The notes beneath the pieces were generated by a model. That model made no database searches. It was not told where the DNA came from and was given only the letters and a program-made list of their open reading frames with translations. The translations under genes and the position numbers were made by a program. This document shows positions 1-34,986 of a stretch of 34,986 nt of DNA, one piece after another. Source of the stretch: Pseudoflavonifractor phocaeensis (GTDB lineage: Bacteria; Bacillota; Clostridia; Oscillospirales; Oscillospiraceae); NCBI RefSeq assembly GCF_016901955.1, contig NZ_JACJLC010000026.1, positions 1 to 34,986 of the forward strand. The letters run 5' to 3'. The first letter of the stretch is position 1, and each line of letters starts with the position of its first letter.

Positions 1-45
1 AATCTCAAGAGGATGGTTAAGGCCATCTTTTCCGCAATACATATG

Positions 46-91
46 GATAAAATATGGGCTGAGAATATAATTTTTCGGCCCATATTTTATC
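46..91. repeat. AT-rich 14-bp perfect inverted repeat
   Basis: Positions 46-59 (GATAAAATATGGGC) are the exact reverse complement of 78-91, separated by an 18-nt loop. It could be a terminator for a gene left of the window or a remnant end of a mobile element; there is no strong T-run. No gene is visible in 1-150. Confidence 0.5.
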
Positions 92-124
92 TTTGTCAAC
101 AGGTCCAGAATTTTTCGCACTTTA

Positions 125-1401
125 GTTCGCAGACTCTGTTGTAAATGAAGTCAGCCAGCAATGGAGGCATCCTCAACGGAAGCCTCCAGATGCTTCATAT
201 TCATGTACTTCTTGTTGCCCCACTGGGTACCAGCCACATGGCGGAGCCGGGCACAGACCAACATCAAAGCAGAGTTGCCGTCCGGGAAGCTGCCAACTAC
301 ACGGGTGCGGCGGCGGATCTCCCGGTTCAGCCTCTCAATGACATTGTTAGTACGGATACGAGTCCAGTGCTCGCTGGGAAAATCGCAGTAAGTCAGTGTT
401 TCCTCAATGCCATTCTCCACCTTCTTGGCAGCCTCTTTCAGCTTCATGGAGCGCAGCTCCTCCACCACAGCCTTAGCCTTTTCACGGGCAGCTTTCTTGC
501 TCTCCTGAGCGTGGATCGCCTTGAGCATTTTAGCTACCAGCTTTACCTTGGAGCGAGGTGTGACTGAGAACACATTACGGTAAAAATGGACGGTACACCG
601 CTGGTATTTAGCCTCAGGAAACACTTCGCCCACGGCCTCCTGCATACCAAGGCACTTGTCGCCAACAATGAGTTTCACGCCATCCAGGCCACGCCCACGG
701 AGCCATTGAAAGAAGCTGATCCAGCTGGCCTTGTCCTCCTTCATACCCTCAGCGGCGCCCAAAACCTCACGGTATCCATCCTCATTGACCGCGATTGCCA
801 CCAGAATAGCCACATTTTCAAACTCCCCACCCCAGTTGCGGCGCAGGTAGATCCCATCCACATAGACATACGGATAGCGTCCGCCCTGCAGAGGACGGTT
901 CCGCCAATCCTCAATATGGACATACGCTTTTTTGTTCAGCTCACTGATGGTGGAGGGAGAGACCTTGCTGCCCCAGAGGGCCTCGGTGATGTCCTCCACA
1001 CGCCGGACGGATACGCCGGCTAGGTACATCTCAATGAGAGCCTCTTCCACACTGCTCTCCCGGCGGCGATACCGTTCAATGATGGCAGTCTCAAAGGAGA
1101 TTCCCTTGAGCTTAGGCACCTTGAGAGTGACATCCCCGGAAGTGGTGGTGAGGTTGCGGTTATAGTGGCCGCTGCGGTAGCCCTGGCGCTGCTCGTTGCG
1201 CTCGTACCGGGCCGCTTGGGTCAATTTCTCTGCCTCGGCCTCCAGCAACTCGTTGAGCGTTTCTTCTACACTTCCACGCACAAGTTCCTTGAGTTGGCCC
1301 TTGATAACATCCTCATTTAGCTGTACAATCTTTTCCGACATGGTTTGCTGTCTCCTTTCGAATGGTGTGTCGCGACTTCATTCTACCAGAGATCTGCAAA
1401 C
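125..1401 (-). mobile_element. IS256-family insertion sequence
   Basis: A single transposase gene is bracketed by imperfect inverted ends, 125-152 and 1374-1401; both read TGAAGTC toward the gene and share GCAGA and CTCTG blocks further out. The true tips may lie further out (about 102 and 1442, where both sides begin GGTC when read inward). I could not identify a convincing 8-9 bp target duplication, so the exact ends are uncertain. Total length of about 1.3 kb fits the family. Confidence 0.75.
151..1341 (-). CDS. IS256 family (Mutator type) transposase
   Basis: This 396-aa protein is a full-length DDE transposase of the IS256/MULE group, which moves its own insertion sequence by cut-and-paste or copy-out. 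The catalytic triad is visible as D162 (YVYVDGIYLRR), D228 (LIVGDKC) and E336 (NNVIERLNRE), and the family C-x2-H signature is present as RCTVHFYRN near residues 248-256. The N-terminal 60 residues are the usual DNA-binding region with QGYRSGHYNRN. The ATG at 1341 follows a good ribosome-binding site (AAAGGAGA). No frameshift or internal stop is seen, so the element may be active. Its coding sequence is intact while its neighbour tRNA region is scrambled, which suggests a recent arrival. Confidence 0.95.
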   Translation of the reverse strand: MSEKIVQLNEDVIKGQLKELVRGSVEETLNELLEAEAEKLTQAARYERNEQRQGYRSGHYNRNLTTTSGDVTLKVPKLKGISFETAIIERYRRRESSVEEALIEMYLAGVSVRRVEDITEALWGSKVSPSTISELNKKAYVHIEDWRNRPLQGGRYPYVYVDGIYLRRNWGGEFENVAILVAIAVNEDGYREVLGAAEGMKEDKASWISFFQWLRGRGLDGVKLIVGDKCLGMQEAVGEVFPEAKYQRCTVHFYRNVFSVTPRSKVKLVAKMLKAIHAQESKKAAREKAKAVVEELRSMKLKEAAKKVENGIEETLTYCDFPSEHWTRIRTNNVIERLNREIRRRTRVVGSFPDGNSALMLVCARLRHVAGTQWGNKKYMNMKHLEASVEDASIAG

Positions 1402-1504
1402 CATGTCTCTTTTTGTTTTTGCGAAACTTATTCTACCTGACCCAAGTACCAGCATCCAAGCTGCTGGAGTTTGACTGAACCTGAAAACTTCCTGAACTAA
1501 ATAT

Positions 1505-1536
1505 AACACGGGTTGCCGACATCGGCAACCCGTGTT
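1505..1536 (-). terminator. Intrinsic terminator-like palindrome
   Basis: AACACGGGTTGCCGA (1505-1519) pairs perfectly with 1522-1536 across a 2-nt spacer. It lies just past the stop of the DUF6809 gene on the minus strand and is followed there by an AT-rich tract (ATATTTAG). It most likely ends that transcript. Confidence 0.7.
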
Positions 1537-1541
1537 TCCAA

Positions 1542-1808
1542 TTATTCCACAAAAAGGTCAAGAGCAAAAGTAGCACCCATACGGAAAGCATACATAAACA
1601 TCCTTTGTACCTCCATATTACTCTGGACTGTCCTCAAATGCTTTAACTCCTGGCACACTTTCTGTTCTTTTTTAGACCTACCCACCATCAGGGAGTGTTC
1701 CAACTGCTCAATCTTGCGGGAGTACATCTTGTAGACTGGATCATCTGAACACCCAAACTGTTCCCAAGGTCTGACTTCACCCAGAAAGAATTCTTCCAAA
1801 ATGCCCAT
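1542..1808 (-). CDS. DUF6809 family small protein
   Basis: An 88-aa protein beginning MGILEEFFLGEVRPWEQF, which matches the start pattern of DUF6809 (a small conserved protein of Firmicutes mobile elements and prophages, function unknown). The middle is a charged, likely helical/coiled-coil stretch, and the C-terminus YAFRMGATFALDLFVE matches the family's FxxGFRLGAxLMxE-like tail. The ATG at 1808 was chosen over longer upstream readings because it follows GGTGAGG and reproduces the family's N-terminus. It is followed by its own terminator. Its presence between an IS element and a tRNA gene suggests it is left over from an integrated element. The function is not known. Confidence 0.75.
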   Translation of the reverse strand: MGILEEFFLGEVRPWEQFGCSDDPVYKMYSRKIEQLEHSLMVGRSKKEQKVCQELKHLRTVQSNMEVQRMFMYAFRMGATFALDLFVE

Positions 1809-1905
1809 ATCCTCACCACCTATATTCTTTTGGTGGGGACATGATACCTCTTCCAAAGGGAAGAGCCAAGGGCCAGTTTTTGAAGATGTATCTTCAAAAT
1901 GTCCT

Positions 1906-1944
1906 GTTGACCATCGTTGACCAAATGGGCAACAGGTGGGCAAC
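1906..1944. repeat. Two pairs of short tandem direct repeats beside tRNA-Thr
   Basis: GTTGACC occurs at 1906 and 1916 (10-bp period), and TGGGCAAC occurs at 1926 and 1937 (11-bp period). Helically phased short direct repeats next to a tRNA 3' end resemble arm-type sites of tyrosine integrases. That reading is inference; no integrase gene is in the window. Confidence 0.45.
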
Positions 1945-1979
1945 AAAAAGACCGTTTACCAATGTGGTAAACGGTCTTT
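1945..1979 (-). terminator. Terminator of tRNA-Thr
   Basis: A perfect 15-bp stem (1947-1961 with 1965-1979, 3-nt loop) lies immediately 3' of the tRNA on the minus strand and runs into five T residues (A1945-1949 on the plus strand). Confidence 0.9.
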
Positions 1980-1980
1980 C

Positions 1981-2056
1981 TGGAGCTGGAAACGTGACTT
2001 GAACACGCGACCTGCTGATTACGAATCAGCTGCTCTACCGACTGAGCTATTCCAGC
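1981..2056 (-). tRNA. tRNA-Thr (anticodon CGT)
   Basis: A complete 76-nt cloverleaf on the minus strand. The acceptor stem is GCTGGAA/TTCCAGC, the D-arm GCTC/GAGC, the anticodon stem GCTGA/TCAGC around TTCGTAA, and the T-arm GCGTG/CACGT with loop TTCAAGT. The discriminator is T and CCA is encoded. The anticodon CGT reads threonine codon ACG. No promoter is seen directly upstream. It is probably transcribed from the promoter at 2225-2253, through the broken tRNA-like gene. Confidence 0.97.
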
Positions 2057-2089
2057 AAACAGCATTTTTGATCACTTTTTTGGCCTTTT

Positions 2090-2168
2090 CGACTATCTCA
2101 TTTTTGGAATAGAAGAAAAGTCAAGTGGGGCAAGGACTTTCTCACACCCCACTTGCGACTATCTCATT
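2090..2168. repeat. 13-bp direct repeat within tRNA-like sequence
   Basis: CGACTATCTCATT is present at 2090-2102 and again at 2156-2168, 66 bp apart. The second copy is the 3' half of the anticodon stem of the broken tRNA-Thr-like gene. The first copy is not followed by tRNA sequence. The arrangement resembles a short duplication or an excision scar. Confidence 0.75.
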
Positions 2169-2203
2169 ACGAGTGAGATGCTCTGCCATTGAGCCACAGT
2201 AGC
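2121..2203 (-). pseudogene. Broken tRNA-Thr (CGT)-like gene
   Basis: Read on the minus strand, 2203 begins GCTACTG (acceptor 5' strand), then a good D-arm (GCTC AATGGCA GAGC) and an anticodon arm (TCTCA CTCGTAA TGAGA, anticodon CGT). The T-arm starts correctly (GTCGCAAG), but then the sequence departs. No CAGTAGC acceptor 3' strand or CCA follows. In its place is a 9-bp hairpin (CAAGTGGGG, 2147-2155, with 2122-2130) followed by ACTTTTCTTCT, which resembles a terminator. The 5' half looks like a genuine tRNA and the 3' half has been replaced. It keeps its own promoter. Confidence 0.75.
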
Positions 2204-2224
2204 ATTTTACTATCGCAGTATAAA

Positions 2225-2253
2225 ATGATACCATAAACCGTAAGGCAAGTCAA
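2225..2253 (-). promoter_or_regulatory. Sigma-A promoter for the tRNA-Thr region
   Basis: On the minus strand TTGACT (2253-2248), a 17-nt spacer, then TATCAT (2230-2225). It sits about 20 nt before the tRNA-Thr-like gene and can serve the intact tRNA-Thr further down. Confidence 0.8.
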
Positions 2254-2279
2254 CCGCGGATTTGGCAGGGAAGGGCCTG

Positions 2280-2308
2280 TTTCCAAGAGCTGTACCTTGT
2301 GGTACACT
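2280..2308 (+). promoter_or_regulatory. Possible gluQ promoter
   Basis: A weak match, TTTCCA-17-TACACT, upstream of gluQ. A small palindrome, TGTACC-4-GGTACA (2291-2306), overlaps the -10 box and could be an operator or chance. Confidence 0.35.
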
Positions 2309-2340
2309 AGAAGAAGAGACCGGAAGGGAGAGAAGAGGCT

Positions 2341-3291
2341 ATGACACAAGTACGGGGGCGGTTTGCGCCCAGCCCCAGCGGGCGGATGCACCTGGGCAAC
2401 CTGTTTTCCGGGCTGCTGGCCTGGCTGTCGGTTCGGCGGTCCGGCGGAGTCATGGTGCTACGGATGGAAGATCTGGATCCAGACCGGTGCCGGAGGGAAT
2501 ACGCGGAGCAGCTGGCCGACGATCTGCGGTGGCTGGGTCTGGACTGGGACGAGGGCTACGGCCTGGGTGGCCCCCACGGGCCCTACCTACAGAGCCAGCG
2601 GACGGAGCTCTATCAGGCCGCCTTTCAAAAACTGGAGGGACAGGGACTGGTCTACCCCTGCTTTTGCACCCGGGCGGAGCGGCTGGCTGCCTCCGCCCCC
2701 CACCGCTCCGATGGGCAGGTGATCTATACTGGAAAATGCAGGTGTTTGACGGAGGAAGAACAACGGGAAAAATCCGCAAACCGTTGTCCCGCATGGCGTT
2801 TAATGGTGCCTGACAGGGAAATGAGCTTTACGGATGGCCTGCAAGGGCCGTACTCCGAACATTTAGAACGAGACTGCGGGGACTTCATTGTACGGCGGTC
2901 TGACGGGGTATATGCCTATCAGCTGGCTGTGGTGTGCGACGACGGAGCCATGGAGATCAGCCAAGTGGTGCGGGGGCGGGATTTGCTGGACTCCACGCCA
3001 AGGCAACTCTATCTGTACGAGCGGCTGGGGTTGCGCCCACCCGCCTTTTACCACGTGCCCCTGCTGCTGGCGCCCGACGGGCGACGGTTGTCCAAACGGG
3101 AGCGGGACCTGGATATGGGGGCTCTCCGGCGGCGGTTTACGCCGGAGGGGCTTACCGGTTTACTGGCCTTCTGGGCGGGACAGCTGGATAAGCCGGAGCC
3201 GGCGGTGCCGGGGGAGCTGGCAGGAGTATTTGACTGGCGCAAGGTGCCGGCGGGAGATATCACTGTCTTACCGGAGCTGCTGGAGGCCTGA
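2341..3291 (+). CDS. gluQ: Glutamyl-Q tRNA(Asp) synthetase
   Basis: At 316 aa this is a truncated GluRS paralogue lacking the anticodon-binding domain. The family activates glutamate and attaches it to queuosine at position 34 of tRNA-Asp. The class I signature is RFAPSPSGRMHLGN (residues 7-20), and the KMSKS-like loop is RRLSKR (about 248-253). The family zinc site is visible as C107, C109, Y129 and C133. MEDLDPDR (about 42-49) is the conserved glutamate-site segment. The ATG at 2341 follows GGGAGAGAAGAGG. The gene stands alone, between the tRNA-Thr region and a convergent lipoprotein gene. The length and zinc ligands separate it from full GltX (about 480 aa). Confidence 0.93.
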   Translation: MTQVRGRFAPSPSGRMHLGNLFSGLLAWLSVRRSGGVMVLRMEDLDPDRCRREYAEQLADDLRWLGLDWDEGYGLGGPHGPYLQSQRTELYQAAFQKLEGQGLVYPCFCTRAERLAASAPHRSDGQVIYTGKCRCLTEEEQREKSANRCPAWRLMVPDREMSFTDGLQGPYSEHLERDCGDFIVRRSDGVYAYQLAVVCDDGAMEISQVVRGRDLLDSTPRQLYLYERLGLRPPAFYHVPLLLAPDGRRLSKRERDLDMGALRRRFTPEGLTGLLAFWAGQLDKPEPAVPGELAGVFDWRKVPAGDITVLPELLEA

Positions 3292-3298
3292 AAACAGA

Positions 3299-3328
3299 AT
3301 GGCCGCCGTGCGTCAGCGCGGCGGCCAT
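3299..3328. terminator. Bidirectional terminator between gluQ and the DUF3048 gene
   Basis: ATGGCCGCCG (3299-3308) pairs with CGGCGGCCAT (3319-3328), with GC pairs continuing toward a GTCA loop. A-rich sequence lies on the left and T-containing sequence on the right, so it can serve both convergent genes. Confidence 0.85.
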
Positions 3329-3336
3329 AGTGTTTC

Positions 3337-4437
3337 TCAGGAGAAGCTTACCTGACAACTGGTGGGGACGATACAAACGTAAGTGGTGCCAACGCCAAAC
3401 TGAATGGGCTGCCCGTTGGCGTCAGTATAATAGAACTGGCCGGAGGGGGAACGCTTGCTCCACTGCAGTTCGGTGATCTTACCGCCACAGGCGAAATAAC
3501 CGCTGCCGCCGCTGGACAGATCTACGGTGATGTGCCCCAGGGCATCTCCGGTGTTGCGGATGGTGGTCTGAACCACCACCACGTTGGTGACCTCCACCTG
3601 CTGGCCGTTGTTGCCGTCTATGTAGGCCGAGCCGTATTCCTCCACGGCGTAGCGGCCGGTGTCTTCGTTATAAAGAAACTTTCCCGTCTTATAGGTGGAT
3701 ACGGGAACGGTAATCTCCGTGGCGTCCGTCCCATCGGTAGGGGCGCCGTCCTCCACAAAGTCCATCTGGTAGGTGTAGCCATCCTCGTGCTCCAGGCGGA
3801 TGTCATAGGTGGGCAGGCGCTGGATGATGGCCTCGCCGGTGGTGACCACGGTGTGCTCCAGGGCGTAGCTCTGCCTGCGCACCGGGTCCCGCCACATCAG
3901 GTTGCTGTTTTCCGAGCTGCCCAGGTAGGTGCCACGGACCCCGTCCAGGGAAGTGACCCCCCACTGGCTGATCTTGGCGTAGGCGTCTTCACTGCCGCCG
4001 GCATGGATGAACACAGCGTCGTGGCCCAGAGCCAGCTCCAGATAATAGGGGCGGGCGGAGCGGATGGAACCGATAGTACCTACGTTTTCCAGGGATTGAT
4101 AGATGCCTACCATCCGGGTGATGCCTCCCTCAGCGGGGGCCTCATATATAATGTCGGCCTGGGACTGCCCCAACTGGGGCAGCGCCTCTTTCAGATTGTT
4201 GAGCATGACAGCCACAGGCCGGCGATTCACCCACTCTTCGCTGATAGGAAGGCCGGTCAGAGGATTGACCGGACCGTCGTAATCAGGGGGAATGGTCTCC
4301 AGAGTCGGCGAGGGTGTGGCCGAGGCGGTGGGTAGGGGAGAGGGGGAGGAAGAGGGCGTGGGGTCCGGATCGCCACCGCCACAGGCGGACAGGAGCAGGG
4401 ACAGGGATAGAACCATGGGGATCAGGGTTTTCTTCAT
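3337..4437 (-). CDS. DUF3048 (YerB-like) lipoprotein
   Basis: A 366-aa secreted lipoprotein. The signal peptide MKKTLIPMVLSLSLLLSAC ends in lipobox LSAC, so Cys19 should be lipidated and the protein anchored on the outer face of the membrane. A Pro/Ser/Thr linker (about 24-50) follows. The DUF3048 core then shows NPLTGLP, RPVAVMLNN, LPQLGQSQADIIYEAP, EGGITRMVGIYQS and IGSIRSARPYY. The family includes Bacillus YerB; its molecular function is not established, and the conserved charged pockets suggest an extracellular enzyme or ligand-binding role. ATG 4437 is well placed before the signal peptide. A sigma-A promoter lies upstream, back to back with that of the DUF4364 gene. Confidence 0.92.
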   Translation of the reverse strand: MKKTLIPMVLSLSLLLSACGGGDPDPTPSSSPSPLPTASATPSPTLETIPPDYDGPVNPLTGLPISEEWVNRRPVAVMLNNLKEALPQLGQSQADIIYEAPAEGGITRMVGIYQSLENVGTIGSIRSARPYYLELALGHDAVFIHAGGSEDAYAKISQWGVTSLDGVRGTYLGSSENSNLMWRDPVRRQSYALEHTVVTTGEAIIQRLPTYDIRLEHEDGYTYQMDFVEDGAPTDGTDATEITVPVSTYKTGKFLYNEDTGRYAVEEYGSAYIDGNNGQQVEVTNVVVVQTTIRNTGDALGHITVDLSSGGSGYFACGGKITELQWSKRSPSGQFYYTDANGQPIQFGVGTTYVCIVPTSCQVSFS

Positions 4438-4485
4438 GGCGGGATCCTCCGATCTTTCTCAGAATATGACGGACGATGTAAGAAT

Positions 4486-4514
4486 ATGATACCTCCCGGG
4501 GCGGTCTCCGTCAA
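4486..4514 (-). promoter_or_regulatory. Sigma-A promoter of the DUF3048 lipoprotein gene
   Basis: TTGACG (4514-4509), 17-nt spacer, TATCAT (4491-4486) on the minus strand, about 50 nt before the start codon. Confidence 0.8.
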
Positions 4515-4538
4515 GCGATGGCGTGGAGGAAATTGCAC

Positions 4539-4567
4539 TTGTGATTTTACCCGGCCTCCGATATAAT
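4539..4567 (+). promoter_or_regulatory. Sigma-A promoter of the DUF4364 gene
   Basis: TTGTGA (4539-4544), 17-nt spacer, TATAAT (4562-4567), about 37 nt before the start codon. It is divergent from the lipoprotein promoter only 25 bp away, so one bound regulator could affect both. Confidence 0.85.
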
Positions 4568-4603
4568 AGGATCGTTGAGATGGGCAGAAGGGAGGAGGTA
4601 GCC

Positions 4604-5158
4604 ATGCCGCGTCACGGATTCATTCATGATAAGCTGGACATTAAGTTTCTGGTGCTCTATATTATGGCCCGGGTGGCCTCTCCTATCGATTTTCATGCCC
4701 TTACCGATCTGACCATGTGTGACGATGGAGTGGATTACTTTGAGTTTGCTGAGGCAGTGTCCGAGTTGGTGGAGACCGGGCATCTGACTCTGGAGGATGG
4801 GCTGTACGCCATTACGGAGAAGGGCCGCACCAACGGCGCGGCCTGCGAGAGCAGTCTGCCCTATACAGTCAAACGCAAATGTGGAGCCAGCCTGGCCAAG
4901 GTCAACGGCATTCTCCGACGCAACGCCCAGGTGCGGGCTCAGGTGGAGGACCGGCCCGAGGGAGGATGCAGCGTCCGCATGGAGTTGGACGATAACAAGG
5001 GAAATTTGTTTACTCTGGAGCTTTTTTGCGGTAGCCGGGATCAGGCTCAACGCTTGGCCAAGGGCTTCCGGGCGGAGCCGGAGCGGGTATACAACGATGT
5101 GATTACCGCCCTGCTGGAGGGAGAAAAGAATGGGAAATTTCCCGGGAAAGAAAAATAG
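4604..5158 (+). CDS. DUF4364 family protein (putative winged-helix regulator)
   Basis: A 184-aa protein. The N-terminal part (HDKLDIKFLVLYIMARV, then FHALTDLTMCDDGVDYFEFAEAVSELVETGHLTL) has the winged-helix layout of DUF4364, a clostridial family often annotated as a transcriptional regulator. The C-terminal half (about 100-175) is an alpha/beta region ending in a FRAEPERVYNDVITALL helix. No partner or target is evident. ATG 4604 was preferred over an upstream ATG (4523) because it directly follows GGAGGAGG and the upstream reading would run through the promoter. It lies just before the tRNA-Leu pair. Function is inferred from fold only. Confidence 0.85.
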   Translation: MPRHGFIHDKLDIKFLVLYIMARVASPIDFHALTDLTMCDDGVDYFEFAEAVSELVETGHLTLEDGLYAITEKGRTNGAACESSLPYTVKRKCGASLAKVNGILRRNAQVRAQVEDRPEGGCSVRMELDDNKGNLFTLELFCGSRDQAQRLAKGFRAEPERVYNDVITALLEGEKNGKFPGKEK

Positions 5159-5161
5159 CGG

Positions 5162-5190
5162 TTGACAAACCCTGGACAGGCCGCTATAAT
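5162..5190 (+). promoter_or_regulatory. Consensus sigma-A promoter for the tRNA-Leu pair
   Basis: A perfect TTGACA (5162-5167), 17-nt spacer, TATAAT (5185-5190), with the first tRNA 30 nt downstream. It starts within 4 nt of the DUF4364 stop codon. Confidence 0.93.
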
Positions 5191-5220
5191 AATCAAGCAG
5201 TCTTTTGAGGGCTGTGTTTT

Positions 5221-5306
5221 GCGGATGTGCTGGAACTGGTAGACTGGCTAGCTTGAGGTGCTAGTGGCCCACGGCCGTACGGGTTCGAGTCCCGTCATCC
5301 GCACCA
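5221..5306 (+). tRNA. tRNA-Leu (anticodon GAG)
   Basis: An 86-nt class II tRNA with a long variable arm. Acceptor GCGGATG/CATCCGC, anticodon stem CTAGC/GCTAG around TTGAGGT (GAG), T-loop TTCGAGT, discriminator A, encoded CCA. It is cotranscribed with the next tRNA 3 nt away. Confidence 0.97.
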
Positions 5307-5309
5307 TAT

Positions 5310-5397
5310 GCGCGAGTGGTGGAATTGGCAGACTCGCTAGATTCAGGTTCTAGTGTGCATTACGCACGTGCGGGTTCAAGTCCCGCCTCGCGCACCA
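5310..5397 (+). tRNA. tRNA-Leu (anticodon CAG)
   Basis: An 88-nt class II tRNA. Acceptor GCGCGAG/CTCGCGC, anticodon stem CTAGA/TCTAG around TTCAGGT (CAG), long variable arm, T-loop TTCAAGT, discriminator A, encoded CCA. CAG reads CTG, which is very common in the surrounding genes. Confidence 0.97.
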
Positions 5398-5398
5398 G

Positions 5399-5437
5399 CG
5401 TCGGAGCAAAGTTTACTTTGCTCCGACGTCTTTTTTT
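5399..5437 (+). terminator. Terminator of the tRNA-Leu pair
   Basis: A perfect 13-bp stem (5399-5411 with 5416-5428; core CGTCGGAGCAAAG) with loop TTTA and a run of T residues. The same CGGAGCAAG-type stem recurs after tRNA-Leu(CAA) at 27719. Confidence 0.95.
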
Positions 5438-5632
5438 GCCTGAAACACCTGCCGTCAGCCCAAGAACGGAGCGGAGGTCCGGTCGGAGGCCTGTTTTATA
5501 TTTAGAGTCTGTTCTGGGTAAAGGAAATTCACAAATCTCCATATCATTTCCGCCGGATCTGTGTTATGATAATAACTGCTGGACAGGCCGCCTGACGCGG
5601 CCGATGAAATTTCCCACGGAGGGCGGAACGTG

Positions 5633-7021
5633 ATGAAAAAATTCAGACTGCTTCTGGCGGCGGGGCTGCTCCTGCTGCTGACAGGCTGCTTTTCCCAGTC
5701 GGTAGAGGAGCTGTACGCCCCTCCCCGGGCTCCGGACGACTATCTGAAGCTGGATAATAAAATCAACGAGGTGCTCAACGCCGGCGGCGAGTATGCCGCC
5801 CCTCTCACCGGAGACCTGACCCAGAAGGTGCAGCTCCAGGATCTGGATGGGGACGGGGTGCAGGAGGCCATCGCCTTTTTCCGGGTGAGCTCCTCGGAAC
5901 GGCCCCTGAAAATCTACATTTACCGTCAGATAGGGGAGGATTATGAGGTAGCCGCCATCATTGAGGGTGAGGGCTCTGCCATCAACTATGTGGCATACGA
6001 GAACCTGGACGGCGATTCCAGCAAGGAGATCGTTGTGAGCTGGCAAATGATGAGCGATCAGAATCACTCCCTGGCTGCTTATTCTATCCGGAACGGCCAG
6101 GTGCTGGAATTGATGCGCACCAATTACACCAGCTTTCAGGTGTGTGACTTGGATCAGGACGGCCAGGATGAGGTCGTGGTCATCCAGACAGGCACCACTG
6201 AGGAAAGCAACCGGGTGGAACTATACGATTACAGCGACGGTATCATGGAACTCAACTCCAGCGCCCCGCTGTCCCGCAATGTGACCGGGCTGCCCGACGG
6301 AGGCGTCAAGGCTGGATACCTGCGGGAAAATGTGCCTGCGATTTTTGTTACCTCCTCTTATGGATACAGCGGAGTGGCTCAGGAATATGCCGACTCCAAT
6401 TACAAGGAGGCAGGGCATATCACCGATATTTTTGCCTGGAAGAACAACCGGCTGGTCAATATTACGCTGAATCCCGAGTCCGGCGAGAGTGACAGCACCA
6501 TCCGCTGGTACACCGATGTGGGGGCCAAGGATATCAACCATGACGGCATTATGGAGCTGCCAGACCCCTTTGCCTTGCCAGAGCCGGACAGCACCAGCAT
6601 TGCGGTCAATTTCTGGGGTATCCATTGGCGGCAGTATGATTTGGACGGCCGAGCTCACCAGGTGTTTACCACCTATTATAATGACAAGGACGGCTGGTAT
6701 TTTATTTTGCCCGACCGCTGGGACGGAAAGATCATGGTCTCCCGCAGCGATATGGTGGGTGGTGGCGAACGGGCGGTTATTTTCTACTACTGGGAAGGGA
6801 ATGAGGGTGAGGATCCGTCTCCTTTCTTGGTGGTGTATACCCTCAGCGGAGACAACCGATTCATGCGGGCCAATATGTCCGGCCGGTTCCGGCTGCTGGA
6901 TGGGGATGACGACAGCGATACCATTTATGCCGCCCGCTTTATCCAGAACGAATGGGATTGCGGACTGGATGAAGAGGGTGTGAAGTCCCACTTTGCCCTG
7001 ATCACCAACGACTGGTCCTGA
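5633..7021 (+). CDS. Lipoprotein with repeated Ca-binding-type DxDxDG loops (FG-GAP/VCBS-like)
   Basis: A 462-aa lipoprotein. The signal peptide MKKFRLLLAAGLLLLLTGC gives lipobox LTGC with Cys19 as the predicted lipidated residue. The body carries spaced loops DLDGDGVQEAI, NLDGDSSKEIV, DLDQDGQDEVVV and DINHDGIMELP. These are the D-x-D-x-D-G pattern of FG-GAP/VCBS beta-propeller blades, which usually bind calcium. The enzymatic role is unknown. GTG 5630 is also possible; ATG 5633 has 9-nt spacing from GGAGGG and is preferred. The response regulator starts 29 bp after the stop, so the three genes probably form one operon. The protein may therefore present an external signal to the histidine kinase, which is inference from position alone. 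Confidence 0.82.
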   Translation: MKKFRLLLAAGLLLLLTGCFSQSVEELYAPPRAPDDYLKLDNKINEVLNAGGEYAAPLTGDLTQKVQLQDLDGDGVQEAIAFFRVSSSERPLKIYIYRQIGEDYEVAAIIEGEGSAINYVAYENLDGDSSKEIVVSWQMMSDQNHSLAAYSIRNGQVLELMRTNYTSFQVCDLDQDGQDEVVVIQTGTTEESNRVELYDYSDGIMELNSSAPLSRNVTGLPDGGVKAGYLRENVPAIFVTSSYGYSGVAQEYADSNYKEAGHITDIFAWKNNRLVNITLNPESGESDSTIRWYTDVGAKDINHDGIMELPDPFALPEPDSTSIAVNFWGIHWRQYDLDGRAHQVFTTYYNDKDGWYFILPDRWDGKIMVSRSDMVGGGERAVIFYYWEGNEGEDPSPFLVVYTLSGDNRFMRANMSGRFRLLDGDDDSDTIYAARFIQNEWDCGLDEEGVKSHFALITNDWS

Positions 7022-7050
7022 GGGACTTGGATATGTAAGGAGGTAACAGG

Positions 7051-7737
7051 ATGAAAAAGGTGCTCGTGCTGGAGGACGAGGCCAACATCCGCAGCTTTGT
7101 GGTCATCAATCTAAAGCGGGCCGGATATGAGGCCATTGAGGCGGAGACAGGGGAGGAGGCCCTGGCCCAGCTCAAGCGGAACCCGGATATCAAGGTAGCC
7201 CTGCTGGACATTATGCTGCCTGATATGGACGGCTTTGAGGTGTGCCGCCGCATCCGGGCGGGGGACAACAACATCGGCATTATCATGCTCACCGCTCGCA
7301 CCCAGGAAATGGACAAAATTACCGGGCTAATGACCGGTGCGGACGATTATGTGACCAAGCCCTTCTCCCCGGCGGAACTTACCGCGCGTATCGACGCCCT
7401 CTACCGCCGCACCGGTGGCTCTGTCGCGGTGGACAGTGGCGAGATCAGCCAGCCTCCCTTCCTGTTGAACACCCGCAACCGCACCCTGGAAAAAAACGGC
7501 CAGCGGGTGAAGCTGACCCAGGTGGAGTATTCCATTATCAAGCTGTTTATGGATAACCCGGGTAAGGCCCTGTCCCGAGAGGAGATTTTGGATTCGGTCT
7601 GGGGCCGGGACTACTTTGGTGAACTGAAGATCGTGGACGTAAACATCCGCCGTTTGCGGATCAAGATCGAGGATGACCCCACCAACCCGACGTTTATCAC
7701 CACAGTATGGGGCTACGGCTACAAGTGGGGCTTCTGA
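7051..7737 (+). CDS. OmpR/PhoB-family response regulator
   Basis: A 228-aa two-domain regulator. The receiver domain (1-115) has the acidic pair E8/D9, phosphoacceptor D53 (LLDIMLPDMDG), T81 and K103 (KPFSPAEL). The C-terminal winged helix (about 130-228) shows LTQVEYSIIKLFMDNPGKALSREEIL-type recognition sequence split over the domain, ending with TVWGYGYKWGF. It should be phosphorylated by the histidine kinase encoded 43 bp downstream and act on promoters as a dimer. RBS AAGGAGG precedes the ATG. The particular pathway (PhoP-, WalR- or other type) cannot be decided from sequence alone. Confidence 0.93.
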   Translation: MKKVLVLEDEANIRSFVVINLKRAGYEAIEAETGEEALAQLKRNPDIKVALLDIMLPDMDGFEVCRRIRAGDNNIGIIMLTARTQEMDKITGLMTGADDYVTKPFSPAELTARIDALYRRTGGSVAVDSGEISQPPFLLNTRNRTLEKNGQRVKLTQVEYSIIKLFMDNPGKALSREEILDSVWGRDYFGELKIVDVNIRRLRIKIEDDPTNPTFITTVWGYGYKWGF

Positions 7738-7780
7738 CCTGATATTTAACACTCACTACCAGGTGGTGAAACACGGACTC

Positions 7781-9196
7781 ATGAAAAAACGAATCGGCAT
7801 CCGCGGCATCCGCAAACGCTGGATGGTGAACTCCATCAGTGTAGTGCTGTTTATTGTGCTGCTGGCGGTGACCGCCTTTTCCGCGGCCATGGGCAGCTAC
7901 TATTACTCCACTCTCAGCGAGTCCCTCTCCCAAAAGGCGGAGAGCGCGGTGCGCAGCTTCAACTATTACCGGACGGGGGACTCCTATTATGAATACGCCC
8001 GCACCCTGGTGGGGGGAGACCAGTCCAGCGACCGGCTGGAGGTGGAGTTTCTGGACGCCAGCGGCCTGATCCGCTACTCCAGCTCCGACCTGACCGCCTT
8101 CCGCTCTCCCGGCACCCCCGATATTTCCGAGGCCCTGAGCCAGGGCCATACCAAGGTGTGGACGGGCTCCGACCCCAGCACCGGGGAGCACATCATGGCG
8201 GCCACCAGCCCCCTGATCCTCAACGGGGAAGTGGTGGGGGCCATGCGCTATGTCACCTCCCTGCGGAACGTGGACTGGCAGATCGTCATCGTGGTGGCCA
8301 TCGCCCTGGGCATCGGCATGGCCATCCTGGCCTTCGTCTACTTCTCCAACCTGTACTTTGTCCGCTCCATCGTGGAGCCCATGGCGGGCATCACCGATAC
8401 CGCCAAGCGGATCGCCGCCGGCTCCTACGGCGTGCAGATCGAAAAGCGGTTTGACGACGAGATCGGGGATCTCACCGACGCCATCAATGATATGTCGCTG
8501 AAGATCAATCAGAGCGAGAAGATGAAAAATGAATTCATCTCCTCGGTGTCCCATGAGCTGCGCACTCCTCTCACCGCCATCAACGGCTGGGCGGAGACCA
8601 TCATGCATGGGGAGGTGCGGGACAGCGCCGACGTGAAAAAGGGCATGGGTATCATTGTGTCCGAGGCCCGGCGGCTGACCAACATGGTGGAAGAGTTGCT
8701 GGAGTTTTCCCGCATTCAGGATGGACGGTTTACCCTGTCGGTGGAGCCCATGGACATCAAAGCTGAACTGGAGGATGCGGTCTACACCTACCGGGAGTTC
8801 TTCCGCCGGGAGGGCATCGAGCTGAACCACTTTGACTGCGAGGAGGAATTCCCCCCTATTGCCGGGGACCCGGAGCGGCTGCGGCAGGTGTTCTGCAACT
8901 TGCTGGATAACGCCGCCAAGCACGGCGGCTCGGGCAAGCGGATCGACACCGCCATCCGCCAGGAGGACGACACAGTGGTCATCACCGTTCGGGACTACGG
9001 CCCCGGCATTCCGGAGGAAGAGCTGCCTCACGTGAAGTACAAGTTCTATAAGGGTTCTTCCAAGGCGAGAGGATCGGGCATCGGCCTGGCGGTGTGCGAC
9101 GAGATCGTTAGCCGCCATGAGGGTACTCTGGAGATCGGCAACGCTGAAGGCGGCGGCTGTATTGTTACCGTTACCCTGCCCATCCAACCCCAATAG
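7781..9196 (+). CDS. Membrane sensor histidine kinase (HAMP-HisKA-HATPase)
   Basis: A 471-aa kinase, partner of the response regulator before it. TM1 (about 17-38) and TM2 (about 168-192) enclose an extracellular segment of about 130 residues, followed by HAMP (about 193-245). The HisKA dimerisation helix has SVSHELRTPLTAI with phospho-accepting H258. The HATPase_c domain has N-box NLLDNAAKHG, G1 DYGPGIP and G2 GSGIGLAVC. ATG 7781 gives a short basic N-terminus before TM1; GTG 7766 is in frame but too close to AGGTGG. The ligand is unknown; the Ca-loop lipoprotein two genes upstream is a candidate input. Confidence 0.93.
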   Translation: MKKRIGIRGIRKRWMVNSISVVLFIVLLAVTAFSAAMGSYYYSTLSESLSQKAESAVRSFNYYRTGDSYYEYARTLVGGDQSSDRLEVEFLDASGLIRYSSSDLTAFRSPGTPDISEALSQGHTKVWTGSDPSTGEHIMAATSPLILNGEVVGAMRYVTSLRNVDWQIVIVVAIALGIGMAILAFVYFSNLYFVRSIVEPMAGITDTAKRIAAGSYGVQIEKRFDDEIGDLTDAINDMSLKINQSEKMKNEFISSVSHELRTPLTAINGWAETIMHGEVRDSADVKKGMGIIVSEARRLTNMVEELLEFSRIQDGRFTLSVEPMDIKAELEDAVYTYREFFRREGIELNHFDCEEEFPPIAGDPERLRQVFCNLLDNAAKHGGSGKRIDTAIRQEDDTVVITVRDYGPGIPEEELPHVKYKFYKGSSKARGSGIGLAVCDEIVSRHEGTLEIGNAEGGGCIVTVTLPIQPQ

Positions 9197-9233
9197 GAAA
9201 CTTCAGGAAATCGAACATCTGTTTCAAAAAAGA

Positions 9234-9265
9234 GACCCGCGCCCCTTGCAATCGGGGTGCGGGTC
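9234..9265. repeat. GC-rich hairpin overlapping the yqhQ promoter
   Basis: GACCCGCGCCCC (9234-9245) pairs with GGGGTGCGGGTC (9254-9265) with one G-T pair. There is no T-run on the plus strand, so it is a weak terminator for the kinase transcript. Its 8-nt loop contains the -35 box of the yqhQ promoter. It may be a terminator, an operator, or both. Confidence 0.65.
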
Positions 9266-9274
9266 TGATACAAT
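9246..9274 (+). promoter_or_regulatory. Sigma-A promoter for yqhQ and the downstream run
   Basis: TTGCAA (9246-9251), 17-nt spacer, TACAAT (9269-9274). About 48 nt separate the -10 box from the ATG of yqhQ. Confidence 0.7.
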
Positions 9275-9321
9275 AAACAAGATATCAGATCATACCAAAA
9301 TGCAAGGAGAACATACCCTCA

Positions 9322-10302
9322 ATGTCAAATCAGACCAAGCGTTCCTGTGATACGCCCTATAAGACCATGATCGGCGGCCAGGCCCTCATCGAAGGGATCA
9401 TGATGCTGGGGCCAGAGAAAAAGGCCGTGGTGGTGCGCAAGCCGGAGGGTGATCTGGCCGAGCAGGTGGAGGAGCGGGTCCTTATTAAGGACAAGCATCC
9501 TGCCCTGGGTCTGCCGTTTATCCGGGGCGTGTTCAATTTTTGCTCCTCCATGGCCAACGGGGTGAAGGCACTGATGTATTCTGCCTCCTTTGTGCCGGAG
9601 GAAGAGGAGACTCCGCAGGAGCCCTCCAAAATGGAGCAGTGGCTGGACAAGCACTTGGGCAGCGAGAAGGCGACTTCGGTATTGGTGACCATCGCGGTGG
9701 TCATGGGCATCCTCTTTTCGGTGGGCCTGTTCATTCTGCTGCCCACCGCCCTGGTGGGGGTACTGGGGCGGTTCGTGCCTCTGGCCATGTGGCTGCGCAA
9801 TTTGCTGGAGGGCGTGGTGAAGGTAGTCATTTTCATGGGCTATTTGATGCTGTGCTCCCATATGAAGGAGATCCATCGGGTGTTCCAGTATCATGGGGCG
9901 GAGCACAAAACTATTTTCTGCTATGAGCACGGCCTGCCCCTGACGGTGGAGAACGTGCGCAAGCAGCCCCGGCACCATCCCCGCTGCGGTACCAGCTTTT
10001 TGTTTGTGGTCATCGTGGTGAGCATTCTACTGTCCAGTGTGGTATTTTCCTTTATATCGGTAACCAATACTTTTCTGCGAATGGCACTGCATTTGCTAAT
10101 GTTGCCCTTTATCGTCAGCCTTACCTATGAGTTCAACCGGGTAGTAGGCAGATATGACAACTGGCTCACCCGCCTGGTGTCCGCCCCCGGCATGTGGCTC
10201 CAGAATTGGACCACTTTTGAGCCGGACGACTCCATGATTGAGGTGGGCATCCGGGCTTTTACCCTGGTGCTGCCGGAGGAAAAGGGTAAGGACCAGTGGT
10301 GA
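9322..10302 (+). CDS. yqhQ: DUF1385 / YqhQ family membrane protein
   Basis: A 326-aa polytopic membrane protein of the DUF1385 (YqhQ) family. The N-terminal signature IGGQALIEGIMMLGP (about 14-28) is diagnostic. The membrane segments lie at about 112-145, 155-180, 220-245 and 250-275, with HGAEHKTIFCYE in a conserved loop rich in His and Glu. Another conserved loop reads PRHHPRCGTSFLF. The family is widespread in Firmicutes and commonly sits beside prmC/prfA, as here, with prmC 54 bp downstream. Its biochemical function is not established; the conserved His/Cys/Glu residues suggest metal binding. ATG 9322 follows AAGGAG with a longish gap. Confidence 0.92.
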   Translation: MSNQTKRSCDTPYKTMIGGQALIEGIMMLGPEKKAVVVRKPEGDLAEQVEERVLIKDKHPALGLPFIRGVFNFCSSMANGVKALMYSASFVPEEEETPQEPSKMEQWLDKHLGSEKATSVLVTIAVVMGILFSVGLFILLPTALVGVLGRFVPLAMWLRNLLEGVVKVVIFMGYLMLCSHMKEIHRVFQYHGAEHKTIFCYEHGLPLTVENVRKQPRHHPRCGTSFLFVVIVVSILLSSVVFSFISVTNTFLRMALHLLMLPFIVSLTYEFNRVVGRYDNWLTRLVSAPGMWLQNWTTFEPDDSMIEVGIRAFTLVLPEEKGKDQW

Positions 10303-10356
10303 CTGGGCGTTGCCCTGACGGAGAGAAAGAGAAACTGGATACGGGAGCGTGGTTTC

Positions 10357-11220
10357 ATGGCGACCACCTACAACAATCTCTTCCTGGATACGCGCCGGCG
10401 CCTGCGGGAGGCAGGGGTGGAGAGCGCCCAGCTGGAGGCCCGGGAGCTGGTATGCGCCGCGGCGGGCAAGACCCGGGAGCAGTTTTATCGGGATATGTCC
10501 CTGTACACCTCCGGTTCGGTGGAGGAGAAGCTGGCCGTTTTGGTAGAGCGTCGCCTGGCGGGAGAGCCGGTGGCCTATCTCATCGGCGAGTGGGAGTTTT
10601 ACGGCCTGACCCTGACAGTAGACCCCCATGTGCTCATTCCGCGGATGGATACTGAGGTGCTGGCAGAACGGGCCATCCTTTTGGCCCGGGAGGCGGGAGA
10701 AGGGGCCCGGGTGTTGGATCTGTGCGCCGGCAGCGGCTGCGTGGGACTGGCGGTGGCCGCCAATGTGCCTGGCTGCCGGGTGGTGCTGGCCGACATCAGC
10801 GAGGGCGCCCTCAAGATCTGTAAACAGAACATCCGCCGCTGTGAGCTCAATGCCCGGGTGACCTGCCTGCAGGCCGACGCCCTGACGCCTCCGGAGGCCG
10901 CCCTGTGGGATTTTGACGTGATTGCCTGCAACCCGCCCTATATTCCTACCGGGGATCTGGCTGGACTGGACGTGTCCGTGCGGGATTATGAGCCCCATTC
11001 TGCCTTGGATGGCGGGGCTGACGGTCTGGACTTTTACCGGGCAGTGGCCGGCCGGTGGGGTAAGGCCCTGCGACTGGGAGGTAGTCTGCTTTTTGAGGTA
11101 GGCGTTGGCCAGGCTGGGGATGTTCAAAGCCTGCTGAAGGAAAACGGCTATGTGGATGTTCGGGCTACCCAGGATACCCAGGGCATCTGGCGGGTGGTGG
11201 AAGGCATTCTGAATGTGTAG
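10357..11220 (+). CDS. prmC: Peptide chain release factor N5-glutamine methyltransferase
   Basis: A 287-aa SAM-dependent methyltransferase that methylates the Gln of the GGQ motif in release factors RF1/RF2. The N-terminal helical domain (1-85) binds the release factor. The Rossmann-like domain has [15 protein letters not shown] as the SAM loop. The active-site tetrapeptide NPPY is at residues 192-195, within [12 protein letters not shown]. Length is normal for PrmC/HemK. The gene follows yqhQ closely and precedes recA by 34 bp, so it is probably cotranscribed. The release factor gene prfA, often adjacent, is not in the window. Confidence 0.95.
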
Positions 11221-11254
11221 CACGCCGCTCCGGCGGTGGAGAGGAGATACGTAC

Positions 11255-12367
11255 ATGGCAGAGAAGAAGAAATCCATGGTGGAGAGCGCTGCTCCCGCCT
11301 CTGATAAGAAAAAGGCCCTGGAGACGGCCATGGCTCAGATCGAAAAGGCCTACGGCAAGGGCTCCATCATGCGTCTGGGAGACAACGCCGACATTGTGGT
11401 GGAGGCCATCCCCACCGGGTCCCTGTCTCTGGACCTGGCCCTGGGCATCGGTGGTGTGCCCAAGGGCCGCATCATCGAGATCTACGGCCCCGAGTCCTCC
11501 GGTAAGACCACCTTGGCCCTTCACATCGTGGCGGAGGCCCAGAAGCGGGGAGGCGAGGTCGCTTTCATTGACGCCGAGCACGCCCTGGATCCCTATTATG
11601 CCCGGGCTCTGGGGGTGGACATCGACTCCATGCTCATCTCTCAGCCGGACACCGGCGAGCAGGGGTTGGAGATCTGCGAGGCACTGGTGCGCTCCGGCGC
11701 CATCGACGTGGTGGTGGTGGACTCGGTGGCCGCTCTCACCCCTCGGGCTGAGATCGAGGGAGATATGGGCGATTCCCACGTGGGTTTGCTGGCCCGGCTC
11801 ATGAGCCAAGCCCTGCGGAAGCTGGCTGGCTCCATCGCCAAGACCAACTGTGTGGTCATTTTCATCAACCAGCTGCGGGAAAAGGTGGGGGTCATGTATG
11901 GCAATCCGGAGGTCACCACCGGCGGCCGCGCCCTGAAGTTTTATGCCTCCGTGCGCATGGACGTGCGCCGGGTGGAATCTCTGAAAAACGGCTCCGAGAT
12001 CATCGGCAACCGCACCCGGGTAAAGGTAGTTAAAAACAAGGTCTCTCCTCCCTTCAAAGAGGCGGAGTTTGACATCATGTACGGCGAGGGCATCTCCAAG
12101 ATCGGGGAGATCCTGGACCTGGCTACCAAGCTGGACCTGGTACAGAAGTCGGGTTCCTGGTTCGCCATGGGGGACACCCGCCTGGGCCAGGGTCGGGACG
12201 CCGCCAAGCAGTACCTTAAGGATAACCCGGAGGTGTGCGATAGGCTGGAGGAGGATATCCGCAAGAACTCCTATAAGCTGATGAGCAGCCAGGCACGGGC
12301 TGCCGCCAAGGCCGCTGGCCGGGCGGTAGATATCTCTGCTGAGGATTTTGAGGATGCGGATCAGTAA
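11255..12367 (+). CDS. recA: Recombinase RecA
   Basis: A 370-aa RecA, the strand-exchange ATPase of homologous recombination and the coprotease that triggers LexA cleavage. Walker [10 protein letters not shown] begins at residue 78, and the Walker B region is [10 protein letters not shown]. The L2 DNA-binding loop region includes [21 protein letters not shown] spread over the core, and the C-terminal domain is present. ATG 11255 was chosen because it follows GAGGAGA and gives the usual MAEKKK-type N-terminus; a longer reading from 11213 would overlap prmC. No clear LexA/SOS box was seen upstream, and the gene may be driven from the yqhQ promoter as well as its own. recX overlaps its end. Confidence 0.98.
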
Positions 12368-13004
12368 GCTGGCCCCTTCTACCCATGTACAGGGGCGCTG
12401 GCTGTGCCATATGGAAGACGGGACCATTCTGCGGGTGACCGAGAATGAGGTCGTGGCCTTTGGCCTGTGCTCTGGGCTGGAGCTGACCGGGGAGAGGCTG
12501 GCCGCCCTGACGGCGGCGGCCAAGACAGCGGCGGTGCGTGACAAGGCCGTAGATCTGCTGGCCGCCCGCCCTCTGTCCCGAAAGGAGCTGGTGGACAAGC
12601 TCACCACGCGGTCCCGGAGTCGGGACAAGGAGCCTGTCACTGACCGGGAAACCGCCGAGCAGGTGGCCGACCGACTGGAGGAGCTGGGCTATCTCAACGA
12701 TGGGCATTATGCCCACATGGTGGCGGAGCACTACGCCGCCAAGGGTTATGGCCCCAGCCGGATACGGGAGGAGCTCTACCGCCGGGGTGTGCCCCGGGAC
12801 TGCTGGGAGGAGGCACTGGAGAGCCTGGAGGGCCCGGAAGAGGCCATCGACGGCTTCCTGCGGAAAAAATTGCGGGGGGCCGACCTCACTGATCCCAAGA
12901 GCTACCAACGGGCGGCCAACGCTCTGGCCCGCCGGGGCTTTCGGTGGGACGATATCAAGGACGGCCTGCGCCGGTATGGCGCGGACACAGAGGAGGAAGA
13001 TTGA
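12354..13004 (+). CDS. recX: Regulatory protein RecX
   Basis: A 216-aa RecX, which binds within the RecA filament groove and limits RecA activity. The helical repeats are visible, for example [25 protein letters not shown] and [14 protein letters not shown]. It starts inside recA: ATG 12354 overlaps the recA stop by 14 nt, so translation is probably coupled. A TTG two codons earlier (12348) is a less likely start. The stop shares TGATG with the ATG of the nitroreductase gene, again indicating coupling. Length is at the upper-normal end for the family. Confidence 0.93.
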
Positions 13005-13579
13005 TGGAAGCCAAAGAAGCTTTGCTCACCCGCCGCAGTATCCGCCGCTACAAGGCGGACCCCATCCCCCGTGCCGTGCTGGAGGACATTTTGGAGGCCG
13101 GTCTGGCCGCACCATCCGCAATTAATATGCAGCACTGGTACTTTGTGGCTGTCCAGAACCCCGCCGCCTTGGAGGAGATCAAGCAGATCATGGGGGGCGT
13201 GGTGGAGAAATTTACCCCCGTGCTGGAGCAGCGGTTTTCCCGCAACCCGGAGCAGGTGGGTATTACCAACAAGTTCCTGTCCACCCTGGGGGGCGCACCA
13301 GTGTGCGTGCTGGTGTTCCTGCTGAAGCCCGACTACCCCGACCGGGACGGGGCCATGCAGAGCGTGTCCGCCGCCATTGAAAACGTGCTGCTGGCCGCCT
13401 GGGACAAGGGAGTGGGCTCTTGCTGGCTGTCTGCCCCCCAGCGTATGGGCTTCGGTCCCGCCTTTCAGCAGCGGTTCGCCCCTGACAAGGGAGAGTTTGT
13501 GGCGGCCATCACTCTGGGCTATCCCGATCAGCAGCCCAAAATGCCACCCCGTCGGGAGGGCAGATACATCATTGTGTAA
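13004..13579 (+). CDS. Nitroreductase family protein
   Basis: A 191-aa FMN-dependent oxidoreductase of the nitroreductase superfamily. The N-terminal flavin-binding signature RRSIRRYKADPIPR is followed by AAPSAINMQHWYFVAV, and the C-terminal FMN contact region contains GVGSCWLSAPQRMG. Such enzymes use NAD(P)H to reduce nitro compounds, quinones or flavins; the physiological substrate cannot be told from sequence. ATG 13004 overlaps the recX stop (TGATG) and follows AGGAGGA, so it is translated in the recA-recX operon. A link to DNA damage control is suggested only by position. Confidence 0.9.
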   Translation: MEAKEALLTRRSIRRYKADPIPRAVLEDILEAGLAAPSAINMQHWYFVAVQNPAALEEIKQIMGGVVEKFTPVLEQRFSRNPEQVGITNKFLSTLGGAPVCVLVFLLKPDYPDRDGAMQSVSAAIENVLLAAWDKGVGSCWLSAPQRMGFGPAFQQRFAPDKGEFVAAITLGYPDQQPKMPPRREGRYIIV

Positions 13580-13591
13580 GGAGATTGTCTC

Positions 13592-14911
13592 TTGAAGGTT
13601 GCGTTTATCTCTCTTGGCTGCGCCAAGAATCTGGTGAATACCGAGCAGATGATGGCCTTGGTGAAAGAGGCCGGCCACACCGTCACCGCCGACCCTGAGG
13701 GGGCCGACGTGGCGGTGCTCAATACCTGTGGCTTTATTGAGTCGGCTAAAACTGAGGCCATCCAAAACATCCTGGAACTTGCCCAGCTAAAGGAGCAGGA
13801 CAAGCTGGGCAAGCTGCTGGTGGCTGGCTGCCTCACCCAGCGGTACCGGGACGAGATCCTGGAGGAGCTGCCTGAGATCGACGGCATCCTGGGCACCGGC
13901 AGCTATACCGATGTGGTCCAGGCTATCGAGGCGATGGCGGAGGGGGACGTCCCCACTTATTTCGGGGATATCCACCACACCATTGAGGACGGTGCCCGGC
14001 TGGTTACTACGCCCCCCTATACCGCCTTCCTGAAGATCGCTGAGGGGTGCGATAACCACTGCGCCTACTGCGTCATCCCCTCTCTCCGGGGCCGCTACCG
14101 CAGTCGCACCATGGAGTCCCTGTTGGCCGAGGCCCAAAAGCTGGCTGATGACGGGGTAAAGGAGCTCATCGTCATCGCTCAGGATATTACCCGCTACGGC
14201 ACCGACCTGTACCACAAGCGGATGCTGGGGGAGCTGCTCAAAGAGCTGTGCAAGCTGCCCTTCCACTGGGTGCGCCTGCACTACCTGTACCCCGACGAGT
14301 TGGACGACGACCTCATTGACGTCATTGCCGGAGAACACAAGATCCTCAACTATATCGACATCCCTCTCCAGCACATCAACGACCGTATCCTGAAGGCTAT
14401 GAACCGCCGCTCCACCAAGGCGGAGATCGTAGCCCTGCTGGACAAGCTGCGGCAGCGGCTGCCCGGTCTGGTGCTGCGCACCTCCCTGATCTGCGGTCTG
14501 CCCGGGGAGACCGAGGAGGAGTTTGAGGAGCTGTGCGATTTCCTGCGTGAGAGCCGTATTGAGCGGGCGGGGATCTTCCAGTTCTCCCCTGAGGAGGGAA
14601 CCCCCGCCGCCGCCATGCCGGATCAGGTGGACCCCGATACCGCCAAGCGGCGGGTGGAGCTGTTGGTGGAGCTCCAGAGCCGGGTGATGGACGGCTGGAA
14701 CGAGAGCCGGCTGGGAGAGACCCTGGAGGTGCTATGCGAGGGCTTTGACCCGGACATGGGCTGTTTTGTAGGCCGTTCCTATGCCGATTCCCCCGACGTG
14801 GATGGGAAGGTGTACTTTACCGCCGGGGGCGTGGTGCCCGCCGGGACCTTTGTGAACGTACGGATCACCGGCACCAGCGATGGGGATCTGACCGGGGAGA
14901 TAGAGGAGTGA
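13592..14911 (+). CDS. rimO: Ribosomal protein S12 methylthiotransferase RimO
   Basis: A 439-aa radical-SAM enzyme that adds a methylthio group to an Asp of ribosomal protein S12. The N-terminal UPF0004 domain supplies cluster cysteines C10, C46 and C80. The radical SAM motif CDNHCAYC places C153, C157 and C160, and a C-terminal TRAM domain (about 375-439) is present. The IPSLRGRYRSR segment after the SAM cysteines is the usual MTTase signature. RimO rather than MiaB is supported by the N-terminal VAFISLGCAKNLVNTE pattern. The start is TTG 13592 after AAGGAGA. Only 12 bp separate it from the nitroreductase gene. Confidence 0.94.
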   Translation: MKVAFISLGCAKNLVNTEQMMALVKEAGHTVTADPEGADVAVLNTCGFIESAKTEAIQNILELAQLKEQDKLGKLLVAGCLTQRYRDEILEELPEIDGILGTGSYTDVVQAIEAMAEGDVPTYFGDIHHTIEDGARLVTTPPYTAFLKIAEGCDNHCAYCVIPSLRGRYRSRTMESLLAEAQKLADDGVKELIVIAQDITRYGTDLYHKRMLGELLKELCKLPFHWVRLHYLYPDELDDDLIDVIAGEHKILNYIDIPLQHINDRILKAMNRRSTKAEIVALLDKLRQRLPGLVLRTSLICGLPGETEEEFEELCDFLRESRIERAGIFQFSPEEGTPAAAMPDQVDPDTAKRRVELLVELQSRVMDGWNESRLGETLEVLCEGFDPDMGCFVGRSYADSPDVDGKVYFTAGGVVPAGTFVNVRITGTSDGDLTGEIEE

Positions 14912-14918
14912 CGACGTT

Positions 14919-15446
14919 GTGAATACCGCCAATAAGCTGACCATGCTCCGGGTGCTGCTCATCCCGGTGTTTCTCATCGTGCTCTATGCGGGTTTCCCCT
15001 ATCATATGTGGGTGGCACTGGCCATCTTCATCCTGGCCAGCCTCACCGATTTTGTGGACGGCTACATTGCCCGCCACCGGAACATGGTCACTGACTTTGG
15101 CAAGCTGATGGACCCCCTGGCGGACAAGGTGCTGGTCATGTCCGCCCTGCTGTGGTTCACCGAGTGTGGCCGGTTCCCCGCCTGGGTGCTGCTTATCGTC
15201 ATCCTGCGGGAGTTCGCTGTCACCGGCCTGCGGCTCATTGCCGTGGAGCATGGTCGGGTCATTGCCGCCGGTTGGTCGGGCAAGATCAAGACCGCCTCCA
15301 CCATGGTGTGTATCTGCCTGATGCTGGCCTTTCAGCATCAGACTCTGGATCTGGTGTGTGTAGTGGTGATCCTGATTACCACGGTCTACTCCGGGTCGGA
15401 GTATTTTATCCGGAACAAGGACGTTTTGGACACCGAACACCTGTGA
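14919..15446 (+). CDS. pgsA: CDP-diacylglycerol-glycerol-3-phosphate phosphatidyltransferase
   Basis: A 175-aa integral membrane enzyme that makes phosphatidylglycerophosphate, the first committed step to phosphatidylglycerol and cardiolipin. The CDP-alcohol phosphotransferase signature is complete: D44-x2-D47-G48-x2-A51-R52-x8-G61-x3-D65-x3-D69. About five hydrophobic helices are visible. The start is GTG 14919, preceded by GAGGAG 10 nt upstream and 7 nt after the rimO stop. Length is typical of Firmicutes PgsA (about 180 aa). Confidence 0.95.
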   Translation: MNTANKLTMLRVLLIPVFLIVLYAGFPYHMWVALAIFILASLTDFVDGYIARHRNMVTDFGKLMDPLADKVLVMSALLWFTECGRFPAWVLLIVILREFAVTGLRLIAVEHGRVIAAGWSGKIKTASTMVCICLMLAFQHQTLDLVCVVVILITTVYSGSEYFIRNKDVLDTEHL

Positions 15447-15527
15447 TTCCTGCCGAAAAGCGGAAGCGAGACTGGCCCATTTCCCCGCGTTTCCCTGAAA
15501 TAGAAACGAAATGGAAGGGTGAGCCCT

Positions 15528-17312
15528 ATGAAAAAACGGACGTTGGAACACATGTTGGCTCTGGTACTCTGCCTGTGCCTGCTGCTTCCGGGAGGAGCAG
15601 CCGCCGCCAGTCGACAGACCTCCCCGGCGGCGGCCTATCAGTCCGGAACCGTAATGGAGATCGCCACGGCCGAGGATCTGAAACTCTTTGCCCAACAGGT
15701 GGCGGTGGACCGGGGGACAGACGGTAAGCTGGTGGCCGATATCGACCTGACCATGGAAGGTGTCTGGAACCCCATGGGTGGAAGCTGGGATTCGGACGGC
15801 TACAGCGGTACCTTTGACGGCAACGGCCATACCATCACCGGCCTTCATGGCGGCAGCCTGTTTAATACCATCTCCGGGGAAGGGAGCGTCCGGGACCTGA
15901 CCCTGGCGGAGGTGAATGTTACCGGTTCGGCGCCCCTGGCCAGGCTGTCCTTCGGCACGGTGGAAAACTGCCATACGGAAGGTCGGCTGCGGGCGATCGA
16001 CATCATGTATATCGGGGGCCTGGTGGCCCGGGTGGAAGAGGGAGCTGTGCTCAACTCCAGCGCCACAGTGGACATCACCGCCGAGTGTACTGAGTACGGT
16101 GCGGAGAACTTTGGCTACTATGAGGTCGGCGGTGTGGCGGGCTACCTGGGGGGGCGTATGGACGGCTGCACCTATACCGGCGACATTACGGCCACCGGTC
16201 TGGTGCCCGGCTGCGGGATCATCATGGGAGGCGTTGTGGGCTTTTTGAGCTTCAACGAGACCGAGCTGCGCAACAGCGGCAGCCGGGGCACCATCACGGT
16301 GGCCGTCCAGCCCTCCGCACTGAAGGAGCCCGGGCAGATCAGCGTGGGAGGCGTCTGCGGCTCGGTGAACAGCTCCGTCAAGGTGCGCAACTGCTACCAC
16401 ATAGGCGACATCTCGGTATCCATGCCCGACGACCAGGTCAGCGCGGGAGGAATCGACGGGGATTACCTGCCCGGCTACTTCTACAGCAACAAATATGAAA
16501 ACTGCTGGACCACCGGGAGGGTATCCATTCAGTCCTCCGGCCCTCAGGCTACCTTTTCCCAGCGGGAGGACCTGTCCCTCTACTTCGTGGGGGAGGGGGC
16601 CGAAGTGGGGTCTCAGACGGGGCAGCGGCTCACCCAGGCCAGTCTGACCGACGGCACCCTGCTGCGTCGGCTCAATGACTATGTGGCCGCCCAGGGCGGA
16701 GATGAGCTGTTCCTGTGGGTACAGACCGCCCAGGGCCCTGTTCCCCAGGGAATAGCCTACTGGTCCGCTTTTTCCGACGTAGCGCAGTCCGACTACTTCT
16801 TCCAGAGCGTCATCTGGGCGGTGGCCCAGGGGGTGACCACCGGAACTTCCTCCACCACCTTCAGCCCGGACCGGAAGTGCAGCCAGGCCGAGATCCTGAC
16901 CTTTCTCTGGCGGGCCGCCGGCAAGCCGGAGCCCTTGGGCAGCGGGAACCCCTTTACCAACCCGGTCATTACCCCAGAGCAATATTATTACGAGCCCCTG
17001 CGCTGGGCCTACTACAGCTACATGACGGGAGATCCGGGGATGGATCCCAACCAGCCCTGTACCCGTCTGGAGGCGGTCTATTATATCTGGTGCGTGGCGG
17101 GCTGTCCTGAGGGGAGCGTTACAACATCCTTTACCGACGTGGATGATTTCTTCTTGGCGCAGGCGGTCTCCTGGGCGGTAGACGCGGGGGTGACCACCGG
17201 CACCTCTTCAACCACCTTCTCCCCCTATAAGGTCTGTTCCAGGGGGGAAATCGTTACCTTCCTGTACCGCTATTTCTCCCAGCTGCCGGAGGATGATCCT
17301 CTTTTTTGGTGA
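15528..17312 (+). CDS. Secreted SLH-domain protein with GLUG-type repeats
   Basis: A 594-aa surface protein. The signal peptide (1 to about 27) has a long Leu/Cys-rich core ending GGAAAA. Residues about 80-330 form short beta-repeats of the GLUG/right-handed-helix kind (for example YSGTFDGNGHTITGL, GGLVARVEEGAVLNSSA, GGVAGYLGG, GGVCGSVNSS). Three SLH modules follow at about 414-468, 475-527 and 535-590; SLH domains bind pyruvylated secondary wall polymer. The first and third share an identical GVTTGTSSTTFSP, so a module was duplicated; the middle one is divergent. ATG 15528 follows GGAAGGG; an upstream GTG is less likely. A cell-wall attached adhesin or glycan-binding role is inference. Confidence 0.88.
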   Translation: MKKRTLEHMLALVLCLCLLLPGGAAAASRQTSPAAAYQSGTVMEIATAEDLKLFAQQVAVDRGTDGKLVADIDLTMEGVWNPMGGSWDSDGYSGTFDGNGHTITGLHGGSLFNTISGEGSVRDLTLAEVNVTGSAPLARLSFGTVENCHTEGRLRAIDIMYIGGLVARVEEGAVLNSSATVDITAECTEYGAENFGYYEVGGVAGYLGGRMDGCTYTGDITATGLVPGCGIIMGGVVGFLSFNETELRNSGSRGTITVAVQPSALKEPGQISVGGVCGSVNSSVKVRNCYHIGDISVSMPDDQVSAGGIDGDYLPGYFYSNKYENCWTTGRVSIQSSGPQATFSQREDLSLYFVGEGAEVGSQTGQRLTQASLTDGTLLRRLNDYVAAQGGDELFLWVQTAQGPVPQGIAYWSAFSDVAQSDYFFQSVIWAVAQGVTTGTSSTTFSPDRKCSQAEILTFLWRAAGKPEPLGSGNPFTNPVITPEQYYYEPLRWAYYSYMTGDPGMDPNQPCTRLEAVYYIWCVAGCPEGSVTTSFTDVDDFFLAQAVSWAVDAGVTTGTSSTTFSPYKVCSRGEIVTFLYRYFSQLPEDDPLFW

Positions 17313-17329
17313 GGAAGTCCCCGGAGAAC

Positions 17330-17361
17330 TTGACACACAATTCCTATCGTGATAGTATAAT
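17330..17361 (+). promoter_or_regulatory. Promoter of the cysE-cysS T-box operon
   Basis: TTGACA (17330-17335) is followed either by TAGTAT at 17-nt spacing (17353-17358) or by TATAAT at 20-nt spacing (17356-17361). One of these is the -10 box. Confidence 0.75.
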
Positions 17362-17367
17362 GTTCCA

Positions 17368-17599
17368 TAGGTGAATATCGCGTGGATCGGAAAGAGTACC
17401 CAGCGAGTACCCGCCAGAGAGGGAGCGTCACCGGCTGAGAGCGCGCCCAGGGGGTAACTGGAGAACGTGCGTCCGGGAGCGAGGGGGATGTGGACGCCCC
17501 CCGGCTGGCCTCGTCATCGGCCATTGAGTGAGAAATGAGAGTGGAACCGCGAGCTGATCGCCTCTTATGCCCCCTGGGCATAAGAGGCGTTTTTCTTTT
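17368..17599 (+). promoter_or_regulatory. T-box riboswitch leader, cysteine type
   Basis: A tRNA-sensing leader. The T-box sequence AGAGTGGAACCGCG is at 17538-17551. The Stem I elements GGAAAGAGTA (about 17389) and CAGAGAGGGAG (about 17413) precede it. The likely specifier codon is TGC (Cys) at 17468-17470, in GAACGTGCGTCC. The T-box bulge TGGA would pair with a tRNA end UCCA; bacterial tRNA-Cys has discriminator U, which agrees. Uncharged tRNA-Cys should stabilise the antiterminator and allow cysE-cysS expression when cysteine is scarce. Confidence 0.9.
17559..17599 (+). terminator. T-box terminator hairpin
   Basis: A 14-bp perfect stem, 17559-17572 with 17576-17589, loop CCT, followed by TTTTTCTTTT. 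It is the off-state structure of the leader and competes with the T-box antiterminator. Confidence 0.93.
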
Positions 17600-17606
17600 G
17601 GAGGTG

Positions 17607-18263
17607 TTGACCCTGACCAGACTTGGCGAGACTTTGCGGGCCTACCAGGCCCGGGACCCGGCGGCCCGGAGCCGCCTGGAGATCTTTTTGCTTTACCCCG
17701 GCGTACACGCCATCATTTACCACCGGGCGGCCCATTTCCTCTACCGGCACAAGCTGAAATTCCTGGCCCGGTTCGTCAGCCAGTGGAGCCGGTTCTGGAC
17801 CGGCATCGAGATCCACCCCGGGGCCAAGATAGGCCGGCGGTTTGTCATCGACCACGGCATGGGCATCGTCATCGGCGAGACCGCCGAGATCGGGGACGAC
17901 TGCCTGATCTACCACGGGGTGACTCTGGGAGGCACCGGCAAGGACCACGGCAAGCGCCACCCCACCCTGGGCAACAACGTGATGGTGTCCACCGGGGCCA
18001 AGGTGCTGGGTCCCTTCAAGGTGGGGGACAACTCCCGCATCGCCGCTAACGCGGTGGTGCTCACCGAGATCCCCCCCAACGCCACCGCCGTGGGCGTGCC
18101 CGCCCGGGTGGTGCGCATCGCCGGGGAGAAGGTGGATTACGCCTCCTCGGTGGATCAGATCCACGTCACCGACCCGGTGCAGAAAGAATTGCAGGCCATC
18201 AGCTCCCGCCTGGAGTGGCTGGAGCAGCTGATGGATGAACAGGCCAGAAGCCAAAATCAATAA
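17607..18263 (+). CDS. cysE: Serine O-acetyltransferase
   Basis: A 218-aa hexapeptide-repeat acyltransferase that makes O-acetylserine from serine and acetyl-CoA, the first step of cysteine synthesis. The N-terminal helical part holds RDPAARSRLEIFLLYPGVHA. The left-handed beta-helix starts near IEIHPGAKIG and contains the catalytic-loop segment IDHGMGIVIGET and GVTLGGTGKDHGKRHP. There is no ATG at the start. GGAGGTG (17600-17606) abuts TTG 17607. CTG 17613 has better spacing and better matches the usual N-terminus (MxxRLxET), so the true start may be CTG. The first in-frame ATG upstream lies inside the T-box and is excluded. cysS follows 13 bp downstream. Confidence 0.92.
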   Translation: MTLTRLGETLRAYQARDPAARSRLEIFLLYPGVHAIIYHRAAHFLYRHKLKFLARFVSQWSRFWTGIEIHPGAKIGRRFVIDHGMGIVIGETAEIGDDCLIYHGVTLGGTGKDHGKRHPTLGNNVMVSTGAKVLGPFKVGDNSRIAANAVVLTEIPPNATAVGVPARVVRIAGEKVDYASSVDQIHVTDPVQKELQAISSRLEWLEQLMDEQARSQNQ

Positions 18264-18276
18264 GGAGCGACAGAGC

Positions 18277-19689
18277 ATGAAACTGTATAATTCCGCCACC
18301 CACACCAAAGAGGAGTTCGTGCCCCATACCCCCGGCAAGGTAGAGATGTATACCTGCGGCCCCACGGTGTACCACTTTGCCCACATCGGCAACCTGCGCA
18401 GCTATATCATGGAGGATGTGCTGGAGAAGTACCTCCGCTATGAGGGCTATCAGGTGAACCGGGTGATGAATATCACCGACGTGGGCCACCTGGCCTCCGA
18501 CGCCGACACCGGCGAGGATAAGATGGTCAAGGGGGCCAAGCGGGAGCACAAGAGCGTCATGGAGATCGCCCAGTTCTACACCGACGCCTTTTTTGCCGAC
18601 TGCCAAAAGCTGAACATCAAGTATCCCGACGCGGTGCAGCCCGCCACCGGCATGATTGACGACTATATCAAGGTCATCACCAGGCTGCTGGACACCGGCT
18701 ATGCCTATCTGGCCGGGGGCAATGTGTACTTTGACACCTCCAGGCTGGGCAAGTACTATGTGTTCAACGACCATGACGAGGAGGACCTGGCGGTGGGCGT
18801 CCGGGAGGGCGTGGAGGAGGACACCAACAAGCGCAACAAGAACGACTTTGTGCTGTGGTTCACCAAGTCCAAGTTTGAGGACCAGGCCCTGAAGTGGGAC
18901 TCCCCCTGGGGAGTGGGCTATCCCGGCTGGCACATCGAGTGCTCCTGCATCTCCATGAAGTACAACGGGGAGTACCTGGACCTCCACTGCGGCGGCATCG
19001 ACAACGCCTTCCCCCACCACACCAACGAGATCGCCCAGTCCGAGTCCTACCTGGGCCATCCCTGGTGCAAGTACTGGATGCACGTCCACCACCTGAACAC
19101 CAACTCCGGCAAGATGAGCAAGTCCAAGGGGGAGTTCCTCACCGTCTCCCTGCTGGAGGAGAAAGGGTACGATCCCCTGATCTACCGGTTCTTCTGCCTC
19201 CAGTCCCACTACCGCAAGGGCCTGGTGTTTACCTGGGAGAACCTGGACAACGCGAAAGCGGCCTACGACAAGCTGGTGGCCCGGGTGGCCGCCCTGTCCG
19301 ACGACCCCGCCCCGGTGGACGAGGAGGCCGCCGCCCGGTACAAGGCCGCCTTCATCGAGGCGGTGGGCAACGACCTGAACACCTCCCTGGGCATCACCGC
19401 CCTGTACGACGTGCTCAAGGCCGACGTGAACGACGCCACCAAGCGGGCGGTCATCGGCAGCTTTGACACCGTGCTGGGCCTGAGCCTGCTGGAGAAGGCC
19501 GCCGCCCTCCGGGAGAAGGCCGCCGCCCCGGTGGAGGGGGCCGAGGAGATCGAGTCCCTCATCGCCAGGCGCCTGGAAGCCAAGCGCGCCAAGGACTGGG
19601 CCACCGCCGACGCCATCCGGGACCAGCTCAGGGAGATGGGCGTGGAGATCAAGGACAGCAAGGAAGGGACCACCTGGACCCGTGTATAA
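18277..19689 (+). CDS. cysS: Cysteinyl-tRNA synthetase
   Basis: A 470-aa class I synthetase charging tRNA-Cys. The N-terminal CGPTVY (C27, zinc ligand) leads to HIGN at 36-39. Further zinc-site residues lie in HIECSCISMKY and the HHTNEIAQSE segment. KMSKS is at 279-283 (GKMSKSKG). The C-terminal helical DALR-like/anticodon region is present, and length is normal. ATG 18277 follows AAGGAGCG. It shares the Cys T-box with cysE, so cysteine supply and its charging enzyme respond to the same uncharged tRNA. Codon use is very GC-biased, even more than in its neighbours. Confidence 0.97.
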   Translation: MKLYNSATHTKEEFVPHTPGKVEMYTCGPTVYHFAHIGNLRSYIMEDVLEKYLRYEGYQVNRVMNITDVGHLASDADTGEDKMVKGAKREHKSVMEIAQFYTDAFFADCQKLNIKYPDAVQPATGMIDDYIKVITRLLDTGYAYLAGGNVYFDTSRLGKYYVFNDHDEEDLAVGVREGVEEDTNKRNKNDFVLWFTKSKFEDQALKWDSPWGVGYPGWHIECSCISMKYNGEYLDLHCGGIDNAFPHHTNEIAQSESYLGHPWCKYWMHVHHLNTNSGKMSKSKGEFLTVSLLEEKGYDPLIYRFFCLQSHYRKGLVFTWENLDNAKAAYDKLVARVAALSDDPAPVDEEAAARYKAAFIEAVGNDLNTSLGITALYDVLKADVNDATKRAVIGSFDTVLGLSLLEKAAALREKAAAPVEGAEEIESLIARRLEAKRAKDWATADAIRDQLREMGVEIKDSKEGTTWTRV

Positions 19690-19696
19690 ACAGACA

Positions 19697-19828
19697 AAAG
19701 GGACTGTTGCAAAATAGAATCAAGCTGTCATTCTGAGCCCCAAAGGGGCGAAGAATCTTTCTGCGGCGGACAACTCCGCCGGAAAGATCCTTCGCTGACG
19801 CTCAGGATGACAAAAAGGGGCTGTTGCG
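19697..19828. repeat. Direct repeat flanking the palindromic element
   Basis: AAAGGGACTGTTGCA (19697-19711) and AAAGGGGCTGTTGCG (19814-19828) match at 13 of 15 positions and bracket the palindrome at 19726-19812. The right copy is the 5' arm of the terminator hairpin. The left copy could pair with the same 3' arm, giving two alternative hairpins. Confidence 0.7.
19726..19812. repeat. 87-bp palindromic dispersed-type repeat (MITE/REP-like)
   Basis: The ends TGTCATTCTGAGC (19726-19738) and GCTCAGGATGACA (19800-19812) are inverted copies with one mismatch. Inside are nested inverted blocks GCGAAGAATCTTTC / GAAAGATCCTTCGC and CGGCGGA / TCCGCCG. The TGTCATTCTGAGC...GAAGAATC pattern is, from general knowledge, a family of short repeats found dispersed in many bacterial genomes. 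There is no coding capacity. Confidence 0.8.
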
Positions 19829-19845
19829 GATTGCAACAGCCCCTT
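19815..19845. terminator. Bidirectional terminator between cysS and bcp
   Basis: A 13-bp stem AAGGGGCTGTTGC (19815-19827) with 19833-19845, loop GGATT. On the minus strand it runs into TTTTTG, so it serves bcp best; cysS transcripts also end here or in the palindrome. Confidence 0.85.
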
Positions 19846-19865
19846 CTCATAGCAATTTGGCAGGT

Positions 19866-20324
19866 TCAGCCCTTCAAATAGGCCAGCACGTCGGCGGCAT
19901 TGGCGTCCGGCTTCACCTTGGGCATCACCTTTTCGATGACCCCGTCGGGGCCGATGATGAAGGTGGAGCGCACCACCCCCATGGACACCTTGCCGTAGTT
20001 TTTCTTCTCCTGCCAAACCCCATAGGCCTGGATGGCGGACAGCTCCGGGTCGGACAGCAGCAGGAAGGGCAGCTCATATTTCTGGGCAAACTTCTGGTGG
20101 GAGGCCACCGAGTCCTTGCTGATGCCGATGACCACCGTGTCCAGGTCGTTGAACTCCTGGTAGGCGGCGGCGTAGGCGTTGGCCTGGCGGGTGCAGCCGG
20201 GGGTGTTGTCCCGGGGATAGAAGTAGACCACCACCCGCTTGCCCAAAAAACTAGACAGGGTAACAGGGTTGCCCTCCTTGTCAGGCAGGGTAAAATCAGG
20301 GGCTTTGGTTCCGGCTTCCAGCAT
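19866..20324 (-). CDS. bcp: Thiol peroxidase, Bcp/PrxQ-type peroxiredoxin (one-Cys form)
   Basis: A 152-aa peroxiredoxin of the Bcp/PrxQ group that reduces hydrogen peroxide and organic peroxides. The active-site motif is YPRDNTPGCTRQA with peroxidatic C44; P42 and T41 of the PxxxT/SxxC motif are in place. In E. coli Bcp a resolving Cys lies five residues later; here that position is Asn49, and no other Cys exists in the protein. It must therefore rely on an external thiol. ATG 20324 follows AAAGGAGG inside the end of yaaA. Only 1 bp separates the two genes, so the pair is one operon aimed at peroxide stress. Confidence 0.93.
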   Translation of the reverse strand: MLEAGTKAPDFTLPDKEGNPVTLSSFLGKRVVVYFYPRDNTPGCTRQANAYAAAYQEFNDLDTVVIGISKDSVASHQKFAQKYELPFLLLSDPELSAIQAYGVWQEKKNYGKVSMGVVRSTFIIGPDGVIEKVMPKVKPDANAADVLAYLKG

Positions 20325-20325
20325 G

Positions 20326-21075
20326 TCAGGAATCCTCCTTTAAAAATACGTAGTGCTCCGGGGTGGAGCGCTGGGGATCAAAGCGGTAGCCCAGGTCGGC
20401 GAAGGCTTGCAGCTCCTCGGCTCCGGCCGCGTCATGCTCCGCCATCCAGCGGACCATCTGCCCCCGGGCCATTTTGCACATGGTGCCCTTCTCCACCACC
20501 TTGTCTCCAATCAGTTCCCCAAAGGTGCAGGTGAGGAAACGGACGGCAGGGGGAAGGTGGGGGGAGACCGCCCTGCTGTACTCCTTGGAGGCCAGGTTGA
20601 CCACCAGGCCGGTTTCGGTGGCCAGGGCGGCGGCCAGCCTGTCCCCCCAGAAGGCGTACAGGTCCTTATGGCCGTCCACGGAAAGAGAGGCGGCCATCTC
20701 CAGCCGGTAGGGAGTGACCCCGTCAAAGGGTCGCAGCAGGCCGTAGAACCCGGAGAGAATCCGCAGGTGTTCCTGAACGTACTCCAGCTGGTTCCGGCTG
20801 AACACCCCGGGGGCCATGTACTGGTACTGGATGCCCTGGTAGGACAGCAGGGCGGGGGTCAGGTCCCGTTCCAGCTCCATGTGGGCCAGCCGGTCCAGGT
20901 TGAGGGCGGTGATGGCGTCGTTGCACTTCCACAGCCGCTTCAGGCTGGGGCCGTCCATGGCTGTCAGGGCGACCAGCAGCCGCCGGGCTTCCGGCAGAAA
21001 GGCGGGCAGGGCCCGGACGGCAAAGCTGTCGGTGTCCACCCGCATCTTTTTGGCGGGGGAGATGATAACGCGCAC
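20326..21075 (-). CDS. yaaA: Peroxide stress protein YaaA (DUF328)
   Basis: A 249-aa YaaA/DUF328 protein. In E. coli YaaA is induced by peroxide, lowers free iron and so limits Fenton damage, and binds DNA. The family N-terminus VIISPAKKM and the YQGIQYQYM, FYGLLRPFDGVTPYRLEM and NLASKEYSRAV blocks are present. The start is GTG 21075, preceded by AAAGGAGG at ideal spacing. The next gene, bcp, is 1 bp away, and the common theme is peroxide defence. A -10 box (TATAAT, 21120-21115) lies about 40 nt upstream. No PerR box was recognised. Confidence 0.95.
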   Translation of the reverse strand: MRVIISPAKKMRVDTDSFAVRALPAFLPEARRLLVALTAMDGPSLKRLWKCNDAITALNLDRLAHMELERDLTPALLSYQGIQYQYMAPGVFSRNQLEYVQEHLRILSGFYGLLRPFDGVTPYRLEMAASLSVDGHKDLYAFWGDRLAAALATETGLVVNLASKEYSRAVSPHLPPAVRFLTCTFGELIGDKVVEKGTMCKMARGQMVRWMAEHDAAGAEELQAFADLGYRFDPQRSTPEHYVFLKEDS

Positions 21076-21114
21076 GGCCGGGCCTCCTTTCTCATCGTCT
21101 GTGGAATGGACACT

Positions 21115-21120
21115 ATTATA
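21115..21120 (-). promoter_or_regulatory. Minus-strand -10 box for yaaA-bcp
   Basis: TATAAT on the minus strand with no clear -35 hexamer at 17 nt (only TTTTTC). The weak -35 may mean an activator is needed. It is divergent from the infC promoter 36 bp away. Confidence 0.55.
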
Positions 21121-21156
21121 CCACAGGAATGCCCGAAGAAAAAGCGGTTTTTCCTC

Positions 21157-21185
21157 TTGACAGGGGGCGGCGGGTTTGCTATAAT
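21157..21185 (+). promoter_or_regulatory. Consensus sigma-A promoter of the infC operon
   Basis: A perfect TTGACA (21157-21162), 17-nt GC-rich spacer, TATAAT (21180-21185). Confidence 0.95.
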
Positions 21186-21191
21186 ACTACG

Positions 21192-21354
21192 GTACAACAA
21201 AGCAGGATGGTACCCCCTCCTCACCTCCAGCAGCAGCGAAGAGGTCAACATGGTCAGCGGCGCGCCGTGTGTTCGGCGCTGCTGTTCTGTTGTGGCGCGG
21301 GTACCGGACTGGTAACCGCGTTTTTGTATGCAATCGTATTGGAGGTGCTTTCGT
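21192..21354 (+). promoter_or_regulatory. infC-rpmI-rplT attenuator leader (L20-leader type)
   Basis: An untranslated leader of about 160 nt. It contains a GC-rich hairpin (CAGCGGCGCGCC with GGCGCTGCTG, about 21256-21284), then an intrinsic terminator 21296-21325 whose stem CGCGGGTACC / GGTAACCGCG has one mismatch and runs into TTTTT. An upstream GGATGGTACC (about 21206-21215) could compete for the GGTACC arm. In Bacillus, L20 represses this operon through such a leader; the same control is likely here. Confidence 0.75.
21296..21325 (+). terminator. Leader terminator of the infC operon
   Basis: The stem 21296-21305 / 21311-21320 with loop GGACT is followed by five T residues, 16 nt before the infC ribosome-binding site. 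Being inside the leader it works as an attenuator. Confidence 0.8.
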
Positions 21355-21888
21355 ATCAGCAAACAGGGTCATCAGATCAACGAAGAGATCCGCGACAAGG
21401 AGGTTCGGTTGGTCTCCGACAGCGGCGAGCAGCTGGGGATCATGTCCGCCCGGGAGGCGCTGGAGCGCGCCGTCGAGCAGAACCTGGACCTGGTGAAGAT
21501 CTCTCCCAACGCCGTTCCTCCGGTGTGCAAGCTCATGGACTACGGCAAGTACAAGTTCGAGCAGACCAAGCGGGAGAAAGAGGCGCGCAAGAACCAGCAT
21601 GTGGTGGAGATCAAGGAAGTCCGCATGTCGCCGGGCATTGACGTGAACGATTTCAACGTCAAGCTCCGCAACGCCCAGAAGTTCCTGGCCCAGGGCAATC
21701 GGGTGAAGGTCACCGTCCGCTTCCGCGGCCGCGAGATGGCCCACACCGACATCGGCAAGGGCCTGCTGCTCAAGTTTGCGGAACAGTGCAGCGAGGTGGC
21801 CGCGTTGGATAAGGACCCCAAGCTGGACGGACGGCACATGTCCATGTTCCTCTCCCCCAAGGTAGCCAAGGACAACAAAAAGTCCTGA
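21355..21888 (+). CDS. infC: Translation initiation factor IF-3 (AUC start)
   Basis: A 177-aa IF-3, which keeps 30S subunits free and proofreads start codon and initiator tRNA. The N-domain begins HQINEEIRDKEVRLVSDSG, the linker is rich in Lys/Glu (YKFEQTKREKEARKNQ), and the C-domain contains EIKEVRMSPGIDVNDF and VTVRFRGREMAH. No ATG, GTG or TTG fits the ribosome-binding site. GGAGGT (21341-21346) is 8 nt before ATC 21355, and an ATG at 21328 lies upstream of that RBS within the leader. infC genes are known for AUU/AUC/AUA starts, through which IF-3 represses its own translation. First gene of the infC-rpmI-rplT operon. Confidence 0.93.
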   Translation: MSKQGHQINEEIRDKEVRLVSDSGEQLGIMSAREALERAVEQNLDLVKISPNAVPPVCKLMDYGKYKFEQTKREKEARKNQHVVEIKEVRMSPGIDVNDFNVKLRNAQKFLAQGNRVKVTVRFRGREMAHTDIGKGLLLKFAEQCSEVAALDKDPKLDGRHMSMFLSPKVAKDNKKS

Positions 21889-21926
21889 CCCATTCCTGAA
21901 ATCCAAAGACAAAGGAGTTAACCACC

Positions 21927-22130
21927 ATGCCTAAACTGAAAACTCACTCCGGCGCCAAGAAGAGATTCAACCTGACCAAGTCCGGGAAGGTGAAGCGCGC
22001 CCACGCGTTCAAGTCTCACCTGCTCAACGGTCACGGCAAGGACACCAAGCGCAAGAGAGGCCTCCGTGCTGGCGCTTACGCGGACAAGACCAACGAGCCC
22101 GCCATCAAGCGCATGATCCCCTACAAATAA
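21927..22130 (+). CDS. rpmI: 50S ribosomal protein L35
   Basis: A 67-aa, very basic protein matching L35 throughout: MPKLKTHSGAKKRF, then HLLNGHGKDTKRKRGLR and a C-terminal IKRMIPYK. It is a late-assembling large-subunit protein. RBS AAAGGAG lies 11 nt before the ATG. It sits 38 bp after infC and 38 bp before rplT in the standard order, so all three share the attenuator leader. Confidence 0.98.
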   Translation: MPKLKTHSGAKKRFNLTKSGKVKRAHAFKSHLLNGHGKDTKRKRGLRAGAYADKTNEPAIKRMIPYK

Positions 22131-22168
22131 GATAACCTACTTTACCTTAATATAGGAGGCTTTTTACA

Positions 22169-22525
22169 ATGGCAAGAGTCAAAGGCGCGATGATGACGCG
22201 CAAGAGAAGAAATAAGATCCTGAAGCTGGCCAAGGGCTACTGGGGTGCCAAGAGCAAGCATTTCAAGATGGCCAACGAGCAGGTCATGAAGTCCCTGACC
22301 TATGCTTACACCGGCCGCCGGCTGAAGAAGCGTGACTTCCGCTCCCTGTGGATCACCCGCATCTCCGCCGCCTGCAAGATGAACGGCATGAACTACTCCA
22401 CCTTCATGAACGGCCTGAAGAAGGCTGGCGTGGAGATCAACCGCAAGATGCTGGCTGAGCTGGCCGTCAACGATAAGGCCGCTTTCACCGCCCTCACCGA
22501 GATGGCCAAGGCCCAGCTGGCCTGA
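22169..22525 (+). CDS. rplT: 50S ribosomal protein L20
   Basis: A 118-aa L20, an early 23S rRNA-binding assembly protein and the known autogenous repressor of this operon in Bacillus. It starts [19 protein letters not shown] and contains [20 protein letters not shown] and [20 protein letters not shown], with a basic N-terminal arm and globular C-domain. The ATG follows ATAGGAGG. A strong terminator lies 26 bp downstream, so the operon ends here. Confidence 0.98.
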
Positions 22526-22550
22526 GCCACGGCGGAAATAACCCAATTGG

Positions 22551-22588
22551 AAAACGAGGTCAAGTCCATTCGGACTTGACCTCGTTTT
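22551..22588 (+). terminator. Terminator of the infC-rpmI-rplT operon
   Basis: A 17-bp perfect stem, 22551-22567 with 22572-22588 (core ACGAGGTCAAGTCC), loop ATTC, ending in TTTTTT. Confidence 0.96.
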
Positions 22589-22596
22589 TTGTCGGT

Positions 22597-22766
22597 TCAG
22601 TGGTTGCCTTTGCCTGAGGCGCGCCGCCGCCACCGCCGGCGGCCTACCACCAGGATAGTGACGCCCAGAGCCACCAGGGCCGCGCCCACCACAATCTGGG
22701 CGATGATGGGTATCAGTAGCAGGGAAGTCATTTGCGGCAGGCCTGAATCTGTTCTCCTAATGTCAT
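22597..22766 (-). pseudogene. Remnant of an HTH (XRE)-type membrane regulator, or a two-peptide unit
   Basis: ATG 22766 follows AAGGAG at ideal spacing and reads MTLGEQIQACRK then stop. That is the usual opening of an XRE-family HTH protein, cut before the helix-turn-helix. The stop overlaps (ATGA) an ATG at 22731 that opens a 44-aa peptide: one hydrophobic helix (LLLIPIIAQIVVGAALVALG, continuing to TILVVG) and a basic tail RRRWRRR. This is the kind of membrane anchor seen at the C-terminus of some XRE regulators. The likeliest explanation is an internal deletion fusing the two ends out of frame. A real small membrane protein, alone or as a 58-aa form from ATG 22773, is possible. Confidence 0.5.
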
Positions 22767-22857
22767 ACTCCATCTCCTTCCTTCCTATTCTGTGGTACCA
22801 GATGGGATCAGTGTAACAAATTCAGCTGGAGCAGACCAGAAAGTCCGCTTGGAATTT

Positions 22858-22876
22858 CCGCAACCTGTGGTTGCGG
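22858..22876. repeat. Small perfect hairpin
   Basis: CCGCAACC (22858-22865) pairs with GGTTGCGG (22869-22876) across TGT. It lies in the 200-bp gene-free stretch between the HTH remnant and the SpoIIE gene terminator. No T-run is present; its role is unknown. Confidence 0.5.
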
Positions 22877-22903
22877 CGGACCAAAACCAGAAATCAGGGC
22901 CAT

Positions 22904-22953
22904 AAAAAGCGCGGCTTACAGGCGGGTTCCACGAACCGTGCCTGTAAGCCGCG
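22904..22953 (-). terminator. Terminator of the STAS/MATE/SpoIIE operon
   Basis: CGCGGCTTACAGGC (22910-22923) pairs perfectly with 22940-22953, with an inner GGTTC/GAACC stem. On the minus strand it ends in TTTTT (A22904-22908). It lies 22 bp beyond the stop of the phosphatase gene. Confidence 0.9.
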
Positions 22954-22975
22954 TGATACGGCGCGGGGAATATGC

Positions 22976-25009
22976 TTACCAGGTCTTTTCCAGGGTCAGG
23001 GAGTTAAAGCCGTTGGCGTGCTCATAGGTCATCCGGTCCATGCTGTTTTTAACCATGTAGATGCCAAGCCCGCCAATGGAGCGGTCCTGCACCGGCAGGG
23101 TCACATCAGGATCGGGATGATCGGTGGGGTCGTAAGGGATACCATCGTCCAGGAAACGGATGATGATCCGGTTGCCGATGATCTCGCAGCCCACCGAGGC
23201 GGTAGTGGCTCCGCTGTACTGGGCGATGTTGGAGAAGATTTCATCGGCGGCTACGTTGACCTGGAAGATGACCTTCTCAGGTACCTGATACCGGGAGAGC
23301 AGGGCTTCCAGGAAGTCGCACACCAGAGGCTGGCTCTCCAGGGTAGGCTCCACCTGGAGCTTCTGACTGGTACCGCTCTCACCCCTGACCTTCAGGGCCA
23401 GCATGGTGATGTCGTCAAACTGGGGAGCCTCATTCACGAAGGCGGTGATGTCCTCACCTACCAGCTGGAGCAGCTGAGTGGGGCTGCCGCCGGGATTGCG
23501 GTTGAGGGCATCCAGCATCCGGTCGGTACCATACAGGACCTCGTTTATATTGGTGGCCTCGGCCACGCCGTCGGTGTAGACAAAAATGGTGTCTCCAGGA
23601 TTGAGCTGGAGCTCATACTCCCGATACCGGGAATTCTCCATACCGGCCAGCACGAAGCCATGCTTATCCTTCAGCAGTGTGAAGGTGTTATCCTCCGCCC
23701 GGTAGATCGCGGGATACTCGTGGCCGGCGTTGGCGGCGATGAGTTTTCCGGTGGAGATCTCATAAATGCCCAGCCACACGGTGACGAACATCTCGGCCTC
23801 GTTGTTCTCACACAGCTGGTTATTAACCTTTTGCAGTACATCCTTGGGGGAGAGGCCGGTTTGGGCGGAGTTTTTCAGCAGGGTCTTTGTGATGACCATG
23901 AAGAGAGCCGCCGGGACGCCCTTGCCAGACACATCGGCGATGACCAGGGCCAGATGATCCTCGTCCACCAGGAAGAAGTCATAGAAGTCGCCGCCCACCT
24001 CTTTGGCGGGGGTCATGCTGGCGTAGATGTCAAACTCAGCCCGCTCGGGGAAGGCGGGGAAGATCCGGGGCAGCATATCCGCCTGGATCTGGGTGGCTAC
24101 GTTGAGCTCAGCGCCGATGCGCTCCTTCTCTGCCGTGATCTCCATAAAGCTGCGGATGTAGGAGATCATGTCCTCCTCCATCTTCCGGAAGGAGTTAGCC
24201 AGCAGTTCCACCTCATCGCCGGTCTTGATGTCCGGTACATTTACCAAGGCGGTACCAGTGGCCAGTTCATCCTGATTGTTCTGGATAAAGGCGCCGGTGG
24301 CTTGGGTGAGCTGATCTATGGGCTTGATCACCTTCCGCCGCAGGATAGTGAGGAAGAGAGCGATAAAGATCACCGTGAGGGCCACCAACAGGGTGCCCAG
24401 CGCCAACAGGAAGGTCTGCTGGGTATTCATGACATCGTTCATGCTGATGTCCGCCATCACATAACCCGCCATGGTACCGTCCTCGTGGAGCACCGGGGTC
24501 ATAGCGGTCATCAGCCAGCCGTAACTGGGATCATGCTGGATAATGGGGTCTACCGGCCGACCGGCCAGAAGATTATCCAGGTTAGCGGCAAACTCACCGC
24601 CAAGGCCGGTAAAGGTACCCAGCGCGCAGTAGCCGCCGTCGCTGTAGGTGCCCCCGGCATCCAGGTCCATGTCGGAGTCGAACAGGAAGGTGACGCCGTC
24701 GCCGTTGGGTCGAACCACGTAGAGGTATTCCACGTTGTTGTTTTCCACCATATCCCGAATGAAATTCTGTGTTTGGTAGTAGGAGTCGTCCATCTCCTGG
24801 GTCTCAAAATAGCGATCCAGATCGGTGGGATCCAACTGGCTGGCCAGGGTGCGGACCAGGTTAGTGCCCAACTGAGTGTAATAATTGTTCATGGTGGTGC
24901 TAAAAATCCGGTAACTCACCGCGATGGACACCAGGCTCAGGGCCACGCTGAGGATGACGATCATGGCGGTGAGCTTTTTCCCAAGGGAGAATCTCACTTT
25001 TGATTTCAT
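22976..25009 (-). CDS. Membrane SpoIIE/RsbU-type PP2C phosphatase fused to an RsbW-like ATPase domain
   Basis: A 677-aa protein. TM1 (about 11-33) and TM2 (about 199-222) enclose a Cache-like extracellular domain, and HAMP (about 222-285) follows. The PP2C-type Ser/Thr phosphatase (about 310-520) has metal ligands in VGGDFYDFF (D341) and IADVSGKG (D359), plus QFDDITML near its end. The C-terminal HATPase_c domain (about 545-677) is of the anti-sigma kinase type and looks intact: N-box ADEIFSNI (N near 594), G1 LDDGIPYDP (near 621) and G2 GGLGIYMVK (near 646). The family phosphatases dephosphorylate STAS antagonists; a STAS protein is encoded two genes upstream. ATG 25009 follows AAGGAG; TTG 25018 is too close. 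Last gene of the operon. Confidence 0.92.
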   Translation of the reverse strand: MKSKVRFSLGKKLTAMIVILSVALSLVSIAVSYRIFSTTMNNYYTQLGTNLVRTLASQLDPTDLDRYFETQEMDDSYYQTQNFIRDMVENNNVEYLYVVRPNGDGVTFLFDSDMDLDAGGTYSDGGYCALGTFTGLGGEFAANLDNLLAGRPVDPIIQHDPSYGWLMTAMTPVLHEDGTMAGYVMADISMNDVMNTQQTFLLALGTLLVALTVIFIALFLTILRRKVIKPIDQLTQATGAFIQNNQDELATGTALVNVPDIKTGDEVELLANSFRKMEEDMISYIRSFMEITAEKERIGAELNVATQIQADMLPRIFPAFPERAEFDIYASMTPAKEVGGDFYDFFLVDEDHLALVIADVSGKGVPAALFMVITKTLLKNSAQTGLSPKDVLQKVNNQLCENNEAEMFVTVWLGIYEISTGKLIAANAGHEYPAIYRAEDNTFTLLKDKHGFVLAGMENSRYREYELQLNPGDTIFVYTDGVAEATNINEVLYGTDRMLDALNRNPGGSPTQLLQLVGEDITAFVNEAPQFDDITMLALKVRGESGTSQKLQVEPTLESQPLVCDFLEALLSRYQVPEKVIFQVNVAADEIFSNIAQYSGATTASVGCEIIGNRIIIRFLDDGIPYDPTDHPDPDVTLPVQDRSIGGLGIYMVKNSMDRMTYEHANGFNSLTLEKTW

Positions 25010-25069
25010 AGGAATCAATCTCCTTCCCTCAACCTGGCTCCAAGGCCAGGGGTACCGGCAGTACTCCTG

Positions 25070-26821
25070 TCAGACCCGTACCACCAGCGTATTGAAGCCG
25101 GCATACCGGCGATAGAAAAATTCCTTGGCCTTGCTCTTGATCATTTTGACGCCGATGGCGTCCAGCCCGGTCCCGTCCTCCAGGCTGATATCGTCGGTGT
25201 TCATATCAAAGGGGTTGAAGGCTTTGGCGCTATCCCGCAGATGAAGGGTGACGGTGCCGTCCTCGTGGGGGACAATGGTAAACTGGATATACCCCCGGCT
25301 GGTGGAAAAAGCCTTGCTGAGGATTACCCCACAAATCTCTTCCACTGCGATGGCGGCAAAATAACTCTGGGTGGGGCTTGCCTCGATGCTTTCCATATAA
25401 GTGGATACGGCCTGACCCATTGCGCCCAAATCAGCGTTTTCGCTGTCCAGAAAGGCGCTGAATACCTGGTTGTCGTCCTTATCCAGGTAGGTCCAGGTGC
25501 CCTTGCGATGGTTGTAGATCCATATGGCCGCCAATGTGGCGGTTTCAGTGCAGGGGTAAACCCACCAGAACACATCCACGCCGCCCACGCTGAGAAGAAA
25601 GCTGAACAGCAGGTAGAAAACAAAGGAGCGGAGCGTAAAGAGCAGATAGCTGGTAAACTCCCGGTTTAGGGCTTGATAGTAGTATGTAAGCACCATATTG
25701 ATCCCGGAGGGAAGAACGCATAGGGCATAGATGCGAATGGCGGTAACGCCCATGGCCATTTCCTCGGCGGTGCGCAGACCAAAGGCGAAGCATACCCATT
25801 GGGGGATACCGAGCAACAAGGCCATCAGCAAAACGATGATCACGAAGGCGGCCTTGAAGGATTGACGGAGGGTGTATCGGATATTGAGCCGATTGTGTTC
25901 CCCCAGGAAGGTGCTTACCATGGGCTGAAGGGCCATGCTGATGGCGTCGTAGGCGGAGGCAGCCACCAGGGCCACGTTGAATACGATACCGAATACCGCC
26001 ACACCCAGCTCACCGCTGATGTTCATGAGCAGGCGGTTGCACACCAGGATGGTGATGAATTGGTATACGTACTGTACCGAGGTAGCAAAGCCGGTCTTAA
26101 AGGAAGTAAACACCGTGGAGAACTGATACTTGCACCAACGGAACCGGAGGCAGCCCCGCTTTTTGATGAAGTGGGTAAGACTGATAAGAATCATCACGGA
26201 GGCGCCCAGAGCGGTGGAGTATACGGAGCCGGCCACGCCCATATCCATCAGCACCACAAAGACATAGTTGAACACAATGTCCAGGGTGTTGCTGGTGACG
26301 AAGGCGGCGGCGGCCAGCTTGGGATTGTTGTCACAGTTGACAAAATAGTAAAATGGTCCCTGACAGAACATAATAGGTACCAAGGTAAGCTGCGCCCGTA
26401 CCAGAGCCTCGCAATTATCCCAAACCTCTGTGCCCGGAGTTCCGGCTCCTAGGAAGGTGAGGACCTGCGGCAGGAAGATGAGGCCTAGCGCGCAGATGAG
26501 GATGTTCAGCAGCAGATCGGTGCACAGCACATTGGAAAAAATGCGATTACCTTCGTCTTGCTTGCCTTCGCTGAGGGCGTTTGCGTAGTGGATGGAGCCG
26601 CCGATAGACAACGAGCAACTGATGGTATTGAACAGCATGTAAACGGGTTGCCCGATGCTGATGGCGGTCATGCCCACCGGGCCGATGGTGTTGCCAACAA
26701 AGATACAGTCGGCCAGTCCTCCGGCGGCGATTCCCAGACAGGAGAGCAGGCTGGGCAGAAAAAAGCGGTAAAAGGACTTCCGTACAAATACAGTTTCCTG
26801 TAGAGATAATTTGAGTTGCAT
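25070..26821 (-). CDS. MATE-type transporter fused to a degenerate anti-sigma-type HATPase domain
   Basis: A 583-aa fusion. Residues 1 to about 445 are a MATE-family multidrug/organic cation antiporter with about 12 membrane helices (for example LADCIFVGNTIGPVGMTAIS and GVAVFGIVFNVALVAASAYD). The C-terminal region (about 455-583) aligns with the HATPase domain of the phosphatase next door: AVEEICGVI with ADEIFSNI, DSAKAFNP with DDGIPYDP, and AIGVKMIK with GLGIYMVK. The N-box Asn that binds Mg is Val499 and the G1 Gly is Ala532, so ATP binding is doubtful. It may be a pseudokinase that binds STAS protein and gates the transporter (inference). ATG 26821 follows AAGGAAGGG. Middle gene of the operon; substrate unknown. 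Confidence 0.9.
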   Translation of the reverse strand: MQLKLSLQETVFVRKSFYRFFLPSLLSCLGIAAGGLADCIFVGNTIGPVGMTAISIGQPVYMLFNTISCSLSIGGSIHYANALSEGKQDEGNRIFSNVLCTDLLLNILICALGLIFLPQVLTFLGAGTPGTEVWDNCEALVRAQLTLVPIMFCQGPFYYFVNCDNNPKLAAAAFVTSNTLDIVFNYVFVVLMDMGVAGSVYSTALGASVMILISLTHFIKKRGCLRFRWCKYQFSTVFTSFKTGFATSVQYVYQFITILVCNRLLMNISGELGVAVFGIVFNVALVAASAYDAISMALQPMVSTFLGEHNRLNIRYTLRQSFKAAFVIIVLLMALLLGIPQWVCFAFGLRTAEEMAMGVTAIRIYALCVLPSGINMVLTYYYQALNREFTSYLLFTLRSFVFYLLFSFLLSVGGVDVFWWVYPCTETATLAAIWIYNHRKGTWTYLDKDDNQVFSAFLDSENADLGAMGQAVSTYMESIEASPTQSYFAAIAVEEICGVILSKAFSTSRGYIQFTIVPHEDGTVTLHLRDSAKAFNPFDMNTDDISLEDGTGLDAIGVKMIKSKAKEFFYRRYAGFNTLVVRV

Positions 26822-26961
26822 AGCTTTGACCCTTCCTTATTGCGTGAAGGGAGAACGCGCTGGGGCGATCCCTTCCGTCTTTTCAGCGCTGCGCACACTT
26901 GTCCGAACAGGGATATCGTATTGATCCCGGAGCGGGGTGCGTGGCCTTGGGAGAATCGAGG
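26822..26961 (-). other. 140-bp gap between the STAS and MATE genes
   Basis: No gene or promoter was found. A short GCGCTG / CAGCGC inverted pair (within about 26857-26890) and a CCCTTC / GAAGGG pair near 26836-26857 could form weak hairpins that set the relative level of the two genes. I see nothing else. Confidence 0.4.
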
Positions 26962-27258
26962 CTATTCGATGGTCAGGATATCCGAGAAGCCAGTGACCTC
27001 AAAGACCTCCATGATCGTCTCATTCACATTGCGAATGACCATGGTGCCCTGGCGGTTCATGGTTTTTTGAGCGGTAAGGATCACCCGGAGGCCGGCGGAG
27101 GACAGGTATTCCAGGGCCTTAAAATCCAGGACCAGGCTGTTGATGCCCGCCAGAGAATCCCGGAGTTCAGCTTCCAATTGAGGCGCGGTGGTGGTGTCCA
27201 GCCGGCCGGTCAGAGCGATGGTCAGAGTTTTACCTTCCACAGATTTGTTGATATCCAT
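26962..27258 (-). CDS. STAS-domain anti-sigma factor antagonist (SpoIIAA/RsbV-like)
   Basis: A 98-aa single STAS domain. LTIALTGRLDTTTAPQLEAEL is split over the first strand and helix, and the phospho-site loop is LEYLSSAGLRV, with Ser53/Ser54 in the place of the serine phosphorylated in SpoIIAA and RsbV. These proteins bind an RsbW-type ATPase when unphosphorylated and release its target; a kinase phosphorylates and a PP2C phosphatase reactivates them. The next two genes supply ATPase domains and a phosphatase. ATG 27258 follows AGGGAGG. First gene of a three-gene operon with no sigma factor gene in it. Confidence 0.93.
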   Translation of the reverse strand: MDINKSVEGKTLTIALTGRLDTTTAPQLEAELRDSLAGINSLVLDFKALEYLSSAGLRVILTAQKTMNRQGTMVIRNVNETIMEVFEVTGFSDILTIE

Positions 27259-27433
27259 ATGATAACCTCCCTAGTTTCCCCCAGTAATCACAGACTGTCA
27301 GGTCGGCCAATATGCCGCAGCCCGGAAATATCCATCTTCGGGCAGTGCCGGGACCACCCCTGAAAGCATCTGGCCTTCTTGTAGCAAGTTGGTTCTTATG
27401 GAAAATAGACCCGCACAAAGAAGGGTATACTGT
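27259..27433 (-). promoter_or_regulatory. Long structured leader of the STAS operon
   Basis: About 175 nt separate the predicted transcription start (about 27433) from the STAS ATG. GCCCG/CGGGC and GGCCA/TGGCC inverted pairs could fold in its middle. It matches no riboswitch class that I recognise, and there is no open reading frame with a ribosome-binding site. Possibly a regulatory leader. Confidence 0.4.
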
Positions 27434-27439
27434 ATAAAA

Positions 27440-27468
27440 ATTATAAACGGTTGCCGGAGGATATGCAA
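27440..27468 (-). promoter_or_regulatory. Sigma-A promoter of the STAS-MATE-SpoIIE operon
   Basis: On the minus strand TTGCAT (27468-27463), 17-nt spacer, TATAAT (27445-27440). Confidence 0.8.
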
Positions 27469-27582
27469 CACCAATCGAGTTTTTCTGTGGATAAACTTCT
27501 GCAGTGCCCGGTCCTGTCCGGAAAAATTGCCTGCTGGGTTTTGTGGAGTTTTGCCGGGACCAGGAAGACCGGTAAGTAGGGC

Positions 27583-27611
27583 TTGCAAACCGATCTATTA
27601 TCGTGTATAAT
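27583..27611 (+). promoter_or_regulatory. Sigma-A promoter of tRNA-Leu (CAA)
   Basis: TTGCAA (27583-27588), 17-nt spacer, TATAAT (27606-27611), 18 nt before the tRNA. Confidence 0.88.
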
Positions 27612-27629
27612 GTTTTTCGGCCATATTGT

Positions 27630-27715
27630 GCCGGTGTGGTGGAATGGTAGACGCAGCGGATTCAAAATCCGCCGGTGGCGACACTGTGTGGGTTCGAGTC
27701 CCACCACCGGCACCA
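27630..27715 (+). tRNA. tRNA-Leu (anticodon CAA)
   Basis: An 86-nt class II tRNA. Acceptor GCCGGTG/CACCGGC, anticodon stem GCGGA/TCCGC around TTCAAAA (CAA), long variable arm, T-loop TTCGAGT, discriminator A, encoded CCA. It reads TTG. Confidence 0.97.
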
Positions 27716-27718
27716 TCG

Positions 27719-27753
27719 TCGGAGCAAGCCTGCAGGCTTGCTCCGATTTTTTT
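27719..27753 (+). terminator. Terminator of tRNA-Leu (CAA)
   Basis: A perfect 12-bp stem TCGGAGCAAGCC (27719-27730) with 27735-27746, loop TGCA, then TTTTTTT. It is closely similar to the tRNA-Leu pair terminator at 5399. Confidence 0.95.
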
Positions 27754-27798
27754 CAAGCCTGGGTGAGTGATGAAGAATTAGGGAAGGAGCGGTGAGCG

Positions 27799-28410
27799 TT
27801 GGTCAAGGCTGATACGGAGAGCCAGCTGCTGCGGCAATTTGATCATATTCGGGATTACTGCTTCCAGCTGTTCAAGGGCAAGAACGCCGACTATGGTCCC
27901 ACATGGTTTTTATATCGATTCCAGTCCCTGAACGATGAAATTTGGCGGAAGGCTAAGCGTATCCGTACGCTGGAGGAACATGAGGATCAGGCCTGTATTC
28001 CCGAGGGCAGGGACGTGGAGTATGTGGGCATCATCAATTACTGTGTTATGTTCCTGATCAAGCTGGATGGGGTGGCAGGCCTGCCCAGCGGTGACGACAT
28101 TGCCGAAAACCTGGAGAAGCTGGATGAGGTGGACGAGGCGGTGCTGTTCAGCGCCTATCAGACGCAGATGGCCAGGGTCCGGGATTTGCTGATCAAAAAG
28201 AACACAGACTATGGAGATGCCTGGAAGAGTATGTCCCTGACCTCTATGACGGATCAGGTTATCATCCGGGTGTATCGAATCAGAAAGATTCTGCGCAACA
28301 AGGGAAGGTGCACCGTTTCGGAGGGCATTATGGCCCAATTGTATGACATTATCAACTACTGCGTCTTTGCCCTTATCAAGATGGAGGCCGACCTGGTTTT
28401 CCGGGGTTGA
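27799..28410 (+). CDS. Tandem DUF1599 (nucleotide modification associated domain 1) protein
   Basis: A 203-aa protein made of two copies of the DUF1599/Nmad1 unit. Copy 1 (about 15-95) has LFKGKNADYGPTWF, a KAKRIRTLEE helix and YVGIINYCVMFLIKL. Copy 2 (about 120-200) has LLIKKNTDYGDAWKS, IRVYRIRKILRN and LYDIINYCVFALIKM. The K-N-x-D-Y-G-x-x-W signature is the family hallmark. Comparative genomics links the domain to modified nucleotides in phages and bacteria, but the reaction is not known to me. The start is TTG 27799, 9 nt after AAGGAG; no ATG fits. It is a single-gene unit close behind tRNA-Leu, which may supply read-through transcription. Confidence 0.88.
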   Translation: MVKADTESQLLRQFDHIRDYCFQLFKGKNADYGPTWFLYRFQSLNDEIWRKAKRIRTLEEHEDQACIPEGRDVEYVGIINYCVMFLIKLDGVAGLPSGDDIAENLEKLDEVDEAVLFSAYQTQMARVRDLLIKKNTDYGDAWKSMSLTSMTDQVIIRVYRIRKILRNKGRCTVSEGIMAQLYDIINYCVFALIKMEADLVFRG

Positions 28411-28474
28411 GCCAAGACCTGGCGTATAGCCGAAGTTCAATTGTGGCGCTTTTATGGAAAGAACCAATAAAATC

Positions 28475-28533
28475 AAACTACGCCCCGTTTGGCGAACAGT
28501 ATGCCGTACTGTTTGCCAGGCGGGGCGTAGTTT
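28475..28533. terminator. Long inverted repeat after the DUF1599 gene
   Basis: AAACTACGCCCCG (28475-28487) pairs with 28521-28533, and inside it TGGCGAACAGTA (28490-28501) pairs with 28507-28518 with one G-T pair. It is a 59-nt near-complete stem. It probably ends the DUF1599 transcript, although the following T-run is only three. The stretch 28534-28627 shows nothing else. Confidence 0.65.
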
Positions 28534-28627
28534 GTACAGGAAAGGAAATCATGCAGGAAATGTCACGGTAACCCGATGGCGATAGGGACAGGGGGCGCCA
28601 TGGGGCCGTTCGATGCCTCTATGAAGC

Positions 28628-28669
28628 AAAAACGAGGGCGCTGCAAAATGCGAATTTGCAGCGCCCTCG
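28628..28669 (-). terminator. Terminator of the hydrogenase operon
   Basis: A 15-bp perfect stem CGAGGGCGCTGCAAA (28633-28647) with 28655-28669, running into TTTTT on the minus strand. It lies 8 bp past the hndD stop. Confidence 0.95.
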
Positions 28670-28676
28670 ATCAATA

Positions 28677-30431
28677 TTATACCCGGTAACGCTTCTGCTT
28701 GATATAGGAGCAGTGGAGCAGGGCGTGGGCCTTGGGACCGCCGGGCTCGCCCAGGTAGGTCCGGTAGACGGTCTGTACCACCGGGTTCTCGTGACTGCGG
28801 CGGTACTCCATGTCCTCGTCCTGCTTATACAGGGCAGCGGCACGGAGGGCCTTCAGGTCGGTGAAGTTGCGCACGTCGGCGTGCTGGAGGGGCTGGCCGC
28901 CGCCGTTGATGCAGCCGCCGGGGCAGGCCATAAACTCTACGAAGTCGTACTGCATGGAGCCGTCCCGGATGCCGTCCAGCACCAGCTTCACGTTGTGCAG
29001 GCCGGAGGCCACGCACACCCGCACCGTGCGGTTGGGCAGGGTATAGGTGGCCTCCTTGACCCCCTTCATGCCCCGGACCTCATGGTACTCCAGGGGAGCC
29101 ATGCCCTCGCCGGTGAGCTGCTCCACCACGGTGCGCAGGGCGGCCTCCATCACGCCGCCGGAGGCGCCGAAAATGGTGGCGGCGCCGGTGGAGATGCCCA
29201 GCATCTCGTCAAACTGGCCCTCGGGCAGGTGGTCGAAGAGCATACCGGCCTGGGTGATCATGCGGCCCAGCTCCCGGGTGGTGAGGGACACGTCCACCGG
29301 CATACAGCCGTTGGGCAGCCGCTGCTCCTCCCGGCGAACCTCATATTTCTTGGCGGTGCAGGGCATGATGGATACCACGAAGATATCCTGGGGATCAATG
29401 CCCATCTGCTCGGCGTAGTAGGTCTTCACCAGGGCGCCGAACATCTGCTGAGGCGACTTACAGGTAGATACATTGCGGATCATGTCGGGGGCGTGCTGCT
29501 CCATGTACCGGATCCAGCCGGGGGAACAGGAGGTGATGAGGGGCAGGGTGCCCCCTTCCTTCAGGCGGTGCAGGAACTCGGTGCCCTCCTCCATGATGGT
29601 GAAGTCGGCGGCGGTGTCCACGTCGAACACCTTGTCAAAGCCCAGCCGGCGCAGGGCGGTGACCATCTGGCCCTCCACGTTGGTGCCGATGGGCAGGCCG
29701 AAGCACTCGCCCAGGGTCACCCGGACGGAGGGGGCGGGGCCCACCACCACGTGCTTGGTGGGGTCGGCCAGGGCGGCCAGCACCTTGCCGGTGTCGTCCT
29801 TCTCGGACAGGGCGCCGGTGGGGCAGGCCACGATGCACTGGCCGCAGGAGACGCAGTCCACCTCGTTCAGGTCCCGGTCAAAGGCGCAGCCGATGTGGGT
29901 TGCAAAGCCCCGGTCGTTGGTACCGATGACGCCTACCTCCTGGGTGGCCCGGCATACGGCGGTGCACCGGCGGCAGAGCACACACTTGGAATTGTCCCGC
30001 ACCAGGTGGGGGGCGGATTCCTCGATCTGAGGATACATATTGTCGCTGGCGTACCGCACGGCGTCAATGCCCAGGTCGGCGGCCAGCTGGCGCAGCTCGC
30101 AGTGGGAGTTGCGGGCGCAGGTGAGGCAGTCCATCCGGTGATTGGACAGAATGAGCTCCAGAGTGAGCTGGCGGGACTTGCGGACCCGGTCGGTGTTGGT
30201 AAACACCTCCATGCCCTCGGCCACGGGGTAGACGCAGGAGGCCACCAGGCTCTTGGCCCCCTTCACCTCCACCACGCAGATGCGGCAGGCGCCGATCTCG
30301 TTGATGTCCTTCAGGAAGCACAGCGAGGGGATCTTGATGCCCGCGTTGCGGGCGGCCTCCAGCACCGTAGTTCCGGCGGGAACGGTGACGGGGATGTTGT
30401 TGATGCGCAGAGATACCATCTTTTCGTCCAT
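28677..30431 (-). CDS. hndD: [FeFe] hydrogenase catalytic subunit (HndD type)
   Basis: A 584-aa group A [FeFe] hydrogenase that reduces protons or oxidises H2. The domains in order are a [2Fe-2S] ferredoxin fold (about 5-80; SLCFLKDINEIGACRICVVE), a His-Cys3 cluster site (HRMDCLTCARNSHC), two [4Fe-4S] sites (CVLCRRCTAVCR and CVSCGQCIVACP), then the H-cluster domain. The H-cluster motifs are all present: TSCSPGW, STCKSPQQMFG, MPCTAKKYEVRR and FMACPGGCINGGGQP. The C-terminal small-subunit-like segment is fused. In HndABCD complexes it works with a NuoF-like subunit on NAD(P)H and ferredoxin. ATG 30431 follows GGGAGGGA, 14 bp after hndC. The HydEFG maturases are not in the window. Confidence 0.96.
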   Translation of the reverse strand: MDEKMVSLRINNIPVTVPAGTTVLEAARNAGIKIPSLCFLKDINEIGACRICVVEVKGAKSLVASCVYPVAEGMEVFTNTDRVRKSRQLTLELILSNHRMDCLTCARNSHCELRQLAADLGIDAVRYASDNMYPQIEESAPHLVRDNSKCVLCRRCTAVCRATQEVGVIGTNDRGFATHIGCAFDRDLNEVDCVSCGQCIVACPTGALSEKDDTGKVLAALADPTKHVVVGPAPSVRVTLGECFGLPIGTNVEGQMVTALRRLGFDKVFDVDTAADFTIMEEGTEFLHRLKEGGTLPLITSCSPGWIRYMEQHAPDMIRNVSTCKSPQQMFGALVKTYYAEQMGIDPQDIFVVSIMPCTAKKYEVRREEQRLPNGCMPVDVSLTTRELGRMITQAGMLFDHLPEGQFDEMLGISTGAATIFGASGGVMEAALRTVVEQLTGEGMAPLEYHEVRGMKGVKEATYTLPNRTVRVCVASGLHNVKLVLDGIRDGSMQYDFVEFMACPGGCINGGGQPLQHADVRNFTDLKALRAAALYKQDEDMEYRRSHENPVVQTVYRTYLGEPGGPKAHALLHCSYIKQKRYRV

Positions 30432-30445
30432 GTCCGTTCCCTCCC

Positions 30446-32248
30446 TTACTGCTTGCTGATGGCGTCAAAGCGGCAGTGGTCCATACACGCGCCGCACTTG
30501 ATGCACTTGGACTGGTTGATGATATGGGGGGCCCGCACCGCGCCGGAGATGGCGCCGGTGGGACAGCCCTGGGCGCAGCGGGTACAGCCCTTACACTTGG
30601 TGGGATCCACCACGTACTGGATCAGGGCCTTACACACGCCGGCGGGGCAGCGCTTCTCGTAGATGTGGGCCTCGTACTCCTCCCGGAAGTGCTTCAGGGT
30701 GGAGAGCACCGGGTTGGGGGCGGTCTGGCCCAGACCGCACAGGGCGGACTGCTTGATGTGGTTGCACAGCTCCTCAATGGTATCCAGGTCCTCCGGCTCG
30801 CCGTTGCCCTCGGTGATCTTGGTCAGAAGTCCCAGCAGCCGCTTGGTGCCGATTCGGCAGGGGGCGCACTTGCCGCAGGACTCGTCCACGATGAACTCCA
30901 GGTAGAACTTGGCGATGTCCACCATGCAGTTGTCCTCGTCCATGACGATGAGACCGCCGGAGCCCATCATGGAGCCAATGGAAGCCAGAGACTCATAGTC
31001 GATGGGGGTGTCAATGAGGGAGGCGGGGATACAGCCGCCGGAGGGGCCGCCGGTCTGGGCGGCCTTGAACTTCTTGCCGCCGGGGACGCCGCCGCCGATG
31101 TCCTCCACCACGGTGCGCAGGGTGGTGCCCATGGGCACCTCCACCAGGCCGGTGTTGGTGATCTTGCCGCCCAGGGCGAACACCTTGGTGCCCTTGCTCT
31201 TCTCGGTGCCGATGGCGGCGAAGGCCTCTGCCCCGTGGTTGAGGATCCAGGTGATATTGGCGTAGGTCTCCACGTTGTTCAGCAGAGTGGGCCGGTCAAA
31301 CAGGCCCTTCACCGCCGGGAAGGGGGGACGGGTCTTGGGCTCGCCCCGGTGGCCCTCGATGGAGCGCATGAGGGCGGTCTCCTCGCCGCAGACGAAGGCG
31401 CCGGCCCCCAGCCGCAGCTCCAGGTCGAAGTCGAAGCCGGACTCGAAGATGTTCTTGCCCAGCAGGCCGTACTCCTTGGCCTGGCCGATGGCGGTCTCCA
31501 GCCGCTTGACGGCGATGGGGTACTCCGCCCGGACGTAGATGTAGCCCTGGTGGGCCCCCACGGCGTAGCCGGCGATGGTCATGGCCTCAATGATGGTGTG
31601 GGGGTCGCCCTCCAGCACCGAGCGGTCCATGAAGGCGCCCGGGTCGCCCTCGTCGGCGTTGCAGCAGACGAACTTGACCCCGTCGGGGCTCACCGCGTCG
31701 TGGGTGAACTGCCACTTCAGGCCGGTGGAGAAGCCGGCGCCGCCCCGGCCCCGGAGGCCGGAGGCCTTGATGGTGTCGATGACCTGCTGGGGCGGGATCT
31801 GCTCGGAAAGGATCCTGCCCAGGGCGGCGTAGCCGTCCACGGCGATGTACTCGTCGATGCTCTCCGGGTTGATGACGCCGCAGTTGCGCAGGGCGATGCG
31901 CTGCTGGTGCTTGTAGAACCGGGTCTCGGTGAGGGAGGTAACGGGGCCCTCTTCGCCGACAGCCTTGTTTAGCAGACGCTTGACAATACGCCCCTTGACG
32001 ATGTGCTCGGAGACGATCTCCTCCACGTCCTCCACGGTGACGTGGGTGTAGCAGGCGCCCTCGGGATAGATGGTGACGATGGGGCCCAGCGCGCACAGGC
32101 CGAAGCAGCCGGTACGGACTACCTTGGCTTCCTTGTCCATGCCCTGAGCGACCAGTTGCTTTTCAAATTCCTCAATGATCTTGACGCTGTTGGAGGAAGA
32201 GCAGCCGGTACCAGTGCAGACCAGGATGTGGGAACGAATAAAGCTCAT
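30446..32248 (-). CDS. hndC: NuoF-like NAD(P)H-binding subunit of the hydrogenase (HndC)
   Basis: A 600-aa flavoprotein subunit. It begins with a thioredoxin-like [2Fe-2S] domain (CTGTGCSSSN and TGCFGLCALGP, about 11-55). The NuoF core has the FMN/NADH glycine-rich loop RGRGGAGFSTGLKW, a second nucleotide site in GAGAFVCGEETAL, and a SLBB domain. A [4Fe-4S] site follows in ESCGKCAPCRIGT, and two more at the C-terminus in CKGCTRCAQGCP and CIKCGACMDHC. It should take hydride from or to NAD(P)H and pass electrons to HndD and ferredoxin. ATG 32248 follows GGGAGGG. It is 13 bp from hndB and 14 bp from hndD, clearly one operon. Confidence 0.96.
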   Translation of the reverse strand: MSFIRSHILVCTGTGCSSSNSVKIIEEFEKQLVAQGMDKEAKVVRTGCFGLCALGPIVTIYPEGACYTHVTVEDVEEIVSEHIVKGRIVKRLLNKAVGEEGPVTSLTETRFYKHQQRIALRNCGVINPESIDEYIAVDGYAALGRILSEQIPPQQVIDTIKASGLRGRGGAGFSTGLKWQFTHDAVSPDGVKFVCCNADEGDPGAFMDRSVLEGDPHTIIEAMTIAGYAVGAHQGYIYVRAEYPIAVKRLETAIGQAKEYGLLGKNIFESGFDFDLELRLGAGAFVCGEETALMRSIEGHRGEPKTRPPFPAVKGLFDRPTLLNNVETYANITWILNHGAEAFAAIGTEKSKGTKVFALGGKITNTGLVEVPMGTTLRTVVEDIGGGVPGGKKFKAAQTGGPSGGCIPASLIDTPIDYESLASIGSMMGSGGLIVMDEDNCMVDIAKFYLEFIVDESCGKCAPCRIGTKRLLGLLTKITEGNGEPEDLDTIEELCNHIKQSALCGLGQTAPNPVLSTLKHFREEYEAHIYEKRCPAGVCKALIQYVVDPTKCKGCTRCAQGCPTGAISGAVRAPHIINQSKCIKCGACMDHCRFDAISKQ

Positions 32249-32261
32249 CAGTCACCCTCCC

Positions 32262-32630
32262 TTATTCCGCCGCGCCGATGGTGTACTCTTCCACCACCCG
32301 GCCGTTGACCAGATGCTCGCTGACGATGGAGGCAACCTTGTCGGGGGTCATCTTCACGTAGGTGACCTTCTCCTGGCCGGGCACATAGACCTCCACAATG
32401 GGCTCCAGACGACACACGCCGATACAGCCGGTCTGGGATACGGTGACGTTTTGCAGGTTGCGCTTATTGACCTCTTCCAGCAGAGCGTTGAGAACGGGAC
32501 GGGCCCCGGCAGCGATGCCGCAGGTAGCCATGCCTACTACCACACGGATGCGGTCGTCACCAGAGTCGCGCAGATCGATCTGCCCACGCATCCGGTCACG
32601 AATGGCCTGCAGTTCCGCAAGACTTTTCAT
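32262..32630 (-). CDS. hndB: Thioredoxin-like [2Fe-2S] subunit HndB
   Basis: A 122-aa thioredoxin-fold ferredoxin. The cluster cysteines are in VGMATCGIAAGARPV and SQTGCIGVCRLEPIVEV, the usual spacing of HndB/NuoE C-terminal domains. It is an electron carrier within the hydrogenase complex. ATG 32630 was chosen over longer readings because it follows GAGGAG, overlaps the stop of the ATP-binding gene as ATGA, and gives the family-like MKSLAELQAIRDRM start. It is homologous to the N-terminal domain of hndC, so the operon carries related [2Fe-2S] folds in three subunits. Confidence 0.93.
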   Translation of the reverse strand: MKSLAELQAIRDRMRGQIDLRDSGDDRIRVVVGMATCGIAAGARPVLNALLEEVNKRNLQNVTVSQTGCIGVCRLEPIVEVYVPGQEKVTYVKMTPDKVASIVSEHLVNGRVVEEYTIGAAE

Positions 32631-33193
32631 GTTTTCATCTCCTCGTTTTCTCGTAACAGAAGTTCCTGTTCCTGTAAATAGTCTCTGATCCAGAGGATGA
32701 CCTCGGGCTCCGCCAGAGAGATGTCCGGGCCCAGTTGGGCGTGGAGCTCGTCGGTGTCCAGTAGGAAGTGCCGCCCGTTCACCGTGTGGCGGTAGCACAG
32801 GTGGAGGTCGGGATTTCCCTGGAGCAGAAAGGTGATCGTCGTACCCATATCTCCCACGGGGGGGCAGTCAATGTGCTGGGCGGAAAACACGGCGGTAACG
32901 GTGGTGCCCACGCCCTCGGTGCTGTCGATGGACATAACGCCGCCGGTCTGCTCGGCCGCCATGCGCAGCAGAGGCAGCCCCAGCCCCATTTTCCGGGTGG
33001 TGCGGGTGGTGGTAAAGGGATCGCTTACCTGAGCCAGCAACTGGGGGCTCATGCCCCGGCCGTTGTCGGCAATGGTGAGGGAGATCTGTCCCTCACCCTC
33101 TGACAGGCTGATATCCAGCCGGTTGGCCTGGGCCGCGGTGGAATTCTGGGCAATGTCCAGGGCGTGAAGGGCGATTTCTTTCAAATCAGACAC
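32627..33193 (-). CDS. Stand-alone HATPase_c protein in the hydrogenase operon
   Basis: A 188-aa GHKL ATPase. The histidine kinase ATP-binding fold is complete: N-box HALDIAQNSTAA (N17), G1 IADNGRGM (D43) and G2 KMGLGLPLLRMAA (about 69-80). There is no HisKA domain or phospho-accepting His helix. The last 75 residues form a separate region ending in a helix (VILWIRDYLQEQELLLREN). From general knowledge such a protein accompanies hnd/hyd operons in several Clostridia, with no known function; a regulatory kinase or an assembly role are both open. Its stop overlaps hndB by ATGA. The start at 33193 follows ACGGGAGGTG. A 134-bp GC-rich gap separates it from hndA. Confidence 0.88.
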   Translation of the reverse strand: MSDLKEIALHALDIAQNSTAAQANRLDISLSEGEGQISLTIADNGRGMSPQLLAQVSDPFTTTRTTRKMGLGLPLLRMAAEQTGGVMSIDSTEGVGTTVTAVFSAQHIDCPPVGDMGTTITFLLQGNPDLHLCYRHTVNGRHFLLDTDELHAQLGPDISLAEPEVILWIRDYLQEQELLLRENEEMKT

Positions 33194-33327
33194 CTCCCGT
33201 TGTCACGCTGCGGCGGCTCCGCAACGCGCGGCATTCCTCCGTCTCGGGCTGGTTTTGGGCCGCACAGCAGCCCGGCGCTCGCCCTCGCTACGGTTCATCC
33301 GCGCTGCTCCGCACGCCTGCGTGCTTC
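33194..33327 (-). other. GC-rich spacer inside the hydrogenase operon
   Basis: These 134 bp have no gene, although all other junctions in the operon are 0-14 bp. Short inverted pairs include GGGCTG/CAGCCC (about 33248-33275), GCGG/CCGC near 33203-33214, and GCACGC CT GCGTGC (about 33311-33324). It may be an inserted repeat, an RNA-processing site, or a stability hairpin after hndA. No T-run follows the hairpins. Confidence 0.5.
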
Positions 33328-33822
33328 TTACTTGTACATATCCAGGATGGGGCCAACCTGGTCAGGGGTGAGACGGCCGTATACGTCGTTATTAACCATC
33401 ATGACCGGGGCCAGACCGCAGGCGCCCACGCAGCGGCAGGAATCCAGGGAGAACTTGCCGTCAGGTGTGATCGTGCCGGGGGTGATCCCCAGCTTCTGCT
33501 CCACCGCGTTGAGGATAGCGGCGGCACCCTTGACATAGCAGGCGGTGCCCAGACAGACAGAGATCTGGTATTTACCCTTGGGATTCAGGGTAAACTGGGC
33601 ATAGAAGGAGGCGACGCCGTACACCTCAGACAGGGGGATATCAAGGCCTTCGGCGATGATGATCTGTACCTCTTCAGGGAGGTAGCCGAAGATCTCCTGG
33701 GCGGCCTGGAGTACAGGCATGGTGGCGCCCGGCTGTCCCTTGTGCTGGGCGATCACCTGGCGCAGGCGTTCTTCCTGCTCCGGTGTACCCCGGTAAGGAA
33801 CAATGGTCTTGCAGTTTGGCAT
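33328..33822 (-). CDS. hndA: NuoE-like [2Fe-2S] subunit HndA
   Basis: A 164-aa NuoE/24-kDa-like subunit. The N-terminal helical bundle (about 10-80) includes MPVLQAAQEIFGYLPEEV, and the thioredoxin-fold domain carries the [2Fe-2S] cysteines in VCLGTACYVKGA and SCRCVGACGLAPVM. The EVYGVASFYAQFTLNPKG block is the NuoE signature. It transfers electrons from the HndC flavin. ATG 33822 follows AAGGAAGG. The upstream reading (to 33957) would include the leader and is rejected. First gene of the operon, with a sigma-A promoter 146 nt upstream. Confidence 0.95.
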   Translation of the reverse strand: MPNCKTIVPYRGTPEQEERLRQVIAQHKGQPGATMPVLQAAQEIFGYLPEEVQIIIAEGLDIPLSEVYGVASFYAQFTLNPKGKYQISVCLGTACYVKGAAAILNAVEQKLGITPGTITPDGKFSLDSCRCVGACGLAPVMMVNNDVYGRLTPDQVGPILDMYK

Positions 33823-33967
33823 GAACTTGTCCTTCCTTTCTGGATTGGTTTGGCCGGCGCGTTCCGCCGACGTGAAAAAGGGAGCCGCCTGCCACAGGCC
33901 CACCGGCATGTTCCGCAGATCACGAGACCGCGGTGGAAGGGACAGACGGCTTGGCAACTTTGTGAAA

Positions 33968-33996
33968 AGTATATCACATCAAACTTTTCTTGTAAA
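33968..33996 (-). promoter_or_regulatory. Sigma-A promoter of the hydrogenase operon
   Basis: On the minus strand TTTACA (33996-33991), 17-nt spacer, TATACT (33973-33968). The leader to hndA is about 140 nt. I did not recognise a Rex or other redox-regulator site. Confidence 0.8.
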
Positions 33997-34153
33997 GGCC
34001 GGAAAAGCTTGATTAACCCCCTCTGAGGAGAATTTTTTGGCCTGAAAAGGTAAAATGAAATGAAATGCAGAAAGCGGGGTGGGAAGGAAGATGGAAACAA
34101 GTGTGGTTGTTCTCAGGAAGGGGCTGAAAAGAGATTGGTTTTTTAAAATTGGC
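33997..34153. other. Gene-free AT-rich stretch between the PHP gene and the hydrogenase operon
   Basis: These 157 bp are AT-rich compared with the surroundings and sit between the PHP gene terminator and the hydrogenase promoter. They hold short purine-rich runs (for example TGAAATGAAATG) and no convincing gene. A 26-codon reading from ATG 34091 is not credible. Confidence 0.5.
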
Positions 34154-34198
34154 AAAAAAGTGTCAGCTTGACAAACAGAGCTGTTTGTCAAGCTGACA
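34154..34198 (-). terminator. Terminator of the PHP-domain gene
   Basis: A perfect 18-bp stem (34161-34178 with 34181-34198; core TGTCAGCTTGACAAACAG), running into TTTTTT on the minus strand. It separates the PHP gene from the hydrogenase promoter. Confidence 0.95.
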
Positions 34199-34208
34199 GA
34201 CCAGTTGC

Positions 34209-34922
34209 TCAGGGCACCTTCCCTGACAGCCAGTCCAGAACGGCCTGGGGGGTGCGATCGGGCAGATCCATGCTGTGCTCCGCGCCCCACACCTGCTCCA
34301 GGTAGTGGGCGTCCGAGCTGGTGATAAGCCGCAGGCCAGCCAGGTCGGGCCGCTGGGAGAAATCGGGGGGGCAGTTGTGGGAGAGCTCGGCGGTAGCAAA
34401 CCTCAGATCGGGGTCCCACAGGCCAAGCACCCCCAGAAGGGAGTAGGAAGGCCGGTCGATGTGGGCGGGAACGGCGACCCCGCCGAACTCTGCCACCAGT
34501 CCGGATACCTCATAGATGGGAATATCGGTACTGCCTGCCAGGAATCGGTCATCCTCCCCCAGGATCTGATCCTCGTCCCCCATACGGATCTGGGGACCAA
34601 ACAGGTCGCGCTTGTTGGGGATCTGGGGCAGATGGGCGGAGACATAGTCCTCAAAGGGAAGAGCGGCCTCGGGGCTGGGGAAAAGACAGACCACGTGGAT
34701 GTCCTCCTGGGTGCACAATTCCATACCGGCAAGGGCCAGCAGGCCATGTCCGGCGGCGGCCCGGCAGAAAGGGGCGCAGTTGCCGGTGGTGTTATGGTCG
34801 GTGAGGGCCACGATCTCCAGCCCCGCCAGGGCGCACATAGCCGCCAGGTTGGCAGGGGTCATGTCCTCGCTGCCGCAGGGCGACAGGCAGGAGTGAAGGT
34901 GGAGGTCATAGTAATATTTCAA
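34209..34922 (-). CDS. PHP-domain phosphoesterase
   Basis: A PHP-domain protein of about 237 aa, a metal-dependent phosphoesterase fold. Metal-binding motifs are visible: DLHLHSCLSPCG at the N-terminus, ALTDHNT, GMELCTQEDIHVV, PAHIDRPSY and TSSDAHYLEQ. The substrate is unknown; relatives hydrolyse nucleotides or phosphorylated sugars. The start is uncertain. TTG 34922 gives the usual MKYYYDLHxHS opening; GTG 34931 is in frame, and the frame is open to the window edge. Similar genes accompany the hnd/hyd operon in other Clostridia from general knowledge. Here it has its own terminator before the hydrogenase promoter, so it belongs to the preceding transcript, whose first genes lie outside the window. 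Confidence 0.88.
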   Translation of the reverse strand: MKYYYDLHLHSCLSPCGSEDMTPANLAAMCALAGLEIVALTDHNTTGNCAPFCRAAAGHGLLALAGMELCTQEDIHVVCLFPSPEAALPFEDYVSAHLPQIPNKRDLFGPQIRMGDEDQILGEDDRFLAGSTDIPIYEVSGLVAEFGGVAVPAHIDRPSYSLLGVLGLWDPDLRFATAELSHNCPPDFSQRPDLAGLRLITSSDAHYLEQVWGAEHSMDLPDRTPQAVLDWLSGKVP

Positions 34923-34986
34923 GAGAAACACCGGCTTTCCGGGCAGAGTGGGGCAGGATTGCCTGTCGCCCGTCCGCGCCGCAGGC

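Follow-up and report, generated by a model that had tools for sequence, protein, structure and literature searches.

A MATE-type transporter ending in a degenerate SpoIIAB/RsbW-like domain is encoded in an operon of the window (the whole 34,986-nucleotide stretch of Pseudoflavonifractor phocaeensis DNA analysed here) together with a STAS protein and a membrane PP2C phosphatase, which carries a second SpoIIAB/RsbW-like domain. This organization suggests that the switch controls a transporter rather than a set of genes. On balance, the operon is best read as a partner-switching module with the transporter as output, in which docking of the STAS protein on a receiver domain alters transport. Phosphorylation of the STAS protein at Ser53/54 would be carried out by the RsbW-like domain of the phosphatase protein, a task that would fall to a separate protein in close relatives. 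The membrane phosphatase, governed by a signal from outside or from the membrane, would dephosphorylate it. The unphosphorylated STAS protein would then dock on the degenerate receiver at the MATE C-terminus and change transport activity, more likely turning it on.

The three ORFs form a single minus-strand run spanning 22976-27258 (Table 1). They lie where the original prediction had placed them; the end it assigned to the operon (27468) overshoots the last gene. A TTG codon might alternatively start the phosphatase (22976-25018, 680 aa), the ATG at 25009 being likelier. The inverted repeat found just beyond the operon is not among the matches of the terminator scan, and its loop exceeds the length allowed by the scan. 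Sites retrieved by promoter and terminator scans are no commoner than in shuffled sequences, and Rfam models at gathering scores matched tRNAs only.

Table 1. Features of the operon and of its immediate downstream flank.
Feature	Position	Strand	Evidence
STAS protein, 98 aa, anti-anti-sigma-like	26962..27258	-	Pfam STAS E 8e-17; TIGR00377 ant_ant_sig above cut-off
MATE-HATPase fusion, 583 aa	25070-26821	-	ORF
MATE transporter core, fusion residues 1-435	25517..26821	-	Pfam MatE E 5e-25
SpoIIAB/RsbW-like putative receiver, MATE C-terminus, residues 436-583	25073..25516	-	HATPase_c_2 E 0.0037; profile comparisons
Membrane PP2C phosphatase ending in a kinase-like HATPase, 677 aa	22976..25009 (ATG)	-	Pfam SpoIIE, HATPase_c_2; weak dCache_1, HAMP
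dCache-like region flanked by two hydrophobic stretches	24425..24901	-	dCache_1 E 1e-4, under curated cut-off
SpoIIE/PP2C phosphatase domain	23384..23965	-	Pfam E 3e-50; motifs GGDFYD, ADVSGKG, TDG, FDDIT
RsbW-like probable kinase domain of the phosphatase protein	22988..23347	-	Pfam HATPase_c_2 E 3e-16
Terminator-like inverted repeat and T run, just beyond the operon	22910..22953	-	read from sequence

The fusion is neither an artefact nor an oddity of one genome, as relatives were found by searches of the family, order, class and phylum of the host species. The fused proteins are a distinct MATE clade: 106 fused cores split from 19 ordinary MATE proteins with support 0.996, and all 114 MATE-fused C-termini fall, together with 7 others, in one clade (support 0.985). 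Two MatE stretches are recognized in the core encoded in the window (88.5 bits vs a cut-off of 24.9). Asp38, which we take to act in the coupling of cation-coupled export, is kept in 92/106 fused cores.

The 108 fusions counted below comprise that of the window and 5 from a separate search; the family search contributed 21 and the wider ones 81. In the searches of order, class and phylum, most of the matches taken had an open frame of about 560-680 aa, and they were picked before their neighbours were viewed. L178, L180, L218 and L219 turned out to encode SpoIIE-HATPase proteins. Other matches (L221-L227) have no MATE fusion; at one of these loci, L224, genes for STAS, SpoIIE and kinase lie between those of two ABC ATPases that bear a degenerate domain of this type. 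Of 27 matches from the family search, one was the window's own and one lay inside L061, and the other 25 correspond to L061-L085. The fusion is a single ORF in 22 of these stretches and is split over two ORFs in L066 and L083; L075 encodes a SpoIIE-HATPase protein; in L076 and L077 the fusion adjoins the match, itself a switch-type gene. L027 and L061 were dropped as near copies before neighbourhood (7 kb), motif and same-strand-run counts; L032 and L033, close to each other, were both retained in the 108.

Genes of the switch are common near the fusions. Within 7 kb of the 108 fusion genes, STAS was found in 54 cases, SpoIIE in 67 and a kinase-type domain in 53. At least one of the three is present near 79/108 fusions, or 77/106 if the two fusions found via a neighbouring switch gene are excluded. 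No such gene was found beside any of the 19 MATE genes that the genome of the window has besides the fusion (0/19, some flanks being short). This one-genome control was assembled from 14 genes, 3 more, and 2 stretches (L009, L010) carrying MatE genes missed by the MATE model, where switch genes are absent too. The neighbourhood is conserved far above this control, and chance is rejected as its origin. Two outcomes that the original prediction had named as refuting it, a fusion confined to this genome and a neighbourhood lacking conservation, thus did not materialize. Switch gene and fusion share one same-strand run in 67/107 loci.

Enzymes are often part of the same units. NRPSs, GH3 proteins, aminoacyl- or acyltransferases, and STAS-fused kinase or condensation domains are encoded in the same-strand run of the fusion in 44/107 loci, which points to regulated small-molecule export as the process these operons likely control. 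The cargo would most likely be a small metabolite, either amino-acid-derived or acylated, since in many relatives the operon also encodes an enzyme that would make this type of compound. The window operon has no enzyme gene, and the argument on cargo therefore depends on relatives. The same enzymes could be accommodated by docking without gating, a reading we deem unlikely, in which STAS and receiver make up a phosphorylation-controlled tether bringing a biosynthetic enzyme to the exporter, the product passing straight out. Many kinds of enzymes do share fusion operons, and some are fused to STAS. The run that holds the MATE fusion includes a STAS-APH(-HATPase) gene in 11 loci (from this cluster 5 proteins were Pfam-checked, among them those of L171, L172, L195, L234 and L236) and a STAS-Condensation gene in 3 (3 Pfam-checked). 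A tether fits poorly, however, with the STAS protein of the window, a lone domain in an operon lacking enzymes, and with the finding that 62/84 STAS domains belong to proteins shorter than 200 aa; nor would it have any obvious need for the two phosphatase genes that close relatives carry.

As held by the original prediction, no sigma factor gene accompanies the operon. Of 19 matches to sigma-70 region 2 in the genome, none is on the window's contig, which excludes a sigma factor just outside the operon there. Among the matches listed for 45 genomes, no SigB/F/G-type factor is encoded at less than 13.9 kb from a fusion, as judged by eye; a nearby sigma factor target, as expected for partner switching, was thus not found. 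Elsewhere in the genome of the window lie a canonical SpoIIAA-SpoIIAB-SigF-type operon, another STAS gene and another two short genes with HATPase_c_2. These genes lend some substance to the idea, in our opinion quite improbable, that the transporter is a sensor: its transport state would set the amount of STAS protein bound by the receiver, and the output would be a sigma factor or an enzyme encoded elsewhere. A STAS-binding domain devoid of kinase motifs could serve as a STAS sink. Yet the membrane phosphatase is already the likely sensor of the operon, no SigB/F/G-type factor near a fusion is among the matches listed for the 45 genomes, and the enzymes of the operons suit an effector role better.

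Three components of a partner-switching module, a STAS protein, a kinase-type domain and a PP2C phosphatase, are recognizable in the window. The predicted phospho-acceptor of the STAS protein is Ser53/Ser54 within the motif YLSSAG, presumably a phosphorylation site by analogy with SpoIIAA. Both serine positions are kept in 84/84 STAS domains detected across the fetched loci, those of two near-duplicate loci included. A SpoIIE domain is present in 20/20 aligned phosphatases, including that of the window, which has 3es2, 6k4e and 3t91 as PDB relatives of its SpoIIE/PP2C domain and features the motifs listed in Table 1, which we take to bind metal. The same protein scores 63.3 bits on the SiaA equivalog model of NCBIfam, vs a cut-off of 700. 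The case for the Cache-like sensor originally proposed is weaker: dCache_1 matches the phosphatase faintly (22 bits, under the cut-off of 45), and matches at E<=0.01 were obtained for 4/20 aligned phosphatases, that of the window among them. The hydrophobic stretches bounding the region were judged by eye. The region is a possible extracellular sensor, and it is plausible that an outside signal is read there.

The HATPase domain at the C-terminus of the phosphatase is probably the STAS kinase, because the ATP-binding motifs checked are retained (N-box DEIFSN, DDGIPY and GGLGI are all intact). The complete motif set is kept in 26/29 SpoIIE-fused, 30/31 free and 12/12 STAS-APH-fused domains of kinase type, 68/72 in total. 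In close relatives the kinase domain is encoded by a separate gene (136-166 aa), and such a stand-alone kinase gene is also present in Flavonifractor sp. An10. The window further encodes, at 32627-33193, a GHKL protein unrelated to these domains.

The match of HATPase_c_2 to the MATE protein falls under the Pfam cut-off, and is not a chance match. MatE and HATPase_c_2 were both matched at E<=0.01 in 27/27 aligned proteins (that of the window and 26 relatives). When a profile of the receiver domain was compared to 177,635 distinct PDB sequences, SpoIIAB proteins were the best matches (E 7e-4), and the receiver and free-kinase profiles align with 98.7% probability. The C-terminus is hence homologous to SpoIIAB/RsbW. 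In the protein of the window EEICGV replaces the expected Asn-containing N-box, RDSAKAF stands for DxGxxF, and the ATP lid has no GG; none of the three elements (N-box Asn, DxG Gly, lid GG) is left. Asn, DxG Gly and lid glycines do not occur together in any of 108 MATE-fused domains. The N-box Asn is retained in 57/108, and its loss tracks weakly with a nearby kinase (31/51 vs 22/57, Fisher p 0.033, uncorrected for kinship). The original prediction had treated the two HATPase domains alike; motif counts (0/108 vs 68/72) rule out that they are equal kinases. The asymmetry makes one a likely kinase and the other a likely non-catalytic pseudokinase receiver, and the gating idea gains from it a clearer division of labour. 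The initial interpretation is thus partly supported, in a revised form.

It is very unlikely that the C-terminal domain is just a vestigial tail, or a simple stability domain riding along with the transporter. About a fifth of the fusion loci (21/107) have neither switch genes nor the enzymes listed above nearby, but tails are 73-87% identical among close relatives, invariant residues persist at identities as low as about 20%, and the co-occurrence with switch genes is strong. Least likely of all is an active anti-sigma-like kinase through which the transporter itself would phosphorylate the STAS protein: 113 of 114 MATE-fused domains still have the N-box Glu and 59 the Asn, but no more than 2 of 108 have the lid GG, and the domain of the window, like all the others, lacks the full motif set.

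Some observations count against STAS-dependent gating of the transporter. The ATP lid of SpoIIAB lies near its STAS contact, and the lid of the receiver is degenerate. No switch gene was found within 7 kb of 29/108 fusions, the run of the fusion contains an NRPS alone in 8 loci and neither enzyme nor switch gene in 21/107, and the N-box Asn persists in just over half of the domains. The correlation of STAS and receiver trees is weak (partial r 0.25, with 10/300 permutations as high) and unspecific, being no stronger than that of the receiver with SpoIIE (0.25) or with the kinase (0.29). For these comparisons L033 and the second gene in L232 were dropped, and STAS domains of fused proteins were excluded.

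Many Clostridia-type bacteria carry exporters ending in a degenerate sigma-control domain, often beside switch genes. If the proposed reading is true, a pseudo-anti-sigma receiver on a large transporter family would provide a direct post-translational route from signal to export. NRPSs, GH3 ligases and aminoacyl-/acyltransferases are frequent operon partners, and the switch may therefore control the small molecules released; which ones these bacteria release is a question with few handles at present. More tentatively, and with some doubt, the STAS/anti-sigma pair could be regarded as an all-purpose module that these bacteria plug into metabolism and transport, a switch free of sigma factors which assembles or gates small-molecule synthesis and export. 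SpoIIAB-derived pseudokinase receivers would sit on MATE exporters and on the ATPases of ABC importers. STAS would act alone or be joined to an enzyme, either an APH kinase or an NRPS condensation domain, and one phosphorylation switch would act fast on the synthesis and export of signalling-type small molecules.

Partner switching is familiar above all from the control of sigma factors, as in SpoIIAA-SpoIIAB-SpoIIE (sigma F) and RsbV-RsbW-RsbU (sigma B). The operon shares with these systems a phospho-serine STAS protein, a SpoIIAB/RsbW-type kinase domain and a PP2C phosphatase. It differs in lacking a sigma factor gene and in joining kinase and phosphatase in one protein, and its target would be a further, degenerate SpoIIAB-like domain placed on a transporter; the same genome retains a sigma F-type operon elsewhere. 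Both classical systems are among the subjects treated in PMC10120452 and PMC8256260. In the portions of the cited work available, the non-sigma outputs are cyclic-di-GMP enzymes, the control of biofilms and, as a proposed target, a chemoreceptor. No MATE protein with an anti-sigma-like domain was recognized by title or abstract among the matches listed from the openly licensed literature, and none is described in the available portions of PMC9239204, PMC8256260, PMC6694145 and PMC10120452.

SiaABCD of Pseudomonas aeruginosa similarly combines a PP2C phosphatase, a kinase and a STAS-like protein with a non-sigma output, SiaC binding and activating directly the enzyme SiaD; according to the portions available (PMC7647112, PMC8457831), this output is a diguanylate cyclase bound via a stalk, and not a receiver-bearing transporter. 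Sets of STAS, STAS-kinase and PP2C genes in Campylobacterota are likewise supported by gene-neighbourhood evidence, and include a PP2C protein with a periplasmic sensor and a non-sigma target; in the part of that work at hand, either c-di-GMP enzymes or a chemoreceptor, and no transporter, are proposed as targets (PMC9239204). In SypA-SypE of Vibrio fischeri STAS phosphorylation also controls a non-sigma function, but STAS is the downstream component, and the accessible sections describe no transporter fusion (PMC10120452). SLC26/SulP proteins with a C-terminal STAS domain are, as far as the part available goes, transporters bearing one half of a STAS/anti-sigma pair (PMC8256260); these anion transporters carry the STAS half, and the MATE protein of the window the anti-sigma-like one. 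The fusion shares two MatE repeats with MATE multidrug/toxin exporters and, unlike the 19 ordinary MATE proteins compared, has a C-terminal receiver, belongs to a distinct clade and resides in a conserved partner-switch neighbourhood.

The three genes forming the operon encode a STAS protein, a MATE transporter with an added C-terminal domain and a membrane phosphatase. The STAS and MATE genes are 140 bases apart, and 60 bases separate the latter from the ATG of the phosphatase gene. A strong inverted repeat followed by a T run is read in the sequence downstream of the last gene, and is absent from the output of the automated terminator scan. The STAS, SpoIIE and HATPase_c_2 domains and the two MatE repeats of the original prediction were all recognized by Pfam; a Cache sensor match on the phosphatase scored below threshold. 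HATPase_c_2 is weak alone on the window MATE protein (E 0.0037), and was matched along with MatE in 27/27 aligned proteins (window and 26 relatives). The profile of the C-terminal domain has SpoIIAB as top match among solved structures (E 7e-4), and aligns to free RsbW-like kinases with a probability of 98.7%. The window hosts a second GHKL gene of another class (HATPase_c in the table), which lies, as does a PHP-like gene, beside genes of a putative hydrogenase cluster.

Coordinates of the features described. C238 is a contig of the window's genome; L numbers denote fetched stretches.
Feature	Position	Strand	Remarks
STAS gene	window, within 22976-27258	minus	98 aa
MATE gene with added C-terminal domain	window, within 22976-27258	minus	583 aa
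Membrane phosphatase gene	window, within 22976-27258	minus	677-680 aa
Putative hydrogenase cluster	window, 28677-33957		by reading
HATPase_c protein	window, 32627-33193		Pfam E 1e-17
PHP-like protein	window, 34209-34931		by reading only
Further STAS gene	C238:37561-37851
Further RsbW-like kinase gene	C238:69407-69793		intact motifs
STAS-APH-kinase protein	L171:7452-9041
STAS-APH-kinase protein	L172:8810-10405
STAS-Condensation gene	L214:855-2447
STAS-Condensation gene	L217:4287-5891
STAS-Condensation gene	L220:4752-6344
ABC-ATPase fusion	L224:3423-4514
ABC-ATPase fusion	L224:8686-9777
ABC-ATPase fusion	L191:820-1899
ABC-ATPase fusions	L261-L265
ABC-ATPase fusion	L268		frame of 1154 aa

The two HATPase domains of the operon are unlike. 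The phosphatase-fused copy features DEIFSN, DDGIPY and GGLGI, the MATE-fused copy EEICGV and RDSAKAF, without GG. The ATP-binding role of each such motif is established for the GHKL fold. In the fetched loci, the N-box Glu is kept in 113/114 MATE-fused domains, the N-box Asn in 59/114 and the DxG Gly in 33/114. Asn, Gly and lid glycines are found together in 0/108 MATE-fused domains, versus 26/29 phosphatase-fused, 30/31 free and 12/12 STAS-APH-fused ones. Because the motif sets differ, the MATE-fused domain is called here a putative receiver and the phosphatase-fused one a predicted kinase. Loss of the N-box Asn is weakly associated with a nearby kinase (p 0.033, uncorrected).

Fusions of a MATE core to a receiver are often found close to switch genes. 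Within 7 kb of the 108 fusion genes analyzed, STAS genes accompany 54, SpoIIE genes 67 and kinase-type domains 53; all three are found in 36 cases, and at least one in 79 (77/106 leaving out L076 and L077, found via an adjoining switch-type gene). Switch genes flank 0/19 other MatE genes of the window's genome, a one-genome control including 14 genes and five added stretches, with some short flanks and two of the five later genes missed by the MATE model built here. The co-occurrence with STAS and SpoIIE genes, proposed as a check, takes the form of a conserved neighbourhood. At 67/107 loci, a switch gene belongs to the same uninterrupted run of same-strand genes as the fusion; eight loci feature an NRPS gene alone, and 21 neither switch genes nor the enzymes listed below. 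STAS, MATE-receiver, two phosphatases and kinase follow in this order in close relatives (L028, L029, L031-L033, L061), where an aminoacyltransferase (LPG_synthase_C) gene is often next. In the window and in L027 one phosphatase seems to have been lost, and the other fused to the kinase. The STAS serines are invariant in 84/84 domains, near-duplicates counted. At 10 loci the switch operon has as a neighbour a gene encoding a winged-helix and AAA ATPase protein (~690-890 aa; 2/10 Pfam-checked), upstream in L028, L029, L031, L032, L033, L062, L069, L085 and L229, downstream in L203; none was seen in the window's operon.

Close relatives include four Flavonifractor and three other uncultured records (7 loci). 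Matches to the receiver profile were found in 25/300 sampled genomes of the family (E<=1e-4), 77/394 of the order (E<=1e-6), 47/391 of the class and 21/398 of the phylum (both E<=1e-10); these samples share genomes, and the figures are maxima for the MATE fusion, because free kinases and other fusions are counted. Stretches around the majority of the probable fusions were fetched, and annotated with profiles built in this analysis. Relatives at all these levels contradict a fusion restricted to this genome. In trees, 106 fused MATE cores are fully apart (support 0.996) from the 19 ordinary MATE proteins compared, to which the window's genome contributes 14. A single clade (support 0.985) unites all 114 MATE-fused C-termini with seven other sequences: three ABC-ATPase fusions, three degenerate phosphatase-fused copies and one split MATE gene. 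Core and receiver occupy two successive ORFs in L066, L083 and L159, which are either true split genes or frame breaks.

The reported lack of a sigma factor gene is borne out, as sigma-70 region 2 had no match anywhere on the window's contig. Among the SigB/F/G matches listed for 45 genomes, compared by eye, none is less than 13.9 kb from a fusion. The SpoIIAA-SpoIIAB-SigF-type operon of the window's genome is at another place. The same genome hosts further STAS and RsbW-like kinase genes ~32 kb apart on C238.

The enzymes encoded in fusion operons vary in kind, as judged by neighbour clustering and Pfam analysis of representatives, and at 44/107 loci are in the same-strand run with the fusion. 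Counting loci with such runs (in brackets, cluster members scanned by Pfam), we found NRPSs at 11 (2), LPG_synthase_C-type aminoacyltransferases at 9 (7), STAS-APH or STAS-APH-HATPase proteins at 11 (5), GH3 ligases at 4 (3), two GNAT clusters at 4 and 3 (1 each), STAS-Condensation proteins at 3 (3), formyltransferases at 2 (1) and methyltransferases at 2 (1). The NRPSs checked have two adenylation domains, a condensation domain and a reductase end, the order of pyrazinone or peptide-aldehyde synthetases; some other NRPS genes are cut by the end of stretch or contig. Pyrazinones made by NRPS are mentioned in PMC6694145. Small amide or acyl products are a theme shared by the operon enzymes, and the simplest reading is therefore that the fusion transporter exports them. 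The window's own operon is without any such enzyme; the one LPG_synthase_C match of its genome is on a different contig. In some proteins (L171, L172, other cluster members), STAS and an APH-type phosphotransferase are joined to an RsbW-like kinase that is intact, and in seven loci the STAS-APH cluster shares the stretch with a PHP-type cluster member. STAS-Condensation proteins are NRPS condensation domains carrying an N-terminal STAS, serines kept; their genes are directly upstream of the fusion in L217 and L220, and of an NRPS gene and the fusion in L214.

Plausibly, the kinase would phosphorylate STAS, the phosphatase would take the phosphate off upon a signal, and unphosphorylated STAS would dock on the receiver and change transport. 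SiaD is activated by SiaC (PMC8457831), and by this analogy one may guess the direction of gating. Tree correlation between STAS and receiver, the MATE core removed, is 0.25 (10/300 permutations as high), and between STAS and MATE core, the receiver removed, -0.02. The signal is not specific, because the receiver tracks phosphatase (0.25) and kinase (0.29) equally well, and hints only faintly at STAS-receiver pairing.

A degenerate SpoIIAB-like domain is also found at the C-terminus of nine ABC ATPases (~360 aa) from eight loci; of the three scanned by Pfam, one matched HATPase_c_2 (E 0.0039). In L224, STAS, SpoIIE and intact kinase genes lie between two such fusions, in an apparent operon for amino-acid import (SBP_bac_3, BPD_transp_1). 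Switch genes are also present in the L191 and L261 stretches, a HATPase gene in L264, and no switch gene in L262, L263, L265 and L268.

Partner switching with non-sigma output is known for SiaABCD (PMC8457831) and SypA (PMC10120452), and further such outputs have been proposed (PMC9239204). STAS-bearing transporters, the SLC26/SulP proteins, are similarly known (PMC8256260). In contrast to these, the fusion described here associates a transporter to the anti-sigma half, a combination not found in the openly licensed literature searched.
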